Assembly: GCF_014838715.1 (NCBI RefSeq)
Contig: NZ_CP061947.1
Coordinates: forward strand, 62,001 to 126,000
DNA from: Algoriphagus sp. Y33
GTDB lineage: Bacteria > Bacteroidota > Bacteroidia > Cytophagales > Cyclobacteriaceae
Direction of reading: 5' to 3'
Length of the DNA: 64,000 nt
Notes under the pieces: generated by a model
Told to the model about the DNA's origin: nothing
Databases searched by the model: none
The model's input: the letters and a program-made list of their open reading frames with translations, nothing else
Translations under genes and position numbers: made by a program
Shown here: piece by piece, positions 1-64,000 of the stretch
How the letters are laid out: every line of letters starts with the position of its first letter
Position numbering within the stretch: position 1 is the first letter of the stretch

Positions 1-145
1 AAAAAGCAAAAATACAATCCTGATTTTTCTCATGTGTTGTTTTTTTTTAACGACCAAAGATAAGGATATGCTGCTATCCGAGGATTAAGACTTTGTTAAA
101 TGGTCAAAAGAATAGACATTAGATTTCTTGACCTATGTTGAATAT

Positions 146-1744
146 ATGAAAAAGACAATCTGGACTCTGATATTGGCAATAATCGCTTCCTGCACTTTTG
201 CTCAATCCTATTTTAAAGATGGACTCTCCCCGGAGTGGCACAGCCAAAGACGGGATGAATTGAGAAAACTTATGCCTGCCAATTCCGTTGCCGTGTTTTT
301 TAATAATCCGGTAAAGAACAGAACCAATGATGTAGATTACGTCTATCATCCCAATACGGACTTTTTCTATCTGACGGGATTACGTGAGCCAAATTCTGTT
401 TTGCTGGTTTTCAGTGAAGAGCGGGAAGTAAATGGTGAAATGCTCAATGAGCAGATTTTTGTACAGAATAGGGATCCACGGGCGGAAATGTGGAACGGTA
501 AGCGATTGGGAGTTCAGGGGATGATTAGTGAGTTGGGCTTTGATGAAGCTTTACTCAATTCTGAATTTGGAGCTAGATCAGGTATCAATCTTGAGGACTT
601 TGATAAGATTTTGACTTTTAGTCTTTCGGAAAATATAGAAGAAAGTAGGGCTAACCAGCCGTTGATTGAGATGGTGGAGGAATTTAAGACTGCTATCGCC
701 TATCCTGAGAAACTCAATGAAGTGAGTGCGCAGATATATAATATGATCAAAAACTCAGATTTGGAGACTTCTGATCGAGTAGTTCAAATGCTGAATAGAT
801 ACGGTAATCAATATCCGGACATGATGGAAGATCCATTGATTAACTCTTATATGAATGCAGAATCACCTGAGAAAAGGATGGTGGTGAAGGGGCAAATCCC
901 TGATCAAAAACTGGATATTGCTTCACTTGGAAGCATGATGGATGTACTTCGGGAAGTAAAGACACCTGAGGAAATCATCCTGCTCAAGAAAGCTGTGAAA
1001 ATCTCGGCGATAGGTCAGATAGAAGTAATGAAGGCAGCGAAAGCAGGGATGACTGAACGCGAGATCCAGGGAGTGCATGAGTTTATCTACAAACGCTACG
1101 GAGCGGAAGAATTAGGCTATCCATCCATCGTGGGCGGAGGTAATAACGGCTGTATTCTGCATTATATCGAAAATGACAAACGTGATCTGACTGATCGACT
1201 TTTACTGATGGATCTCGGTGCCGAATGGAGAGGCTATACTGCTGATGTGACACGTACGATTCCTGTCAGTGGCAAATTCAATGAGGAAGAAAGAGCCATT
1301 TATGAGCTGGTTTACCAAGCGCAGGAAGCTGGTATAGCACTTTCCGGACCAGGTGTTACTTTTCGGGAAATTGATGCCGCAGGTCGTAAAATCATAGACG
1401 AAGGGTTGGCAAAACTTGGAATCATCAAAAAAGGCACGGATCATATGTATTTCCCACATGGTACCAGTCACCATATTGGCCTTGATGTGCATGATAGGGG
1501 TACCCGGGATGTGTTGAAAGAAGGTGTTGTTTTCACTATAGAACCGGGAATCTATATTCCGGAGGGGTCTGATTGTGATCCGAAATGGTGGGGAATAGCA
1601 GTGCGGATCGAGGATGACATTTTGATCACATCAGATGGAAATATAAACCTATCAGAAGATGCCCCCCGCTCAGTAGCCGCGATAGAAGAGATGATGAAGA
1701 TCCCGAGTGTGCTCGAGGAATGGGTGCTGCCGGAGATTGATTAG
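146..1744 (+). CDS. Secreted Xaa-Pro aminopeptidase (M24B family)
   Basis: Metallopeptidase expected to remove an N-terminal residue preceding proline, here in the periplasm. The chosen ATG gives a signal peptide (MKKTIWTLILAIIASCTFAQ); an in-frame TTG 18 bases upstream would add six residues in front of it and is less likely. An N-terminal AMP_N domain spans roughly residues 30-200. The M24 pita-bread domain follows with the expected metal ligands: two Asp in MDLGAEWRGYTADVTRT (about 355 and 366), His in HHIGLDVHD (about 443), Glu in IEPG (about 466) and Glu in RIEDD (about 488). The length of 532 residues fits the Bacteroidota secreted form. It is followed by a repeat-flanked gene, so it is probably transcribed alone. 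Family assignment is firm; the substrate is inferred. Confidence 0.93.
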   Translation: MKKTIWTLILAIIASCTFAQSYFKDGLSPEWHSQRRDELRKLMPANSVAVFFNNPVKNRTNDVDYVYHPNTDFFYLTGLREPNSVLLVFSEEREVNGEMLNEQIFVQNRDPRAEMWNGKRLGVQGMISELGFDEALLNSEFGARSGINLEDFDKILTFSLSENIEESRANQPLIEMVEEFKTAIAYPEKLNEVSAQIYNMIKNSDLETSDRVVQMLNRYGNQYPDMMEDPLINSYMNAESPEKRMVVKGQIPDQKLDIASLGSMMDVLREVKTPEEIILLKKAVKISAIGQIEVMKAAKAGMTEREIQGVHEFIYKRYGAEELGYPSIVGGGNNGCILHYIENDKRDLTDRLLLMDLGAEWRGYTADVTRTIPVSGKFNEEERAIYELVYQAQEAGIALSGPGVTFREIDAAGRKIIDEGLAKLGIIKKGTDHMYFPHGTSHHIGLDVHDRGTRDVLKEGVVFTIEPGIYIPEGSDCDPKWWGIAVRIEDDILITSDGNINLSEDAPRSVAAIEEMMKIPSVLEEWVLPEID

Positions 1745-1813
1745 GTTTAAACGAATGTTCTCGCAGAGACGTGGAACATAAGTCTCTCGTAACGGCGCAG
1801 TAAAGATTATACC

Positions 1814-1836
1814 TCCCGCTATGGCGCAAAGGCGCA
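1814..1836. repeat. Left inverted repeat flanking the GxxExxY gene
   Basis: TCCCGCTATGGCGCAA at 1814-1829 is the reverse complement, with one mismatch, of TTGCGCCTTAGCGGGA at 2399-2414. The overlapping GCAAAGGCGCA at 1826-1836 pairs perfectly with TGCGCCTTTGC at 2330-2340. The repeats bracket the single gene between them. Confidence 0.8.
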
Positions 1837-1875
1837 GATTTTTGTAATTTGGTGTGATGTGAAAATTATTTTCAA

Positions 1876-2262
1876 ATGCATGAAAATGAAATTTCTAAGA
1901 TAATTGTAGATACAGCTTTTTTAATTTATAAAAGGCTAGGTCCAGGATTACTAGAATCTGTTTATCAAGCTGTGTTCGTATATGAATTAAAATCCAAAGG
2001 TCTTGATGTGAAGACTGAGATTGTAATCCCTGTACTATGGAATGATATGAAATTGGATCAAGGATTTCGAGCGGACATCATTGTCAATAACAAGGTTATA
2101 ATCGAGTTGAAATCTGTAGAAATGCTTCTTCCTGTTCATCCAAAACAACTCAGGACCTATCTTAGATTAACAGGACTAAGGCTTGGAATGCTAATTAACT
2201 TCAATGAGGATAAACTTACAGATGGAATAAAAAGGGTTGTGAACGGCTTAACCGATAAGTAA
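1876..2262 (+). CDS. GxxExxY family protein (PD-(D/E)XK-like fold)
   Basis: A 128-residue protein with the signature G24-LL-E27-SV-Y30 that names the GxxExxY family. A nuclease-like core is visible as Asp67 (FRADIIV) followed by Glu77-Leu-Lys79 (IIELKS), with a later QLRTYLRLTG segment. This matches the small PD-(D/E)XK-related proteins common in Bacteroidota; their cellular role is not established. The gene stands alone and is AT-rich compared with the GC-rich repeats on both sides, which form near-perfect inverted repeats about 600 bp apart. That layout suggests a cassette that moved as a unit, but this is inference. Start: the ATG gives the canonical N-terminus for the family. Confidence 0.88.
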   Translation: MHENEISKIIVDTAFLIYKRLGPGLLESVYQAVFVYELKSKGLDVKTEIVIPVLWNDMKLDQGFRADIIVNNKVIIELKSVEMLLPVHPKQLRTYLRLTGLRLGMLINFNEDKLTDGIKRVVNGLTDK

Positions 2263-2329
2263 AGTTTAATAGCTCGAAGAGGTTCGAAGATTATATAAAG
2301 AGTGACAATCCAAAATAGAATTGCGCCCT

Positions 2330-2414
2330 TGCGCCTTTGCGGGAATCATTCATTTACAGCAATCAGCTGCGTTCGCCGCGCCGCCGCGAGAAAAACTATT
2401 GCGCCTTAGCGGGA
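2330..2414. repeat. Right inverted repeat flanking the GxxExxY gene
   Basis: Contains TGCGCCTTTGC (2330-2340) and TTGCGCCTTAGCGGGA (2399-2414), the partners of the left repeat at 1814-1836. GC-rich palindromic sequence lies between them. The right edge ends 8 bases from the convergent gene on the minus strand, so it may also act as a transcription end for both. Confidence 0.78.
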
Positions 2415-2421
2415 GCTTACC

Positions 2422-3072
2422 CTAATCCTTTTTCTTCAGATCGCCCCGCTTGATAGACCGGATAAACTGCCCCCAGGCAAATGGATCAAGAAGTCTGAGT
2501 GTTCTCGGGCCATAGAGATCCTGATTTTGGATAGCTTGTCCCTGCTGGAAGTATCTGAAGTTTTCGTTCGCTGATGCAGGCATGGATTCAGCCCAGCGAA
2601 GTAGCATCTCGGGACTCATATTGGCACGGGAGATAGACATAGGATCCACTACATTCAGTGCGATTATTGCTTGCTTGAACTCCTCCTCAGTAGGATAAGG
2701 CATTACTTCGATTTCTGCCAATGCAATTTCATCGACTTGCATGGTAAGAATCAAACTGATTCTATCGCTTTCCACCGTATCAGGTACTTTGAAGGTTTGC
2801 TTTTTCAAGCCGATAAAGCTAAAAACTACGGAATCCCCAGCCAGTACAGGCATAGAAAAATAGCCAAAGCGTCCTGAACTGGTACCTCTTCCTTTCTTAG
2901 GGACATAAATATTCACTCCTGCCACAGCATCCGTGCTGTCGGCATTAAGGATAATACCGGAAAGTTGGATTACTTTTTTTTCTTGTTCACCTTGAGCTTT
3001 CACTTCAAGTGATGAGAAAAATATTCCGATTAGGAAAACAAAGGTGGCGCTAAGGAGTAATGAATTCTTCAC
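2422..3072 (-). CDS. Secreted protein with carboxypeptidase-D regulatory-like domain
   Basis: A 216-residue exported protein. Residues 1-26 form a signal peptide ending in EVKA. Residues about 36-115 look like a CarboxypepD_reg-like beta-sandwich (SGIILNADSTDAVAGVNIYV, then GYFSMPVLAGDSVVFSFIGL), the domain that usually precedes TonB receptors but here is not followed by a barrel. The C-terminal 100 residues contain a conserved-looking segment around PEMLLRWAESMPASANENF that I do not recognise as a named domain. Stand-alone proteins of this build are common in Bacteroidota and are thought to sit at the cell surface or in the periplasm; no specific function can be assigned. Confidence 0.8.
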   Translation of the reverse strand: MKNSLLLSATFVFLIGIFFSSLEVKAQGEQEKKVIQLSGIILNADSTDAVAGVNIYVPKKGRGTSSGRFGYFSMPVLAGDSVVFSFIGLKKQTFKVPDTVESDRISLILTMQVDEIALAEIEVMPYPTEEEFKQAIIALNVVDPMSISRANMSPEMLLRWAESMPASANENFRYFQQGQAIQNQDLYGPRTLRLLDPFAWGQFIRSIKRGDLKKKD

Positions 3073-3180
3073 AAATTAGAGGACTTTATAGAACGACAGA
3101 TTGTTATTTCTAATGCGATATTACCCTAATTTCGGGTGATTATTTTATTTTCCCCTCATAAACTCCGTTAAATCTTACAA

Positions 3181-3564
3181 ATGCGGCTAAAAAATATCAG
3201 TTTAAACTACGGGCTTAGAATATTCAAAGCACTATCAGAAGAGCCTCGCGTCAGGATTTTTCATTTGCTTATGCTCAACAAGGAACTTTCAATTTCAGAT
3301 TTTGAATTGATTTTGGATTTTACTCAGACTAAGACGAGTAGGCATCTCATTTATCTGAAAAACGCAGGGCTTCTGGGAAGCAAGCGGGTAGACCAATGGG
3401 TTTTTTATTACATACTGGAGGAGTACATGGAAATCATTCAGCAGATTTTTAAGTTTATACAAAAAGACCCGAGCCTCCTGAAGGATCAAGAAACTTTCGA
3501 AATCTTAAAATCCAACCGGGAGCTTGCAATCAACAAAATACAGAACAACCAATACCGACGTTAA
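3181..3564 (+). CDS. ArsR-family winged-helix transcriptional regulator
   Basis: A 127-residue protein whose residues about 10-95 read as an ArsR-type winged helix: LRIFKALSEEPRVRIFHLLM as helix 1-2, then DFTQTKTSRHLIYLKNAGLL as the recognition helix, then the wing SKRVDQWVFYYI. There is no evident Cys-rich metal site (no CxCxxC or CVC motif), so it is not an obvious metal sensor. It lies 8 bases upstream of a HAD phosphatase gene on the same strand and is probably co-transcribed with it. In Bacteroidota this pairing recurs; regulation of its own operon is a reasonable guess only. Confidence 0.88.
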   Translation: MRLKNISLNYGLRIFKALSEEPRVRIFHLLMLNKELSISDFELILDFTQTKTSRHLIYLKNAGLLGSKRVDQWVFYYILEEYMEIIQQIFKFIQKDPSLLKDQETFEILKSNRELAINKIQNNQYRR

Positions 3565-3571
3565 ATTTCTC

Positions 3572-4267
3572 TTGAAAACTTACCAACATCTATTCTTCGA
3601 TCTTGATCACACACTTTGGGACTATGATCGAAATGTCCAAGAATCCCTTTCCGAGCTTTTTCTTCATTACAAACTTGAAAAACTGGGGATTTTATCTTCT
3701 CAATCTTTTATAGATTCCTTTTATGCGGTGAATTTCAAACTTTGGAATGCCTATGATAAAGGAGAAATGCACAAGGAAGAGCTTAGGACAACCCGTTTTC
3801 CAAGAATTTTTGAGCATGCGGGGGTTATGGATGCGGTAATTCCGGAAGATTTCGAGGGAGATTTTATGCACAGAACTTCCTCTAAGCCTCACTTATTTCC
3901 CCACACGATAGAAATTCTCGATTACCTCAAGCCTAAATATAAGCTTTATGTGATCACGAACGGATTTGATGAAAGCCAGTCTAAAAAAATGAATTCCTCG
4001 GGCTTGAGTGATTATTTTGAGTTGGTCGTGACATCCGAGACCACAGGACACAAAAAGCCGGATCCGAAGATCTTTCAGTATGCAATGGAGCAAGCCGGTG
4101 CTAGTAAGGAAAATAGCCTTATGATAGGAGATAGCCCTGTTTCTGATATTCAAGGCGCACATGGAGCAGGTATAGATCAGGTGTTTTTCAACCCACTCGG
4201 AAAGACTATCCATTTGAAGCCCACTTATACTATTTCACATTTGAAAGAACTGGAAGCCATTCTTTAG
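3572..4267 (+). CDS. YjjG-type pyrimidine 5'-nucleotidase (HAD superfamily)
   Basis: A 231-residue HAD phosphatase. Motif I is HLFFDLDHTLWD (nucleophile Asp10, Asp12), motif II the Thr in VITNGFDESQ, motif III the Lys in GHKKPDPKIF and motif IV MIGDSPVSDIQGA. The HTLWDYDRN continuation and a helical cap are typical of YjjG-like noncanonical nucleotide phosphatases, which clear abnormal pyrimidine nucleotides. I chose the TTG at 3572, which yields MKTYQHLFFDLDHTLWD, the usual family N-terminus. A longer frame starting inside the ArsR gene adds residues with no family support. Coupled to the upstream regulator by an 8-base gap. Confidence 0.88.
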   Translation: MKTYQHLFFDLDHTLWDYDRNVQESLSELFLHYKLEKLGILSSQSFIDSFYAVNFKLWNAYDKGEMHKEELRTTRFPRIFEHAGVMDAVIPEDFEGDFMHRTSSKPHLFPHTIEILDYLKPKYKLYVITNGFDESQSKKMNSSGLSDYFELVVTSETTGHKKPDPKIFQYAMEQAGASKENSLMIGDSPVSDIQGAHGAGIDQVFFNPLGKTIHLKPTYTISHLKELEAIL

Positions 4268-4348
4268 GGTTCTTTTACTTCAAATTCACCGGCCAATAAA
4301 ACCTTCTGGTTATCTTTGGCTAAACAGAAAATCATAACCCCAGATATC

Positions 4349-5986
4349 ATGCTCAAAGGTTTTTTTAATGTACCTACTCCGGTAAATGAACCGGTAAAAG
4401 CTTATGCTCCGGGAAGCCCCGAGAGAAAGGAATTGCAAGCGGCACTTGAAAGTGCTAGATCACAACAAGTTGATGTACCGATGTACATCGGTTCGGATGA
4501 GATCCGGACAGGCAATACCCATAAACTATCTCCTCCGCACGATCACCAACATGTGTTGGGTTTCTTTCACGAAGGGGATGCTTCCCATGTGGAGCAGGCA
4601 ATAGATGCTGCGCTTGGTGCCAAAGAAGCTTGGGAAAACTTAGCTTGGGAACAGAGAGCAGCTATTTTCTTGAAAGCTGCAGATCTTTTGGCAGGGCCCT
4701 ATCGTGCCAAAATCAATGCGGCAACCATGCTTGGTCAGTCCAAGAACGCCATGCAGGCAGAGATCGATGCAGCATGTGAGTTTATAGACTTCTTACGCTT
4801 CAATGTGCAGTACATGACTGAAATCTATGCGCAACAGCCTCCTGTTTCAGGAAATGGCGTGTGGAATAGGCTGGAACAGCGGCCATTGGAAGGGTTTGTG
4901 TTTGCGTTGACTCCGTTCAACTTTACCGCCATCGCGGGTAATCTTCCTGCGTCTGCCGCGATGATGGGAAATACCATCGTATGGAAACCTGCTTATACCC
5001 AGATCTATTCTGCAAATGTGTTGATGCAAGTATTCAAAGAAGCCGGAGTTCCTGCCGGTGTGATCAACTTGATTTACGTGGATGGGCCGGTTGCGGGGGA
5101 TGTTATTTTTAAGCACCCTGATTTTGCCGGAATTCACTTTACAGGCTCCACTGGTGTGTTTCAGCATATTTGGAAGACTATCGGAACAAACATACAGCAG
5201 TACAAATCTTATCCGAGGATTGTCGGTGAGACTGGCGGAAAAGACTTTGTGATCGCTCACAAATCTGCAATTCCAAAAGCTGTGGCTGTAGGACTTGCCC
5301 GCGGTGCTTTTGAATATCAAGGACAAAAGTGCTCTGCTGCTTCCCGTGCCTACATCCCTTCTAATATTTGGGGAGAAGTGAAAGAAGCTTTGTTGACAGA
5401 TCTTGCGGATATGAAAATGGGCGGCACGGAAGACTTTACCAACTTTATCAATGCGGTGATTGACGAGAAGTCTTTTGATAAAATCGCCAAATACATTGAC
5501 AATGCGAAAGCGAATCCTGCGGTAGAAATCATCGCCGGGGGTAAGTATGACAAGTCAAAAGGCTATTTCATAGAGCCAACAGTGATTGTGACTCAGGATC
5601 CAATGTACACTACGATGTGCGAAGAGATCTTTGGCCCTGTGTTGACCATCTATGTGTATGATTCGGAGCGATTTGAAGAGGCATTGGAATTAGTAGATCA
5701 GACTTCACCTTATGCATTGACAGGTGCAATTTTCTCACAGGATCGCTATGCAGTCGAATTGGCAACTACAAGATTGAGAAATGCAGCGGGTAACTTCTAC
5801 ATCAACGACAAGCCAACAGGTGCAGTGGTAGGACAGCAGCCGTTTGGCGGAGCCAGAGCTTCGGGAACCAACGACAAAGCCGGTTCTATGATCAACTTGC
5901 TGCGTTGGGTTTCTCCTCGTACGATTAAAGAAACATTTGTTTCTCCGGAGGATTACCGATATCCTTTTTTGGAAAATGACCTTTGA
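4349..5986 (+). CDS. pruA: L-glutamate gamma-semialdehyde dehydrogenase
   Basis: Oxidises glutamate semialdehyde (P5C) to glutamate in proline catabolism. The 545-residue protein starting MLKGFFNVPTPVNEPV matches the Bacteroidota PruA N-terminus. An upstream in-frame TTG at 4316 would add 11 residues and is less likely. ALDH features are present: the nucleotide-fold region with TPFNFTAIAGNLPASAAM, the catalytic Glu in GETGGKDF (about 293), the catalytic Cys in GQKCSAASRAY (about 327) and the EEIFGPVLTIYVY segment. No proline dehydrogenase gene is next to it in this window, so it appears monocistronic, ended by the terminator at 6104-6131. Confidence 0.94.
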   Translation: MLKGFFNVPTPVNEPVKAYAPGSPERKELQAALESARSQQVDVPMYIGSDEIRTGNTHKLSPPHDHQHVLGFFHEGDASHVEQAIDAALGAKEAWENLAWEQRAAIFLKAADLLAGPYRAKINAATMLGQSKNAMQAEIDAACEFIDFLRFNVQYMTEIYAQQPPVSGNGVWNRLEQRPLEGFVFALTPFNFTAIAGNLPASAAMMGNTIVWKPAYTQIYSANVLMQVFKEAGVPAGVINLIYVDGPVAGDVIFKHPDFAGIHFTGSTGVFQHIWKTIGTNIQQYKSYPRIVGETGGKDFVIAHKSAIPKAVAVGLARGAFEYQGQKCSAASRAYIPSNIWGEVKEALLTDLADMKMGGTEDFTNFINAVIDEKSFDKIAKYIDNAKANPAVEIIAGGKYDKSKGYFIEPTVIVTQDPMYTTMCEEIFGPVLTIYVYDSERFEEALELVDQTSPYALTGAIFSQDRYAVELATTRLRNAAGNFYINDKPTGAVVGQQPFGGARASGTNDKAGSMINLLRWVSPRTIKETFVSPEDYRYPFLENDL

Positions 5987-5998
5987 GGTTTAGAAAAC

Positions 5999-6083
5999 CT
6001 CGAAGGTCTTGAGAACAGAGCTTTGAATTACCTTCAGAATTAAACCTTCGAGGAGATTGTTCGCTACGTTGTAGCTCACAATA
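5999..6083. repeat. Paired palindromes downstream of pruA
   Basis: CCTCGAAGG at 5999-6007 pairs with CCTTCGAGG at 6045-6053, and a second imperfect hairpin (ATTGTTCGCTAC with GTAGCTCACAAT) occupies 6056-6083. The run resembles intergenic REP-like palindromes. Neither hairpin has a T-run, so they are not the terminator themselves. Confidence 0.6.
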
Positions 6084-6103
6084 ACACCTCAAAGGTTACA
6101 AGA

Positions 6104-6131
6104 GCCTCGAATTAGATTCGGGTTTTTTTTT
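6104..6131 (+). terminator. Rho-independent terminator after pruA
   Basis: A seven-pair stem (CCTCGAAT with ATTCGGG, one G-T pair) with a three-base TAG loop, followed by nine T residues. Confidence 0.75.
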
Positions 6132-6187
6132 ATTTGAATTGCTTTTATATATAAAAAAATAGTTTATCTATAGAAATAACGTAGGGC

Positions 6188-7342
6188 ATGAGGAAGATAT
6201 TTTTGTACAGCCTGATGATAGGGCTTTTTTCGTGTGAATCCCAAAAAGGTGAGGAAGTCTATCAAGGGAACATTGATGATTTGGTAGTAGACAGCTTGAT
6301 CATTTTCAAGGATTCGACCACCGCAAGACTGGATTTTCAGAAGGTAATTGATTATAAGGGCGAAAGGTATTTTGTTTCTAAAGATGATTAAGGGTATAGC
6401 CTCTTTGGTGTTTCTTCCGGGGTGAAGGAGTTTTCATTTAAAATCCCGAAGGAAGGGCCATTATCACTTGGTAGCCATGCGATAGCATTTCAAGCGTTTG
6501 ATGAAAATGAATTTGTCGCAATAAGCGCACAGGGAAGAGTGAAAAAATATGTGAATGGTAACGAGACTAAAACCATAGATTTAGATTGGTCAGAATAAGA
6601 GAATATGTTGTTAATCCAGATGCATGATGATCAGGATAATTTCAAAACAGTTGGGAACGATCATTATCAGGTTGTTAATAAGCCGTTCGATATTTTTGAC
6701 GAGGAGAAGAGTTTGAATATGGATTATAGAAGCTGGGTTGTACAGTTTGATTTAGATCATGGGTGGATATGCTCAACAGATTTTGGCACTCCTCTGGGTC
6801 ATGAATTTGCTAATAGTACCTCTTCAGTAGATTTAACATCAGTTTATAATCCTGATGAAGATAGCTTTTACTTGATGTTTGCACCTTCTGATTCCTTGTA
6901 TCAAATCAAAAACTGTGTGGTGGAAAGGCGGTTTAAACTATCATCGGTTAAACCCTTTACTTATTTACCCGGGTTTTATGAAAAAAACGGTAGGAATAGG
7001 AGTTGGAGAAATAACCCAAAATCGGCGTCGAATATTTCTTTAACCTATGATCCGGTCAACAAATTATATTTAAGAGTTGTATTGGTAGATGTGGAAGAAA
7101 CCCAGCCGGAAGAGACTGATATTCTATTGAGGCAGGGGCTCAATAGAAATACCTATTTGATGTTGATTTATGATCAAGAATGGAATTTAAAAGCTGAAGT
7201 GGAATTGTTTTACGATGTAGGGCAATCCTTTGGGGAAATAATTGCAGCCAAAGAAGGACTCTTCATAACCAAACCCGAACAAAAATCAGAAGATGAATAC
7301 GAGTTTTATAAGATTGACCTGAGTCGATTTGCTGATAAATAG
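6188..7342 (+). pseudogene. DUF4221-type lipoprotein gene broken by two in-frame TAA codons
   Basis: A single frame runs from the ATG at 6188 to the stop at 7340-7342 but is interrupted by TAA at 6389-6391 and TAA at 6596-6598. Both lie in the same phase (67 and 136 codons after the start). Read through, it gives about 384 codons starting with a lipoprotein signal (MIGLFSCESQ). The protein-like sequence continues before, between and after the stops (for example YSLFGVSSGVKEFSFKIPKE between them). The end (YLRVVLVD, LMLIYDQEWNLKAEVELF, GLFITKPEQKSEDEYEFYKI) resembles DUF4221, a Bacteroidota outer lipoprotein family of unknown function. Each TAA is one base from GAA, CAA or AAA, so two point mutations explain the loss. 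A short lipoprotein fragment and a 245-residue C-terminal fragment remain open. Confidence 0.8.
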
Positions 7343-7395
7343 TTAAATAGAAAGAGTAAGTTAATTTGTGTCACTTTGCGCTCTTCGTGGCTAAA

Positions 7396-7424
7396 AACAA
7401 AAAACGGCTGAATCTCTCCAGCCG
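7396..7424 (-). terminator. Rho-independent terminator after fabG
   Basis: On the minus strand CGGCTG-GAGAGATT-CAGCCG forms a six-pair GC-rich stem followed by a T-rich run (7396-7404 read as A on the plus strand). It lies 24 bases beyond the fabG stop. Confidence 0.75.
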
Positions 7425-7448
7425 CCCGTAAATCAAAACTCTTAATTC

Positions 7449-8195
7449 TCAAGTATGCATCGCGCCGTTTACCTGTAGCACTTGCCCTGAGATGTAGCTG
7501 CTCATGTCAGATCCCAAGAATACACAAGCGTCAGCCACTTCTTCCGGTTTGCCACCCCGCTTCATAGGAATGCCATCTCTCCAGCCCTGTACAGTTTTTT
7601 CATCCAGCACTGCGGTCATTTCAGTTTCGATAAATCCGGGGGCAACAGCATTGCATCTGATATTTCTAGAGCCTAATTCCAGAGCCACAGACTTAGTGAA
7701 ACCTATAATTCCTGCCTTTGAAGCAGCATAATTTGCCTGTCCGGCATTTCCTTTTACGCCAACTACAGAAGTGATATTGATGATAGAACCGGATTTAGCT
7801 TTCATCATCGTTCTATTCGCTGCTTTTACGGTGTTGAAGCATGACTTTAGGTTGATTCCGATCACTTCATCCCATGCTTCTTCGGTCATTCGCATGATTA
7901 GATTGTCACGGGTGATACCGGCATTATTGATCAAAATATCCAACGTACCGAATTCAGCTACTACATTATTCACCAGCTCTTCAGCAGCTTTGAAGTCCGA
8001 AGCATCAGACCTGTAACCTTTGGCTTTGATGCCAAATTCTGCCAGTTCTGCTTGCAGTGCTTGGCCTTTTTCTACACTTGACAAAAAAGTAAAGGCGACA
8101 TTTGCGCCCTCTTGTGCATATCTGATAGCTATTGCTCTTCCGATGCCTTTAGATGCGCCGGTGATCAATGCCGTTTTTCCTGAAAGTAATCCCAT
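7449..8195 (-). CDS. fabG: 3-oxoacyl-[acyl-carrier-protein] reductase
   Basis: NADPH-dependent short-chain dehydrogenase reducing 3-oxoacyl-ACP in fatty acid elongation in the cytoplasm. The 248 residues contain the cofactor motif TGASKGIG (12-19), NNAG (90-93) and the catalytic triad Ser143, Tyr156 and Lys160 (ITSVVGVKGN, NYAASK). The C-terminus GQVLQVNGAMHT matches the FabG pattern. It is a single gene transcribed away from lpd, with its own terminator, not embedded in a fab cluster. Other classical SDR functions cannot be fully excluded, but the sequence from NAGITRDNLIMRM onward is characteristic of FabG. Confidence 0.92.
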   Translation of the reverse strand: MGLLSGKTALITGASKGIGRAIAIRYAQEGANVAFTFLSSVEKGQALQAELAEFGIKAKGYRSDASDFKAAEELVNNVVAEFGTLDILINNAGITRDNLIMRMTEEAWDEVIGINLKSCFNTVKAANRTMMKAKSGSIINITSVVGVKGNAGQANYAASKAGIIGFTKSVALELGSRNIRCNAVAPGFIETEMTAVLDEKTVQGWRDGIPMKRGGKPEEVADACVFLGSDMSSYISGQVLQVNGAMHT

Positions 8196-8447
8196 GGAGT
8201 TCTAAAATTTTGTTTGGCCAAAATTAGAAAAAAAGCTAAAACTTTTGATTGTAAAATCGATTTCACTTGACTTTTAGATCCTGTGATTATTCATTCGTCT
8301 GCGAAAATCAAAATATTAGAAATATAATTTGACATATCGTATTATATGCAGAATATTGGTTTGAATTGAGTTGCTTTGTATGGCCAAATCGATCTTTCAA
8401 GCTGAAATGGAGAAGGAAACCAAATTTTTTTCTGAAGCCAAAAGGCC

Positions 8448-8455
8448 TATTTTTG
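8448..8455 (+). promoter_or_regulatory. Candidate -7 promoter element for lpd
   Basis: TATTTTTG matches the Bacteroidota TAnnTTTG -7 consensus, 38 bases before the lpd start codon. A clear -33 TTTG is not obvious, only a T-run about 20 bases upstream. It sits in the 297-bp divergent intergenic region (8196-8492) between fabG and lpd, which otherwise holds nothing recognisable. Confidence 0.4.
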
Positions 8456-8492
8456 CATAGTTTCAACTCGTTTAAAATAACTCAAAATAGAT

Positions 8493-9890
8493 ATGTCTTC
8501 GACAAAATTTGATGTGATCGTGGTGGGTAGTGGACCTGGCGGCTATGTGGCCGCTATTCGTGCTTCCCAACTCGGTCTAAAAACTGCCGTAGTGGAAGCT
8601 GCGGAATTGGGTGGTATTTGCCTTAACTGGGGTTGTATTCCCACCAAAGCCTTGTTGAAAAGTGCTCAGGTATTTGAGTACATCAATCATGCTGCGGACT
8701 ACGGTATTAATGTAAAAGAAGCCAGCGCTGATTTTACCGGTATCGTCAAAAGAAGCCGAGGTGTTGCAGACGGAATGAGTAAGGGAGTTACCTTCCTTAT
8801 GAAAAAAAATAAGATCGAAGTGATCAAGGGGTGGGGTAAAATCCAGCCTGGTAAGAAGGTCGAAGTGGAGGATAAGGACGGAAAGAAAACCGTCTATTCC
8901 GCGGATAATGTCATCATCGCGACGGGAGCCAGGTCACGTGAACTTCCTTCCATGAAGATCGATAAGAAAAAGATTATCGGATACCGTGAAGCGATGACCT
9001 TGGATAAGATGCCTAAGAAAATGGTGGTAGTAGGTTCTGGAGCTATCGGAATTGAATTTGCCTATTTCTATGCGGCCATGGGCACTGAAGTGACTATCGT
9101 GGAATTTTTGGATAGAATCGTACCGGTAGAAGATGTGGAAGTTTCCAAAACCTTGGAAAAACTATATAAAAAAGCAGGCATGACCATCATGACTTCTTCG
9201 GAAGTTACGGCTGTAGATACCAAAGGAACGGGCTGCAAAGTGACTGTAAAAACTGCTAAAGGCGAAGAAACCTTGGAATGTGATATTGTTCTTTCTGCCG
9301 CGGGTGTTGTTTCCAATCTTGAGAGCATTGGACTGGAAGACGTGGGAATTTTGGTGGATAAAGGCAAAATCAAAGTTGACGAGTATTACAAAACAAATAT
9401 GCCCGGCTACTATGCCATAGGTGATGTGATCCCCGGGCCAGCTTTGGCCCACGTTGCTTCGGCTGAGGGAATCATTTGTGTAGAAAAAATCGCAGGTCAG
9501 AATCCCGAACCATTGGATTATGGAAACATTCCAGGTTGTACCTACTGCTCTCCTGAGATTGCCTCTGTAGGTATGACGGAAGCTAAAGCCAAGGAAGCAG
9601 GATACGAGTTGAGAATCGGCAAATTTCCATTCTCTGCATCCGGCAAAGCTTCGGCAGCAGGAGCAAAAGACGGATTTGTAAAACTGGTATTTGACAAAAA
9701 ATACGGAGAATTACTCGGAGCGCATATGATAGGATACAATGTCACAGAAATGATCGCTGAGATCGTGGCTATCCGTAAACTGGAAACCACAGGTCATGAA
9801 TTGATCAAAACCGTGCATCCTCACCCTACCATGTCAGAAGCGATTATGGAGGCTGCCGCTGCTGCATATGATGAGGTGATCCACCTTTGA
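8493..9890 (+). CDS. lpdA: Dihydrolipoyl dehydrogenase (E3)
   Basis: FAD-dependent disulfide oxidoreductase that reoxidises dihydrolipoamide in the pyruvate, 2-oxoglutarate and branched-chain dehydrogenase complexes. The FAD site GSGPGGY (12-18) is followed by the redox-active disulfide GGICLNWGCIPTKALL (Cys43, Cys48). The NAD site VVGSGAIGIEFAY lies near 177, a second FAD segment GYYAIGDVIPGPALAHVASAEG near 310, and the C-terminal catalytic His-Glu in HPHPTMSEAIMEAA. 465 residues is the standard length. It stands alone without the E1 and E2 genes, as often seen in Bacteroidota, and ends in a strong terminator. Confidence 0.95.
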   Translation: MSSTKFDVIVVGSGPGGYVAAIRASQLGLKTAVVEAAELGGICLNWGCIPTKALLKSAQVFEYINHAADYGINVKEASADFTGIVKRSRGVADGMSKGVTFLMKKNKIEVIKGWGKIQPGKKVEVEDKDGKKTVYSADNVIIATGARSRELPSMKIDKKKIIGYREAMTLDKMPKKMVVVGSGAIGIEFAYFYAAMGTEVTIVEFLDRIVPVEDVEVSKTLEKLYKKAGMTIMTSSEVTAVDTKGTGCKVTVKTAKGEETLECDIVLSAAGVVSNLESIGLEDVGILVDKGKIKVDEYYKTNMPGYYAIGDVIPGPALAHVASAEGIICVEKIAGQNPEPLDYGNIPGCTYCSPEIASVGMTEAKAKEAGYELRIGKFPFSASGKASAAGAKDGFVKLVFDKKYGELLGAHMIGYNVTEMIAEIVAIRKLETTGHELIKTVHPHPTMSEAIMEAAAAAYDEVIHL

Positions 9891-9913
9891 TATAAAAAAA
9901 TTGAAAATAAATG

Positions 9914-9946
9914 ACACAAGACCTAAAACAATTGGTCTTGTGTTTT
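9914..9946 (+). terminator. Rho-independent terminator after lpd
   Basis: Perfect ten-pair stem ACACAAGACC / GGTCTTGTGT around a ten-base loop, followed by TTT and AT-rich sequence. It lies 24 bases past the lpd stop and just upstream of the sigma factor gene. Confidence 0.8.
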
Positions 9947-9981
9947 ACATTTAGGAAAGAAATTTTTCAATACACCGATTT

Positions 9982-10515
9982 TTGCAAGAAGAACAACTCA
10001 TCGCCGGTCTACGGGCAAAGGACAGAAAGACCACAGAGTATTTGTATGACAAATATTCTAGGGCTCTTTATGCGGTGATCTCAAGAATTATTTTTGATAA
10101 AGACATAGCAGAGGAGGTTTTTCATGATTCCTTTGTGAAAATCACCAGAAAGATAGATCATTATGACGAGTCAAAAGGGCGTTTATACACCTGGATGGCC
10201 AATATTTGTCGGAATTCAGCCATAGATAAACTCCGCTCCAAAGAAATTTCACAGTCTGGTAAGACCAACACGATAGATGATTTCGTATATGGAATGGAAA
10301 GCCAATCAGGCACACAGGAGCAAATAGACGGGATAGGAGTGAGGGAGTTGATGATCGATCTCAATGATGACCAAAAGTTTATAGTAGAGTATATTTACTT
10401 CAAGGGATATACGCATTCGGAGGTTTCGGAGGAATTCGAAATACCTCTAGGTACCGTCAAGTCTAGGGTGAGAGCGGCAATACAAGTGTTGAAAAAAAAT
10501 GTAGCAAGAATCTAG
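9982..10515 (+). CDS. ECF-type RNA polymerase sigma factor (SigK-like)
   Basis: A 177-residue sigma-70-family factor. Region 2 spans about residues 19-88 (YDKYSRALYAVISRI, DIAEEVFHDSFVKITRK, RLYTWMANICRNSAID). Region 4 spans about 120-172 (KFIVEYIYFKGYTHSEVSEE, EIPLGTVKSRVRAAIQVL). The start is a TTG giving MQEEQLIAGLRAKDRKT; no better ATG exists and the family N-terminus fits. The stop codon shares one base with the start of the anti-sigma gene (TAGTG), so the pair is translationally coupled. The inducing signal cannot be read from the sequence. Confidence 0.9.
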   Translation: MQEEQLIAGLRAKDRKTTEYLYDKYSRALYAVISRIIFDKDIAEEVFHDSFVKITRKIDHYDESKGRLYTWMANICRNSAIDKLRSKEISQSGKTNTIDDFVYGMESQSGTQEQIDGIGVRELMIDLNDDQKFIVEYIYFKGYTHSEVSEEFEIPLGTVKSRVRAAIQVLKKNVARI

Positions 10516-11339
10516 TGGATATTCAATCTTACATATCGTCAGGTAAACTGGAACTTTTCCTTTTGGGAGAGTTGACGGAGCGGGAGCGTGAGGAGGTATT
10601 GAGCCTGGCTAAGACGTATCCCGAGATTCAAAAAGAACTGGATGAATTGGAAGAGACTATGTTCTCGTTCGATGACATGACAGGAGCATCACCATCCCAA
10701 GAAGTAAAAAATAAGATTTTCAATACCTTAGAAAGTGACTTTATTCTAAAGGCGGCACCGGAACCAGCTGCTATACCGGAAGGGGCTAAAGTGGTGCCGA
10801 TCAGTAGTCCTTGGAAACCATTTGCCATCGCAGCGTCTATCGCCGCCATCGTAGCTTCAGGAGCTGCATTCTACTATGCTGACAAGTATAAGGAAAGAAA
10901 TGAGCAGTTTACCGCTTTACTGCAGGATCAAAGCGTAATGGCGGACAATCTGAATCAGGTGAAGCAGGAATATGAACAAAAGGATTCACAACTTGATAAG
11001 ATAGTTGCTGGCTACTTGAAGCGTGTAGAGATGAGAGGAGAAGGTTTTGAAATGCAGAAAGATGCTAAAGTAGATGTCTTCTGGGATCCAAATGCGCAAG
11101 AAGTCTTTGTGGCAGTGAATAACTTGAATGACCTTAGCGCTGAGTACGATTACCAGCTTTGGGCAATCGGAGATGACGGTCCCGTAGGTATTGGTCTTGT
11201 GAATTCAGGCGAAAAGCTGACTTTGCAGCAAATGGAATCAGTGGTTCAAGCAGGTGCGTTTGCAATCACTATAGAACCAAAAGGCGGATCCGAAGCACCT
11301 ACACTCGAAAAGCTGGTGGTGTTGGGTGAAGTGGCATAA
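10515..11339 (+). CDS. Membrane anti-sigma factor, RskA type
   Basis: A 274-residue protein with a GTG start overlapping the sigma factor stop by one base. Residues 1-60 form a helical anti-sigma-like N-terminus (SSGKLELFLLGELTEREREE). One transmembrane helix lies at about 102-121 (PFAIAASIAAIVASGAAFYY). A periplasmic coiled stretch covers about 125-165. An anti-sigma-K/RskA C-terminal domain occupies about 165-270, including VDVFWDPNAQEVFVAVNNL and YDYQLWAIGDDGPVGIG and ending AITIEPKGGSEAPTLEKLVV. Expected role: holds the upstream ECF factor at the membrane until it is released. Assignment from domain order plus position is strong; the ligand or stress is unknown. Confidence 0.9.
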   Translation: MDIQSYISSGKLELFLLGELTEREREEVLSLAKTYPEIQKELDELEETMFSFDDMTGASPSQEVKNKIFNTLESDFILKAAPEPAAIPEGAKVVPISSPWKPFAIAASIAAIVASGAAFYYADKYKERNEQFTALLQDQSVMADNLNQVKQEYEQKDSQLDKIVAGYLKRVEMRGEGFEMQKDAKVDVFWDPNAQEVFVAVNNLNDLSAEYDYQLWAIGDDGPVGIGLVNSGEKLTLQQMESVVQAGAFAITIEPKGGSEAPTLEKLVVLGEVA

Positions 11340-11367
11340 TCATTTGAACTTTGAATAAGTTTATATT

Positions 11368-11395
11368 GCCTGTTCTGAAAGGAACAGGCTTTTTT
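11368..11395 (+). terminator. Rho-independent terminator after the anti-sigma gene
   Basis: Perfect eight-pair stem GCCTGTTC / GAACAGGC with a six-base loop followed by TTTTTT. Confidence 0.85.
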
Positions 11396-11440
11396 CATTT
11401 TAAAGAATTTAGAGCAAATTTAACCGGTTAACTTTAGCAT

Positions 11441-11899
11441 ATGGAACTTCAACTCTCTACGCCGGCATTGCTTTTTTCAGCCATCACATTGTTGATGCTG
11501 GCTTATACCAACCGTTTTTTGGCTATAGCCAATCTCATTCGTGGTCTACATAAGAAGTTTATTGAAGCTCCTGATGAGGGTATTATCGTAGATCAAATTC
11601 ATAATCTCAGAAAAAGGCTCACACTCATCAAAAACATGCAGCTATTTGGAGTTTTTAGTTTCTTATTGTGTGTGATTTGTATGTATTTGCTATTTCTGGG
11701 GATCACTCAGGCAGCCAATTGGGTGTTTGTAGGCAGTATGTTGTCTTTGTTGATTTCACTGGGGCTTTCGCTTATAGAAATCCAGATATCTACCAAAGCT
11801 TTGAATCTGGAATTGGCAGACATGGAGGAAATATTCAGAAAACGAAGCGGTGGACTTGATTTTATATTTAGAAAAGATTCGAAAAAGGATGAAGAATAA
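11441..11899 (+). CDS. DUF2721 membrane protein
   Basis: A 152-residue integral membrane protein of the DUF2721 type: an N-terminal hydrophobic helix (about 8-28, followed by ANLIRGLHK), a charged cytoplasmic segment (about 35-62, LRKRLTLIKNMQLFGVFS), two further helices (about 68-90 and 95-118) and a charged tail (IQISTKALNLELADMEEI) ending KDSKKDEE. Function of the family is unknown. Its 3' end overlaps the start of the following lipoprotein gene by 11 bases, so it is the first gene of a three-gene operon with the phosphodiesterase and threonine aldolase. Confidence 0.82.
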   Translation: MELQLSTPALLFSAITLLMLAYTNRFLAIANLIRGLHKKFIEAPDEGIIVDQIHNLRKRLTLIKNMQLFGVFSFLLCVICMYLLFLGITQAANWVFVGSMLSLLISLGLSLIEIQISTKALNLELADMEEIFRKRSGGLDFIFRKDSKKDEE

Positions 11900-12851
11900 A
11901 ATTCTGTGGATTGCATTTCTACTTCTTGCATGCGGTTCATGTAGCCAAAAGCAGGTAGAACAGCAAGCGGTTCAAACCGTTGAATCTACTGTAGAATTAG
12001 CGGTAAACAACCACATCCAAGTAAACGGAATAGAGGAAGCTCGGGATTTTTATACCTGGACTTCGGATCGAATTCCTATGGTGTCGGCACATCGGGGAGG
12101 GCCTTATCCGGGGTTCCCCGAGAATGCTATCGAGACCTTTGCCAATGTGGTAAAATACACCCCAACGATTATTGAGTTAGATGTGGCAATGACCAAAGAC
12201 AGTGTTTTGGTGCTGATGCATGATGATAAACTGGATAGAACCACGACAGGAAGTGGTCTGATTTCTGACGCAACTTACGAGGAGATTCAGGCTCTTTTTC
12301 TCAAAGATGAAGATGGAACGATTACAGATTTCAAAGTCCCGACCTTGGAAGAGGCGCTAATCTGGTCAAGGGGCAAAGCACTTTTGACTGTAGATATTAA
12401 GCAATCGGTTCCTTATGAAAAAATCATTGAGGCAGTTCGGAAAACGGTGTCAGAAGCGCATGTGGCACTGATCGCCTATTCTTTTGCGGCAGCTAAAAAA
12501 CTGCATCGTATGGCTCCAGAACTGATGCTATCAGTTACCATTCGAAACGAGGAAGAGATTGAGAGATTTGAGGAAACGGGGATTCCCTGGACTAGAGTGA
12601 TTGCTTTTACGGGAGTAACGGAACGTCCGCAGGAATTCAACAAAGCCCTACACGAAAAGGGGGTGTTTACTATTTTGGGTGTACTGGGTAATTTGGACAA
12701 AAGTGCCATTGCGCATGGAGATCAACTGTATGCAAGTTTTGTGCAAAAAGGAGCAGATATTTTGGCAACTGATCGGCCAATTGAGGCTGCAGCTGCCATC
12801 AAGACTTTGGAGCCATCAAAAAGCAATAAATCGAAATATTTCAAGAAATGA
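11889..12851 (+). CDS. Lipoprotein glycerophosphodiester phosphodiesterase
   Basis: Hydrolyses glycerophosphodiesters to glycerol-3-phosphate and an alcohol, probably on the periplasmic face. The ATG at 11889 gives a lipoprotein signal (FLLLACGSCS, lipobox Cys about 15). GDPD catalytic elements follow: His-Arg in VSAHRGGPYPGFPENAIETF (about 67), Glu-x-Asp in IIELDVAM and His in VLMHDDKLDRTTTGSG. Later come the VDIK and AYSFAAAKKL segments and ILATDRPIEA near the end. 320 residues is usual. The frame opens further upstream inside DUF2721 but those residues are not signal-like. It overlaps the next gene through ATGA. Confidence 0.93.
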   Translation: MKNKILWIAFLLLACGSCSQKQVEQQAVQTVESTVELAVNNHIQVNGIEEARDFYTWTSDRIPMVSAHRGGPYPGFPENAIETFANVVKYTPTIIELDVAMTKDSVLVLMHDDKLDRTTTGSGLISDATYEEIQALFLKDEDGTITDFKVPTLEEALIWSRGKALLTVDIKQSVPYEKIIEAVRKTVSEAHVALIAYSFAAAKKLHRMAPELMLSVTIRNEEEIERFEETGIPWTRVIAFTGVTERPQEFNKALHEKGVFTILGVLGNLDKSAIAHGDQLYASFVQKGADILATDRPIEAAAAIKTLEPSKSNKSKYFKK

Positions 12852-13861
12852 TTATTGATCTGAGAAGTGATACTGTCACCCGGCCTACGACTGGGATGAA
12901 GGATGCCATGTTTGCTGCACAAGTAGGGGATGATGTCTTTGGTGAAGATCCTACCGTGAATGCCCTGGAGATCAAAGCTGCCCAACTTTTTGGCATGGAG
13001 GCAGCGATGTATTGCCCCTCCGGTACCATGACCAACCAGATCGCTATCCGTCTTCATACGCGTATTCAGGCAGAAGTAATTTGCCATAAGCATTCCCATA
13101 TCTATCTCTATGAAGGTGGGGGGATTATGTCCAATTCCTTGGCATCTGTGAAGTTACTTGACGGGGATTTGGGCAAAATCACCGCCGGGGATATAAGATT
13201 GGCAATCAATCCAGATGATATCCATGCTCCTGAGACAAGCATGGTTTCTCTCGAAAATACGATGAATAAGGGCGGAGGCAGTATTTATACGCTTAATGAG
13301 GTAAAGCCAATTCAGGAGGTTTGTGAGGCACATGGCTTGAAATTTCACTTAGATGGTGCAAGGCTCTTTAACGCATTGGTAGAAACCGGTGAAAGTCCGG
13401 CGGATTGGGGCGCTCAGTTTGATACGATTTCTATATGTTTGAGCAAGGGGTTAGGCTGTCCTGTAGGATCTCTTCTTTTGGGCTCAAAACCGGATATCAG
13501 AAGAGCTAGGAAAATCAGGAAAGTATGGGGTGGGGGAATGAGACAGGCTGGGTTTTTGGCAGCGGCAGGAATTTATGCCTTAGATAATCATGTACAGCGT
13601 CTCAAGGAAGATCATGTGCGGGCTAGAACATTGGGGAAAATGCTCTTGAAATTGCAGTTTGTGCCTGAGGTTTATCCTGTGACCACCAATATTGTGATTG
13701 CTAGACTTGATGGTGTTTCACCCGAGGTTTTTTTAAAAATGCTATCGGATAAAGGTATCAAAGCTGTCAAATTCGGAACTGATTTGATAAGATTTGTGAC
13801 ACATCTAGATTTTGGGGACGATCAATTGACGGAGCTGGAACGGAGGATTTACGGGTTGTAG
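12848..13861 (+). CDS. ltaE: Low-specificity L-threonine aldolase
   Basis: PLP-dependent enzyme splitting threonine (or allo-threonine) into glycine and acetaldehyde. The 337-residue protein has the family opening IDLRSDTVTRPTTGMKDAM and GDDVFGEDPTVNALE. The central HLDGARLFNALVE carries the PLP-interacting Asp, and the Schiff-base Lys lies near residue 200 in ISICLSKGLGCPVGSLL. GGGMRQAGFLAAAGIYALD follows. Its ATG overlaps the phosphodiesterase stop (ATGA), indicating translational coupling, although no metabolic link between the two is obvious. Substrate stereo-preference cannot be decided from sequence. Confidence 0.93.
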   Translation: MIIDLRSDTVTRPTTGMKDAMFAAQVGDDVFGEDPTVNALEIKAAQLFGMEAAMYCPSGTMTNQIAIRLHTRIQAEVICHKHSHIYLYEGGGIMSNSLASVKLLDGDLGKITAGDIRLAINPDDIHAPETSMVSLENTMNKGGGSIYTLNEVKPIQEVCEAHGLKFHLDGARLFNALVETGESPADWGAQFDTISICLSKGLGCPVGSLLLGSKPDIRRARKIRKVWGGGMRQAGFLAAAGIYALDNHVQRLKEDHVRARTLGKMLLKLQFVPEVYPVTTNIVIARLDGVSPEVFLKMLSDKGIKAVKFGTDLIRFVTHLDFGDDQLTELERRIYGL

Positions 13862-14040
13862 TTAGCAATTTTTTCTCCATAGTATGCCTAATAGGGCAGG
13901 AGTTTATTGTTACAAATGTCCGGATAATTATATAGCTTTTCGGGGAAGTGCTGATAACCACGAACAATATCGACTGTATATGATCAGATGAAAGGGATAA
14001 ACTAAGAAACTTGCTCATCCACCACCCCTGTTTACTCGAT

Positions 14041-14070
14041 AAAAAAAAGTGGCTTTTTTAAAAAGCCACC
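14041..14070 (-). terminator. Rho-independent terminator after the ROK kinase gene
   Basis: GTGGCTTTTT and AAAAAGCCAC form a near-perfect palindrome, followed on the minus strand by eight T residues. It lies 28 bases past the ROK stop. Between it and the threonine aldolase gene (13862-14040) nothing recognisable is seen. Confidence 0.85.
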
Positions 14071-14097
14071 TTAATTAAATTACAAACCAATTTATAC

Positions 14098-14958
14098 TTA
14101 ATTGTTTACTACTTCATTTTCCAGTTCTACTAAGGCCACAGCACCGTGTATTGCTGTTTCATCCATCTCAGAAAGCAAAATTTCAAATTTCTCAATGACT
14201 GTAGGGTATTTGAATGTGGAAAGCGATTGGTAGAGTGATTTTTTGAAAAGAGGGTATGTTTTTCTGATTGAGCCACCCAAGACTACTGCTTCAGGTGCCA
14301 GTGCATATAGTATGTGCTTGATAAGCTCGCCTAGATGATGACCAAATTCTTCAAAAGCCCTCAATGCCACAGGATCTCCCGTCAATGCTAACTTTGCTAA
14401 TGTTTTAGGCTTGCTGTGATAATATTTTTCGAAAAATTTACCACTACAATAATGCTCAAAATCATGGTCTAAATAATTGGCACTACACCATTCTCCTGCT
14501 GCAGAATTAACCCCACTATATAGGTGGCCGTTGATAACGATGCCTCCTCCAATTCCCGTACCTAGGGTAAGTCCAACCAGATGGTTGAATTTTTGACCGA
14601 CGCCGAATTTATGTACACCCGATGCAAAGCAATTGGCGTCATTATTTATGAAGACTGGTTTTGAAAATCTCTCAAAAAGAAACTTTTTTAGTTCTACATG
14701 CTGGAAAGCAGGGATATTTGATAGTCCTAAAACTATGCCTTCCCGCACATCCACCAACCCAGGAATTCCTACACCGATTCCCGCTAAATCATAGATAGAA
14801 TAGGTTTCAATGAACTCTGCGATAGTCTCTAAAATAAATGCTTTACTTTCTTTTGCAGGTGTAGCAATGGATCGGATATCCTCTAGATGTCCATTAATTA
14901 GCACGCCACCTTTAATCCCGGTGCCTCCTATGTCTAATCCCAAAATGGCTTTTTCCAT
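14098..14958 (-). CDS. ROK-family sugar kinase
   Basis: Probable ATP-dependent hexose or amino-sugar kinase of 286 residues. The phosphate-binding N-terminus LGLDIGGTGIKGGVL (about 6-20), VGIPGLVD, FINNDANCFASG (catalytic Asp) and GLTLGTGIGGGIVING are all intact. The zinc motif usual in ROK proteins (GH followed by CxCGxxGCxE) is missing: at that place the sequence reads AAGEWCSANYLDHDFEHYC. Variants without this zinc site are known among ROK kinases. The gene lies 88 bases downstream of the NagB/PIG-L fusion on the same strand with a hairpin between them, so an amino-sugar (for example N-acetylglucosamine) substrate is plausible but unproven; glucokinase is the main alternative. Confidence 0.85.
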   Translation of the reverse strand: MEKAILGLDIGGTGIKGGVLINGHLEDIRSIATPAKESKAFILETIAEFIETYSIYDLAGIGVGIPGLVDVREGIVLGLSNIPAFQHVELKKFLFERFSKPVFINNDANCFASGVHKFGVGQKFNHLVGLTLGTGIGGGIVINGHLYSGVNSAAGEWCSANYLDHDFEHYCSGKFFEKYYHSKPKTLAKLALTGDPVALRAFEEFGHHLGELIKHILYALAPEAVVLGGSIRKTYPLFKKSLYQSLSTFKYPTVIEKFEILLSEMDETAIHGAVALVELENEVVNN

Positions 14959-14997
14959 TCGCTACAAATAATAAGGTTGTTAGGTTTAATACGAAAG

Positions 14998-15030
14998 CTG
15001 TGACTGATAGGAACTACCCATCAGTCACAG
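14998..15030 (-). promoter_or_regulatory. Intercistronic hairpin between nagB fusion and ROK kinase
   Basis: Perfect 11-pair inverted repeat CTGTGACTGAT / ATCAGTCACAG with an 11-base loop, 17 bases beyond the nagB fusion stop. There is no long T-run after it on the minus strand, so partial termination or mRNA stabilisation is as likely as full termination. Confidence 0.6.
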
Positions 15031-15046
15031 CCGGGCTTATTCTTTT

Positions 15047-17374
15047 TTAAAGCATTCCTTCAATGGACTTTTCCAGTTCTCGTGCAGTTGCCAAGAATTC
15101 TTCCACATTCATATCCCGGAAGAAAATCAGGCCATGGCTCGATCTTACTTTAGCACGATCGTGCTGGTAAAAGTAATTCTTACCCAGCAGAAGCTGAATA
15201 GCATCCAATTGATCCACCCAGATTCTTTTGGCAACGGTACTGAATTTTCCGTTGTGGGAATAGCTTGGAAATGAAGCATTTACCTGGCTCATATAGCAAT
15301 TGGCAAAGGAATCTTCCATAACCGACATATCTCCAAGAGAAACAGGAACTATTACATTGGCCTCATGCGGCTCAAATTTGAACCAGACATTTCTGTACCC
15401 AATGATTCTCAACTCACTGATATCTTTTTCTTCACCCCATTTTTTAACTGCGGCAGCAGTAGCTTGGAGAACTTTATAATGAGTATCCGGTCCAGATCCT
15501 TCGGGATCGAGCGTTAAACTAATCTTTGTAGGGTTTACTTTTCTAAACATTTCCACGATCGGTTCTACGTCACGGTCTTTGTCCGGTTGCTCCGTGAAAA
15601 TATCCCCTGTATAAAACCCAAGTCTCAGGTGATGAACGTTCTTTACTTGTACTCCGAAGTGTGCCCAAACCAGCTCTTCCTCGAACTCACGAATCATCCC
15701 CTTAAGTTTTTGCACTTTAGAAGAGTTTTTCTCTCCATCATAGCTGTTTTTCAGGATGCTGATGACATCATTGATTGTTTCTCTGAGCTGGGTTTTATCC
15801 TTGATTTCATATACGATCACCAAGGCTCTCACTACACGGTGGCAAAGCCCCCTTAAACGTTGATCTGCATCTTCAGAAGCTACATTGGTAAGGTAGTGAT
15901 ATACGTCCTTGTCAGTTTTCAGACTATAACCTATCTCAAAGAAATCTTCGAAATGAACCATTTGAATCTCTCCACTATCCAATAGCTTCTTGGTTTGCTG
16001 TAAAGTGTCGATCACAAAGGTGTTTGTAACTGCCGTAAAACCGGAGGTTAAAACAGAGAAGTGCGCCTTGTTGGTAGGCTCATGAAGCTGATTGGTGATA
16101 TGGGGTAGAATACCCAAAGAAATATCATCATGGTGCGGCCCCGTATGAAGAAGAACTTCATTACGTTCTTGTTCCAAACCTTTGGTCAGCTTATCTTCTA
16201 TACTTTTCATCACTTGACTCACAGTCTCTTCCGAAAGGTCTGGAATCAACTTGGTGTATTTGTCAGCTTTTAAGTCAGAAAGTTTGATTCTATGACCGTA
16301 CTTGCCGAGTTTTTTACAAAGGTCTATGACGGATCTTTCTGTCTTTTCCCAAGTCCACTCACCTTTCTGGTAATAGGCATCTACAGAGTCTGTAAGCTTT
16401 ACTCCTGCACCTTTAGTGACATAGAATCTGCCGTTTTTCAACTTCTGAAGTACGGTGGCAGGATAGACATTGTTGAGTGGTGTTTCAAGAGAATCTTTTA
16501 CGATTCCTGCTTTGGCTTCACCTGCTGCTATGATAATTGCCACTGCGTCCGGGTTGTACACAATTGTGTCCAGACCAATGGTAATCACCAGTCGATTGGA
16601 TGAAATTTCAATTCCGCCAAGATCTCCCGCTGCCACTGCTTGAGTTTCAAAATTGGTTTCGGTCAGTCGGGTGACGGAGAATAAGTGTGAGCCACGGGTG
16701 TTAAATGCAATGTGCCCATCAGGTCCAATCCCCCCCAGAAAGAAACCGATTCCTCCTGCATCTCTGATTTTTTGCTCATATTCTCCACACCATTGGTCAA
16801 TCATGTAGATCGACTGCTGCTGCAGTTTTTCCATTTCATTCTGAGGGTCACGGAATCTGAGCGATAGATCTACTTTGAGGTCAGGGAAAACAGCACTGAA
16901 ATGAAGCCCGCTAGCCAAAGGAATCTCATCTGAGTTGATCAGAATAGCTTTTTCTTTTGATAGTCCAAAACCCTGAATGTAGAATTTGTTGACGTAGTCG
17001 TAGAAGCTGTTGTTCTGCTTGGAAGAAATCGGATAGAATTCATCTATCTGCACAAATGTGAGGTCTTTCAGAATAGGCTTTTTGGTATTTCCCAAGCCAT
17101 ATTTTTCCCTTACGTCTTTTCCTTTTTTATTGTCCCAGTTTTCAAGTAGGAATTGCGTCCATTTGATGAAAAATTCAGGTGTTTTACCTGTTGGCAAACT
17201 GATGACACCTTCAGGATTAGCTGAGGCCCATTCCAAAAAACGGCAGGCAGTGAGCAGGCCAAGTTTGGGAAAATTGTCAACTTGAAGGTAAGGAATGAGG
17301 GTGCTGATCTTATCTACACCAGATTCCTGAAGAAAACTTTTTTCAACTTCTGAAAGCGGATACTTACTTAGCAT
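15047..17374 (-). CDS. Glucosamine-6-phosphate deaminase / PIG-L-like fusion
   Basis: A 775-residue two-module protein. The N-terminal module (about 30-340) is a NagB-type isomerase: SLPTGKTPEFFIKW near 58, the acidic VQIDEFYPI near 110, and FLGGIGPDGHIAFNTRG near 215. It should convert glucosamine-6-phosphate to fructose-6-phosphate and ammonia. The C-terminal module (about 400-700) is PIG-L/LmbE-like: LHTGPHHDDISLGILPHI carries the PHxDD zinc motif near 411, and FTAVTNTF and a late HYKVLQATAAAVKKW segment follow. Such fusions occur in Bacteroidota as NagB-like proteins. The PIG-L half could deacetylate N-acetylglucosamine-6-phosphate in place of NagA, but that is inference. Downstream is a ROK kinase; an operator-like palindrome lies upstream. 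Confidence 0.9.
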   Translation of the reverse strand: MLSKYPLSEVEKSFLQESGVDKISTLIPYLQVDNFPKLGLLTACRFLEWASANPEGVISLPTGKTPEFFIKWTQFLLENWDNKKGKDVREKYGLGNTKKPILKDLTFVQIDEFYPISSKQNNSFYDYVNKFYIQGFGLSKEKAILINSDEIPLASGLHFSAVFPDLKVDLSLRFRDPQNEMEKLQQQSIYMIDQWCGEYEQKIRDAGGIGFFLGGIGPDGHIAFNTRGSHLFSVTRLTETNFETQAVAAGDLGGIEISSNRLVITIGLDTIVYNPDAVAIIIAAGEAKAGIVKDSLETPLNNVYPATVLQKLKNGRFYVTKGAGVKLTDSVDAYYQKGEWTWEKTERSVIDLCKKLGKYGHRIKLSDLKADKYTKLIPDLSEETVSQVMKSIEDKLTKGLEQERNEVLLHTGPHHDDISLGILPHITNQLHEPTNKAHFSVLTSGFTAVTNTFVIDTLQQTKKLLDSGEIQMVHFEDFFEIGYSLKTDKDVYHYLTNVASEDADQRLRGLCHRVVRALVIVYEIKDKTQLRETINDVISILKNSYDGEKNSSKVQKLKGMIREFEEELVWAHFGVQVKNVHHLRLGFYTGDIFTEQPDKDRDVEPIVEMFRKVNPTKISLTLDPEGSGPDTHYKVLQATAAAVKKWGEEKDISELRIIGYRNVWFKFEPHEANVIVPVSLGDMSVMEDSFANCYMSQVNASFPSYSHNGKFSTVAKRIWVDQLDAIQLLLGKNYFYQHDRAKVRSSHGLIFFRDMNVEEFLATARELEKSIEGML

Positions 17375-17436
17375 ACTGTTTGGAAAGGTTTGTTTTTAGG
17401 GAATATTTTAAACAAGCTATTTTTTTTTAAGTAATT

Positions 17437-17460
17437 AATAATCAATATAATGTGATTATT
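17437..17460. promoter_or_regulatory. Operator-like palindrome upstream of the nagB fusion
   Basis: Perfect eight-base arms AATAATCA / TGATTATT with an eight-base spacer, 63 bases upstream of the nagB fusion start, in the 364-bp divergent region (17375-17738) before gluconokinase. The rest of that region is very AT-rich with nothing else recognised. Confidence 0.4.
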
Positions 17461-17738
17461 CCTATTCGGCCTAGCCTAATTGGCTCCACGGATAGAACTT
17501 CTTATCATTAACTTTTTTTGCTCCGGTAATTTACTTAAACAAATCTAAAAAATGTTTTTTAATAAAACGAACTTTGATAAAAATTTTATAAAAGTTTAAT
17601 TTCAAAAATCCTTCAACACGAGCTTTGACTGGGATTTAATTTGCGGTGAGTCTTATCGAATGTGGAAATGCAGTTTGGGAAGTGTCTCTTTACAGCAAGT
17701 AGTGAGAGCCGAAAATGGTTTTTTTCTTAACTTTGATT

Positions 17739-18227
17739 ATGCTAATAATAGTAACGGGAGTTTCAGGAACCGGAAAAACAACGATTGGGTCTGGTTTGGC
17801 TGCCAAGTTGGGATTGCCATTTTTTGATGCGGATAATTTTCATCCCGAAGAAAACATCGCTAAGATGAGTCGGGGGCTACCGTTAAATGATACTGACAGA
17901 ATGCCATGGCTCCGGTCTTTGGCCGATCTTTTAGTCAAATCAGGTAAATCGAAGGGAGCGGTATTGGCATGTTCAGCATTGAAGGAGAGTTATCGGCAGC
18001 TATTGAACGTGGAGGGAAAGGTACAGTGGATTCACTTGAAAGGAGACCGTGATTTGATTTGGAGCAGGATGCTTGCCCGCAAGAATCATTACATGAAAGC
18101 AGAAATGCTGGATTCGCAATTTGCAACTTGGGAAGAACCTCAGTATGGATTGAAACTAAGTATTTTTCAGTCTCCTGAAGATATGCTTGTTGAGGCATTA
18201 AAATATTTGAACAAGGGCAATGGGTGA
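17739..18227 (+). CDS. gntK: Gluconokinase
   Basis: Phosphorylates gluconate to 6-phosphogluconate, feeding the pentose phosphate or Entner-Doudoroff route. The 162-residue form starting MLIIVTGVSGTGKTTIG is preferred; an in-frame ATG 24 bases upstream would add eight hydrophobic residues. It has a P-loop (GVSGTGKTT), the family segment FFDADNFHPEENIAKMSRGLPLND, DRMPWLRSLADLL, VLACSALKESYRQLL and WIHLKGDRDLIWSRM. Length and motifs match the small GntK kinases. The gene is divergent from the nagB fusion and precedes a secreted amidohydrolase; no gluconate transporter is nearby. Confidence 0.93.
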   Translation: MLIIVTGVSGTGKTTIGSGLAAKLGLPFFDADNFHPEENIAKMSRGLPLNDTDRMPWLRSLADLLVKSGKSKGAVLACSALKESYRQLLNVEGKVQWIHLKGDRDLIWSRMLARKNHYMKAEMLDSQFATWEEPQYGLKLSIFQSPEDMLVEALKYLNKGNG

Positions 18228-18336
18228 GTATTGAAAAGTTGCATTGCTATTAAAATTCCCTTTAGACTTTGTATATCGCTATTTTTTTCAATAGGTTGTT
18301 TTCAATCACTTAAATACACGAAATAGAAACATCCTT

Positions 18337-19722
18337 ATGTTTAGTATCATGACTAAATCACTATTTGCTTTTTTCCTTCTTATCCCACTTTGTACAGCCT
18401 TTGGATTTTCGCAGACTTATGTTGTTTCCAATGTGAATGTCATAACCATGGAGAATGAAGAGGTGCTTGAGAATCACGCTATATTCGTGCAAGACGGAGA
18501 AATTATCAAAATTCTTCCTGTGCATGAGCCATTCGATGGGGATACCTTCCAAGAAATCGATGGTAACGGGGCTTTTGTGTTCCCGGGTCTGGCTGAGTTT
18601 CATTCCCATATTCCTGTAGCGGAACACGGGGATGATACCCAGCTGCAGGAAGAGGCTATGTGGTTATATCTGGCAAATGGAGTTTTGCGCGTAAGGGGGA
18701 TGATTGGGCACCGGTCACATTTAGTGCTTAGAGATAAGGTAGACTCGGGAGAAGTTGCAGGGCCTAGACTTTTTCTTTCGGGACCTTCATTTAGCGGTTC
18801 GGCAGTCACTTCGCCAGATCAGGCAGTGCAGGTAGTTAAAGCTCAAAAGGCAGCCGGTTATGATCATCTAAAGTTGCATCCGGGATTGTCGATGGATGAG
18901 TTTTTGGCAATCTCCAAAACCGCCAAAGAATTGAAGATTCCTTTCGGGGGGCACATTTCTTTGGATGTGGGGTTGGAAGCAAGTTTGAAGAACGGTTACA
19001 AATCCATAGAGCACATCGATGGATATATTGAGGCATTGATACCGGATTACTCCAAGGTCATGGATCCCAAAATCGCCGGGCCATTCAGTATGTTGTTAGT
19101 ACATGAAGCAGAGCTGGGCAAACTCCCGGAGTTAGTGGATTTGACGCTTGAGACAAAAGCTTGGATTGCCCCGACTTTGACACTTTTTGACCGTTATTTT
19201 GGGAGCAAGCCGGCAGAAGAGTATAGAGATGTCCCTGAGATGAAATACATGTCTGTCGATCAAGTGCAGCACTGGATAAATGCCAAAACTCCTTATGAGA
19301 AATCAGGTGTATTGACTAAAGAAAATGTGCAGCCTTACCTAGAATTTCGAAATATGCTGCTAATGACTCTGCACAAAGCAGGTGTTCCTATATTGATGGC
19401 TTCTGATTCACCACAAGTATTTAACGTGCCCGGATTTTCCATCCATCATGAGATTGAATTGATGTCGAATGCAGGGATGTCCAACTATGAGATTTTAAAA
19501 TCCGGTTCCATAAATCCAGCTGCCTATTTTGGCCAAGAAGGAGAATGGGGAGTGGTAAAAGAGGGAGCTTCAGCTGATTTTGTATTGGTTTCCAAAAATC
19601 CCTTAGAGGATCTGAAAACGCTAAAAAAACCACTTATGGTCGTGATGAAAGGGAAAATCTATGATAGTGATGAACTTAATGAGCAGTTGGATAGGATAGC
19701 GGCAAATTATCCTAGAGATTAA
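18337..19722 (+). CDS. Secreted amidohydrolase (imidazolonepropionase-like)
   Basis: A 461-residue exported metal-dependent hydrolase. Signal peptide at 1-25 (LFAFFLLIPLCTAFGFSQ; an internal ATG four codons in would also serve). The TIM-barrel metal site is visible: HSH in LAEFHSHIP (near 88), His in GGHISLDVG, His in SIEHIDGY and Asp in LMASDSPQVF. The C-terminal strand region GASADFVLVSKNPLEDL is typical of amidohydrolases that flank the barrel with a small beta-sandwich. The exact substrate (cyclic amides, dipeptides, organophosphate-like compounds have all been described for relatives) cannot be deduced. No operon partner is obvious. Confidence 0.85.
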   Translation: MFSIMTKSLFAFFLLIPLCTAFGFSQTYVVSNVNVITMENEEVLENHAIFVQDGEIIKILPVHEPFDGDTFQEIDGNGAFVFPGLAEFHSHIPVAEHGDDTQLQEEAMWLYLANGVLRVRGMIGHRSHLVLRDKVDSGEVAGPRLFLSGPSFSGSAVTSPDQAVQVVKAQKAAGYDHLKLHPGLSMDEFLAISKTAKELKIPFGGHISLDVGLEASLKNGYKSIEHIDGYIEALIPDYSKVMDPKIAGPFSMLLVHEAELGKLPELVDLTLETKAWIAPTLTLFDRYFGSKPAEEYRDVPEMKYMSVDQVQHWINAKTPYEKSGVLTKENVQPYLEFRNMLLMTLHKAGVPILMASDSPQVFNVPGFSIHHEIELMSNAGMSNYEILKSGSINPAAYFGQEGEWGVVKEGASADFVLVSKNPLEDLKTLKKPLMVVMKGKIYDSDELNEQLDRIAANYPRD

Positions 19723-19827
19723 ATCCGCGGATCTCTGTGCCGAATTATAGTTCTTCCAACAAATCTACAGACTTTTCCATACGATATTTTAAGCTTAATT
19801 TTCATTCTCATTTTTAATTCCAACCCC

Positions 19828-20964
19828 ATGAACCTACCTGCCAAACTAGTACTATTGACCTTTTTTACATGGGGCTCTGCATGTCTCTCTCAAACCAAAT
19901 CCAATATGATCGAAGAAGATCTAAATCTGACTGTCAAAACTGAGAGAGTAGCTTCATGGGAAGAGAAAGATGTCTTCCGCTACATCCTCGACAATGGTGA
20001 GATGCAGGTGGAAATGACAAATTATGGCGGGATAATTTCAAGAATACTAACCTCCGACAGAGAAGGGAAACTTTCAAACGTAGTATTGGCATTGGAGAAT
20101 ATCCCTGATTACTTTACCAAGAATGGACCTTACTTAGGAGCTGCTGTCGGCAGATATGCCAATCGGATTGGGACGGCATCGTTTAAGCTGGATGGTGAAA
20201 CATTTCATCTTACCAAAAATAACGGCGAGAATTCCCTCCATGGTGGATCAAAAGGCTTTGGAGTGAAAGTATGGGATCCCGAAGTATATAAAAATGATAA
20301 TGCTGTCGGAGTAAAAATGACCTATTTAAGTGTAGATGGTGAAGAAGGTTTTCCAGGGAACCTTAAGACGACACTTTGGATGGAATTGACAAGTGCCAAT
20401 GAACTCAAACTCCGCTTTGAATCTACTACCGATAAGAAAACAGTAGTAAACCTTACCAATCATTCTTATTTCAATCTGAGCGGAATCACTGAGGATGTGC
20501 GTGGTCATGAGTTGCAGATTTTTGCGGAAGCGATTACACCTACCGGATCTGGACAGATCCCCACCGGTGAACTGCTAGAGGTACATGGAACTCCTTTTGA
20601 TTTCACGACACTAACGAAATTAGGAGCCCAGATGGACGCCTTGGGTGAGGGCTTTGATCATAATTATGTCACGAAAAGAGAAAATTCGACGGAACTAAAG
20701 AAAATAGCTATGGTCAAGCATCCTAAAAGTGGCCGTACGATGACAGTTTACTCCACGGCACCCGGTGTTCAGCTTTACACCGCGAACCACGTAAGAGACT
20801 TTGTCGGAGCTGATGGTAAAATTTACCAACCTCATTGGGCACTTTGTCTGGAACCTGAGGCCTGGCCTGATAGCCCAAATAAGCCGGGCTTTCCTTCAGC
20901 TGATTTAGCTCCGGGAGAGCAGTATGTGCACGAGATTGTCTATAAGTTTAGTGTAGAGAGATAA
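19828..20964 (+). CDS. galM: Secreted aldose 1-epimerase (galactose mutarotase)
   Basis: Interconverts alpha and beta anomers of galactose or related aldoses, here exported (signal MNLPAKLVLLTFFTWGSACL, possibly a lipoprotein with Cys at 19). The 378-residue protein has the family blocks VEMTNYGGIISRIL, GPYLGAAVGRYANRIG, NNGENSLHGGSKGFG with a catalytic-region His, VNLTNHSYFNLSG with the acid His, and FDHNYVT. The end carries CLEPEAWPDSPNKPGF with the general-base Glu region and LAPGEQYVHEIVYKF. It follows the amidohydrolase by 105 bases without a clear link. Confidence 0.93.
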   Translation: MNLPAKLVLLTFFTWGSACLSQTKSNMIEEDLNLTVKTERVASWEEKDVFRYILDNGEMQVEMTNYGGIISRILTSDREGKLSNVVLALENIPDYFTKNGPYLGAAVGRYANRIGTASFKLDGETFHLTKNNGENSLHGGSKGFGVKVWDPEVYKNDNAVGVKMTYLSVDGEEGFPGNLKTTLWMELTSANELKLRFESTTDKKTVVNLTNHSYFNLSGITEDVRGHELQIFAEAITPTGSGQIPTGELLEVHGTPFDFTTLTKLGAQMDALGEGFDHNYVTKRENSTELKKIAMVKHPKSGRTMTVYSTAPGVQLYTANHVRDFVGADGKIYQPHWALCLEPEAWPDSPNKPGFPSADLAPGEQYVHEIVYKFSVER

Positions 20965-21372
20965 ACTTAATTTTTAGATGTTATAGAATAGAGATAAATA
21001 GATTGATATGGGGCCTTCAGCTGGCTTCATTAGCCCTTGAAATCTCTCTTAACTCTCACCTGATTAGTGTTGAACCGAAGTATGCCTTAGCAATTCTGCA
21101 CCACTGCGCACAAGTTATTGCAGCCATTAATTGCTTTCCTGATTAAAATAGGGACAGGCTATAATGAACCTTAATGCATAATCAGGGTTGAACGTTGTTT
21201 TTCTTATCAGGAAAAAGGAGAAGAGATTTCCGCTTAAAGGCGCAAAATTTTCAACAGACTGAGTAAGCATTACGCAGGCGGATTTGTGTGGATAGTCCTT
21301 AAACGCTTCAAAAGGCCATGGGAATGGTACTTGTAATCATAAAGGAAGAACACTAAACCAACTAATTTTCTT
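20965..21372. other. Non-coding interval of 408 bp
   Basis: No plausible gene, RNA gene, strong hairpin or known repeat was seen between aldose 1-epimerase and the DUF4142 gene. It probably contains the promoter of the DUF4142 gene. Confidence 0.5.
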
Positions 21373-21960
21373 ATGAAAACAAGTAATGTAAATCACCCCA
21401 AAGCAGACATTTTCGGAAAAAATGCAAGGATTGCCGGAGCTGTGCTGCTTTCGTCATTTCTCCTAGTAGGAATGACTTCATGCGAAGATGATGATGACCC
21501 GATTCTGACTACTTATAGTCAGCAAGACAGGAATTTCGCAATAGCTTCCTCTGAAAATCTTAATGCACAAATTAATTTTGGACAACTGGCACTAGATAAG
21601 GGCGAAGATGATTCTGTGATTGAATACGGTACTATGCTCGTGTCTGAAAGCGTAGAAAGTAAAACGGAGCTAGAGGGGATTGTAAACGGAACAGACGTAG
21701 AAATATCTGAGGAAGTATCAGATGCTATGCAAGCCAAATACGATGAATTGGCAGCTTTGACCGGAGAGGATTTTGATATGGCCTTTATTGATTTTCAACT
21801 GGAAGCATTGGATAATTCAATGTCAGTATATGAAAATCAAAATGACAACGGAGAGAACAATACGCTAAAGGCATTTTCTGACAAGACACTAGGCAAAGTA
21901 AAGGATCACAAAGAGGATGCTTTGTTGGTAAAGGCTGAACTGGAGTTGGAAGGCATATAA
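21373..21960 (+). CDS. DUF4142 lipoprotein
   Basis: A 195-residue probable lipoprotein: hydrophobic segment AGAVLLSSFLLVGMTSCED puts the lipobox Cys near residue 37, followed by an acidic linker (EDDDDPI). The rest is a helical DUF4142-like domain (QQDRNFAIASSENLNAQINF, GTMLVSESVESKTEL, DFDMAFIDFQLEAL, KVKDHKEDALLVKAE), a ferritin-like four-helix family of unknown function often called putative outer membrane protein. The strongly acidic composition is notable. It is monocistronic with its own terminator; regulation is not visible. Confidence 0.85.
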   Translation: MKTSNVNHPKADIFGKNARIAGAVLLSSFLLVGMTSCEDDDDPILTTYSQQDRNFAIASSENLNAQINFGQLALDKGEDDSVIEYGTMLVSESVESKTELEGIVNGTDVEISEEVSDAMQAKYDELAALTGEDFDMAFIDFQLEALDNSMSVYENQNDNGENNTLKAFSDKTLGKVKDHKEDALLVKAELELEGI

Positions 21961-22028
21961 GTATAAGAAGTCAGAATGTAGTTGCAGCTGATTAACCCAG
22001 CTACAAATGCGTAATGATTTCTTTTAGA

Positions 22029-22060
22029 GCCGGTTTTCCGAAAGGATACCGGCTTTTTTT
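22029..22060 (+). terminator. Rho-independent terminator after the DUF4142 gene
   Basis: Stem GCCGGT / ACCGGC extended by inner CC/GG pairs around a GAAA tetraloop, followed by seven T residues. Confidence 0.82.
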
Positions 22061-22170
22061 ATTTAACCGCCAATTATCAGAGGTTTTCGAAGAGAGCGTA
22101 GCACTTCTGTAGACTTATTGGCTTTACTCAGCTTAGTCATGTTAACCTGTTTCTTCAGAGCCTGAAATTT

Positions 22171-23700
22171 CTATTTTTCCTGAAAAAACTTTGCAGCAGC
22201 CATTTGACTTTCCTCAAATCTCTGATAGCCACAGATCACTGCTTCAAAATCTTCCAATTTTCCAAGATGACTCATTGCCAAAGGATTGCCGAAATGAACC
22301 AGAATGCATGATTTGGTCCGAACCAGACTTCTGATTTCTTCCAATACCTCTACATCCATTCCAAACCAGTTCAGCGGTTTATGAGATGGGACAAAGACTG
22401 AAATGACTACTTTCTCGGCTTTATTGATTTCTACTTCTTCCAAGTTTTGAGAGAAAAGCACTTCCAATTTATGGGCAAATGAGTTTGGTCCACGATGGAA
22501 GAACGTGCGATGAGCCAGCCTTCCTTCAGCTACCAATTTTCGCAATTCTCCACCATGGATGTTCCCGGAGACCACCGAAACGTATTCTTCGGCAAGTTGA
22601 GATTGAAGTTCAGAGTGACTTTTCCAACCAAACTCAGGAACATCCAGTTCTTTAAAATCAAATACCCCCAGCTTTTGTTTTAATGCCCAAACTTTCTCAA
22701 ACGCAGCTTCAATTTCTTCTTTTGAAGCATTTTCGGCAATTTTATCCATGCCTTGTTCCACATGATCAGAGAAGCATAAAATATCATTTCCTGCATGAAA
22801 AGCCTCCCATTCGAGTTGTCCCGGTTCTGGAAACATGTCGGCTACGGCTTTCATATTAAGCGCATCTGAAATCACGATTCCCCTAAATCCCATTTCCTTT
22901 TTCAGCAAATCTGTACTGATCTCCCGACTGATGCTGGCAGCTATTTCCTTTCCTCCCGATAATGCAGGAGCAGCCAAATGACCTACCATAATCATTTCCA
23001 CGCCGTGATCTATTCCATATTGAAATGGGAAAAGTTCCTCATTTTTCAGTTCTTCTTTGGTCTTTTGGATAACCGGGAGTCCCAAGTGAGAATCCGTTTG
23101 GGTGTCACCATGACCGGGGAAATGCTTGAGACATGCTCCAACTCCTGCTTTTGTCATGCCATGATACATTGCCATGGAATTCTCGGCTACTTTTTGTGGA
23201 TCTGTTCCAAAGGATCTGTAGCCGATCACGGGATTGTTTGGGTTGGTGTTTATATCCGAGCATGGGGCTAGGTTAAGGTGGATTCCTGCTTTTTTCATAT
23301 CCATGCCCATTCTATAGCCTACCTCTGCGATCAATTCCGGTCCATTTTCCCTTATCGCTCCAAGCGTTATTGCAAAAGGGTATTGGGGTGTTTTTTCAAT
23401 CCGCATTGCCAAGCCATATTCTCCGTCAATGCTAATCAGCAGTGGGATTTTCGAAAGAGCCTGATAGCGATTGATCAATCGGGTCATTTTCTCCAAGGTT
23501 CCGCTTACATCCAACACTTCAGCACGCTTTTCGAAGTTGGCAGCAGCAGAATGCCGGCTATGGAAAAATGTCAATCCGCCGATTTCCTGCTCACAAATTA
23601 ACTGTTCGACTGCAAGGTAATTTTCCTCCGAATCATGGATAAATGCAGCGGGGGAGAAGCTCTGCGCAATTTTTTGATCTTTGGAGAGTTTTGAATTCAT
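22171..23700 (-). CDS. GH3 beta-N-acetylglucosaminidase (NagZ-like)
   Basis: A 509-residue family 3 glycoside hydrolase with no signal peptide, so likely cytoplasmic. The N-terminal TIM barrel has ISIDGEYGLAMR, and ACLKHFPGHGDTQTDSH near 190, where the His-Asp dyad loop KHFPGHGxTxxDSH is diagnostic of the beta-N-acetylglucosaminidase branch. The nucleophile Asp is in GIVISDALNMKAV near 277. A C-terminal alpha/beta domain follows (about 380-509). In peptidoglycan recycling NagZ removes GlcNAc from anhydro-muropeptides. It is the last gene of a minus-strand set with an AmpG-like permease and a GNAT protein, which supports that role; the 99-bp gap to the permease contains three copies of CGTAAATC. 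Confidence 0.9.
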   Translation of the reverse strand: MNSKLSKDQKIAQSFSPAAFIHDSEENYLAVEQLICEQEIGGLTFFHSRHSAAANFEKRAEVLDVSGTLEKMTRLINRYQALSKIPLLISIDGEYGLAMRIEKTPQYPFAITLGAIRENGPELIAEVGYRMGMDMKKAGIHLNLAPCSDINTNPNNPVIGYRSFGTDPQKVAENSMAMYHGMTKAGVGACLKHFPGHGDTQTDSHLGLPVIQKTKEELKNEELFPFQYGIDHGVEMIMVGHLAAPALSGGKEIAASISREISTDLLKKEMGFRGIVISDALNMKAVADMFPEPGQLEWEAFHAGNDILCFSDHVEQGMDKIAENASKEEIEAAFEKVWALKQKLGVFDFKELDVPEFGWKSHSELQSQLAEEYVSVVSGNIHGGELRKLVAEGRLAHRTFFHRGPNSFAHKLEVLFSQNLEEVEINKAEKVVISVFVPSHKPLNWFGMDVEVLEEIRSLVRTKSCILVHFGNPLAMSHLGKLEDFEAVICGYQRFEESQMAAAKFFQEK

Positions 23701-23799
23701 TGGAAAATTGAAATATTTTAGAATTACTTGAAAGGTATGAAGTAAACCGAAAGGTAGAGGTTCTAAAAAGGCCGTAAATCGTAAATCCCAAGTCGTAAA

Positions 23800-25065
23800 T
23801 CAATCCGTTTTCTTCCCAAATTCCCTAGGATACTTCACGCTTGCGGCAATTGCCAGTGCGGGGATCATTGCTATTCCTACCCAGATAAAGAATCCGGTGT
23901 AACCCAGCCACTCTTGGACATAGCCGGATAGCATTCCCGGAAGCATCATCCCCATGGCCATAAAACCTGTTGCCAAGGCATAATGGGAAGTTTTGAACAG
24001 ACCTTCTGCCAAGTAAATCAAGAAGACCATGTAAGCAGCAAAGCCGAATCCATAGCCGAATTGCTCGACGACTACTACTGTGCCGGCAAAAAAGATATTC
24101 TCAGGTTGGAAGTGAGCTAGGCCTATGTAAAGCAAATTCGGAAGGTTCAGCGAAAGAGCCATCGGGATCATCCACTTGCCCAGTCCATCACGGGAGATGG
24201 CTATTCCTCCCAAAATCCCACCCAAGAGCAATGCAATTACCCCAATAGTCCCGTAAAGAAATCCTACCTCAGAGGTGCTCAGCCCCAGCCCGCCAGTCTG
24301 TCTTCCTTCGAGTAAAAAAGGAGAAGCCATCTTCACCAACTGGGATTCTCCCAACCGATAGAGCAATACAAAAGCCAGAGAAATCCCAATGTTTTTCTTG
24401 GTGAAGAAGGTGGTGAAAACCTTCCCGAAGCTCGCTTCCCGAGCAGCACGATCAGTTGATTCTTCTACATTTGGTGTAGACAAATAATTGAAGGCAGTAA
24501 GAATCAGCATCAACAGTGCCACGGTAATCATGGTATATGACCAGGCTTTGCTATTGTCACAGAGGTTTGTTTCCAGATAACCTGCGATCATCACGATCAA
24601 ACCCTGGCCGGTGATCATTCCTATTCTGAAGAAGGTGCCTCGCAATCCCACAAAAAAGGATTGCTGCTCGGGTTTCAAAGCAATAAGATACATGCCATCT
24701 GATGCGATATCATTGGTGGCAGAGGCAAAAGCTCCCATCCAGAAAAAGGCAAGGGTCATAAAGAAAAAGCTGCTGCCGGTTGTGGTCAGTCCGACTCCCA
24801 GAAAAACCAGAGAGAGTATTAGCTGCATAGCCAGGAACCATTTTCTCTTTGTTCCAAAAAGATCTACAATCGGGCTCCAGATAGGTTTGATTACCCAAGG
24901 CAAATACAATAAACTGGTGTATAAGCCAATGTCAGCATTGGAGATCCCTAGTTTTTTGTACATAATCACTGACACAGCTATGATGACTATGTAAGGAATT
25001 CCTTCGGTCAGGTATAGCGAAGGAATCCATACCCAAGGATTTCTATTGGAGGATTTTTCTATCAC
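23800..25065 (-). CDS. AmpG-like muropeptide MFS permease
   Basis: A 421-residue, roughly 12-helix major facilitator protein. The N-terminus LYLTEGIPYIVIIAVSVIMY followed by LYLPWVIKPIWSPIVDLFGTK matches the AmpG/SLC33-related branch, which imports anhydro-muropeptides or related disaccharides across the inner membrane. Further helices include FFWMGAFASATNDIASDGMY and EQFGYGFGFAAYMVFLIYLA. The start is GTG, overlapping the GNAT stop as GTGA, so the two are translationally coupled. Position between an acetyltransferase and a NagZ-like enzyme, with an amidase and glycan hydrolase upstream, supports a cell-wall recycling role; the exact substrate is inferred. Confidence 0.86.
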   Translation of the reverse strand: MIEKSSNRNPWVWIPSLYLTEGIPYIVIIAVSVIMYKKLGISNADIGLYTSLLYLPWVIKPIWSPIVDLFGTKRKWFLAMQLILSLVFLGVGLTTTGSSFFFMTLAFFWMGAFASATNDIASDGMYLIALKPEQQSFFVGLRGTFFRIGMITGQGLIVMIAGYLETNLCDNSKAWSYTMITVALLMLILTAFNYLSTPNVEESTDRAAREASFGKVFTTFFTKKNIGISLAFVLLYRLGESQLVKMASPFLLEGRQTGGLGLSTSEVGFLYGTIGVIALLLGGILGGIAISRDGLGKWMIPMALSLNLPNLLYIGLAHFQPENIFFAGTVVVVEQFGYGFGFAAYMVFLIYLAEGLFKTSHYALATGFMAMGMMLPGMLSGYVQEWLGYTGFFIWVGIAMIPALAIAASVKYPREFGKKTD

Positions 25066-25538
25066 TTGCGGATCAGATTTTCGTAGATACTCACTTCAGA
25101 TCCGTCAATGGTTTTTGCGTTTACCGTCTTTTCGTAGAATTCAGCAGGGCCGACTCCGCCGATAATGGCGTATGCATAGCCCATTTCCCGCATCGATTCC
25201 AGAGATTTGACCAGAAGTATTTTGCCTATTCCTTTTCCCCTCTCAGATTCCAGTGTGCCTGTCGGACCAAAGAAATTTCTGGCGGTACTTTCGTAGCATG
25301 CAAACCCCAGAATGTCGTTTCCCCGTTGTGCGAGCCAGCAAGCTACCGGCTGTCTGCTGAAAGCTACTTCCAATTCTGACTGCCAATACTCACCAAAATG
25401 CTCCAAAACCCACTTGCTTATAAGGTGCTTTTCCGGCGCAATTGCTCTTCGGAATGCGATTTTTTCCTTTTTCAACAGGCGTGCTTCTTCTTGAGAAACA
25501 TCCGGCAAACCGATCAATCGCACAAGCATGTCTTTCAT
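25062..25538 (-). CDS. GNAT family N-acetyltransferase
   Basis: A 158-residue acetyltransferase. The acetyl-CoA pyrophosphate-binding segment is SERGKGIGKILLVKSLESM (about 105-123), preceded by DILGFACYES and GPTGTLES and followed by YAYAIIGGVGPAEFYEKTV. Its partner AmpG-like gene begins within its stop codon. Substrate is unknown; an amino sugar or a muropeptide-derived compound would fit the neighbours. Immediately upstream is a 90-bp leader element that also precedes the TonB receptor gene at 33219. An IS110 remnant separates this gene from the likely original upstream operon members. Confidence 0.86.
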   Translation of the reverse strand: MKDMLVRLIGLPDVSQEEARLLKKEKIAFRRAIAPEKHLISKWVLEHFGEYWQSELEVAFSRQPVACWLAQRGNDILGFACYESTARNFFGPTGTLESERGKGIGKILLVKSLESMREMGYAYAIIGGVGPAEFYEKTVNAKTIDGSEVSIYENLIRK

Positions 25539-25628
25539 CTGTTTATAATTGATTTTTTAAGACCATATGGAATCTTCGCAAGGCCAATAATCATCCCAGT
25601 GTGTGACTTTTGAGTCATGTTCGATTTC
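25539..25628 (-). repeat. 90-bp leader element, copy 2 (upstream of GNAT)
   Basis: The 90 bases directly before the GNAT start codon align nearly end to end with the 90 bases directly before the TonB receptor start (33220-33309). Shared blocks on the plus strand are ATGGAATCT, CGCAAGGC, AATAATCATCCCAGTGTG, GAGTCATG and TCGATTTC, at the same distances from the start codon with only two single-base gaps. A partial third copy is at 26988-27037. Confidence 0.8.
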
Positions 25629-25657
25629 TTAGTTCTTTTGGCTCTTAAGAAACAAAA

Positions 25658-26815
25658 CTAGCTATCCCCAGCAGGCATCAATTCCAAGCCTAATTTGGAT
25701 GCCTGTCTTTTGAGATATGTTAGCTTCCGATCCGCATGGCTTTTCTCGTATTCTTCCAGAGATATGGGATTAAACTCCAACTGGCTACCTACCATGTGAT
25801 AGAATATAACAGCTAGTTTTCTCGCAGTGGCCTTTGTGGCAAACAACGCCCCTCCTTTTGACTTCATCCTCCGATAAAAAGCTCCCAGATAATGGTCGCT
25901 TCTCTGGAGGGCAAAGGCCGCCATTCTAAATGCCTGTCCCGCCTTGTTTTTGCTCTTTTTCTTTTTGTTTTTCAACAGCTTCCCCCCGGATATCCGATTG
26001 TGGGGACAAAGATTTAACCATGAGGTGAACTGTCGTTCAGAAGGCCATTTGCTCATATCCACCCCAACTTCTGAAACAATCTCCATTGCACAGACTTCAC
26101 TGATACCGAATATCCTGGTAAGATCCACGCCAACAATATCGGCAAGGTATGGGGTGGCATTAAAGCTGAACCTGTTCTTACTATATACTCTCCTTGGAAT
26201 TTCTTGGCATTTGCCGGTTCCATTTTCGCCCGCCAGCTCCTCCATGTGTTTTTGGATCTGGGTATCGCAGTCGGTTATCTTTTGCTTGTATATCAGATAT
26301 AGTTCATAGGATTGCCGTAGTTCAAAGAGAGGCTCCACTTTCCGGGTTCCCTCCAGGGATAATACGATCTCCTCTTTCGAAGCCTTAACCCGGCCTACGG
26401 CCAATGAAGCAAGTCTCTCGGGATCCCGTTCTCCGTCAAGTATCGCGTTGATGATAAGCTGGCCGGATTTCCCCGTGATATCCGTAATCACATTGTGAAG
26501 TTTAATGTTGAGCTGCTCGAAGGCTTTTTGCATATGAAGTATCTGGGTAGAATACGCTTGGGTCAGATTCTTCCTGTGCCGCATGTAGCCACGGAGTGTT
26601 CTTATCATATCTTCCGGCTGAAAACTTGCCGATAGTAACCCATAGGAATGCAACTGCTGGATCCATTGGCAGTCAAGCACATCCGTTTTCCTTCCTGATA
26701 CATTTTTAACATGCTGGGCGTTCACTTGACCACAGGATCTAGCACTAATCCAAAACACGATCTTAACTGCTTTGGCGTGTAATGATAATACGTATGTTTC
26801 CTCTAGTTGTGTCAT
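25658..26815 (-). mobile_element. IS110-family transposase, 5'-truncated
   Basis: From about 26722 to 25658 the frame encodes IS110 transposase sequence: NAQHVKNVSGRKTDVLDCQW with acidic residues of the DEDD RuvC-like site, LRGYMRHRKNLTQAY, and the C-terminal region with FGISEVCAMEIVSEVGVDMS, SWLNLCPHN and FRMAAFALQRSDHYLGAFYRR, containing the conserved Ser. The N-terminal part that should carry the first catalytic Asp (GIDV/H motif) and the Glu (AMESTG motif) is absent; residues before NAQHV look unrelated. The frame stays open to 27115, inside the neighbouring hydrolase gene, but that extension is not transposase-like. Inactive on present evidence. It sits between the DUF187 hydrolase and GNAT genes. 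Confidence 0.85.
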
Positions 26816-26900
26816 TTTTAAAATGCCCTTCACTTGACGCAAAAGAAGCAAAAAGTCAAGATGCCAGCAAAGCTTCACCCCGCAGTCCAGCCGCCTGGCT

Positions 26901-26915
26901 TCCTCCTGCGGCGGA
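26901..26915. repeat. TCCGCC-type short palindrome
   Basis: TCCTCCTGCGGCGGA, an imperfect palindrome in the noncoding stretch between the IS110 remnant and the DUF187 hydrolase. Related palindromes occur at 30478-30492, 33344-33358 and 62167-62180. Confidence 0.45.
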
Positions 26916-26987
26916 CAAGACTGCTGCTGCGTCACCCCTCCCCGCCCTAAAAAAGAGCGATCCTGCTGATGCGGTGTCTGTCGGTTT

Positions 26988-27037
26988 ATAATCATCCCCC
27001 TGTGTGTTTCCGTAGGTACGGGATCATGTTCGATTTC
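26988..27037 (-). repeat. Leader element, partial diverged copy 3
   Basis: ATAATCATCCC, TGTGTG and ATCATGTTCGATTTC match the outer half of the 90-bp leader element in the same orientation as the copies at 25539 and 33220, but the start-codon-proximal half is missing. It begins 13 bases past the DUF187 hydrolase stop. Confidence 0.6.
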
Positions 27038-27050
27038 ATATAAAGAGATT

Positions 27051-28682
27051 TTAAGGTATTTGGTAAACTTGGGTTTGTACGATTCGTCCATAATGGTCAA
27101 TCCAGCGTACGGCAAGAAATTTAGTATTCAGACTTTTAACCTCCAAGGTTCTTGCTCTCATTCCACCTACCCAGACTGGGTGTATTTCGGCTCCGGCCAG
27201 TTGATTTAGCTCATTCGCACCTTGAATAAGCGCATAACGGATAGCTGGGTCAAGAGGACTCGCCATTCGTATAGAGGTAAATTCCGAATTGGCTTCCACG
27301 CTGAATACTACAGGTGTGTCTATGACAGATGGGCTTTTGGGTTGAAATGAGGGAGGTAATGTTGGTTCATTGTATAGTTCGCTTTTGAGCAACTGAGCCA
27401 CATCCTGATTTTTGATTTTCAAGGATTTTGCAGAGAAAAAGGCATTCCCCTGTATGGTAGGCAGCGTACGTGTATATGAAATTTGCATGTTGATTTCGCG
27501 GGGATTGTTCCATGCAGCGTCGGAATCTTCGCGGATTTTATAGGGTCCATTTCCGATGTATATGTTGGTATTATAGTGGTTTTTTGCCCACCAGTCATTT
27601 AGCATTCGATGCGATGCGAGCCTGTGATCCATACTCCAGTAGAGTTGGGGAATCATGTAGTCTACCCAGCCATTTTTCATCCAAAGCAAGACATCCGCAT
27701 AGAGATCGTCATAGTTTGTTTGCCCCGCTCTGGTAGGGGATCCTTTTGGGTCTTTGTCCTGATTTCTCCATACACCAAAGGGCGAGATACCAAATTGTAC
27801 CCACGGTTTACTTTGCTTGATCGTCTCATTGAGAGCAAGAATCAATTGATTTACATTATCTCTTCTCCAATCATCTTGTGATTGCCCGGGTTTCTTGTAC
27901 TTGCTGTAAGTTGCCTTATCCGGAAAATCTAATTTTGCGACTTTGTAGGGATAAAAATAATCGTCAAAGTGAACAGCATCAATATCGTAATTGTCCACAA
28001 TTTCCTTGATTACAGCCAGTAAATGAGCTTTTACTTCGGGTAATCCGGGATTGTAGTAATATTTGGTATCGTATTTCAGCATCCAGTCTCGATGTAAGTT
28101 ATAATCGTGATCGGGGCTGAGATCGGCTGTGTTTAGATTCATGGTGGCACGATATGGATTTAGCCAAGCATGAAATTCTAATCCTCTGGCATGCGCCTCT
28201 TGAATCATCCACGTAAGGGGATTCTCGGAAGTATTTGGTCCTCTACCCTGTTTTCCGGTCAGGTATTTGGACCAGGGTGCGTGGTTACTGGGATAAAAAG
28301 CATCCCCTGCAGTTCTTACCTGAACGATAACTGCATTGAAATTAAGGTTTTTGTAATAATCCAAAAGATTAAGGAAATCACGCTTTTGCTTTTCGTACGT
28401 GTCATCCGGAGAAATAGGCCAATCGATGTTTGCTACCGTGGCTATCCAGACCCCACGGAATTCCCGTGGCATTTCAGGCATTTGGAATGTTAAGGGTTGT
28501 AAAGCTACCGGAGCTTTCGGCAGTTTCTTTACAGGAAGATTGGCTCCCGGGTTTGGATTGGTGGTCGTATTGATAGTGCCGGAAGGATGTTTTCCTGATG
28601 TTGTGGTTTTTTGGGATTTACAGGCAGACAACAGTAGGCTGATGGTCAAAATAATAAATAGATGCCTAGAAAGGGATTTCAT
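27051..28682 (-). CDS. Lipoprotein DUF187/GHL10 hydrolase (DigH/YddW-like)
   Basis: A 543-residue lipoprotein (LLLSACKSQK) with a family-10-like TIM barrel of the DUF187 type. Diagnostic blocks include EFRGVWIATVANIDWP near 78, FNAVIVQVRTAGDAFYPS, LEFHAWLNPYRAT, YDIDAVHFDDYFYPY with acidic active-site residues, WVQFGISPFGVWRN and WVDYMIPQLYWS. The E. coli relative DigH (YddW) cleaves denuded peptidoglycan glycan strands, that is, strands already stripped of peptides by amidases. The gene lies 10 bases downstream of an amidase gene on the same strand, which fits that substrate. The C-terminal 120 residues form a beta-rich extension (ANSEFTSIRMASPLDPAIRY). Confidence 0.9.
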   Translation of the reverse strand: MKSLSRHLFIILTISLLLSACKSQKTTTSGKHPSGTINTTTNPNPGANLPVKKLPKAPVALQPLTFQMPEMPREFRGVWIATVANIDWPISPDDTYEKQKRDFLNLLDYYKNLNFNAVIVQVRTAGDAFYPSNHAPWSKYLTGKQGRGPNTSENPLTWMIQEAHARGLEFHAWLNPYRATMNLNTADLSPDHDYNLHRDWMLKYDTKYYYNPGLPEVKAHLLAVIKEIVDNYDIDAVHFDDYFYPYKVAKLDFPDKATYSKYKKPGQSQDDWRRDNVNQLILALNETIKQSKPWVQFGISPFGVWRNQDKDPKGSPTRAGQTNYDDLYADVLLWMKNGWVDYMIPQLYWSMDHRLASHRMLNDWWAKNHYNTNIYIGNGPYKIREDSDAAWNNPREINMQISYTRTLPTIQGNAFFSAKSLKIKNQDVAQLLKSELYNEPTLPPSFQPKSPSVIDTPVVFSVEANSEFTSIRMASPLDPAIRYALIQGANELNQLAGAEIHPVWVGGMRARTLEVKSLNTKFLAVRWIDHYGRIVQTQVYQIP

Positions 28683-28692
28683 AAATGGGTAA

Positions 28693-29373
28693 TCAAAGCG
28701 TTGGTATGGGTTTCAAATCTAAATCTGCCAAGTTTTTTCGGAGTTTCTTCATAAAGGTGTCTCCCGGATCGGTTTTTACAGTGCGATAATCAGGATCAAC
28801 TTCCTTCCACCAGTCTGTTGACTGGAAGTTTTGGTATTCATGATGGCCGATGACATAGTCTATTGCATATTTCCTTTCCAGATATCTGATCAGCTTTTCG
28901 TTTGCCTTTAATTGTTCTTTTGTCAAAGGCATCTTATCACTGCCGATATTTTCGATGCCAATCGCCAAATAATTCAATCCTATCGTATGCCGGGCAAAAG
29001 TAGTGTCCGGTAATAGTCTAAAAATCGTGCCGTCCCTGTCAATTAAAAATTGACTTGAAACATTTAAATTACTTGCACCGGTCAAATCTGCCCTTCCATC
29101 CAATGTAGCCGGATTGAAAACATCAAATGTCACTTCTATATTGTCAATTGCAGTCCAGTGGACTACTACCATTTTAGGGTCAATAGATGCAGTTTTCTGT
29201 TCCAGACCATGACGCTCTTTGAGGTACCTAAGAGAGAGTTCCTCTCTTTCTTGATTCCACATGATGGGCTTGTCTATTATCCTGAAAGTAGATTTTGGGC
29301 TACAGGAGCTTTGAATAAGTGAAATGCAACAGATTCCTAATAGAAATATAGGATACAGGGAATTGGACTTCAT
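28693..29373 (-). CDS. Lipoprotein N-acetylmuramoyl-L-alanine amidase (amidase_2)
   Basis: Cleaves the bond between MurNAc and the stem peptide. The 226-residue protein has a lipoprotein signal (LIQSSCSPK). The amidase_2/PGRP fold shows the zinc ligands His in KMVVVHWTAIDN, His in IGHHEYQNFQSTDWW and Asp in TDPGDTFMKKL, plus FLIDRDGTIFRLLPDT and NYLAIGIENIG with the Glu seen in this family. It is the promoter-proximal gene of the peptidoglycan set, divergent from a DeoR-type regulator. An outer-membrane or periplasmic location is inferred from the lipobox. Confidence 0.92.
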   Translation of the reverse strand: MKSNSLYPIFLLGICCISLIQSSCSPKSTFRIIDKPIMWNQEREELSLRYLKERHGLEQKTASIDPKMVVVHWTAIDNIEVTFDVFNPATLDGRADLTGASNLNVSSQFLIDRDGTIFRLLPDTTFARHTIGLNYLAIGIENIGSDKMPLTKEQLKANEKLIRYLERKYAIDYVIGHHEYQNFQSTDWWKEVDPDYRTVKTDPGDTFMKKLRKNLADLDLKPIPTL

Positions 29374-29477
29374 GGTTTTTCAGTCTACTTTAACGTCAAA
29401 TTCAATGGGGTAAGAATTGCTTTCCACAGCTAAACTAGCCAGAAAAATGCAGGATAGGCAAGGTGACCGGGCAATTC

Positions 29478-29519
29478 TTTGCAGGTAGTTCCATTTGCAG
29501 GTTGTTTTTGCAAGTTTTT
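29478..29519. promoter_or_regulatory. Three near-identical 13-bp direct repeats, candidate operator
   Basis: TTTGCAGGTAGTT (29478), TTTGCAGGTTGTT (29494) and TTTGCAAGTTTTT (29507) lie head to tail, with starts 16 and 13 bases apart, between the amidase start (29373) and the DeoR-type regulator start (29560). The arrangement fits binding of an oligomeric regulator. Confidence 0.5.
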
Positions 29520-29559
29520 GCTGTTATTGTTAGCTTCCCAAATCCAACAATTTTATCCT

Positions 29560-30309
29560 ATGCTGAAAGAAGAAAGACAGAAGTATATTTTGGATCAGGT
29601 ACACCTGCATCACCGGGTTTTGCTCAATGACTTATCAGATTCATTAAATGTGTCGATCGATACCGTGAGACGGGATGTAAAGGAGTTGGACAAAGAAAAA
29701 AAGCTGAAGAAGGTGCATGGTGGAGCGACGTCCTTTGGATTTATGACTTTCACCAAAGACGATGGGAATATCTACCTGAAGTCAAAGAAAATTTCCATTG
29801 CCGAAAAGACTGTTTCTCTACTTTCTGATGGACAGGTGATCTTAATGAGTGGAGGTACTACGAATATGGAAGTTGCCAATCTCATCCCAAAGAAATTGGT
29901 TTTGACTGTCTTCACACCAAGTTTGCATGTGGCGATGGCCTTGCTTGAGCATGAAAATGTTGAGGTGATTTTTTTGGGAGGTAAACTCCTGCATGAGGCC
30001 AAATTCGCTGTGGGAGGAACTGTAGTAAACGCACTTTCACAGCTTCGCGTGGACTTGTGCATACTCGGTACTGGATATTTGGATGCGGAATTTGGATTGA
30101 CGGAGTTTGACTGGGAAGTGATTCAGGTGAAGCAGGCAATGATCCGAGCTGCCAAGAAAACTATAATTCTGACTGTTTCGGACAAGCTTCATTCCGTCCA
30201 AAAGTATAAGACCTGTGATATGACGGCCGTTCATACCTTGGTTACCGAGCTGGATCCGTCGGATCCGCTTTTGGATGCGTTTAGACCTTTTGAGTTGGTG
30301 CTGGTCTGA
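29560..30309 (+). CDS. DeoR/GlpR-family transcriptional regulator
   Basis: A 249-residue regulator. The N-terminal winged helix (MLKEERQKYILDQV, VLLNDLSDSLNVSIDTVRRD) is followed by the DeoR signature region KLKKVHGGA. The C-terminal DeoRC sugar-phosphate-sensing domain follows (SLLSDGQVILMSGGTTNMEV, VEVIFLGGKLLHEAKF, DLCILGTGYLDAEFGLTEFD, KKTIILTVSDK). I used the ATG at 29560; a longer open frame from 29479 adds residues unlike the family. It is divergently transcribed from the amidase-DUF187 genes and flanks three direct repeats, so it probably regulates that operon in response to an amino-sugar phosphate. The ligand is unknown. Confidence 0.9.
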   Translation: MLKEERQKYILDQVHLHHRVLLNDLSDSLNVSIDTVRRDVKELDKEKKLKKVHGGATSFGFMTFTKDDGNIYLKSKKISIAEKTVSLLSDGQVILMSGGTTNMEVANLIPKKLVLTVFTPSLHVAMALLEHENVEVIFLGGKLLHEAKFAVGGTVVNALSQLRVDLCILGTGYLDAEFGLTEFDWEVIQVKQAMIRAAKKTIILTVSDKLHSVQKYKTCDMTAVHTLVTELDPSDPLLDAFRPFELVLV

Positions 30310-30321
30310 TTCTAAAATTTG

Positions 30322-30447
30322 GGTTATCCGTCATTGCGATCCCGTAGTAATGAGCACTCAATAAGAGATTGCTTAGTCGAAAGCAATTCCCTTCGGTCAT
30401 TGTTTTTTTTCGCAATGACGGGCAAAGCAATGGATTCCGAGAGTAAA
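30322..30447. repeat. Hairpin repeat unit 1 of a tandem pair
   Basis: Begins GGTTATCCGTCATTGCGA and ends with GCAATGACGGGCAAAGCAA then GAGAGTAAA. Internal inverted arms CCGTCATTGCG (30328) and CGCAATGACGG (30411) would form a long stem-loop. Unit 2 follows immediately. Confidence 0.8.
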
Positions 30448-30459
30448 CCACACATCATC

Positions 30460-30607
30460 GGTTATCCGTCATCGCGATCTGCCTGAGGCGGAGAAGCGAT
30501 CCAGTAGTAATTAGCACTCAATAAGAGATTGCTTCGTCAAAAACACTTCCCTTCGGTCATTGTTTTTTTCTCGCAATGACGGACAAAGCAATCGATTCCA
30601 AGAGTAA
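30460..30607. repeat. Hairpin repeat unit 2 of a tandem pair
   Basis: Same order of blocks as unit 1 (GGTTATCCGTCATCGCGA, GCACTCAATAAGAGATTGCT, CCCTTCGGTCATTG, TCGCAATGACGGACAAAGCA, AAGAGTAAA) with about 22 extra bases near the left end that contain TCTGCCTGAGGCGGA. No coding potential; together the units fill the 331-bp gap between the DeoR gene and the HMA gene. Confidence 0.8.
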
Positions 30608-30632
30608 AAAAGCTTCCCATTTCTGAGAAGCT
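30606..30632 (-). terminator. Rho-independent terminator after the HMA gene
   Basis: On the minus strand AAGCTTC and GAAGCTT pair around a short loop and are followed by a T-run. It lies 9 bases past the HMA protein stop. Confidence 0.75.
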
Positions 30633-30640
30633 TCCTGCGA

Positions 30641-30997
30641 TTAATTATCCTTTTTTTTGTGAGGTGCGTTATCGTGCGCACCGTCTTTACAACATTCATC
30701 AAGTTTCTCATAGGCTTTCGGATCGCGCTTCAGTGAATCTGCATGATAGCCCACCATAGTCACACGTTTTCGGAGTTTGTCCGGGTTGGTCTTGGAGTCC
30801 AGATAGGCAATGTTTAATACTTTGGTTTCCAAGTCCAGATTTACAGATTTCACACCTTTTTCGAAGGTGAGATCCTTTTCCAAGGTAGCCTTGCACATCT
30901 CGCAGATTGCTGATGTTTTGATGCCGATAGTTTTTACCTGTGCCTGTGCTGCAAATGCGGAAGCCGCAATAAATAGGGTTAAGATTAGCTTTTTCAT
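30641..30997 (-). CDS. Secreted heavy-metal-associated (HMA) domain protein
   Basis: A 118-residue exported protein with signal peptide 1-20 (MKKLILTLFIAASAFAAQAQ). Residues 21-95 form an HMA ferredoxin-like fold with metal-binding Cys32 and Cys35 (TSAICEMCKATLEKDL), then GVKSVNLDLETKVLNIAYLD. A second Cys pair occurs near the C-terminus (DECCKDG) and a His/Lys-rich tail (HDNAPHKKK) follows. It starts 8 bases after the TonB receptor gene on the same strand. A periplasmic chaperone delivering a soft metal such as copper is the likely role; the metal is not determined by the sequence. Confidence 0.88.
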   Translation of the reverse strand: MKKLILTLFIAASAFAAQAQVKTIGIKTSAICEMCKATLEKDLTFEKGVKSVNLDLETKVLNIAYLDSKTNPDKLRKRVTMVGYHADSLKRDPKAYEKLDECCKDGAHDNAPHKKKDN

Positions 30998-31005
30998 CGT
31001 AGTTA

Positions 31006-33219
31006 TTAGTTGATTTTATATCTGATCCCTGTGTAGATAACCCTTCCGGCGATTGGTCCCCAGGCCATCGAGGCGTCGAAATTTTGTCCAAAAGGATTTT
31101 CGGGATCAATAATTGGATTTGATTGTTTGAAGTCCAGGATATTTTCTCCACCCAAGTAGATGCTGCCCCAGCGAAACCCACGGCTCACTTGCGCATTCAC
31201 CAGAAAGAAATCAGGTGATTTTTCCGCTACCCGATATTCCATAGGACTGTCACCGGTGTCAGGTAGGCGCATTGGGCCATTCCAGTTTACAGTCATGTCT
31301 GCCTTCCACTTATCGTAATTGGTAGCATAGGCCAAATTCATGAAGAAGCGGTCTTGACTTTGATAGGGAACTTGCTGTAAGATACCGTTGGTCGTCATGA
31401 GATTTTCATAATGCTTATAGGCTGCTTTAACATCCAGTTTTTCAGTCAATGGATAACTGGCTTCTACTTGAAAGCTACGGGCAAATGAGCCGTTTTGCAG
31501 ATTATTGATCACCAGTAATGATGAACTTACATCTTGATCATACACCAGCTGATTTTCGAAAGTGGTATAGAAATAATCCGTCACCAGACTAAGTGGTTTA
31601 TCCTTAATCGACAAATTTGCAGCGAGACTGATTCCTGTGTTCCAGCTCACTTCCGGTTGAAGTACAGCATTGAAAATAATATCCCTGGATGAAACCCAGA
31701 TCATGCTGTTTTCCATTAGGGCATTTGGTGTGCGGTAGCCTTTCCCTACAGAACCCCTTACTGTCCATTTAGGGACAAATTCCCACCGTGCATGGACTCT
31801 GGGAGTGAAATAGGTGCCGAAAAGATTGTGAAAATCCGTTCTTGCTCCCGCTACTACTGTAAGTTGGTCGTTTGGGATGAAATTATACTCGAAGAAAACA
31901 CCGGGCACTTTTTCCGTCCTATTCATAGCTGTATCCAGACCGGTAGTACTGTTGGAATTGAAAGTTTCCTCAAAATCATCATAAAGAAAGCTAGCTCCGG
32001 TTTTGTATTGGTGAAAGCTTGAACCTAAGATATTCTGGTAAATGAAATTCCCATACGCTGTTTTTTCAATACCGCTATAGATTCTTCTTCCTGCTCCTCC
32101 ATTGAAATCTTGATAGGAGAGAGAATACTGGAAGCCCCAACTTTGGGTAGGCTTATCGGGATAGATCATCCCCAGTTTGCCAAATACTTCTGCTTTTCGG
32201 GTATCCATTTGATAGCCATACATGCTACTTGTGGACAGATCGCTGTTGAAGCCAAATCCTTTTTGCCCTCCTGCATTGTCAGACATAAATAGATTCACGC
32301 CTATTTGGGCCATCAGCCGATCTCCCCCATACTTGTAGCGATTCAGGAAGTTCAGCTGTCTTGCTTTCGGCAAATCCATAAAACCATCGTCATTTCCGTC
32401 GATTTCCGTACCGATTTGACTGGCGTGAAACAACACGCCTGAGCTCCATTTTTCATTGATGGGAATCTGGTGATTTGCGTTGATTTCCAGCCTTCCAAAG
32501 GAGTTGAGGTAAGCATTGAGATACCATTTGTCCATGGTTTCCGGTTTGAAAAGATCCACGTTGATCTGACCGGTCATGGATTCGTAGCCATTGATGACAG
32601 TCCCGGCGCCTTTTCCCACATCGATGGATTGAATCCAGGTTCCCGGTACATAGGTAAGACCGAGTCTGGAATTCAACCCCCTGATATTGGGGATTCCTTC
32701 TCTGCTGATCAGTACGTATCGACCGTCCAGCCCCATCATTTGGATCATTTTGGTGCCGGTGACAGCGTCTGCATAGGAGACATCTACAGACGCATTTGTT
32801 TCAAAACTCTCAGAAAGATTGCAACAGGCGGCTTTTTGAAGTTCGCTTTCGGTAATAAGAATACTTAGAAAAGGAGCTTCGTCTACCACGGACTCTGATC
32901 TAGCCTGTATAGTGACTTGCTCCAGTGATTCACCGCTTTCCTGAAGTGTGATTACCATCGCTTGGTCAAAAACAGGAGTTAATGTATCCTGTTCATAGCC
33001 AAGATAGGAAATGATTAAACGGTCGGTTTGCAGTATGTGTTCCAGTATGAAGCGACCTTCCGTATCGGTGACAGTTCCTTGCTGCTTGTCCAGAAGTTTA
33101 ATGCTGGCGCCGATCAGAGGCTCATTGGATGCTGATTTTACCTGCCCTTTTATGGAGTTTTGGGCAAATAGAATCGACGGTGCTACCAGGCATCCTATTA
33201 ATAGGATTATTGATTTCAT
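31006..33219 (-). CDS. TonB-dependent outer membrane receptor (metal-linked type)
   Basis: A 737-residue outer membrane receptor. A signal peptide (about 1-19) precedes a CarboxypepD_reg-like domain (about 20-105, IKGQVKSASNEPLIGASIKL, GTVTDTEGRFILEH). The plug (about 120-240) includes the unusual Cys pair in LQKAACCNLSESFE and MIQMMGLDGRYVLISREGIP. A beta barrel to the C-terminal GIRYKIN follows. Neighbours on the same strand are a Cys-rich HYC_CC_PP-type gene upstream and an HMA protein gene 8 bases downstream, pointing to metal (probably copper) handling rather than glycan uptake. A 90-bp leader element shared with the GNAT operon lies immediately before the start codon. Confidence 0.9.
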   Translation of the reverse strand: MKSIILLIGCLVAPSILFAQNSIKGQVKSASNEPLIGASIKLLDKQQGTVTDTEGRFILEHILQTDRLIISYLGYEQDTLTPVFDQAMVITLQESGESLEQVTIQARSESVVDEAPFLSILITESELQKAACCNLSESFETNASVDVSYADAVTGTKMIQMMGLDGRYVLISREGIPNIRGLNSRLGLTYVPGTWIQSIDVGKGAGTVINGYESMTGQINVDLFKPETMDKWYLNAYLNSFGRLEINANHQIPINEKWSSGVLFHASQIGTEIDGNDDGFMDLPKARQLNFLNRYKYGGDRLMAQIGVNLFMSDNAGGQKGFGFNSDLSTSSMYGYQMDTRKAEVFGKLGMIYPDKPTQSWGFQYSLSYQDFNGGAGRRIYSGIEKTAYGNFIYQNILGSSFHQYKTGASFLYDDFEETFNSNSTTGLDTAMNRTEKVPGVFFEYNFIPNDQLTVVAGARTDFHNLFGTYFTPRVHARWEFVPKWTVRGSVGKGYRTPNALMENSMIWVSSRDIIFNAVLQPEVSWNTGISLAANLSIKDKPLSLVTDYFYTTFENQLVYDQDVSSSLLVINNLQNGSFARSFQVEASYPLTEKLDVKAAYKHYENLMTTNGILQQVPYQSQDRFFMNLAYATNYDKWKADMTVNWNGPMRLPDTGDSPMEYRVAEKSPDFFLVNAQVSRGFRWGSIYLGGENILDFKQSNPIIDPENPFGQNFDASMAWGPIAGRVIYTGIRYKIN

Positions 33220-33309
33220 GTGTTTGTGATTTCTTTTTTAGAGCCACATGGAATCTCGCAAGGCAAATAATCATCCCAGTGTGAGATGTTCTGAGTCATG
33301 CTCGATTTC
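33220..33309 (-). repeat. 90-bp leader element, copy 1 (upstream of TonB receptor)
   Basis: Directly abuts the TonB receptor start codon and aligns over its whole length with the element before the GNAT gene (25539-25628), including CGCAAGGC, AATAATCATCCCAGTGTG and TCGATTTC. Just beyond it, AATTGCTTG (33316-33324) and CAAGCAATT (33367-33375) form a perfect nine-base inverted repeat enclosing the palindrome TCCGCCTAAGACGGA. Confidence 0.8.
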
Positions 33310-33376
33310 ATAAATAATTGCTTGTGTGTAAAATAGATTACAGTCCGCCTAAGACGGATAAAAAATCAAGCAATTT

Positions 33377-33760
33377 TTAAATAAGGAAGGTTTGATGTAG
33401 GATGTTCAGATCTGGAATTGGCCGATCGGGGAATACAAAGTCGGGGTTTGGAATTTGATCAACTTTAAGTTGAATGCCGGGAAAGGTAAGCACGTATACC
33501 AACACAAATTCCGCAGAAAGCTGAGTCTGGAACTGTGCTTTTCCAAAATAGTCATCTGAATCAGATGAAGTATATTCATCTGAGCAACAATCAGGATCAG
33601 GGATTTTCTCTAAATCCACGCCGCAACAATCGGTTTTCTCGGGAGCTATAGTGACGTCGGTACTTTTTAATTCATCCCCACAATAATGCGCTGCTAAGGT
33701 CAAATTAACCTGACCTGTCAGGAAAAATAGGAGCATTATAGAAGAGATGATTGATTTCAT
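33377..33760 (-). CDS. HYC_CC_PP-type cysteine-rich secreted protein
   Basis: A 127-residue exported protein: signal peptide (about 1-23), then AHYCGDEL with His-Tyr-Cys at 25-27, Cys-Cys at 45-46 (KTDCCGVDL) and Cys-Cys at 58-59 (DPDCCSDEY). A late proline-containing segment includes FVFPDRPIPDLN. This order of HYC, CC, CC and PP-like elements matches the HYC_CC_PP family of Bacteroidota, whose genes lie beside TonB receptors and HMA proteins. A role as a periplasmic metal carrier is likely but unproven. It is first of three same-strand genes with the TonB receptor and the HMA protein. Confidence 0.85.
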   Translation of the reverse strand: MKSIISSIMLLFFLTGQVNLTLAAHYCGDELKSTDVTIAPEKTDCCGVDLEKIPDPDCCSDEYTSSDSDDYFGKAQFQTQLSAEFVLVYVLTFPGIQLKVDQIPNPDFVFPDRPIPDLNILHQTFLI

Positions 33761-33797
33761 ACGTTAGGCAAAGATCGGGATTTCATTTGAAATAGAA

Positions 33798-33835
33798 AAA
33801 CCTACGTTCTTTACGGGAAGTGAGAGGGTAGGTTT
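33798..33835. promoter_or_regulatory. Inverted repeat in the divergent region before the metal trio
   Basis: AAACCTAC and GTAGGTTT, perfect eight-base arms separated by 22 bases, 38 bases upstream of the HYC_CC_PP gene start. It lies in a 341-bp divergent gap (33761-34101) that shows nothing else beyond a run of seven G near 33940. Could be a regulator site; no T-run supports termination. Confidence 0.35.
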
Positions 33836-34101
33836 GCTGAATTTCAGAATATATGATTATTCGGAGGGCTTAGGATGTGAAGGTTCTATCATTTGATTTC
33901 AATTAGGATCAAAAAAGGTTACGTGTTTTGCCCAGACAGGGGGGGAATGTCAATTTTTTTACTTCAATAATTTCTTGGAGTGCTTCCGGTAATTGTAGTT
34001 TCCTTAAAATAACGGGATTCTTGTTTCATTTTCTTAAAATTTAATTGGAAGTTGTTTCACATTATGTAATTTAAAAGTCACCATCAACCTATTCTTGATT
34101 T

Positions 34102-35523
34102 ATGAAGAACTTTTATTTATTGATTTGTCTATTTATCACAGTGGAAGTCCATGCTCAAGAGCAGGAGATTCTCTCAGCACTTGACAGCAAAGCGGATTTT
34201 TACGGAGGCATCGCCCTGAAAATCTGGTCAAACCCTGAGCTGGGCTATCTTGAAAATGAAAGTTCTGCGCTGCTTCAAAAGACACTGAAAGATGCCGGTT
34301 TTACAGTCAAAGCAGGTGTAGCTGATATTCCAACGGCATTTGTGGCAGAGTATGGATCCGGCAAACCCATTATTGCGATCCTTGCTGAATTTGATGCATT
34401 ACCGGGAGTTTCCCAAAAAGCAGTACCGTTCAAAGATCCTGTCGTCGAAGGAGGCCCCGGACATGCATGTGGACATCACTTGTTCGGTGCTGCCTCAGTG
34501 GCTGCAGGAATCACGACAAAGGATTGGCTGGAGTCTTCGGGTGTACAGGGAACCATCCGGGTGTATGGGACGCCTGCCGAAGAAGGTGGAGCGGGCAAAG
34601 TTTACATGGCCAAAGCGGGATTGCTTGACGATGTAGACGCTGTATTGCACTGGCATCCGTCCAGCCAAAACGATGCAAGTGCAACTTCCTCGTTGGCAAA
34701 CAAGTCAGCAAAGTTTAGATTTTATGGTGAAGCATCGCATGCGGCCATGTCTCCGGAGCGGGGAAGATCTGCCCTGGACGGAGTGGAATCTATGAATTAT
34801 ATGGTGAACATGATGAGAGAACATGTGCCGCAGGAAACGAGAATTCATTATGTGATTACCAGTGGAGGAGAAGCCCCAAACGTAGTTCCGGCTTTTGCTG
34901 AAGTATTTTATTATGTAAGAAACCCTGATGTAGCCAACGTGAAATCAATTTTTGAACGCGTGGTCAAAGCTGCTGAAGGTGCAGCCATCGGCACCAATAC
35001 TGAAATGAAATATGAAGTGATACACGGGCTTTATAATTTATTGCCAAATGAAACCTTGGGAAAAATCATGTATAACAATCTGGTGAAAGTCGGCGGCGTA
35101 GTGTATGATACTGAGGAAAGAAAGTTTGCGGAGGAGATCATGAAAACCTATTCTATGAAAGCTTCAGTAGAAGATGCTGCCAAAATCAATCCCTTTAAAG
35201 TGGTGGAAAAAGGAACAGGAGGTTCTACAGACGTGGGGGATGTAAGCTGGCTTGTGCCTACAGCCGGCATGGGTTCGGCCACTTGGGTACCGGGTACATC
35301 TGCACATACTTGGCAGGCAGTGGCTGCCGGAGGGACTAGCATAGGCCCGAAAGGAATGATGGTAGCTGCAAAAACCCTGACTTTGACTGCGATTGATATA
35401 TTTAATGATCCGGAGGTTACTAAAAAGGCATTGTCTGAATTGAATGAACGAAGAGGAGAGGACTTTAGCTACGAAGCATTGACAGGTGACCGGGAACCGC
35501 CATTGGATTATAGGAAGAATTAA
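34102..35523 (+). CDS. Secreted M20-family amidohydrolase (AbgB-like)
   Basis: A 473-residue zinc-dependent amidohydrolase with a signal peptide (MKNFYLLICLFITVEVHAQ). Metal-site blocks are GGPGHACGHHLFGAASVAA near 120, YGTPAEEGGAGKVYMAKAG with the Glu pair near 157, and LHWHPSSQNDAS. The dimerisation domain starts FYGEASHAAMSPERGRSALD, and the last His lies in PGTSAHTWQAVAAG near 397. This pattern matches the AbgB/HipO branch that cleaves aminoacyl conjugates such as p-aminobenzoyl-glutamate or N-acyl amino acids. The exact substrate is not predictable. It is monocistronic, followed by a repeat-bounded noncoding element. Confidence 0.9.
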   Translation: MKNFYLLICLFITVEVHAQEQEILSALDSKADFYGGIALKIWSNPELGYLENESSALLQKTLKDAGFTVKAGVADIPTAFVAEYGSGKPIIAILAEFDALPGVSQKAVPFKDPVVEGGPGHACGHHLFGAASVAAGITTKDWLESSGVQGTIRVYGTPAEEGGAGKVYMAKAGLLDDVDAVLHWHPSSQNDASATSSLANKSAKFRFYGEASHAAMSPERGRSALDGVESMNYMVNMMREHVPQETRIHYVITSGGEAPNVVPAFAEVFYYVRNPDVANVKSIFERVVKAAEGAAIGTNTEMKYEVIHGLYNLLPNETLGKIMYNNLVKVGGVVYDTEERKFAEEIMKTYSMKASVEDAAKINPFKVVEKGTGGSTDVGDVSWLVPTAGMGSATWVPGTSAHTWQAVAAGGTSIGPKGMMVAAKTLTLTAIDIFNDPEVTKKALSELNERRGEDFSYEALTGDREPPLDYRKN

Positions 35524-35524
35524 C

Positions 35525-35834
35525 AGAGGCTGTTTCATAATCAGTTTTTCTTGTCAGGCTGAGTAAGAAAAATTTAAGATTTACAAAAGAATAATGACAG
35601 TAAGTGATTTTAGGAACAAAGTTGGGTCATCCTGAGCATTTAGAGGCGAGAGTCTCGAAATCGAAGGGTCATCGACTCCGATCTCGGACTTACGCAACAT
35701 TTGAATACTTATTTGAATTCCGTCATTGGTAGGGAAGTCGAAGCCTTTTAGAGGCTAATCATGCCCATTTCGACTTTCCGCTACAGCGAGGCAAGCTCCT
35801 CAATGTGACATTCATAAGTTTTGGGACAGCCTCT
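35525..35834. repeat. MITE-like noncoding element with AGAGGCTGT ends
   Basis: AGAGGCTGT (35525-35533) and ACAGCCTCT (35826-35834) are perfect nine-base terminal inverted repeats around about 290 bp without coding capacity. The similarity continues loosely inward (TTCATAA near the left end, CATAAG near the right). Inside are blocks such as GTCATCCTGAGCATTTAGAG and GTCGAAGCC typical of intergenic repeats. It fills most of the 388-bp gap before the patatin gene. Confidence 0.6.
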
Positions 35835-35911
35835 TTTCTTCGGTTTTTCGTAAAAAGTGGAATCAATTGAAAAAATATAGCCAGTTTTAAGCAGTAGTTA
35901 TTTCTATTAAA

Positions 35912-38254
35912 ATGCTTAGAAACCTCACTTTCCTATGTTTTGTTTTCTGGGTTTGTCAGCATGCCTTTTCTCAGACTGGTTACACGTCCAAGCCTCAGGC
36001 TGAGCAGGCAAAAATAGGATTGGTACTCAGTGGAGGAGGAGCCAAGGGAATAGCACATGTAGGCATACTTAAGGCAATGGAAAAGGCGGGTCTCAAGCCT
36101 GATTACATTGTGGGTACAAGTATGGGGGCTGTAGTGGGAGGGCTTTATTCGTTGGGATATAGCGCAGCAGAACTTGAGGAAATCATAGGAAGGATTGATT
36201 GGGGGTTGTTGATTTCCAACAGGGTGAATTTTAAGGAAATTGCCTTTGAAGAAAAGGAATATTACAATCGTTATCTACTTGAATTTCCTATAGTGGAAGG
36301 AAAAATCGCTTTTCCATCCGGTTTGATTCAGGGACAGGTGCTTTCAGATGTTTTGCATTATTTCACCTGGCCGGCTAATTCTTACAAGACATTCGATGAT
36401 TTTCCGATTCCTTTCCGTTGCGTGGCAACGGATATACGGACAGGACAACCGGTAATTTTTGATAGGGGATATCTGCAGGATGCTCTGAGATCCAGTATTG
36501 CCATCCCAACGGTTTTTTCTGCGTTTGACTTGGACAGTACCTCTGTAGTAGATGGTGGAGTGGTTAATAATTTCCCGGTCGACATCGTGAGACAAATGGG
36601 TGCTGATGTAGTCATAGGTGTCAATGTGAGTAGAGAAGATTTTAAGGATATTGATGAATTGGGGGGATTTGGAGGGATTCTGATGCAGCTTGCCATGGCA
36701 CCTTCGCTGAGCATTACCAAGGAGAATATTGAAGCAACGGACATCTATATCAAGCCTGATCTGGGAGGATATTCTACAGGCAGTTTTAGCTCTTTTAATG
36801 ATATTTTAGAACTCGGGACTAAAGCGGGAGAAAAATACTTGGATCAGTTCAAGCACCTGGCCGATAGTCTGGGCAGAAATGATGTTGTGTCAGGAATAAC
36901 ATTTCATACAGATTCTATCCAGATCGATAAAATCGAGATTTTGGGTAATCGTCTTTTTTCTACTGACTTAGTCCGGTCAAAACTGAATATTGATGAGGGA
37001 GATTATGTAAACCGCGATGAGTTGGAGACTGCTGTGCATAGTATATATGGTATGAACGGTTTTTACAAAGTAGATTACCGGCTTACGGATATAGCCACCA
37101 ATAGGTATGCACTACTTATTAGGATCAAGGAGAAGCCCAGTACTTTATTAAGCACTTCTATTCATTACGATGATCAGTTTTCAGCAGGGATCTTGTTGAA
37201 TTTAACGGCGAGGGAGGTGATCGGACGAAACTCACGAACCATTCTTATTGCAGATATTTCTGATAACCCGAAGTTCAGGGTGGACTATTACAAGTACACA
37301 GGTACAAAAAAGAAATTTGCATTCAATTTCCGGATGAATTTCCTGAAGCAGGAACTTCCAAATTATATAGAGGGAAAAGAGGTCGATGTTCAGATTGGTC
37401 GAAATTCCCGAATCGAAGCTCAGATGATTTCTACCAATTCATTGAAGCAGTCCTTTTCTATAGGAGGTATATTTGATGCGTCTACCTCAAAATTCAAGTC
37501 TTTTTCCAGTTCATTTGAGGATATCAAGAATGGCCGTCAAGCGTATTTCGGAGGCAGGTTTAAATATTACCGAAATTCCCAAAATGATAGAAATTACCCC
37601 ACAGCAGGCGCTGAGGCTCTGTTGGAGGGGACACTGCATGTTAAAAATTGGCTGTCAATTAATCTTCAGTCAGGCGTGGATACTGTCTCTTTCAACGTAG
37701 GGGAAGAGAGTATGGCTTTGCCGGTAAATCTGTTTAATTCATATGTGAAAGATCTAGTTCCGAATTCTTACTTCTCAGTCTACGCAAAGTATTCCAAATT
37801 TTTAAGGTTTAACTCTAAGCTGCAGTTTCATCCGGATATGGCCGCAGGTTTAACGCTTTCTTCAGAAGATAATTCCAAGGTTTTCAATGAGTTTTTTGTT
37901 GGAGGCTACCAGAATGTAAGGTTCAATGACACAAGGTTTTGGGGATTGAACTATGCGGAAATTCAAACGCCTAATTTCATAAAGTTTGGCGCTGAATTCC
38001 AATACCTCCCCTTCAAGAAAATAAATTTAAGGGCAGGAGCAAATTTCTTGGGCTATAGTGAACAGATACCATTTACTGACCCTGATTTTTTCACGGAGAT
38101 CAATCAACAGGAAAGTTACTTAGGATACGGGATGGATATATCCTATCAGTCGATCGTAGGTCCCATTACTGCGGGATTTGGAGGGAATGACAGGGATGGC
38201 GAGCTTAGGGGGTATATTTCGATTGGATTCTCCTTTAATTATTCAGATAGATAG
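35912..38254 (+). CDS. Patatin-like phospholipase with outer-membrane beta barrel
   Basis: A 780-residue exported protein of the PlpD/BamA-like type. After a signal peptide (1-21), the patatin domain (about 35-330) has the oxyanion loop LSGGGAKGIAHVG, nucleophile Ser70 in GTSMGA and Asp in VVDGGVVNNFPV near 212. One POTRA-like segment (about 332-395, IDKIEILGNRLFSTDLV, YVNRDELETAVHSIYGMNGF) precedes a C-terminal 16-strand-like barrel ending YISIGFSFNYSDR. Such proteins pass a lipase domain to the surface or periplasm through their own Omp85-type barrel. A phospholipase A activity is expected from the family. Single gene with a shared bidirectional terminator. Confidence 0.92.
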   Translation: MLRNLTFLCFVFWVCQHAFSQTGYTSKPQAEQAKIGLVLSGGGAKGIAHVGILKAMEKAGLKPDYIVGTSMGAVVGGLYSLGYSAAELEEIIGRIDWGLLISNRVNFKEIAFEEKEYYNRYLLEFPIVEGKIAFPSGLIQGQVLSDVLHYFTWPANSYKTFDDFPIPFRCVATDIRTGQPVIFDRGYLQDALRSSIAIPTVFSAFDLDSTSVVDGGVVNNFPVDIVRQMGADVVIGVNVSREDFKDIDELGGFGGILMQLAMAPSLSITKENIEATDIYIKPDLGGYSTGSFSSFNDILELGTKAGEKYLDQFKHLADSLGRNDVVSGITFHTDSIQIDKIEILGNRLFSTDLVRSKLNIDEGDYVNRDELETAVHSIYGMNGFYKVDYRLTDIATNRYALLIRIKEKPSTLLSTSIHYDDQFSAGILLNLTAREVIGRNSRTILIADISDNPKFRVDYYKYTGTKKKFAFNFRMNFLKQELPNYIEGKEVDVQIGRNSRIEAQMISTNSLKQSFSIGGIFDASTSKFKSFSSSFEDIKNGRQAYFGGRFKYYRNSQNDRNYPTAGAEALLEGTLHVKNWLSINLQSGVDTVSFNVGEESMALPVNLFNSYVKDLVPNSYFSVYAKYSKFLRFNSKLQFHPDMAAGLTLSSEDNSKVFNEFFVGGYQNVRFNDTRFWGLNYAEIQTPNFIKFGAEFQYLPFKKINLRAGANFLGYSEQIPFTDPDFFTEINQQESYLGYGMDISYQSIVGPITAGFGGNDRDGELRGYISIGFSFNYSDR

Positions 38255-38315
38255 AGCCTACTGATCTTGCATTGGAGTATCTTGGAAAGGTAAAGCACCA
38301 GGCAGTGCTAAAATA

Positions 38316-38347
38316 TAAAAGGAGCCATTTTTGATGACTCCTTTTTC
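38316..38347. terminator. Bidirectional terminator between patatin and GH43 genes
   Basis: AAAAGGAG and CTCCTTTT flank a short loop, giving A-runs on the left and T-runs on the right, suited to ending both convergent transcripts. Confidence 0.7.
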
Positions 38348-38373
38348 ATGGAATGATGAATTTTGACTTTTTC

Positions 38374-39474
38374 TTACTTCACAGGTGTTATTGTTTGAAT
38401 ACTGCCGTCTTCGAAATGCTTCATTGGTGCAACTTTGATGTTTCTAAGGTGAGTCTTTCCGGAAAGCTGAGTGTCGTGATAATAGATAAACCAGTTACCA
38501 TCCACTTCCACGATGGAATGATGATTTGTCCACCCCTCCACCGGGTTAAGCACCACGCCTTTGTAAGTAAATGGCCCGTATGGATTGTCAGAAGTGGCGT
38601 AAGCAATGAAGTGTGTGTCGCCTGTAGAATAAGATAAATAATAGGTACCCCCATACTTGTGAACCCAGGCAGCCTCAAAAAATCTTCGGTCATTATCCCC
38701 GTTTAGGAGTTCCTTGCCGTTTTCATCCAAAATTTTAATCTCCTTGGGAGTTTCTGCAAACTCCAGCATATCATCATTCATTTTGGCGATGATGGGTCCC
38801 AAAGCCGGTTGGTCGTCAGCAGGAAGTCCATCGGTAGGTGCGCTTCCTTTATCTTCGAATTTATTGTTTCTGTATTTCTGCAGTTGACCTCCCCAAATTC
38901 CGCCAAAGTACATGTAATATGTTCCGTCACTGTCTTCAAAAACAGATGGGTCTATGCTGTAACTTCCTTTGATGGGTTTGGGCTGTGCAGTAAAGGGACC
39001 AATAGGGGAATCACCTACGGCTACCCCGATTTTGAAAATGTCATTTTCATCTTTTGCCGGAAAATAGAGGTAATATGTGCCATTTTTTTCAGCAGCATCA
39101 GGAGCCCAAAGTTGTCTTTTTGCCCAAGGTATATCCTCAGCACCCAATACCTTGCCATGATCGGTAATCGCTCCGTCTGGAGAGTCCATAGAGTAGACAT
39201 GGTAATCCATCATATTGAAATGTGCTCCCAAGTCGTCCTCGGGAACATCCGATTCTACATCGTGAGAAGGATAGATGTAGATTTTTCCACCAAAGACATG
39301 AGCAGAAGGGTCAGCAGTATAGTGATCTGTAATTAATGGTTCAGAGAGATACTTTGAGGTGCTGTCAGTGGATTGGACTGTAGCAGTGCTCTCTTTTGTT
39401 TCTGTAGGATTGCCACAAGAGACAAACACAAAAAAGGCGCAGAACGGCGGCAAGTATGTCAATAGGTTTCTCAT
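38374..39474 (-). CDS. Lipoprotein glycoside hydrolase family 43 enzyme
   Basis: A 366-residue lipoprotein (FFVFVSCGNPTE, then a Ser/Thr-rich linker) with a five-bladed GH43 propeller. The general-base Asp is in YTADPSAHVFGGKIYIYPSHD, the pKa-modulating Asp in GSYSIDPSVFEDSDGTYYMYF, and the acid Glu in RRFFEAAWVHKYGGTYYLSYS. Most GH43 members are beta-xylosidases or alpha-L-arabinofuranosidases acting on plant-type glycans. No SusC/SusD partner is adjacent, so it is not in a classical PUL here. The opening TDHYTADPSAHVFGGKIYIY is typical of Bacteroidota lipoprotein members. Confidence 0.92.
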   Translation of the reverse strand: MRNLLTYLPPFCAFFVFVSCGNPTETKESTATVQSTDSTSKYLSEPLITDHYTADPSAHVFGGKIYIYPSHDVESDVPEDDLGAHFNMMDYHVYSMDSPDGAITDHGKVLGAEDIPWAKRQLWAPDAAEKNGTYYLYFPAKDENDIFKIGVAVGDSPIGPFTAQPKPIKGSYSIDPSVFEDSDGTYYMYFGGIWGGQLQKYRNNKFEDKGSAPTDGLPADDQPALGPIIAKMNDDMLEFAETPKEIKILDENGKELLNGDNDRRFFEAAWVHKYGGTYYLSYSTGDTHFIAYATSDNPYGPFTYKGVVLNPVEGWTNHHSIVEVDGNWFIYYHDTQLSGKTHLRNIKVAPMKHFEDGSIQTITPVK

Positions 39475-39673
39475 AAATAGGTTAGGTAGGTTAATTGAAA
39501 TAAATATAGTTTGAATAACTGGGTTTTTGGTAATAAAGTATGGTTTTGTTGCTGATAGTGTGGTTTTTATTTTATAAATACCCGCTTATGCCAATGATTT
39601 GCCTTTGGTGGATTTGATTGGTGGGATGCGGTCTAAAGTTCTATATTAAACCTTCAATAACCCAATCTAATCT

Positions 39674-40231
39674 ATGAACAGAAGAAATTCCCTGAAAATC
39701 CTGGGCGGTGTATCCGTGGGGATTGGAGGTCTGGCACTGGCAGATTGGAAGTGGCAACTTCTTGATGGTATTGGCCATCAGGGCTTTTTCACTTCCAAAG
39801 AGGAAAAACTTATCTCTGCCATTGCGGATACGATCATTCCTGCCGGTCTACCACCCAAAACACCCACCCCTGATGCGAGGCCGATAGGTGCACTCAGCAC
39901 AGGCACAGATGTATATCTGATCAAACTTTTTGAGCATTGCTATGCTAAAGAGGATCAAGATAAAATCAAATCCCAACTGGCTGCTTTGAATGCTCATACA
40001 GGAAATGAGTTAGGGAAAAGCTTTTATAAACTCCTCAATGAAGAAAGGGAGCAGGTTCTCCTTGGATTGGAAACTTCAGAAAATAAGGATGAACGAGAAT
40101 TTTTTGAGGTGATGAAGTCGGAAACAATTGCAGGTTTCACCACAGTGAAAGAAGTCATGGTTGATTATAGAAACTACAAAGTAGCTCCGGGATACTACCA
40201 TGGTTGCGCTGATATTCCCACCCAAACCTAA
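39674..40231 (+). CDS. Gluconate 2-dehydrogenase subunit 3-type protein
   Basis: A 185-residue small subunit: signal-like N-terminus MNRRNSLKILGGVSVGIGG with adjacent Arg (Tat-like but not a full motif), then FTSKEEKLISAIADTIIPAG, which is characteristic of the gluconate 2-dehydrogenase subunit 3 family. The C-terminus YRNYKVAPGYYHGCADIP also fits. In known complexes this subunit escorts a GMC flavoprotein to the periplasm. Here the GMC gene follows after six bases. No cytochrome c subunit gene is present, so electron transfer must use another carrier. Confidence 0.9.
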   Translation: MNRRNSLKILGGVSVGIGGLALADWKWQLLDGIGHQGFFTSKEEKLISAIADTIIPAGLPPKTPTPDARPIGALSTGTDVYLIKLFEHCYAKEDQDKIKSQLAALNAHTGNELGKSFYKLLNEEREQVLLGLETSENKDEREFFEVMKSETIAGFTTVKEVMVDYRNYKVAPGYYHGCADIPTQT

Positions 40232-40237
40232 TTTACG

Positions 40238-41932
40238 ATGTTGCAAGATTCAAAAGAGAAAAGAACCTATGACGCCATCGTCATCGGATCAGGAGCCAGC
40301 GGTGGCTGGGCTGCCAAAGAACTCACAGAGAAAGGGCTGAAAACGCTGGTGCTTGAGCGCGGACGGATGGTCAAGCATATTGAAGACTACCCTACTGCTT
40401 CCAAGGCTCCTTGGGAATTTGAGTTTCGCGGTGCAATTCCCTTGGAGAAAAGATCGGGAATTGGCGGAGGGCGCTGGCTGAGGGAGGAAACTGCTCATTG
40501 GGCACTGGCTGATGACGAGCAGCCGATTATTCAGGAAAAACCGTTTCGCTGGTTTCGTGGCTATCATGTGGGGGGTAAGTCTCTGCTTTGGGCACGGGCC
40601 ACCCAGCGATGGAGTGATTTTGATTACGAAGGCCCGGTTCGGGATGGTTTTGCGGTGGATTGGCCTATTCGCTACAAAGATATAGAACCTTGGTATGCCT
40701 ATGTCGAAAAATTCGCCGGAATAGCCGGTAACAGGGACGGGCTGGCGGAGCTCCCTGATTCGGATGTGATGCCCGGATTTGAATTGAGTTGTATTGAAAA
40801 TTATTATAAAGAACAACTGGCATTTAATTTCGACAACCGTTATTTGATCCAGGGGCGCTGTGCTCATCTCACAGATCCTCAGGAAATTCATAGGCAACAG
40901 GGAAGAAATAAGTGTCAGCATCAGGCCATGTGCAATCGAGGCTGTGTCTATGGAGGATATTTCTCTTCTAATGCTTCCACGTTGCCTTGGGCTGAGAAGA
41001 CAGGGAATCTTACTGTGCGACCTGACGCTGTGGTGGAGTCTATAATCTATGATGATGCCAAGGGCAAAGCTGTGGGAGTGAGAATTATCGATAGAAACAC
41101 GAAAGAATCCATAGAATTTTATGCAAAAATCATTTTTGTAAATGCTTCTACGATTGCTTCAAATGCCATTTTGCTCAATTCCAAATCTTCCACTTTTTCC
41201 GCAGGAATAGGGAACGAGAACGGCTTGATGGGCAAATTCCTGGCGTGCCATAATTATCGCGGCAAGGGCAGCGCAAGTTTTGAAGGCTTTGCGGATAAGT
41301 TCAATGACGGAAGAAATCCCGGTCATGCTTATGTGCCGAGATTTCGAAATGTATTTAAGCAAGACACGGATTTTCTTCGGGGATATTCCATTGGGATGTC
41401 CGGAGGAAGAACCTTGGGATCAGATACCAGTATGATCGGTAATCAGCTTCGTGACAATCTGCTCAATCAAAAATATGGGGTCTGGCACATGGCTGCCTGG
41501 ATGCAGGGAGAGACGGTTCCTGTGGAGGACAATCATATTCGCCTCAGTACCGATCAGGTAGACAAATATGGAATTCCCCAAATTATTCTTTCTGTAGAGT
41601 GGAAGGAAAATGATGACAAGATGACGGCTGATTTTGTGGAGCAGCAGACGATAATGTATGAGAAAGCAGGTTTTACCAATATAAAAGTGGAAGATTCCCA
41701 TTCTGATCCCGGATCGGATATCCATGAAATGGGTGGCGTGAGGATGGGACGTGATCCCAAAACTTCGCTTTTGAATAAATACAACCAATTACATGGATGC
41801 AAAAACGTATTCGTCACGGATGGTGCGTGCATGACTAGTACAAGTACACAGAATCCTACGCTCACCTTTATGGCCTTGACAGCCAGGGCGGCAAATTATG
41901 CGGTGGATGAGCTTAACCGCCAGAACCTATAA
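40238..41932 (+). CDS. GMC-family oxidoreductase (sugar dehydrogenase-like)
   Basis: A 564-residue FAD enzyme. The ADP-binding motif AIVIGSGASGGWAAKELT is near the N-terminus, and GGKSLLWARATQRWSDFDYE holds the flavin-loop region. The Cys-containing CQHQAMCNRGCVYGGYF may be an iron-sulfur or structural Cys cluster. The C-terminal catalytic pair lies in HEMGGVRMG (His) and STSTQNPTLTFMALT (Asn). Relatives paired with a subunit-3 protein oxidise sugars, including C3 of glucosides to 3-keto sugars. No signal peptide is visible; export with the subunit-3 partner by Tat is the usual explanation. The next gene is a TIM-barrel isomerase-like protein. Confidence 0.92.
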   Translation: MLQDSKEKRTYDAIVIGSGASGGWAAKELTEKGLKTLVLERGRMVKHIEDYPTASKAPWEFEFRGAIPLEKRSGIGGGRWLREETAHWALADDEQPIIQEKPFRWFRGYHVGGKSLLWARATQRWSDFDYEGPVRDGFAVDWPIRYKDIEPWYAYVEKFAGIAGNRDGLAELPDSDVMPGFELSCIENYYKEQLAFNFDNRYLIQGRCAHLTDPQEIHRQQGRNKCQHQAMCNRGCVYGGYFSSNASTLPWAEKTGNLTVRPDAVVESIIYDDAKGKAVGVRIIDRNTKESIEFYAKIIFVNASTIASNAILLNSKSSTFSAGIGNENGLMGKFLACHNYRGKGSASFEGFADKFNDGRNPGHAYVPRFRNVFKQDTDFLRGYSIGMSGGRTLGSDTSMIGNQLRDNLLNQKYGVWHMAAWMQGETVPVEDNHIRLSTDQVDKYGIPQIILSVEWKENDDKMTADFVEQQTIMYEKAGFTNIKVEDSHSDPGSDIHEMGGVRMGRDPKTSLLNKYNQLHGCKNVFVTDGACMTSTSTQNPTLTFMALTARAANYAVDELNRQNL

Positions 41933-42007
41933 TCTCACATCGGACAGTTGACAATCCATAGTGAATATGTAATTTTCCAATCTTAGAATTTTCTAATCCT
42001 TACGAAA

Positions 42008-42871
42008 ATGAAAAAAATAAACATTCTTATCCTTGCCTTTTTTGTGATCGGCATACTTCCTACTTTGACCTATGCGCAGAAAAAAGGAGATCCTTTGATG
42101 CAGGTACCTCTAGGAGTCCAGTCTTATTCATTTAGGAATCACTGGGCAAACGGTGTAGAATCAACCTTGGATATCATCCAAGAAATGGGATTTACCGAGC
42201 TGGAAGGTGGGGCTCCCAGAGGTATGAGTGCAGAAGAATTCATTAAACTCTGTTCTGATAGGGGAATTAGCGTTCCTTCTACAGGAACCGGTTTTGAGCA
42301 ATTGGAAGCTGACCCTCAAAAGGTAGCAGATCAGGTGAAAGCATTGGGGGCAAAGTACCTGATGGTGGCTTGGCTTCCTCATGATGGTGATTTTACCAGG
42401 GAGAATGCAGATCGGGCCATCAAAGCGTTTAATGAAGGAGGTAAAGTGCTGGCGGAAAATGGGATCACATTTATGTATCATGTGCATGGCTATGAATTCC
42501 AGCCTTATGAAAAAGGAACTCTATTTGACTATATCGTAAAGAATACAGATCCCACGTATGTTTCCTTCCAGATGGATGTGATGTGGACACATTTTGGTGG
42601 AGCGGATCCTGTAGGGCTGTTAAAAAAATATGGGAAGAGATGGGTTTCACTGCATTTGAAAGATTTTCGAAAAGGTGCTCCGAAAGACATGACTGGGCTT
42701 ACAGGGCCTGAAAACGATGTAGTGTTGGGAACCGGTGAACTGGACATTCCCGGTATTCTGCGTGAGTCAAACAAGATAGGTATCAAGCACATGTTTATCG
42801 AAGATGAAAGTGACGATGAGCTTGTGAATTTACCCAAAAGTATAGCCTATCTGAAGAGTTTGAAGTATTGA
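42008..42871 (+). CDS. Secreted sugar isomerase/epimerase-like TIM-barrel protein
   Basis: A 287-residue AP-endonuclease-2-like TIM-barrel protein with a signal peptide (KKINILILAFFVIGILPTLTYAQ shortened: ends TYA). Metal-ligand positions are suggested by FTELEGGAP, YHVHGYEF, FQMDVMWT, SLHLKDFRKG and HMFIEDESDDE. These proteins are annotated as sugar phosphate isomerases, but an exported one is unlikely to act on phosphosugars. Exported members next to GMC/subunit-3 enzymes may process 3-keto glycosides, which is an inference from family studies of 3-keto-glycoside metabolism. It is 75 bases downstream of the GMC gene. Confidence 0.86.
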   Translation: MKKINILILAFFVIGILPTLTYAQKKGDPLMQVPLGVQSYSFRNHWANGVESTLDIIQEMGFTELEGGAPRGMSAEEFIKLCSDRGISVPSTGTGFEQLEADPQKVADQVKALGAKYLMVAWLPHDGDFTRENADRAIKAFNEGGKVLAENGITFMYHVHGYEFQPYEKGTLFDYIVKNTDPTYVSFQMDVMWTHFGGADPVGLLKKYGKRWVSLHLKDFRKGAPKDMTGLTGPENDVVLGTGELDIPGILRESNKIGIKHMFIEDESDDELVNLPKSIAYLKSLKY

Positions 42872-42987
42872 ATGCGTTTTGTTAGCTATTAGATCTATTA
42901 AACTAACTAGCTTTGATTTGGAAGATTCAAAGGGTACTTTGGCTTTTCAGGGATGTCTATAAATTCCTTTGGATTCTCCTGCAAAAC

Positions 42988-43008
42988 CCGTAGGAATAGA
43001 TCCTACGG
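42988..43008. promoter_or_regulatory. Perfect palindrome downstream of the TIM-barrel gene
   Basis: CCGTAGGA and TCCTACGG separated by five bases. No T-run follows, so it is a weak terminator candidate; it may be an operator or REP-like element in the 330-bp gap (42872-43201). Confidence 0.45.
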
Positions 43009-43108
43009 CCAGATTTCCTCCATGGGCAAACGTATTTCAATAGTTTGTCCCTGAAAAATAGTTCTCTTCGGACAAGCTTGATCTATTGCCCCATTGTTAT
43101 TTTTTGTC

Positions 43109-43181
43109 ATCAGGTATCTTAAGACATCACATAAGTTGGTGCCTTTTAGCTATCTTAGTTTTAAAGCTTACAGTACCTGAT
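43109..43181. promoter_or_regulatory. Widely spaced inverted repeat before the methyltransferase cluster
   Basis: ATCAGGTA (43109-43116) and TACCTGAT (43174-43181) are perfect eight-base arms 65 bases centre to centre, the right arm ending 20 bases before the methyltransferase start. Candidate site for the WYL regulator encoded in this cluster. Confidence 0.4.
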
Positions 43182-43201
43182 AACGGAATTATAAACTAAC
43201 T

Positions 43202-44041
43202 ATGGAAGAAAAAAAAATGGCATCCAATGAATGGGCAAAGGATAGAGGCTCTAAGTGGAATGATAATTTGTTGGGTATGGAGGCGATGATTGCCCCTGTT
43301 GATGTCCCTTTATTGGATGCTCTCGATTTGGATAGACCATACTATATTGCTGACCTCGGTTGCGGGGGAGGCACTACCTCTTTGAATATTCTCAAAGCGG
43401 CACCGGAGAGATCAGTTGTGCATGGATATGATATTTCGGACAGTTTGATTAGTACCGCTACAGAACGGATTCCGGAGAATACTTCCAACCTCACATTCAC
43501 TACCTTGGACATTTCCCAGCCTCCAAAACAAACGGGAAATTACGATCGCCTGATATCCCGTTTTGGTTTAATGTTTTTTCCCGACCCTCAAAAAGCATTC
43601 GGTAATATTTCTAAGTGGTTACGGCCGGATGGGAAATTTGTCTTTGCAGTTTGGGGTTCCCTGAAAGAAAATCAATGGGTCAATTATGTAAAAGAAAGTA
43701 TTTCTGAAGTAATGGAGGTTCCGTCTACCAAACCCGATTCTCCTGGTCCTTTCAGATATGCTAATACAGATGATTTTATTCCAGTTCTTGAAAATGCCGG
43801 ATTCAAACAGCTGAGAATAAATACCTGGAAGGGAAATCTTCCGGTAGGTGGAAATCTATCTGCCAAAGATGCAGCTCACTTTGCTCTTAATGCATTTTCG
43901 ATGGGGGAGCTCTTGAGCACTGTCCATGAAAAGGAAAAACAGCATGTGGAAAAAAAATTAGCGGAAAAGTACTCCGGACACCTCAATAATGGAATAGTGG
44001 AAGTACCCGCATCTGTACATTTAATTTCTGGTGGTGTGTAA
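43202..44041 (+). CDS. Class I SAM-dependent methyltransferase
   Basis: A 279-residue Rossmann-fold methyltransferase. Motif I is YIADLGCGGGTTSLNI near 50-65, followed by the acidic VHGYDISDSLI, the post-motif LTFTTLDISQPP and FGLMFFPDPQKAFGNISKWL typical of methyltransf_11/25-type enzymes. FRYANTDDFIPVLENAGF lies in the C-terminal part. Small-molecule substrate is likely but unknown. It opens a tight four-gene set: a 5-base gap to a WYL regulator, then GyrI-like and DUF1801 genes. Two in-frame ATG codons at the start make the N-terminus uncertain by five residues. Confidence 0.87.
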   Translation: MEEKKMASNEWAKDRGSKWNDNLLGMEAMIAPVDVPLLDALDLDRPYYIADLGCGGGTTSLNILKAAPERSVVHGYDISDSLISTATERIPENTSNLTFTTLDISQPPKQTGNYDRLISRFGLMFFPDPQKAFGNISKWLRPDGKFVFAVWGSLKENQWVNYVKESISEVMEVPSTKPDSPGPFRYANTDDFIPVLENAGFKQLRINTWKGNLPVGGNLSAKDAAHFALNAFSMGELLSTVHEKEKQHVEKKLAEKYSGHLNNGIVEVPASVHLISGGV

Positions 44042-44046
44042 TAGTA

Positions 44047-44796
44047 ATGGCAGAAGATAAACCAAGACTTATAAGATTGACAGCAATTATTACTCAATTG
44101 CAGTCTAAGCAAATTGTCTCGGCAAGAGATATTGCGGTAAAGCACAAGGTCAGTATCCGTACGGTTTATCGTGATATTAGGACATTGGAGCAGTCAGGAA
44201 TTCCCATTGTAACCCAGGAGGGAAAAGGCTATTCGATAATGGAAGGGTATAGGCTTCCGCCTGTAATGTTTACTGAAGAAGAAGCCAATGCCCTTATCAC
44301 AGCGGAATACTTGATTTTGAAGAACAAGGACCGATCATTGGCTGAACAATATCAAAATTCCATTACAAAAATCAAATCTGTACTTCAGTTTACCCAAAAA
44401 GCTAAAACGGAAATCCTTGCCCAACGAATTCAGGTAAGGAACAATAAAAGCAACGAGAAAACCAGCAATTACCTAATTAAACTTCAATCCTGCATTGCAA
44501 ATTTTCGGGTAGTTCATTTGGACTATCTTTCTTTGGACAAGCAATATACGAAAAGAGAGATAGAGCCTTTTGCCTTGTACACTACCCAAAACAATTGGGT
44601 TTTGATTGCCTTTTGCCGTAAGCGAAATGATTTTAGATCCTTCCGCTTGGATTGTATACAGAGTCTTTCGCAGACACAAGCGAATTTTGAACCTCACAAA
44701 ATGACCTTGGAGCAATATTTGGAAGAATGCCGGAAAAAGTCAGGTAGCCCTGACATACCTATGACACAAGGTGAGTCTAGCTTTGCGACAAATTAG
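44047..44796 (+). CDS. YafY-type HTH/WYL-domain transcriptional regulator
   Basis: A 249-residue regulator with an N-terminal HTH_11 winged helix (RLTAIITQLQSKQIVSARDI, KHKVSIRTVYRDIRTLEQ, GIPIVTQEGKGYSIMEGYRL), a linker PPVMFTEEEANALITAEYL, and a WYL-like ligand domain where FALYTTQNNWVLIAFCRKRN and FRSFRLDCIQSL occupy the usual positions. The WYL triplet itself reads WVL. WYL regulators respond to nucleic-acid or small-molecule ligands. It lies 5 bases after the methyltransferase and 11 bases before the GyrI-like gene, and is the probable controller of this cluster. Confidence 0.9.
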   Translation: MAEDKPRLIRLTAIITQLQSKQIVSARDIAVKHKVSIRTVYRDIRTLEQSGIPIVTQEGKGYSIMEGYRLPPVMFTEEEANALITAEYLILKNKDRSLAEQYQNSITKIKSVLQFTQKAKTEILAQRIQVRNNKSNEKTSNYLIKLQSCIANFRVVHLDYLSLDKQYTKREIEPFALYTTQNNWVLIAFCRKRNDFRSFRLDCIQSLSQTQANFEPHKMTLEQYLEECRKKSGSPDIPMTQGESSFATN

Positions 44797-44807
44797 ATAG
44801 TTGAATT

Positions 44808-45269
44808 ATGCGAAAAGTAAAGATTAAACCATTCCAATTGGTAGGTATTGCCATCAGGACTACAAATGAAGGACAGAAAGCGGATAGGGAAATTGCTGAA
44901 TTGTGGCAGCGCTTTATGGGAGAGGGCATTTTAGAAAAAATCCCTAACAAGATAGATTACACGATCTATTCCCTATACACCGAATATGAAGGAGACCATA
45001 CGAAACCGTATACCGCGATTCTCGGCTGTAAAGTGGAAAACCTTGATGAAATCCCCGAAGGAATGTTGGGGAAATCTTTTGATGGAGGGACCTACATTAA
45101 AACTTCTGCAAAAGGAGATTTGGGTAAAGGTCTAATCGTAACTCATTGGGCTAAAATCTGGAAGATGGATTTAAACAGGGTATACACAGCAGATTTTGAA
45201 GCCTACGGAGAGAAAGCCCAAGATCCGTCTGATGCAGAAGTGGATTTTTTTGTGGCTGTAAACGAATAG
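44808..45269 (+). CDS. GyrI-like / AraC effector-binding-domain protein
   Basis: A 153-residue stand-alone SOUL/GyrI-like domain: KIKPFQLVGIAIRTTNEGQK opening, AELWQRFMGEGILEKIPNK, the segment IYSLYTEYEGDHTKPYTAIL, GMLGKSFDGGTYIKTSAKG and a closing AEVDFFVAVNE. The fold is that of the ligand-binding part of AraC-type activators and of gyrase inhibitory proteins, without any DNA-binding domain. It may bind a hydrophobic ligand or toxin. Third gene of the methyltransferase/WYL cluster, 3 bases before the DUF1801 gene. Confidence 0.88.
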   Translation: MRKVKIKPFQLVGIAIRTTNEGQKADREIAELWQRFMGEGILEKIPNKIDYTIYSLYTEYEGDHTKPYTAILGCKVENLDEIPEGMLGKSFDGGTYIKTSAKGDLGKGLIVTHWAKIWKMDLNRVYTADFEAYGEKAQDPSDAEVDFFVAVNE

Positions 45270-45272
45270 ATT

Positions 45273-45701
45273 ATGGGAAAGTTAGTACTGAAAACACATC
45301 CAAAAGTCAATGAGACTTTTGCAAACTATCCAGCTTCAGTTCGGGATAAAATGCAATTCTTAAAAGAGTTGGTAATCGAGACAGCGGAAGAAACAGAAGG
45401 CATAGACGAAATAGAAGTAACATTGAAATGGGGAGAACCCAGCTTTATAACTAAGAATGGAAGTACATTAAGAATGGATTGGAAAGAAAAATCCCCTGAC
45501 CAATATGCGATGTACTTCCAATGCACAAGCCGACTGGTTCGTACGTTTAGATTGGTTTTTGACCACAAGTTCCACTATGAAGGAAATCGGGCACTTGTGT
45601 TTCAGTTAAACCAAAAAATTCCTGTCGTGGAGTTGAAAGAATGTATAAAGGCATCTTTGACTTATCACAAAGTAAAACACCTGATGACTTTGGGGATTTA
45701 A
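45273..45701 (+). CDS. DUF1801 (YdhG-like) protein
   Basis: A 142-residue protein with the DUF1801/YdhG-like fold: NYPASVRDKMQFLKELVIET, EVTLKWGEPSFITKNGSTLR, DQYAMYFQCTSRLVRTFRLV and a final CIKASLTYHKVKHL. Family function is unknown; members have a frataxin-like fold and often sit beside GyrI-like, ArsR or WYL genes, as here. No signal peptide or membrane segment. It is the last gene of the tight cluster; a 186-bp gap with no terminator hairpin noted separates it from ppk1. Confidence 0.87.
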   Translation: MGKLVLKTHPKVNETFANYPASVRDKMQFLKELVIETAEETEGIDEIEVTLKWGEPSFITKNGSTLRMDWKEKSPDQYAMYFQCTSRLVRTFRLVFDHKFHYEGNRALVFQLNQKIPVVELKECIKASLTYHKVKHLMTLGI

Positions 45702-45887
45702 TGGAAATTCATTTGGCTTAACTGGCTATAGCTTTTGATTTTGCCTATATTTTATAGAGAGGACACTGAATCAATGAGAAGAAATATTTTGCCAAAAAAA
45801 TCTTCCCTTTTGTAAATCTTTGCCAATAGTTCCGTTGAAATAAGATGTCTGCCTGCATTTTCCAACCGGTACCAACACACTAACACT

Positions 45888-47957
45888 ATGACAAATTTCA
45901 CCTACGCCAACCGTGATCTCAGTTGGTTGTCTTTCAACAAGCAAGTACTCTGCGAAGCGTTGGCAGAAGAGATTCCGCTAAGAGAGAGAATTAATTTTTT
46001 GGCAATTTTTTCATCCAATTTAGATGAGTTTTACAGAGTGCGATACCCCGTGGTCCAGTTTTTAGCCCAATCTCCGACAGGATCCAACGAGGAATTTAAC
46101 CCCTGTGAGATCAAGGAGAAGGTAGACCGTGAGATTGCCGACCATCAAGCTTTGATGGGAAAAATCCTCCGAAAAATTAGGGCTGCAATTAAAAAGGAAG
46201 GTATTGAATGGATCTATGATAAGAAGATCCCCGATATGCTCAAAAGGGAACTGGCCGATTTCTTTACACATGAAGTAATGGGGAAGCTTCATATTATTGA
46301 AGGACTGTCCTCCACTTCTATAGAAGTATTTGCTCCCAATAGCAAAGTGTTCATGGTATTTAGTCATCCTGACAAGAAACAGAAAACGCTATTTATTCCG
46401 CTTCCCACTCCTGTTATTCCCAGGTTTTTGACTTTTAAGAAAGGTGAAAAAAAGTATGTGGTTTTCTTGGAGGATTTGATAAAGCACGAATTGATAAAAT
46501 ATCGTCCTGAGCTGGAAGGTTGCCAAGCCTATACATTTAAAGTCAACCGAAATGCTGAAATGAATTTGGAGGAAGAAGTGGCTACCGGACTTTCCAAACG
46601 GTTGAAGAAAGAAATCAAGCGCAGAGAATTCGGCAGTCCTACTAGATTGCTTTACCAAAAAGGCATGCCTGAGTTCCTGTTAGATGAAATTCAGCAGTTG
46701 TTTCGTCTGGAGACGGTGAATATGGTGGAGGGAGGTGCGTATCATCAGTTACAGGATCTTTTTGGGTTTCCGCTTGATGCCAATCCTTCGGATCACTGGA
46801 GGATAATTGAGCCGGAGATGGGAAGTGGGGTTTACTTTTTGGATGAGATTTTTAAAAGAGATATTCTGATCCATCCTCCTTACCATTCTTTTTCGCCGGT
46901 TTTGCGCTTGTTTAATGAGGCAGCCATCCATCCGGAGGTGTATGAAATCAATCTGACCATCTATAGGGTAGCCAAAGATTCCAAAATCCTGCAAGCCCTG
47001 ATTACCGCTGCTCAAAATGGAAAAAAAGTGACTGTTTTTGTAGAGCTCAAGGCTAGATTTGATGAGGAAAATAATCTGAATTGGGCCGAAAAAATGAAGG
47101 CTGTAGGTGTTCGGATCAAATACAGCATACCCAAACTCAAAGTTCATGCGAAGGCAGCACTTATTAAACTCAAGAAGGCAGGGAAAATTCAAAAAATCGC
47201 ACTTCTGGGAACAGGAAACTTCAACGAATCCACTGCAAAAGTCTATACTGACCATTTCTTGTTTACCGGCGATCCCCTGATCTGCAGAGAGCTGGAGGAC
47301 GTATTTAAGATACTTGCCAAAAGCCCAAAAAAGCCCAAAAAAGAGGAAATGGATTTTTCCATACTCTGGGTAGGCAAATTCAATCTCAAGGAACAACTTC
47401 TGAAAATGATTCAAAGTGAAACCCAAGAAGCACTGTTGGGAGGAAAAGCTGAGATTTTTCTTAAAATGAATAACTTGGAAGAAGAGGATGTCATCGGGGC
47501 GTTGTATCAAGCTTCCCAAAGTGGCGTGAAGATTAGACTTTTAATTCGGGGGATCTGCAGGTTGATTCCCGGGATAAAGGGACAAAGCGAGGGGATCACG
47601 GTGAAGCGTATTGTGGATCATTACCTAGAGCACGGAAGAATCTTTTCTTTTTTTTCCAAAGGAAAGCATGTGGTATACATCGGGTCGGCTGATTGGATGG
47701 ACCGAAATCTTAACCGTAGAATAGAAGTGTGTTTTCCCATCCGGGATGAGCGTCTTAAGTCTGAGATCTCCACCATGCTCGAATTGCAATGGAATGACAA
47801 CAGAAAAGCCCATACATTCCCCATCACGAATCAAGTTCTTCCATTAAATCCGCTTCGCTCTCAGGCCGAAATCTGTTCCTTCTTGCTAGAGAATTCTCAC
47901 GTTTTAGCGAATAGCGAGCGTTTTGAAACCCGGATTAGACGCAAGGAGGTGAAGTGA
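45888..47957 (+). CDS. ppk1: Polyphosphate kinase 1
   Basis: Makes polyphosphate from ATP and can run in reverse. The 689-residue protein opens with YANRDLSWLSFNKQVLCEA and ERINFLAIFSSNLDEFYRVR, both diagnostic of PPK1. The catalytic half carries the two conserved His in KLKVHAKAALIKLK (about 420) and VDHYLEHGRIFSFF (about 581), with the phospholipase-D-like blocks LLGTGNFNESTAKVYTDH and VVYIGSADWMDRNLNRRIE. It lies upstream of, but 785 bases from, a phosphate-ester acquisition-like locus and is on the same strand. No polyphosphatase gene is adjacent. Confidence 0.95.
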   Translation: MTNFTYANRDLSWLSFNKQVLCEALAEEIPLRERINFLAIFSSNLDEFYRVRYPVVQFLAQSPTGSNEEFNPCEIKEKVDREIADHQALMGKILRKIRAAIKKEGIEWIYDKKIPDMLKRELADFFTHEVMGKLHIIEGLSSTSIEVFAPNSKVFMVFSHPDKKQKTLFIPLPTPVIPRFLTFKKGEKKYVVFLEDLIKHELIKYRPELEGCQAYTFKVNRNAEMNLEEEVATGLSKRLKKEIKRREFGSPTRLLYQKGMPEFLLDEIQQLFRLETVNMVEGGAYHQLQDLFGFPLDANPSDHWRIIEPEMGSGVYFLDEIFKRDILIHPPYHSFSPVLRLFNEAAIHPEVYEINLTIYRVAKDSKILQALITAAQNGKKVTVFVELKARFDEENNLNWAEKMKAVGVRIKYSIPKLKVHAKAALIKLKKAGKIQKIALLGTGNFNESTAKVYTDHFLFTGDPLICRELEDVFKILAKSPKKPKKEEMDFSILWVGKFNLKEQLLKMIQSETQEALLGGKAEIFLKMNNLEEEDVIGALYQASQSGVKIRLLIRGICRLIPGIKGQSEGITVKRIVDHYLEHGRIFSFFSKGKHVVYIGSADWMDRNLNRRIEVCFPIRDERLKSEISTMLELQWNDNRKAHTFPITNQVLPLNPLRSQAEICSFLLENSHVLANSERFETRIRRKEVK

Positions 47958-48177
47958 TTTAATGCATACGCCGGTTGAATGTTTTTAGATGTAATGATTT
48001 GATTATTTTGGTATTGATATACCCCTACTTAACGGGCTATAAGCTATCGGAATTACTTGAAAACAACACGCTGAACAAAGGCTTATGAGCAAGGAAGTAT
48101 CCCGGGTTGGTTTTCTCTTCAATTTGAATGCTTTCACATCAGTTGGGGAAATAGGAGTTTTAAACGGAATAAGAAAA

Positions 48178-48621
48178 ATGAAAATCAGGGATTTTTTTCA
48201 AATTATCAGCTATCTGCAATATCCTTTGATGCTGCTTGCTTTGTTTTATGCGTGTAAGCCATATTTCTATGGCTTTGAATATTTGAAAGACCATTTTGAC
48301 TTATTGTTAATGGATTATAATAACGTGTTGATTTTCATGGGGTTTGGGATTAGTCTTTCTACCCTTCAAGACACAAGTAAAACACAGAATAATTTTTCAA
48401 AGAGAATATGGGAAAACCCTAAAAAGGGAAGACTTGCGATAATTCTTATCACATGTCTTACGTTTACAGTTCTTGCTTTTGGGGTATTTGGTTACTTCTT
48501 TTCACCGAGTGAAAATCTAAAAGAGTTGTCGTTTGGTATAATTGTGCTGGGGATTGGTTTAGTTGGGTTTTTAAAGGCAGCAATTGAAGTCTTTGAGAAT
48601 CATAGAAGAAGCACATTATAA
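48178..48621 (+). CDS. Small integral membrane protein, unknown function
   Basis: With the ATG at 48178 the protein has 147 residues; the frame opens at 48085 but the added 31 residues are not membrane-like, and the shorter start gives MKIRDFFQIISYLQYPLMLL. Two N-terminal hydrophobic segments (about 10-28 and 45-62, VLIFMGFGISLSTLQDTSKT) and two C-terminal ones (AIILITCLTFTVLAFGVFGY, FGIIVLGIGLVGFLKA) suggest four helices. A central basic loop (NNFSKRIWENPKKGR) lies between. I recognise similar proteins only as uncharacterised Bacteroidota membrane proteins. The gene is isolated between ppk1 and the sensor-regulator. Confidence 0.75.
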   Translation: MKIRDFFQIISYLQYPLMLLALFYACKPYFYGFEYLKDHFDLLLMDYNNVLIFMGFGISLSTLQDTSKTQNNFSKRIWENPKKGRLAIILITCLTFTVLAFGVFGYFFSPSENLKELSFGIIVLGIGLVGFLKAAIEVFENHRRSTL

Positions 48622-48741
48622 CTTCTGTTTTCACCCTAAATGGATGAGAAGAACTGCTTTTTTTATTCCATAGCACCTTTATTTAACCATTTCTTAATGA
48701 ATGAATTTGACTTGTAGGGTTAATCATGTCTAATTTTGACC

Positions 48742-51700
48742 ATGAGTCCAAGATGCTTTATTTTTTTCACCCTTTTTTTATCCGCTTTACCCTTTTCGAT
48801 CTCCCAAGCCCAAAAACTTAAATTCAGAACGTATCTAGTAGAAGATGGGCTCTCAAATAATTCTGTAAACCTTCTGGCCAATGATCCTTCCGGTGCAATT
48901 TGGATTGGCACCTGGAATGGGTTGAATCTATATGACGGCAAGACGTTTCTGGTTTTTCGCCACCACCCCAGTGATCCGAAAAGCCTCCCCGGCAATTATA
49001 TCTATGGAGTGGAGATAGATAAAGATGAAAGGGTCTGGGTATGGTCAGACCCGAAAATCCTCAGTTTATTCCATTCTGACAGCACTTTTTCCCATTACAA
49101 ATTTGAGAATAGAATTGATGGGATTTTCCTTACTAGTCAAAACCAATTGGCGGTTCAGGTGGTTGATTCCCTTTTCGTTTATGATGATGATAGCGATAGA
49201 TTCCAGGTGTGTTTGTCCTGTGCTCCCAAGGAGATATTTCCCGATATCCCTATTCCGGCAGCTATCTCCCAACTGAGCTTATGGGATTCAAAAAAAGATA
49301 AAAGGGGGAATATCTGGTATGGAAGCAAGGATCAAGGGCTGTTCTTCCAGCCCTATCATGTGAAGTCAGGTGAGCCTTACCTTGAACATTACATATCAGA
49401 CGCCTTCCACCCTTATGGACTTAGAAGCAATGAGGTCACCGCTATATTGGAAGATCATTTCGGGAACGTTTGGCTAGGCCTGAAGGACGGAGGAGTAGCC
49501 AGAGCATTGAGGCATACCGATGTGGTCAGCCATGTCTACACGCATCCCAAAACCCACCCCAACTTACCTAGTGAAGCTGTAAGGGCTGTGGCGGAAGAGT
49601 CTGATGGCACATTATGGATTGGCTATTATAATTCTGGAATTTATTTCAGAAGACTCGGAGAGAATAGTTTTGAAAAGCTGGAAATTCCTTCTTCCCATTC
49701 CGGTTCTGACTGGAACAGAATCAGAAGTCTCTATGTGGATCAGACTGGGATGGTATGGGTTGGCACCTATGCAGGAGTGATTAGGATCAGGAATAAGAAG
49801 GTAGCAGAATTGGTGGAAGAGGATAATACGAAATTCTTCTACAGGCGCATATATGGATTTGCGGAAGACAAGCAGTCCAAAAAGCTATGGCTGGGTTCCT
49901 GGAATGGCGTGTCGCTATATAATCAGGAGAAGCAAAGCTTTGAGAGTTTTAGAGGTCAGGATCAGTTGGAAGGATTGAATATAAGGACATTGTTTTATAC
50001 GGATAGCACCTTGTACATATGCACAGAAAAGCATGGTGTAGTGCTATTTAAAGATGGAGAGATCACATTCTTTGATCGGTCAAAAGGGCTATTGGATAAC
50101 AGTGTCTATACGATTTTGAAGGAAGAGGAGACCGACAGGCTATGGATAGGCACACATAGTGGACTGACACTATGGGATCCCAAGACGGACAAGATCTCCT
50201 ACATCACCGAGCAGGAAGGCTTGATGAGCAATTTTATTTACGGAATGCTGTCTCATGCCAACAGCATTTGGGTGAGCACCGCCAAAGGAATAGCGAGAAT
50301 CAACAAGGAAACACTGGAAGTTTGGGCATTGGATCCGGAAGAAGGATGGCAGTCCTCGGAATTCTCTGAGGGAGCTTATTTTAAGAATGGAAGAGGGCTG
50401 ATGTATTTTGGCGGAGTGAATGGACTTAATAGTTTTCATCCGAATGATTTGCGCTCGGAGATTGCTGTCCCCAGAATCCTGATTTCTCAGCAGGATATTG
50501 AAAGCAGTTCTGTCAATTCGGCCTCTTTTTCTATTTCGGTGATTGGATTTGGAATAGATCCCAATAACCGGATACTTTACCGGGTTTTGCCGGGAGACAC
50601 AGAGTGGAGCGAATTGGATCAGAACGGTTTCTTGCAGTTGTCTGGGCTATCTGAGGGGGTACACAAATTGGAAGTGAAAAATTCCCTTGGGAGACCCGGG
50701 GAAGTTTTGTCCACAGAATTCACTGTTTTGATCCCCTTGTGGAAGAAGCCGTTGTTTTATTTTTTTGCGATCATTTTTGTCTTGGGAGTGTCTGGCTGGT
50801 GGAGATTCAGAACAGTGAAAAAAATCCAAAGAACACTGGAACTTAAGATTCAGGATAGAACCAAGGTGATTTCCAGACAGAAGTCTGATCTCGAAAATGC
50901 AAATAAGGTGCTTGAAGCAAAAAACAGGGAAATAGAAGAGCAGAAAGCCCGATTGCAGATTCTTCACAGTAAGCATCAGAATGCCGGTTTTGAAATGGAG
51001 AAGTTTACCGGCTATGTGGTGGATCAAATCAGGAAACCGTTATCCGATCTGAAATTAAGTATAGAAAGCGCCACATTCAGAGATCAAAAGCTTAAAAATG
51101 GTATCAGGCTTCAACTGGATAGCGTAATGGAATTGTTCAGTGAGCTAAATGGGTCACGCAAATTAATGGAGCTTGGGGAGGTAACTCCTTCATTGACCAT
51201 TCTTCCGGATCTGTTTCTGCATCTGAACCAAGAAATGTCGGGAGCATTGAAGGAGAACAGTATCCAATACAAATACAGCGAGAATCTATCAAGAGGTTGG
51301 GTTTCGCTGGATGTGATGAGGCTCAAACTTTTTCTTCAAAACCTTTTTAAGGAAATCCTCAAGTTTCAGGATGAAGATGCCGTGTTGGATGTTCAGGTGA
51401 AAACATCGGAGGGCAACTTACTTATTCTGGTGGATACCAGTAGTTCTACCTTAATGGATGCGATAGAAACATTCAGCCAATACAGTATATATATACAATC
51501 CGCCAAAAACCTGTTGACAGAGTTGTCAGGGGAAATGCAAATTTTGCCGAATGAAGTATCAGTAGCGATTCGGGTTCAAATTCCAATTCAGGAAATTGAG
51601 ACAAAAAACCTAAATACATCGGTCAAGAATTGGAAGCATATGGCTCTGGCTGATGAAATTCCGGAAGGGAAAAAGGTTGTTCTGATCTTTGGTAAGCGTT

Positions 51701-52443
51701 TTGAGGCCGATGGTTTGGTCAAGGTAATGGAAGAGGATTCCTTGTTTTTTATACAAGAGGATGACCCGGATATGGTGTCTTCAGCGCTGAATACCATAAG
51801 AGTTGACCTGCTGATCCTGTATAATGAAAAGGTCACAGAGAATGTGGCTAAGATCATCAGTGCGGCGAATCTATTCCCTACACTTCCGATTTTGTTCATG
51901 TATGAAATCCTCTCCTACGGGCAGCAGGAAAGATTACTGGATATGGGGATCAAAGATTTCATCCAATTGCCTACAGGAAAATCCCTGCTAAGCAGAAAAA
52001 TCAAAAGTTTGCTTGCGGAAAGTATCGATAAGGATCAACCCTTGAAACTGGAAAGCATATTGTCGCAGGATGAGCCAAAAGTAGATCTGAGCCCAAATGA
52101 AAAACTAGTCAGGGAGGCCATCCACCATATCAAACTGAATTTTGATAAGCCCTCTTTCAAGGTAGAAACTCTGTATGGGCATTTGGGTGTTTCTAAAATC
52201 AAACTCTATAGGATTTTTAAGGATATTCTTCATCTGGCTCCCTCTGATGTCATCCAGCAACTTCGGATGGAAAAGGCGAATACACTTCTTCAAAAAAGCC
52301 AGATGAATGTGGGCGAAGTAAGTTTTGCCTGCGGTTTCAATGACCCCAAACACTTCAGTAAGGTTTTTAAGAAACACTATGGCTACAGTCCAAAGAGGTT
52401 TCAAAAAATGGACGAGACAGTGAATCAGTCAGGTGTAGAATAA
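48742..52443 (+). CDS. HTCS-like sensor-regulator with degenerate kinase and receiver
   Basis: A 1233-residue membrane regulator. Order: signal peptide (1-23); two-component regulator propeller repeats (about 25-580, e.g. AIWIGTWNGLNLYDG, GNVWLGLKDGGVARA, RLWIGTHSGLTLWDP); Y_Y_Y domain (about 590-660); one membrane helix (about 670-690); coiled linker; kinase-like segment; receiver-like segment (about 975-1090); intact AraC-type HTH (about 1118-1225, LGVSKIKLYRIFKDI, VGEVSFACGFNDPKHFSKVF). The H-box reads VVDQIRKPL, with Asp where ISHEFRTPL has His. N- and G-boxes are not recognisable. The receiver has DLLILYNEK in place of the DLIISDVMMP pattern, and DFIQLP lacks the KP Lys. Phosphotransfer is therefore improbable. 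It sits 241 bases before susC and likely controls that operon. ATG at 48742 preferred over TTG at 48736. Confidence 0.88.
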   Translation: MSPRCFIFFTLFLSALPFSISQAQKLKFRTYLVEDGLSNNSVNLLANDPSGAIWIGTWNGLNLYDGKTFLVFRHHPSDPKSLPGNYIYGVEIDKDERVWVWSDPKILSLFHSDSTFSHYKFENRIDGIFLTSQNQLAVQVVDSLFVYDDDSDRFQVCLSCAPKEIFPDIPIPAAISQLSLWDSKKDKRGNIWYGSKDQGLFFQPYHVKSGEPYLEHYISDAFHPYGLRSNEVTAILEDHFGNVWLGLKDGGVARALRHTDVVSHVYTHPKTHPNLPSEAVRAVAEESDGTLWIGYYNSGIYFRRLGENSFEKLEIPSSHSGSDWNRIRSLYVDQTGMVWVGTYAGVIRIRNKKVAELVEEDNTKFFYRRIYGFAEDKQSKKLWLGSWNGVSLYNQEKQSFESFRGQDQLEGLNIRTLFYTDSTLYICTEKHGVVLFKDGEITFFDRSKGLLDNSVYTILKEEETDRLWIGTHSGLTLWDPKTDKISYITEQEGLMSNFIYGMLSHANSIWVSTAKGIARINKETLEVWALDPEEGWQSSEFSEGAYFKNGRGLMYFGGVNGLNSFHPNDLRSEIAVPRILISQQDIESSSVNSASFSISVIGFGIDPNNRILYRVLPGDTEWSELDQNGFLQLSGLSEGVHKLEVKNSLGRPGEVLSTEFTVLIPLWKKPLFYFFAIIFVLGVSGWWRFRTVKKIQRTLELKIQDRTKVISRQKSDLENANKVLEAKNREIEEQKARLQILHSKHQNAGFEMEKFTGYVVDQIRKPLSDLKLSIESATFRDQKLKNGIRLQLDSVMELFSELNGSRKLMELGEVTPSLTILPDLFLHLNQEMSGALKENSIQYKYSENLSRGWVSLDVMRLKLFLQNLFKEILKFQDEDAVLDVQVKTSEGNLLILVDTSSSTLMDAIETFSQYSIYIQSAKNLLTELSGEMQILPNEVSVAIRVQIPIQEIETKNLNTSVKNWKHMALADEIPEGKKVVLIFGKRFEADGLVKVMEEDSLFFIQEDDPDMVSSALNTIRVDLLILYNEKVTENVAKIISAANLFPTLPILFMYEILSYGQQERLLDMGIKDFIQLPTGKSLLSRKIKSLLAESIDKDQPLKLESILSQDEPKVDLSPNEKLVREAIHHIKLNFDKPSFKVETLYGHLGVSKIKLYRIFKDILHLAPSDVIQQLRMEKANTLLQKSQMNVGEVSFACGFNDPKHFSKVFKKHYGYSPKRFQKMDETVNQSGVE

Positions 52444-52684
52444 CAAATTCATTCAAACTTACTTTTTATACTTTTTTCAATCTACTGATTAGATCCTCGG
52501 GTAGCCTCAGGATTAATCTTGATTTAAGCCTTCATTAAGGCATTGTTGTTGAAATAAAAGTAGATAAATAAGGTCTTACCAGTACTAGTTTCTGTAACAT
52601 TTCACCTCTTTATTGAAACAAAACCACTCCAAAACTCCCCTAGGGTTCTTCAAATTTGTTTGAACCAAAAATTTTAATCATTCT
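52444..52684 (+). promoter_or_regulatory. Upstream region of the susC operon
   Basis: This 241-bp interval between the sensor-regulator and susC must contain the susC promoter and probably the AraC-domain binding site. I see CCTTCATTAAGG (imperfect palindrome near 52530) but no convincing TAnnTTTG element. Confidence 0.35.
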
Positions 52685-55600
52685 ATGAAATCAAAACTTT
52701 ACTGCTTATTCCTTTTGTACATTCTGTCAGGAGGCGGGCTTTATGCGCAACATGTTTTGAAGGGGGTGGTAGTCGGGAAGGCGGACAAGGTCCCTTTTCC
52801 CGGAGCTACGGTGATTGCCAATGGCGATACCTACAAAGGCACTGTCACGGATACCAATGGTGAATTCTCGCTCAATCTTGCTCAGGAAAGCGGAGTAGTT
52901 ACCATATCTTTTATAGGAATGGAAACTATAACAGTGCCTTATCAGGCCTCTGTCGTTTTGAGAGTAGAGATGGCAGAAGAGACTAACTCTCTGGATGAGG
53001 TAGTGGTTATTGGTTATGGTACTGCTAAACGAAGTAATTTGACTACTTCTGTAGCTTCGCTGGAAAATGTCTCCAGAACTGTGGACAGGCCTATTTCCAG
53101 TCCTCAGGACATGCTTCAGGGACAGGTGGCAGGTGTGAGTGTAGTATCCAATTCTGGAGACCCGGGGTCCACTCCCAGTGTGATAATCCGCGGCAGAGGG
53201 ACATTCAACAATGAAGAGCCACTATATGTAGTGGATGGAATGCCTTATTACGGTTCCAGAATAAATCCCAACGACATCGAAAGCATGGTGGTGCTGAAGG
53301 ACGCTGCAGCGGCAGCTATCTATGGAGCCCAAGCAGCTTCCGGTGTCATTGTAATTACTACTAAGAGTGGCAAGTCCGGAGCGCCAAAAGTTTCTTTGGA
53401 TTTCTATCAAGGATGGCAGTCAGCCTACAAGACTCCGGAAGCATTAAATGCTGCTGAATATGCCCAAGTTTATACACAGGCTGCCATACATGCCGGAGCT
53501 ACTCCGAATCCTGCCCATGATCCCAATGTCAACCCGTGGGGTCAGGTGACCAGAACCAATTGGATGGATGAAATTTTTAGGACAGGGGCTATTACAAACG
53601 CCAACGTTCAAGTAAGTGGGGGAAGCGATAGAGCTAGATACAGTACGTCTTTCGGATACCACAAAAAAGAAGGATTATTGTTGAATACGGATTACGAGTT
53701 GTTTTCTCTTCGACTGAAAGGAGACTACGAAATCACCAACAAGTTCAGAGTAGGACAAAATGTGTACTTGAACCACTCGGCTGCCTATGGGGCGAATACC
53801 AGCAGTAGCTACAGCGGGGCCATTATCAATGCGATCTATATGAATCCTGCCGCACCTGTATATGATGAACAGGGGCAGTTTCACGGGACAGTGCCTTTTG
53901 AGCTTTCACAGTTTGCCGGAGCCTATGGAGATACTTACAACCCTGTTTCCCTGTTGCTTCGCCCAACCAGAAAGGCTCCTAAATTGAATGTGAATGCCAT
54001 CACCTATGCCGAGTATGATATTTTGGAAGACCTGACGTTCAAATCAAGTTTTTCCCTTGACTTGTGGGATTGGAGTGACCGTACGTTCTCGCCACGGGCT
54101 CCTGAAATCGGTCGTCCAAGCAACATGAACTATCTGGATCAGAGTGCAGGAAGCTCTACCCGATGGATTTGGGATCAGCAACTTAACTATAATAAAAGCT
54201 TTGGTAAACATAATGTCGGTCTTACTGCTGTTTATACGGCTCAGTTCAGAAAGGAAGAGTCTCATAGCTTTACCGTTCAGGATTTTGACAGGGAAGACGA
54301 TTGGTTCCAGTATCCCGGAAATGCCAATACAATTCTCAACGTGCCAAATTATACTGCTTTTGAGGATGCCTTGACTTCTGCTATAGGAAGAGCAACCTAC
54401 GACTTTGATGATAGGTATTTTATCATGGGAAGTATCAGACGTGATCAGACATCTCGGTTGGCTCCCTCCAAAAGGACTGATTTTTTTCCGGCAGTATCAG
54501 GGGCTTGGAAGATTTCTTCTGAATCCTTCTTTCAAAGCAACTTGATAGATCTGTTGAAGCTACGGGCTTCCTGGGGTCAGATAGGCAATATTTCCTCAGT
54601 GGGATATTATGCCTTTAATGTGCCCTTGTCAGCGGGTAATGATGTTATCCTGGGCGAACCTGGAGTTAGAAACAGACATGTTTCTCTGAATGAGATGACT
54701 AACGCCAATCTTAAATGGGAAAGGTCAGAAACCTTGAATTTCGGTCTTGATGCAGCCTTGTTGAACAACAAGTTGCAGTTTACTGCTGAATACTATGAAA
54801 AATACACCCGCGGGTTGATTTTGAGAAATTCACCTGATCCCCATTCTGGAGTACCGACAGGTGCGCTCTCTAATGTGGGGACAGTTTCGAATAAGGGATT
54901 GGAAATGTCTCTTAATTATTCGGGAAATGCAGGTGAATTGTCCTACCAAGTTGGTGGAAACTTCTCAACAATTAAGAATGAATTGGTTGATTTGGATGAG
55001 TTTACCAATGATTTTATTCAACATGAAGACAACATCAGGACATCTGTGTATCCATTCAGAAGTGAGTCGGGCCAGCCACTGTATTCTTACCATTTGATCC
55101 CCAACACTGGCATCTTCCAAAATCAGGAGCAGATCGATTCTTACCTCAGCAGTGATGGGGAGAAAATACAGCCAAATGCTAGACCGGGTGATCTGATATT
55201 CCAAGATGTAAACGGGGATGGCAGAATCAGCGATTCGGATAGGGTATTTATGGGCAATGCCATGCCTGATTTCACTTATGGAATCAATATTTCTTTGGAA
55301 TACAAGAAATTCGATCTGATGCTCTTCGGACAGGGAGTAAGTGGAGTGGAGCTGTTTAACGGCTACAAACATACCGCTTACAATGCAGGACTTCAGGGAT
55401 ACAACCTGGACAGAAGAGTGTTGGATGCTTGGACTCCCCAAAATCCAAATGCCTCGATCCCGGTATTGTCTACACAGGATCCAAACGGCAATTTTGGCAC
55501 AGCCTCAGACTGGTACCTCGAAAGCGGTGATTATTTCAGAATCAAGAACATTTCGTTAGGGTACACTTTTGCATTGGATCAATGGAAAACGGGCTCTCAA

Positions 55601-55747
55601 GTGAGGCTATACGGATCTGCTGAAAATCTGGTGACGTTCACCAAATACTCAGGTCTAGACCCTGAAGTGGGATCAGGTAAGGTCATTGACAATGGCGTAT
55701 TCCCCTCTCCAAGAACCTTTACCATCGGATTTAATATGAATTTCTAA
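52685..55747 (+). CDS. SusC/RagA-family TonB-linked outer membrane transporter
   Basis: A 1020-residue transporter. A signal peptide (1-21) precedes a CarboxypepD_reg-like domain (about 22-100, GATVIANGDTYKGTVTDTNG). The family-specific motif is NSLDEVVVIGYGTAKRSNLT, followed by a plug with ISSPQDMLQGQVAGVSVVS and RGRGTFNNEEPLYVVDGMPY, and SMVVLKDAAAAAIYGAQAAS closes it. A 22-strand barrel ends RTFTIGFNMNF. It pairs with the SusD gene 18 bases downstream. SusC proteins import ligands captured by SusD; substrate is not readable from this sequence. Neighbouring phosphatase fusion, and the absence of a glycoside hydrolase or transporter nearby, point to a phosphorus compound. Confidence 0.94.
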   Translation: MKSKLYCLFLLYILSGGGLYAQHVLKGVVVGKADKVPFPGATVIANGDTYKGTVTDTNGEFSLNLAQESGVVTISFIGMETITVPYQASVVLRVEMAEETNSLDEVVVIGYGTAKRSNLTTSVASLENVSRTVDRPISSPQDMLQGQVAGVSVVSNSGDPGSTPSVIIRGRGTFNNEEPLYVVDGMPYYGSRINPNDIESMVVLKDAAAAAIYGAQAASGVIVITTKSGKSGAPKVSLDFYQGWQSAYKTPEALNAAEYAQVYTQAAIHAGATPNPAHDPNVNPWGQVTRTNWMDEIFRTGAITNANVQVSGGSDRARYSTSFGYHKKEGLLLNTDYELFSLRLKGDYEITNKFRVGQNVYLNHSAAYGANTSSSYSGAIINAIYMNPAAPVYDEQGQFHGTVPFELSQFAGAYGDTYNPVSLLLRPTRKAPKLNVNAITYAEYDILEDLTFKSSFSLDLWDWSDRTFSPRAPEIGRPSNMNYLDQSAGSSTRWIWDQQLNYNKSFGKHNVGLTAVYTAQFRKEESHSFTVQDFDREDDWFQYPGNANTILNVPNYTAFEDALTSAIGRATYDFDDRYFIMGSIRRDQTSRLAPSKRTDFFPAVSGAWKISSESFFQSNLIDLLKLRASWGQIGNISSVGYYAFNVPLSAGNDVILGEPGVRNRHVSLNEMTNANLKWERSETLNFGLDAALLNNKLQFTAEYYEKYTRGLILRNSPDPHSGVPTGALSNVGTVSNKGLEMSLNYSGNAGELSYQVGGNFSTIKNELVDLDEFTNDFIQHEDNIRTSVYPFRSESGQPLYSYHLIPNTGIFQNQEQIDSYLSSDGEKIQPNARPGDLIFQDVNGDGRISDSDRVFMGNAMPDFTYGINISLEYKKFDLMLFGQGVSGVELFNGYKHTAYNAGLQGYNLDRRVLDAWTPQNPNASIPVLSTQDPNGNFGTASDWYLESGDYFRIKNISLGYTFALDQWKTGSQVRLYGSAENLVTFTKYSGLDPEVGSGKVIDNGVFPSPRTFTIGFNMNF

Positions 55748-55765
55748 TCCATTATCAGCACTATC

Positions 55766-57319
55766 ATGAAATTAAGAATATATACATTAATAATGGCCCT
55801 TCTGGTGATGGGGTCATGCAGTGATGATTTCACTGACCTTACACCTTTGGGAAATGTAACCACGGGCAATTTCTGGCAAACTGAAGAAGATGCCATTACC
55901 GCTTCAAACGGACTCTACCAACACTGGGATGATGATGACTTGTTTGGAAGGGGAATTATGTACCTGATCGCAGCATGTGATGATTTTCATCAGGGAAGAA
56001 ATGATGCAGCTGCTGCGGCCATCAGGAATTTTCAGGCAACGGGGCAAGAGGGAAGGATAGCCAACATTTATCCTAAAATGTACACAGTCATCCAGCGTGC
56101 CAATACAATTCTCCGGTATGTTCCCGAGATGAACATCGATGCCTCAGTGAAAAACAGAGTGCTGGGAGAAGCATACTTTGCCAGGGCACATGCTTATTTT
56201 TGGTTGGCGCCAAGATTCGGTGACCATAGAGCAGGAATTCCCATCGTGACGGTTGAGAACATGGATGAAACCAACTTTACAAGGCCGTCTCATGTAATCG
56301 AAAATTATACCTTAATGGAGCAGGATTTGAAACAGGCAGCGGAGTTATTGCCATATCTCACAGAATATGCTTCTTCTGATCTTGGCAGGGCGCACAAGGA
56401 TGCCGCCCATGCTTATCTGGCCAAAACCTATTTGCTATGGGCTCAATATGACGAAAGCAAATGGGCAGATGTGGTGACCTATTCAGATTTGGTTATAAAT
56501 TCTCCTTCGGGAAGATCCCTGATTAATACAGGTAACCCTGCTGAGGATTTTGCCTCGGTTTTCTATGTAGAGAATAATTTTTCTTCAGAGTATATATTTT
56601 CAACAGTCTCAAGCAATGAGCGGGGACAGATTCTTCCAGGAGTAATGCTTGAAAACACAGGATGGGGACTGTATAATGGTTGGGGTACATTTTCTCCTAC
56701 CTTAGAGTTGTATAATGCGTTTGAAGATGGGGATCAACGAAAGAAAGCGACTCTTTTGGAGTTTGGAGATACATTTGAGTTTTTGGGCAATGCCAGAAGG
56801 TATTATTCAGGTAACTCATGGACGGGTATTCAGGTAAATAAATACATGCAACCCTATAGAACTCCTGAGTCAGTACATCTAAATCCCAATGGAAACTATC
56901 CCACCACTAATCTGAATATCCCTCTGATCAGGTTTGCTGAAGTTCTTTTGATGAAATCTGAAGCACTAATCATGATGGGACAGAATGGTGATGCACCTCT
57001 AAACCTGGTACGCCAAAGGGCAGGATTGACCCCTATATCAGGAGCTACCCTTGCAGATCTTAAGCAGGAAAGAAGGGTAGAACTTGCTGCTGAATATGCT
57101 GACAGGCATCTGGATTTGGTGAGATGGGGCGACGCACAGGCGGCTTATGCCAAGCCGGCAACGGGAAGAAATCATGCGGAGAAAACCAATCCGGATTCAG
57201 GATTTGAAGTATATGAAACCTGGCCTGCCAGAAATTTCAATCCCGCTATTCATCACGTTTGGCCGATTCCTCCGAATACAATTGCTATTTCCGGGATTTC
57301 ACAAAATGAAGGGTGGTAA
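55766..57319 (+). CDS. SusD/RagB-family surface nutrient-binding lipoprotein
   Basis: A 517-residue lipoprotein (LLVMGSCSDDF, lipobox Cys about 18) with SusD architecture. The N-terminal TPR-like region holds NFWQTEEDAITASNGLYQHW, VIQRANTILRYVPEM and VLGEAYFARAHAYFWLAPRF. A middle ligand-lid region follows, and the C-terminal SusD signature is LIRFAEVLLMKSEALIMMG followed by NLVRQRAGLTPISGATLADL, RRVELAAEYADRHLDLVRWG and HHVWPIPPNTIAISG. It starts 18 bases after susC and is followed by a strong hairpin, then by the phosphatase fusion gene. It forms the lid of the SusC barrel on the cell surface. Confidence 0.94.
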   Translation: MKLRIYTLIMALLVMGSCSDDFTDLTPLGNVTTGNFWQTEEDAITASNGLYQHWDDDDLFGRGIMYLIAACDDFHQGRNDAAAAAIRNFQATGQEGRIANIYPKMYTVIQRANTILRYVPEMNIDASVKNRVLGEAYFARAHAYFWLAPRFGDHRAGIPIVTVENMDETNFTRPSHVIENYTLMEQDLKQAAELLPYLTEYASSDLGRAHKDAAHAYLAKTYLLWAQYDESKWADVVTYSDLVINSPSGRSLINTGNPAEDFASVFYVENNFSSEYIFSTVSSNERGQILPGVMLENTGWGLYNGWGTFSPTLELYNAFEDGDQRKKATLLEFGDTFEFLGNARRYYSGNSWTGIQVNKYMQPYRTPESVHLNPNGNYPTTNLNIPLIRFAEVLLMKSEALIMMGQNGDAPLNLVRQRAGLTPISGATLADLKQERRVELAAEYADRHLDLVRWGDAQAAYAKPATGRNHAEKTNPDSGFEVYETWPARNFNPAIHHVWPIPPNTIAISGISQNEGW

Positions 57320-57351
57320 GAAACTTCCATCTTAAGAACCACTAAATAAAA

Positions 57352-57375
57352 TGACCGGGGAACTATCCCCGGTCA
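57352..57375 (+). terminator. Intercistronic hairpin after susD
   Basis: Perfect ten-pair GC-rich stem TGACCGGGGA / TCCCCGGTCA with an ACTA loop, located 32 bases after the susD stop and 18 bases before the fusion gene start. Only a weak T-run (TCTTTAG) follows, so partial termination or mRNA 3'-end protection of the susCD transcript is likely. Confidence 0.7.
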
Positions 57376-57393
57376 ATCTTTAGCTACTTATCT

Positions 57394-59241
57394 ATGTATT
57401 CGAATGCCTTTTCATGGAAGCCTTTGCTTCTGCTCAGTTTATCCTGTTTAGTTTCAGTTTTTGCCTTTGGCCAGCAGTCAAAAATCCACAGCCACAATGA
57501 CTATCTCAGAAAGGTGCCCTTTTGGGAAGCTTATGCCAATGGCTGTGCCTCCATAGAAGTAGATGTACTGCTGGTTTCAGAGAAACTTTTTGTGGCACAT
57601 GAACAGGAAAGTATTCATCAAGCCAGAACCATTGAAAATCTTTATCTCCAACCGATCCGGCAAGGTTTGCAAACAGGCTTGATTGCGAAGCCTTTGTCAT
57701 TTTTCCTAACTGTAGATATCAAATCTGAGCCATATGAGACACTGAAGCAGTTAATGAAAAGTGTGATGCCTTACCAAGATATAATGTATAGCGCACAGCA
57801 TGAAAATGGGTTGAAACTTGTTGTTTCGGGCAACAGGCCACTTCCGCAGGAGTATGGTGATTTTCCTGAATACATCTTTTTTGACCATCAGGAGTTAACT
57901 GATCTGGAGACAATTCCGTTGGACAAAGTCGCTATGGTCAGTCTGCCCTTTGACCGCTATTCCCAATGGGGAGGCAAAGGAAGAATGGTGGAAGAAGAAC
58001 TTAATGCTGTCAAGCAAGCCGTCGAGAAGGTACATCAGGCAGGAAAGCCGATTCGCTTTTGGGCTAATCCGGATTCTAAATCATCTTGGAAAGCACTCTA
58101 TGATATAGGAGTGGATTTCATCAATTCAGATAAACCTTTTGAAATAAACAGTTACCTGACAAGCTTGGATCAACGATATGTTGGAAGCTCCATCAGAAGC
58201 GAGATTTTGGAATTGAACTTCGAAAACGATGAAGTGCTGAGGCAGGTAGACAATGTTATCCTAATGATAGGTGACGGGAACGGCTTGGCCCATATTTCCG
58301 CAGGCATGTATGCCAATGGAAATGCACTGAACATGACCAGCCTCAAGAATGTGGGGTTGGCAAAAACTCAGTCTGCTGATGATTTTACAACGGATTCGGC
58401 TGCCGGAGGAACGGCATTGGCCACAGGCAACAAGGCAAACAACAGGGGCGTAGGTTTGGATAGCTTGGAGAACAAAGTAGAAAGCCTGGTGCATATCTTG
58501 TCAGAAATGGGCTTTGGAACCGGTATTATCAGTACTGATCATATCACCGGTGCTACTCCTGCCACTTTTTATGCACATCAGAAAGATAGGGATATGATTG
58601 GGCAGATTACTCAGGATTTATATGGAAGTAGCTTGAATCTATTTATAGGAGCAGGAAAAAATGATTTCCTCAGATATCAAAATCATGCCTTGGATAGTCT
58701 TATGGCCAATGGATTTAGCCTGATGGGAAGTCTGGATCAAGTGGCGGGCTCTACAGAGGGGAAAGTTGGATATTTTGCTTCAAACCACGGTCTGCCAAGT
58801 ATTGAAAAAGGGAGAACGGGATTTTTAAAACACAGTACTGAGGCTGCAATCAGCTATTTGGAAAACAAGGGGACTCCGTTTTTCCTAATGGTGGAAAATG
58901 GCCATATCGATGTAGGAGGGCATATCAATGATGCCAGAACTGTGGTGGAGGAAGTCATTGACTTCGATCAGGCAGTGGCTGCAGCATTGAAATTTGCCTC
59001 CGAAAATCCCAATACGCTTGTAGTCATCACAGCCGATCATGAGACGGGCGGTGTGACCATACCACAGGGCAGTCTTGCCAATGGGGAGGTTGAGCTGGAA
59101 TTTTCTACGGAGGACCACACCGGAATTATGGTTCCTGTCTTCGCTTTTGGTCCCCATTCCAAATCCTTCTCGGGTGTTTATGAAAACACGGAAGTGTTTG
59201 AGAAAATCATGACGGCTCTTATGATGTATCATTCGAAATAG
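57394..59241 (+). CDS. Secreted PI-PLC/GDPD-like domain fused to alkaline phosphatase
   Basis: A 615-residue exported protein joining two phosphoesterase modules. After the signal peptide (1-27) the first module (about 30-255) is PI-PLC/GDPD-like: His34 in IHSHNDYLRK, Glu55-x-Asp57 in CASIEVDVLLV and His69 in LFVAHEQ, followed by FFLTVDIK. The second module (about 285-612) is an alkaline phosphatase: Asp in VILMIGDGNGLAH, nucleophile Ser in FTTDSAAGGTALATGNKANN (about 335), ENGHIDVGGHINDA, VITADHETGG and FSTEDHTGIMVPVFAFGP supply metal ligands. It could open a phosphodiester and then release phosphate from the product. It lies 74 bases after susD with an intervening hairpin. Substrate is inferred. 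Confidence 0.9.
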   Translation: MYSNAFSWKPLLLLSLSCLVSVFAFGQQSKIHSHNDYLRKVPFWEAYANGCASIEVDVLLVSEKLFVAHEQESIHQARTIENLYLQPIRQGLQTGLIAKPLSFFLTVDIKSEPYETLKQLMKSVMPYQDIMYSAQHENGLKLVVSGNRPLPQEYGDFPEYIFFDHQELTDLETIPLDKVAMVSLPFDRYSQWGGKGRMVEEELNAVKQAVEKVHQAGKPIRFWANPDSKSSWKALYDIGVDFINSDKPFEINSYLTSLDQRYVGSSIRSEILELNFENDEVLRQVDNVILMIGDGNGLAHISAGMYANGNALNMTSLKNVGLAKTQSADDFTTDSAAGGTALATGNKANNRGVGLDSLENKVESLVHILSEMGFGTGIISTDHITGATPATFYAHQKDRDMIGQITQDLYGSSLNLFIGAGKNDFLRYQNHALDSLMANGFSLMGSLDQVAGSTEGKVGYFASNHGLPSIEKGRTGFLKHSTEAAISYLENKGTPFFLMVENGHIDVGGHINDARTVVEEVIDFDQAVAAALKFASENPNTLVVITADHETGGVTIPQGSLANGEVELEFSTEDHTGIMVPVFAFGPHSKSFSGVYENTEVFEKIMTALMMYHSK

Positions 59242-59353
59242 GAGAAAGTTGAGATTAGGGCAAAATATCCGGCAAAAATCTGATTTTAACCCTGAGTTGG
59301 AATTAGTGTTCGCAGTAGCATGCCCCTTTCCTTTTTCGGAGAGTACTAAAATT

Positions 59354-59479
59354 GCAAATCAGCCTGTTTGGAGAATGAGTCCGCGGCTGATATGGTTCAA
59401 ACGAAAACTGGAACGAAGTTTCTGATTTTAAAGTGACTTTAGGAAGTAATTATTTTTGTGCCGTGGTGCGGAAATGCCA
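59354..59479 (+). repeat. Dispersed repeat, diverged copy A
   Basis: Blocks CTGTTTGGAGAATGAGTCCG, GATATGGTT, CTGATTTTAAAG and GCCGTGGTGCGGAAATGCC occur in the same order as in copy B at 62137-62268, with substitutions and small gaps. Noncoding, in the 556-bp gap after the phosphatase fusion. Confidence 0.65.
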
Positions 59480-59518
59480 GTTCATACTACTGGTTTATCT
59501 TTATCCTAAAATCCGGGA

Positions 59519-59550
59519 AGGCTGTCTCATCAGGGGGGGGCAGCTTTTTT
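59519..59550 (+). terminator. Terminator-like hairpin in the gap after the phosphatase fusion
   Basis: GCTGTC and GGCAGC pair (one G-T) around a loop containing a run of eight G, followed by TTTTTT. It is 280 bases past the phosphatase gene, so it may be a repeat fragment rather than that gene's terminator. Confidence 0.4.
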
Positions 59551-59797
59551 ATCCGGATATGCCAAGAGTTAGATAAAATGTGTTTGGATTATGCTTTCAG
59601 AGATCACAGCTTGTTCTATACCGAAGAGGCAGGGATAGCTTGTCCCAAACGGTTGATAATCATCCTGGTTTAAACAGCAGTAGGCGAAGATAGGTACGAT
59701 GTGTACTGAAGATGCTTTGCAGAATATTCAGGTTCCTTTAATTATTCTAAAGGTTACCCATATGCTGAGGGGAAAAAGGCTCCTTCCTGATAATCAC

Positions 59798-60076
59798 CTA
59801 GTTAACTATATCTTTGCCTTTAAAATTTAAGCACTCAAATTGAAAGGCTAAAGCATAGCTTGCGTGATTTCTAACGATAGACCTGATAACCTTTTCGATA
59901 TGATGAAATTCCAATTTAGAACGTTCCAAGAACTTGATGTATACTGTACTTAATGGCTTTTCCTCAAGCTTTTCTCTGTACAGGTTTATTTTGTACACAG
60001 GATTGGATTTCTTTAAGTGAAGGTTAAGTTCGTGTTCACTGATAAAATAATAGTTGGGATGGGTCAGAGTCTTCAT
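59798..60076 (-). CDS. Small hypothetical protein
   Basis: A 92-residue open frame with balanced composition and alternating charged and hydrophobic residues (MKTLTHPNYYFISEHELNLH, LEFHHIEKVIRSIVRNHASY). No signal peptide, membrane segment or recognised domain. It stands alone between dispersed repeats; a perfect 11-base inverted repeat lies 43 bases upstream of its start, which may be an operator. I cannot name a family, and it could be a spurious frame. Confidence 0.5.
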   Translation of the reverse strand: MKTLTHPNYYFISEHELNLHLKKSNPVYKINLYREKLEEKPLSTVYIKFLERSKLEFHHIEKVIRSIVRNHASYALAFQFECLNFKGKDIVN

Positions 60077-60118
60077 AGTCAGTGGTAGTTGGTTCTCTTT
60101 TTCTAAAGTAGGAAAAAT

Positions 60119-60147
60119 CCATTGATAATAAAACTGATTATCAATGG
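60119..60147. promoter_or_regulatory. Perfect 11-bp inverted repeat upstream of the small orphan gene
   Basis: CCATTGATAAT and ATTATCAATGG separated by seven bases. AT-rich with no strong T-run, so operator-like. The remainder of 60077-60385 (309 bp) shows only a short G-rich run near 60262. Confidence 0.5.
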
Positions 60148-60385
60148 TTTATAGGAATATGTGTGTATCCGGATAAATGCACGCACTGGAATTATGTCCG
60201 GGTCTTTACTGAAAAAAATCCCTCCCAAAATACTTCAGGACAGGCTCTGGTCTTCCGCTGGGGAGGGGGGAGTTGCCAAATTTGAACTTCCTGCATTAAT
60301 TTAATGCGCATAAGTGCAGATAAGCGTACGTACACACGTAAGAATACTACTTAACGAGTAAATAACTGTGTAGCGTAAAAATTCT

Positions 60386-61630
60386 TTAAATACTACTTCC
60401 GGTCGCCTTGCTTTTGCTGAGATATCTTAGTGCGGGCGAGGCGGTGAAGCCATGAATCAGGATTGATAATGCTATGGAGAATGTTACGATTGACCATAGT
60501 GTGTCTTCAGATTCAAAGGCTATTTCATTGAGAGCGAAAGAAAGATAAAACAGTGATCCCATTCCACGAATACCAAAAAAGCTGATTAATAATTTTTCTT
60601 TATGATGAAGATTGACTCCCAATAAGCTGATATAGGCTAAAAGCGGGCGTACAAGGAGCAAAAACATCAGAGAAAACAACACCATTTTCCAGTTCAGAGA
60701 GCTAAGGATCCCCTGCACGATAGATCCTCCAAGCAATAGCAAAAGTACAGCGACAAACATTTTTTCTACCTGCTCTGTAAAAGAATGCATTGACTTGTGG
60801 TACTTATGTTCCTTTTCATAATGTCTGAGGGTAATTGCACTTACAAAGACCGCAATAAAACCATATCCGTGAAGTAATTCGGTAATGCCGTAAGCTGCCA
60901 AAGTCAAAGAAATAGCCAAAAAACCGTCTAATCTTTCCAGCATTTTATATTTTTTGGAAAAATCAAAAACAAAGTATCCTGTTGCTTTGCCCAAAATGTA
61001 TCCAAGCACAATTCCTGCAATGATCTGGTACAGCAAATGGTAGGAAAACCAGTATAAGATTGACGTTTTCTCTCCCATGCTTATACTTGCAACCGTAACA
61101 GCAAGCCAGGTAAATGGAAAAGCCATCCCATCATTAATGCCTGCTTCTGTTGTCAGGATGAATTTAGAAAAAGGCTTATCCTGTTCATTTGGAGGTCCTA
61201 CCTGCACATCTGAAGCCAAAACAGGATCAGTGGGAGCCAAAACGGCACCAAGTAAAATTGCTGCTGCCAAATTTAAATCCAGCATGTAATATCCAAGAGC
61301 TGCGGCGGCTACAATACATAGTAGCATGGCAATGAAAACCAATCTCAAGGAAGAAGTCCATTTTCGGATAGAGAAAGGTATATCGATTTTGATTCCTGCT
61401 CCCATTAATGAAATAATTACAATTAGTTCAGTGAGATGCAGGATGGATGAGTCATTGTTTTTAGGAAGCGGGCTTGGTAAATGTTCAGAAAAAAAAGTGT
61501 AAAGCAGAAACCCTCCAATCAGATAAAAAATAGCATAGGAAATCCCCAGTTTTCTCGATAAAAGCAAAATCCAAGGCATAGCAAAAGTTGACATACCTAT
61601 TATCATCAGAGAAAACATAAATTTATCCAT
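60386..61630 (-). CDS. Na+/H+ or cation:proton antiporter (CPA1 family)
   Basis: A 414-residue, 12-13-helix inner membrane antiporter. The ion-binding motifs are LLGAVLAPTDPVLASDVQVG (about 127-146, with the TDP and ASD signature) and TEAGINDGMAFPFTWLAV (ND motif). Helices include FSLMIIGMSTFAMPWILLLS at the N-terminus and GIRGMGSLFYLSFALNEIAF near the C-terminus, the latter typical of this family. It exchanges Na+ or K+ for H+ to control pH or ion balance. The short C-terminal tail lacks a TrkA-like regulatory domain. Single gene, no operon partner. Confidence 0.9.
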   Translation of the reverse strand: MDKFMFSLMIIGMSTFAMPWILLLSRKLGISYAIFYLIGGFLLYTFFSEHLPSPLPKNNDSSILHLTELIVIISLMGAGIKIDIPFSIRKWTSSLRLVFIAMLLCIVAAAALGYYMLDLNLAAAILLGAVLAPTDPVLASDVQVGPPNEQDKPFSKFILTTEAGINDGMAFPFTWLAVTVASISMGEKTSILYWFSYHLLYQIIAGIVLGYILGKATGYFVFDFSKKYKMLERLDGFLAISLTLAAYGITELLHGYGFIAVFVSAITLRHYEKEHKYHKSMHSFTEQVEKMFVAVLLLLLGGSIVQGILSSLNWKMVLFSLMFLLLVRPLLAYISLLGVNLHHKEKLLISFFGIRGMGSLFYLSFALNEIAFESEDTLWSIVTFSIALSILIHGFTASPALRYLSKSKATGSSI

Positions 61631-61997
61631 TGCTCATTTACAATTAGTAGGGTTGTTAAGCCAAATTCATTCCTAGCTGATTTTTATGTCCTGTTTTCTT
61701 TCATGAATTGATTTCAATCTGTTTTGAGATGACTTCATTTTGCTAATGGAGAGTTTTTATTGAATGATTTTAGTCTGGAACCCTCAATTATTAAAATTCC
61801 GGATGCTCAGATGTATACAGGAAGCGTTTGAAAGCAATAAAACTTAATTCTGATTGACATTTATTTCAGGGAAATTGCGTTTAAAATTTATTTTTCCGCC
61901 GATTCTCTGGACAGCTTCTTTGGGGTTTACCTGAAACCAAAATCCATCATTTTCTATAGCTATCTCAGAAATTCAGGCTTTTAAATCCCGAAGAGCT

Positions 61998-62013
61998 TGC
62001 CTGCCATGGCGGG
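61998..62013. repeat. Short palindromic motif in the gap after the antiporter gene
   Basis: GCCTGCCATGGCGGGA contains a CCGCCATGGCGG-like palindrome with one mismatch. It lies in the 815-bp gap 61631-62445, which has no gene and is mostly dispersed repeat. Confidence 0.4.
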
Positions 62014-62136
62014 AATAATAAGGTTATAGCTTAAAACGTCTTTATTTTGTTTAGCAACTCATGGCCGATAGAAATGAGACCGTCTAATAAATTAAATCAG
62101 GATTTTGCCTTAGGTTTTGTTAAGAGACCATTAATT

Positions 62137-62268
62137 GCAATAAAATCTGGCTGTTTGGAGACTGAGTCCGCTGCGGCGGATATGGTGAAGTCGAAAATTG
62201 CAACGCAGTGGCTGATTTTGAAGCAATTATTGGTCGCAATAACTTGCCCGCCGTGGCGTAGAAATGCT
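62137..62268 (+). repeat. Dispersed repeat, copy B
   Basis: Contains CTGTTTGGAGACTGAGTCCG, then the palindrome TCCGCTGCGGCGGA (62167-62180), GATATGGTG, CTGATTTTGAAG and GCCGTGGCGTAGAAATGC, in the same order as copy A at 59354-59479. It is followed by a pair of direct repeats GCATATTTCGGG at 62272-62283 and 62422-62433. Confidence 0.7.
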
Positions 62269-62445
62269 AATGCATATTTCGGGTTAAAAAGGTTTTTTTA
62301 AACTTCTAAAAGAAATCCCCATAGGGAAACAATTTGTGCCAGATATTCCTACCGGTGGATCTTCAGCGCATTGCAGTGGGAAGATTCTGGCTCAATTTGT
62401 TGAGGGAACTCAACGGATTGAGCATATTTCGGGGTAAACAACTGA

Positions 62446-64000
62446 CTATTTTTCTTTCAATTCCGGACTTTCAAACCCAAGCTTTTTTAATCCTCGCTGA
62501 ATTTCCGGTGCTCCCATAAATAGTTTCCATCCAAGTCCAGTCCTGTGATTTTCTATCATGGTGACCATTGGTCCTTGGTCTATTGCAAGGTAGCGATTAG
62601 GGTAGAAGTCATGCTCAGGACTTATCGCATCGTAGAATCCATATCTTCCCAATACTTTTTCTCCATAATTGTAATAGAGATTTTTGATCACTTTCATGGA
62701 TTTCTCAGGAGTGTAGGGAATGGAAGAAATGGCGGCCGTAGGTGATATCACACCGGTGTCATTTCCGGGAAAATGTGCATTGTAGAAATTAATGGAATAA
62801 GAGGCAGTAAGTCCCCACAAATCCTCTCCATATCCTGCAAACCCACCTGAGTTCTCTATGCACCAAGCCCGGTTGATCAATGTATGATTGGTGTTTTCCT
62901 TTTGATAATCCGCATATTGATCCTTAAGCCCCATCGGATTCAAACCGAGATATGAGTAATGTGCCCAGAAAAGCGGTCCTCCCATTTTTTCAGCACCGTT
63001 GTGTTTGAGTTGTAGTTCGTAGCCGAAGGCTTCATTTTTGGCTTTGATCGCACCGCCTCTTGCCCAGCCTTTATGGTATGCAGCAGGATCTATCGTGTGG
63101 GTAGGAGAGGCTGCTGCCAGCACATACGTAATGAGGCATTCATTGTATCCTTCCAGAGGAAAATTCATGTCCCAAGCATACTCGGGAGACCAGTGCCAAT
63201 AGAGTACATCCTGACCGCCCCTGGTGTACCAAGTCCAGTCCATTTCTTTCCATAGCTGATCAATTCTGGCGGCAACTGCCTTTTGGCGGTCATCACCATC
63301 CTTGAAGTATTCCCGCACTGCGATCAGACTCTGCATTAGAAAGGCGGACTCTACCAAGTCGCCGCCATTGTCTTTTTGTCCAAAAGGCTGAACTTTGCCG
63401 GTTTGACCATCTAACCAGTGTGGCCATACTCCCTTGAATCGGTCGGCTTTTTCCAGAAAACCGACGATTTTTTCAAAGCGCTCAACTCCCTGTTCCTTGG
63501 TGATCCATTTTCTTTCCATCCCGGCAATAAGTCCAAAAATACCCATTCCGGATCCTCCGGTAGTCACAATATGGGCATCATTCTGAGGATATTCACCGTC
63601 CATATGAATTCGCTCCGGCGCCATTCCCGAATTGGGTTCTGCGCCATCCCAGAAATAACGAAAAGTGTAAAACCCGACCATATCCAAAAGCTCCTCATCC
63701 GTCATTTTATGAGTCTCGGTGGCTGCTCTTCCGACTATGGTAGAATCCTCTCCCGAATAGGCTCTGATCTCATAATCCAGGTCAAGTTCCATACCCAGAT
63801 CATTTACAAAGTCCAGATAAAGGGTGTCCTGTACCATCGCACGTCTGGTGTAGGTCTTGTCATCCATACTTACCCACACCCCATAGGACTCTGCTTCGGG
63901 GGCTTGGTTCCAAGCCAGCTCCACATGAATATCGTAGGGAGTGGCTTTGATGGTATTTTCTTGTTCCGCTTCATTGGAGCATGCAAAAGAAAGTATGGAG
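62446..64000 (-). CDS. GH144-type glycoside hydrolase (glucoamylase-family protein), 5' end outside window
   Basis: The minus-strand frame stays open to the right edge, so the start lies beyond 64000; 517 residues are visible. The first visible residues SILSFACSNEAEQENTIKAT read as the end of a lipoprotein signal. A fibronectin/Ig-like N-terminal domain (VELAWNQAPEAESYGVWVSM) precedes the glycoamylase (PF10091-like) (alpha/alpha) barrel: FYTFRYFWDGAEPNSGMAPE, TTGGSGMGIFGLIAGMERKW, KDNGGDLVESAFLMQSLIAV, WDMNFPLEGYNECLITYVLA and FFSAHYSYLGLNP-like LFWAHYSYLGLNP. GH144 enzymes cleave beta-1,2-glucans; that exact activity is inferred. Convergent with no terminator noted. Confidence 0.88.
   Translation of the reverse strand, partial: SILSFACSNEAEQENTIKATPYDIHVELAWNQAPEAESYGVWVSMDDKTYTRRAMVQDTLYLDFVNDLGMELDLDYEIRAYSGEDSTIVGRAATETHKMTDEELLDMVGFYTFRYFWDGAEPNSGMAPERIHMDGEYPQNDAHIVTTGGSGMGIFGLIAGMERKWITKEQGVERFEKIVGFLEKADRFKGVWPHWLDGQTGKVQPFGQKDNGGDLVESAFLMQSLIAVREYFKDGDDRQKAVAARIDQLWKEMDWTWYTRGGQDVLYWHWSPEYAWDMNFPLEGYNECLITYVLAAASPTHTIDPAAYHKGWARGGAIKAKNEAFGYELQLKHNGAEKMGGPLFWAHYSYLGLNPMGLKDQYADYQKENTNHTLINRAWCIENSGGFAGYGEDLWGLTASYSINFYNAHFPGNDTGVISPTAAISSIPYTPEKSMKVIKNLYYNYGEKVLGRYGFYDAISPEHDFYPNRYLAIDQGPMVTMIENHRTGLGWKLFMGAPEIQRGLKKLGFESPELKEK

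Follow-up and report, generated by a model that had tools for sequence, protein, structure and literature searches.

The window analyzed here is a stretch of 64,000 nucleotides from Algoriphagus sp. Y33 (contig NZ_CP061947.1, positions 62,001 to 126,000 of the forward strand). It contains the gene for a membrane-spanning regulator, followed on the same strand by a SusC/SusD pair and a phosphatase gene, with repeated sequences between the regulator and susC:

48742..52443 (+): regulator descended from a hybrid two-component system (HTCS), 1233 aa, intact ORF (ORF, alignment and dN/dS evidence)
48742..48810 (+): signal peptide-like N-terminus, residues 1-23 (hydropathy; boundary set by eye)
48811..50511 (+): periplasmic beta-propeller of Reg_prop repeats, residues 24-590, boundaries approximate (Pfam E 8.6e-28)
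50512..50739 (+): Y_Y_Y-like domain, residues 591-666, weak in the window protein (Pfam E 0.093)
50740..50811 (+): transmembrane helix, about residues 667-690 (hydropathy)
50812..50988 (+): long linker, probably helical (predicted from sequence)
50989..51177 (+): DHp-like segment lacking the phospho-acceptor His, with Asp in the window protein (residue counts, profile comparison)
51178..51627 (+): ATPase (CA)-like segment lacking the N-, G1-, F- and G2-box (residue counts, profile comparison)
51628..52041 (+): pseudo-receiver with Tyr at the acceptor Asp, Leu at the Lys and Gly-Lys at the acidic pair (residue counts, profile comparison)
52084..52413 (+): AraC-type DNA-binding domain, HTH_18 (Pfam E 1.3e-21, above cut-off)
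52512..52548 (+): four RTTA-like boxes with an 11-bp period, conserved upstream of susC (comparison of upstream regions)
52594..52608 (+): GnAACA-type direct repeat with a 21-bp period, copy 1 (candidate AraC operator)
52615..52630 (+): GnAACA-type direct repeat, copy 2 (candidate AraC operator)
52685..55747 (+): SusC/RagA-type TonB-dependent transporter (TIGR04056 E 1.4e-250)
55766..57319 (+): SusD-type lipoprotein (Pfam SusD_RagB E 3.6e-28; co-occurrence)
57394..59241 (+): fusion of GDPD_2 and alkaline phosphatase (Pfam; PDB match to alkaline phosphatases)

The regulator and its neighbors

The regulator starts with the ATG at 48742; the listed ORF extends to a TTG at 48736. Its Reg_prop repeats fall into five stretches (Pfam), both HTH_18 and HTH_AraC match the DNA-binding domain, and the cytoplasmic part is ~540 aa long. 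The family profile matches the solved HTCS sensor domains 4a2l and 3v9f in the propeller region. With its Reg_prop propeller, transmembrane helix and C-terminal AraC HTH the protein has the makeup of an HTCS, and with a transmembrane region and a DNA-binding domain on one chain it also has that of a transmembrane transcription regulator (TTR). We compared it within a set of 152 family members, itself included; several rows are fragments, two (P0115 and P0182) are without the HTH, and all family counts are among the matches listed, with six of the 126 matches of one search outside them. An earlier note on this DNA had described a propeller, Y_Y_Y domain, membrane helix, coiled linker and AraC HTH. 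The propeller, membrane helix and HTH stand as described, the Y_Y_Y match is below the Pfam cut-off here but passes it in some relatives (L050, E 2.3e-9), and the linker helix is a prediction from sequence. The length of the linker is fixed, at 60 residues from the Arg of an (E/D)RT motif to the DHp Pro column in 152/152 members.

Of 42 loci (synteny counted without the short-flanked L073-L079), 38 have a SusC gene directly 3' of the regulator, and 36 have, within five genes of it, a relative of the phosphodiesterase-alkaline phosphatase fusion seen in the window. The GDPD_2 part of the fusion scores 24.5 bits in one scan, just under the cut-off of 27, and 29.1 bits in another. Regulator and SusD occur in the same four of 72 genomes of the genus, that of Y33 among them. 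Across 295 genomes of the bacterial family, scanned with 6 and 5 candidates scored per genome, all 12 with the regulator have a SusD match, one of these co-occurrences (G525) being only a 35% match; 16 of the 28 genomes with SusD show no regulator match, two of them with SusD at 79%–82% identity. The SusCD-like pair beside phosphatase and phosphodiesterase genes has the composition of a phosphate utilization system (PUS), and from their predicted functions the regulator's usual neighbors look built for the uptake and breakdown of organic phosphate. The PUSII of Flavobacterium johnsoniae, as described in passages of PMC8115612, likewise joins a SusCD pair to PhoA1, with the same Pfam pair as the window fusion (PF00245 and PF13653); there the regulator is FecR-like and the system is induced by phosphate depletion, whereas in the window an HTCS-derived regulator precedes susC. 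In Lunatimonas the cassette lies elsewhere than the regulator, and in four Lunatimonas/Lunatibacter genomes where the two are apart the upstream repeats are still visible in three. A move of the Lunatimonas regulators to an inositol operon was considered and rejected, their neighbors being a 505-aa protein without a Pfam match, weak IolO/IolG-like enzymes, an SDR and an MFS carrier.

Compared with themselves, 41 upstream regions (without L034, whose region is short) show similarity peaks at 11, 21, 22 and 43 bp. The window copy of the 11-bp array is imperfect (ATTA, TTTA, ATTA, GTTG). The RTTA box was picked by eye from the same regions later scored, and the shuffles used for the upstream repeats and the PhoX arrays keep single-base content only. 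The array may be a general Pho box, for which the evidence is mixed. On the positive side, PhoX of this genome has a four-box match before it (score 13.5, p 0 of 300; 0.005 in a second test); of two other PhoX genes, one has a perfect box pair (p 0.01; four boxes p 0.15) and one has none. On the negative side, no RTTA array was seen before the tested genes of this genome's second fusion-phosphatase cluster. The RTTA pattern with at most one mismatch, set against its reversed control in four Flavobacteriia genomes, gave 11 versus 14, 5 versus 7, 12 versus 11 and 8 versus 2 matches.

Residues and descent of the cytoplasmic domains

A His stands at the DHp acceptor site in just one of the 152 family members (P0006), itself without the N-box Asn and GxGxG, and only seven show a His anywhere up to eight columns away from the site. 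The residues found there are mostly Ala (65) and Ser (56), then Gly (9), Asn (7) and Asp (4). The earlier note had read VVDQIRKPL (inside 50989-51042) as a site in which Asp replaces His while the Arg-x-Pro-Leu end is kept. The acceptor His is indeed gone from 151/152; the Asp is not typical, being shared by four members only, and Gln takes the place of the supposedly kept Arg in 122 of the 152, with the Pro retained in 149. The absence of an N-box and a G-box, which the same note had claimed for the ATPase segment around LLILVDTSSSTL (51418-51453), extends to the whole family: neither the N-box Asn nor a GxGxG/DxGxG motif occurs in any of the 152. Canonical HTCS, in contrast, carry the His, N-box Asn, acceptor Asp and Lys in 47/47 cases and GxGxG/DxGxG in 46/47, and five HTCS of the same genome have the His, N-box Asn, acceptor Asp and Lys in 5/5. 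The stretch from the N-box Lys to the end of the ATPase domain is 72–75 residues in the family and 89–116 in canonical HTCS, the glycine-box part being shorter by some 15–40 residues.

The receiver has been altered as well, though some of its residues survive. Tyr is found at the acceptor Asp position in 150 of 152 members, and the receiver Lys in none, with Leu or Met in its place in 151. The window protein itself has Tyr, followed by Asn, at the acceptor position (VDLLILYNEK, 51802-51831) and Leu at the Lys (DFIQLP, 51955-51972), at the places given in the earlier note. These counts use the Tyr column in place of the "acceptor Asp" column of the global alignment, which misplaces gaps in beta-strand 3. 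Along the acceptor strand the exact register could be off by one residue: an Asp directly follows the Tyr in five of the 42 alignment rows (a set without the broken L059), and the hhalign register would place that Asp at the acceptor site; the window protein has its Asn there. An Asp occupies the second acidic position in 102/152 members and the Thr site holds Ser or Thr in 120/152, and these residues vary by clade (Asp, Lys or Glu at the former; Ser or Tyr at the latter). We also considered phosphorelay residues at other positions and rejected them, given the few His near the DHp site, the missing N- and G-boxes, and the loss of receiver Lys and acceptor Asp. The S/CHIP contact, which according to passages of PMC11253607 keeps HTCS DNA-binding domains silent, is lost as well, with its His in six of 152 members, so the off state must be held in some other way.

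The Pfam models HisKA, HATPase_c and Response_reg have no match in the window protein at E<=1 and match 0/42 relatives at E<=0.01. They match 29/29 canonical HTCS at the latter threshold, a positive control only, as these were chosen for carrying kinase and receiver domains. The one faint NCBIfam kinase trace in the window protein is PmrB over residues 681-900 (E 2.2e-6, with 26.6 bits where the cut-off is 314). Profile-profile comparison finds what Pfam does not: with the HTH excluded, hhalign of the family against canonical HTCS gives P 3.4e-13 over DHp, CA and REC with their order conserved. By domain the values are 9.3e-5 for DHp (26 columns, a weak match on its own), 2.1e-7 for CA and 3.7e-7 for REC, compared to 0.0089–0.26 for reversed profiles and 0.17 and 0.1 for cross-domain pairs. 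Derivation of the cytoplasmic part from HTCS DHp, ATPase and receiver domains, suggested earlier from motifs, is thus well supported by these alignments, and a receiver homolog with Tyr for the phosphorylatable Asp is a pseudo-receiver.

The family members form one side of one branch (SH-aLRT 100) in a quick tree built from 35 family rows (of 152) and 40 canonical rows (of 47), and are spread over two classes, Cytophagia and Flavobacteriia. The regulator is full length in 40/42 loci and its ORF is broken or shortened in two (L059 and L071). Excluding these two, dN/dS is at most 0.35 in every domain where it is defined among the 14 least-diverged of 67 pairs; for the window protein and L031 it is 0.137 in DHp, 0.117 in CA, 0.071 in REC, 0.110 in the propeller and 0.091 in the AraC domain. 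The loss of the phosphotransfer residues is old and the dead domains are under purifying selection. Recent decay of a single copy, the outcome that the earlier note had asked orthologs to rule out, is excluded by the supported clade, its spread over two classes and the low dN/dS of the dead domains.

A proposed conformational relay and its alternatives

With the phosphotransfer residues lost from a protein of HTCS descent, we infer that signaling in the regulator would be conformational; the lost residues suggest direct, phosphorylation-free control of transcription. Our preferred reading, to which we give a probability of roughly 0.7, is that of a transmembrane one-component activator derived from an HTCS. 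Its periplasmic propeller, probably dimeric, would sense a ligand handled by the adjoining SusCD/phosphodiesterase-phosphatase system, probably an organic phosphate ester. The change of shape would pass through the membrane helix and the fixed-length linker into the dead DHp/ATPase/receiver stack, serving as dimer scaffold and lever, and the paired AraC domains would then bind the direct repeats that precede susC and activate susC, susD and the phosphatase gene. Here we likewise infer the ligand class, the dimer, which protein binds which site, and activation in preference to repression.

A more far-reaching version, rather unlikely in our estimate, is that in a class-spanning HTCS family the whole phosphorelay has become a mechanical relay, its kinase, ATPase and receiver folds surviving only as rigid lever and dimer frame, that is devoted to sensing phosphate esters, and that a reworked receiver pocket with its fixed Tyr and Leu for Lys reads a cytoplasmic ligand; if true, one chain would integrate outside substrate and inside phosphate state. 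Unlikely, too, is the related idea that what used to be the receiver or ATP pocket now holds a small ligand from the cytoplasm (phosphate, a nucleotide or a sugar phosphate), with the regulator so combining periplasmic and cytoplasmic signals. The fixation of new residues in the old active site, Tyr at the acceptor and Leu or Met at the Lys, would agree with it, and ligand-binding pseudo-receivers are described in passages of PMC12632262, but the surrounding residues vary by clade and the glycine-box part of the ATPase domain has been shortened. We consider it distinctly improbable that the regulator is always operator-bound and lacks a sensing switch, its output tracking its own level or the Pho system. 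The 11-bp array, which we take to resemble PhoB sites and which has a similar counterpart before PhoX of this genome, points in that direction, as does the loss of the S/CHIP contact (PMC11253607) and the induction by phosphate depletion of the F. johnsoniae cassette with the same phosphatase type (PMC8115612). However, the propeller is under no less constraint than the rest of the protein, which would be needless in a sensor that does not sense, the linker length is fixed, and the four-box pattern lacks clear enrichment in three of the four genomes. Very little weight falls on a phosphoryl group arriving from another kinase or a paired canonical HTCS: the genome does encode five HTCS whose kinase and receiver residues are intact, and most members retain one acidic residue and a Ser/Thr in the receiver, yet the receiver Lys is found in none and the acceptor Asp is absent from nearly all. 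A decaying pseudogene, which the two broken or shortened ORFs might suggest, is refuted by the 40 full-length loci, the single old clade and the low dN/dS of the dead domains.

The proposed activator shares its domain order, propeller sensor and the descent of its cytoplasmic domains with Bacteroidetes HTCS such as BT1754, BT4663 and BT4124 (named in passages of PMC11253607); it differs in lacking the phospho-acceptor His, ATP site, receiver Asp and Lys, and S/CHIP contact, and in its shortened ATPase domain. The B. thetaiotaomicron HTCS BT4236 has Gln where the acceptor His would be and departs from the consensus in its contact motif, and the authors suggest a phosphorylation-independent mechanism for it (PMC11253607); the passage concerns this one protein within a discussion that leaves its ATPase and receiver residues aside, and the likeness is by description. 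RitR, HP1043 and NblR (passages of PMC4395418 and PMC12632262) are also transcription regulators with a receiver relative lacking the acceptor Asp; in the present family the same chain also includes a dead kinase and a periplasmic sensor of its own. TTRs (ToxR, CadC and TfoS) similarly run from periplasmic sensor to DNA-binding domain on one membrane-anchored chain without phosphotransfer; compared by description, they would differ from the present family in its conserved kinase and receiver remains. The JGI name "chitin signaling transcriptional activator" presumably denotes TfoS. An origin of TTRs from two-component systems has been raised as a possibility in passages of PMC10269533. We found no description of this regulator family in open-licence PMC papers.

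Because the Pfam kinase and receiver models match none of the 42 members, proteins of this kind are readily mistaken for ordinary AraC regulators. The family is a well-supported example of how a two-component system can turn into a one-component transmembrane regulator, and it offers a way to test directly if a signal can reach the AraC domains of HTCS-type chains with no phosphoryl group passed on. For an organic-phosphate uptake cassette of many Bacteroidota genera, a likely regulator and a candidate operator can now be named.

Phosphotransfer residues across the regulator family

The reading frame of the window regulator (48742–52443, + strand) is unbroken, in a genome of 6.38 Mb on a single contig; among named proteins, its closest relatives come from Algoriphagus. 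All motifs quoted in the earlier note were found where it had placed them. Pfam identifies Reg_prop and the AraC DNA-binding domain (HTH), which bears out the propeller and HTH claimed there; the Y_Y_Y domain claimed with them scores under the cut-off. Pfam kinase and receiver models have no match in this protein even at E ≤ 1, and NCBIfam gives a faint PmrB trace (residues 681–900, E 2.2e-6), far under cut-off. Relatives were gathered by two protein searches with cytoplasmic regions as queries: the first returned 32 full-family matches among 79, the remainder being canonical HTCS, and the second 120 family proteins among the matches listed, of 126 matches. Kinase or receiver Pfam annotation is present in 0/152 family proteins as listed.

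Residues were counted in the 152 family members (window included), 47 canonical HTCS and five HTCS of the same genome. The acceptor His, N-box Asn and receiver Lys are each found in 47/47 canonical and 5/5 own-genome proteins, as against 1/152, 0/152 and 0/152 in the family, where the Lys column holds Leu (146), Met (5) or a gap (1). Gly occupies the G1 and G2 columns in no family member; GxGxG or DxGxG occurs in the ATPase segment of 0/152, compared with 46/47 canonical proteins; and the N-box Lys lies 72–75 residues from the end of the ATPase domain (89–116 in canonical HTCS). Throughout the family the kinase side is without its catalytic residues, and the losses of acceptor His, N-box and G-box read in the window protein extend to its relatives. 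The sole member with an acceptor-site His, P0006 (AHKIRKPI), has Lys in place of the Glu that follows, and lacks the N-box Asn and G-box.

Loss of the receiver site, also claimed earlier, holds for the Lys and for the acceptor Asp position, which is Tyr in 150/152 members in the ungapped register. The hhalign register shifts this site one residue on, giving Gln 114, Asn 34 and Asp 1 of 152, and Asp in 5/42 rows of the genome-locus alignment. The second acidic residue is still Asp in 102/152 and the Thr site Ser or Thr in 120/152: the receiver in most members is stripped only in part.

Descent, age and distribution

When 42 cytoplasmic rows and 29 canonical HTCS were compared as profiles, 493 columns aligned collinearly (E 1.9e-47). 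Because the HTH contributes most of this value, the comparison was split by domain. The histidine-dimerisation segment (DHp) is the weakest (P 9.3e-5, 26 columns only), followed by the ATPase segment (CA; P 2.1e-7) and receiver (REC; P 3.7e-7); jointly the three give P 3.4e-13. Reversed profiles gave P 0.0089 to 0.26, and cross-domain controls 0.17 (REC vs CA) and 0.1 (CA vs REC). Compared with PDB after removal of the HTH, the cytoplasmic profile finds kinases of the WalK/VicK type (E 9.3e-6) and, in 12aw, an HTCS receiver–AraC chain, the receiver (E 2e-4, improving to 1.3e-35 once the HTH is included). Judged from these profiles, the family is of HTCS descent, as the earlier note had proposed.

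Recent decay of a single copy is contradicted by the tree and by substitution rates. In a quick tree (35 family, 40 canonical and five own-genome rows) a single branch (SH-aLRT 100) with a long stem sets the whole family apart; within it two groups separate (supports 89–90), 13 rows whose named members are Cyclobacteriaceae and 22 whose named members are Flavobacteriaceae. Between the window and locus L031, dN/dS is 0.110 for the propeller, 0.137 for DHp, 0.117 for CA, 0.071 for REC and 0.091 for the HTH. Identity exceeds 70% in 67 pairs, and in the 14 of these with the least divergence every domain is at or below 0.35 where defined. The (E/D)RT Arg stands 60 residues from the DHp Pro column in 152/152 members. 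The membrane-proximal Trp lies 99 or 102 residues from this Pro, compared with 50–130 in 46 canonical HTCS, a contrast that is support, not proof, because the canonical set is more diverse. Given an old clade, low dN/dS and a constant linker, the dead domains are therefore retained for some purpose.

A genome scan found 42 family loci spanning Cytophagia and Flavobacteriia (class verified in two genera, Algoriphagus and Zobellia). The loci belong to Algoriphagus, Echinicola, Lunatimonas, Lunatibacter, Tenacibaculum, Cellulophaga, Zobellia, Flavobacterium, Polaribacter, Ochrovirga, Maribacter, Wenyingzhuangia, Sinomicrobium and further Flavobacteriaceae; relatives with the same losses are found across both classes. 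Strong matches occur in 4/72 genomes of the window's genus, its own included (E < 1e-100); 56/72 have at least one match at E ≤ 0.001, all weak and partial beyond those four. The order has strong matches in 4/390 genomes (E < 1e-99, only four candidates scored per genome), and the window's taxonomic family has them in 12/295 (E ≤ 1e-30). Two of the 42 loci, L059 (Wenyingzhuangia) and L071 (Flavobacterium hibisci), have a split or truncated regulator ORF, through either gene loss or sequencing error; the SusC, SusD-size and phosphatase ORFs behind it remain open. One HTCS of the window's genome also seems split (C1:3535500-3541500, two ORFs of 375 and 1013 aa).

The phosphatase cassette and its upstream sites

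SusC lies directly 3' of the regulator in 38/42 loci, and 36/42 have, at most five genes away, a protein related to the fusion phosphatase of the window (GDPD_2 + alkaline phosphatase, the same Pfam pair as PhoA1 of Flavobacterium johnsoniae PUSII; PMC8115612). PUSII lists a FecR-like regulator, and PUSIII includes a polyphosphate kinase-like gene (PMC8115612). The SusD accompanying a second SusC type has a weak or no score against the window's. Single loci add metallophosphoesterases, a GDPD and a GH92, the last of which would be consistent with phosphomannan among the substrates; other Flavobacterium loci contain ORFs of similar size to the GH92 gene.

Window 45888–47957: polyphosphate kinase 1, two genes upstream of the regulator
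L043 18608–20884: GH92 mannosidase adjoining the cassette
Window 52512–52548: imperfect copy of the RTTA array
Window 52594–52608 and 52615–52630: direct repeats, candidate sites

SusD (E ≤ 1e-60) occurs in exactly the 4/72 regulator-bearing genomes of the genus (hypergeometric 9.7e-7) and in 12/12 regulator genomes among 295 of the window's family (4.2e-14; one match, in G525, at only 35%), probabilities that are overstated because the genomes share kinship. A regulator match is missing from 16/28 SusD genomes of that family, including G502 and G522 with SusD identities of 82% and 79%. In four Lunatimonas/Lunatibacter loci the cassette is absent beside the regulator and present elsewhere in 4/4 of the genomes. 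At L134–L137 the SusC of the unlinked cassette (about 1700 bits) is nearer the window's than that of any linked locus save L031, which suggests rearrangement or transfer. A second cluster in the window's genome (C1:3049000-3063000) holds relatives of the fusion phosphatase and SusC and a 581-aa ORF; it has no HTCS-type regulator and no upstream array.

The regulator–susC intergenic region is conserved across loci and carries four RTTA boxes with an 11-bp period, mostly about 170 bp 5' of susC. Mean score is 14.18 at period 11, compared with 9.5–10.3 at the remaining periods from 8 to 14; p ≤ 0.01 against shuffles was reached in 35/39 regions (not in L031, L033, L034 and L051), the box having been picked by eye from the very regions later scored. 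A GAAACAAAA-type direct repeat recurs at 21 bp, a spacing reminiscent of AraC half-sites; with no motif preset, best 16-mer self-identity in 41 regions is 11.02 vs 8.31 shuffled. In Lunatimonas-type genomes array and repeat precede the relocated susC in 3/4 (array p 0, 0 and 0.03), the start of susC being ambiguous in the fourth. The array may be a Pho-type element, because phoX of the window's genome (L115/L129) has a similar RTTA-like array, also of 11-bp period, 191 bp before its start.

Signalling in the regulator family

With no acceptor His, ATP site, acceptor Asp or Lys, a phosphorelay inside the chain is not expected. In HTCS the S/CHIP contact silences the HTH (PMC11253607); its His is kept in 6/152 family members vs 45/47 canonical proteins, so that on-switch and off-switch of HTCS both seem to have been replaced. 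BT4236, in which Gln replaces the acceptor His, is remarked on in the same source. Pseudo-receivers are reviewed in PMC4395418 and in PMC12632262, whose main text mentions neither HTCS nor AraC, and no description of the present family turned up in searches of open-licence papers. The family is an HTCS descendant and, judged by its residues, not a functional HTCS. The simplest account of its signalling would be a shape change running along the constant-length linker into a dimer frame. We infer that the family works like the transmembrane transcription regulators surveyed in PMC10269533, where an origin from two-component systems is raised.
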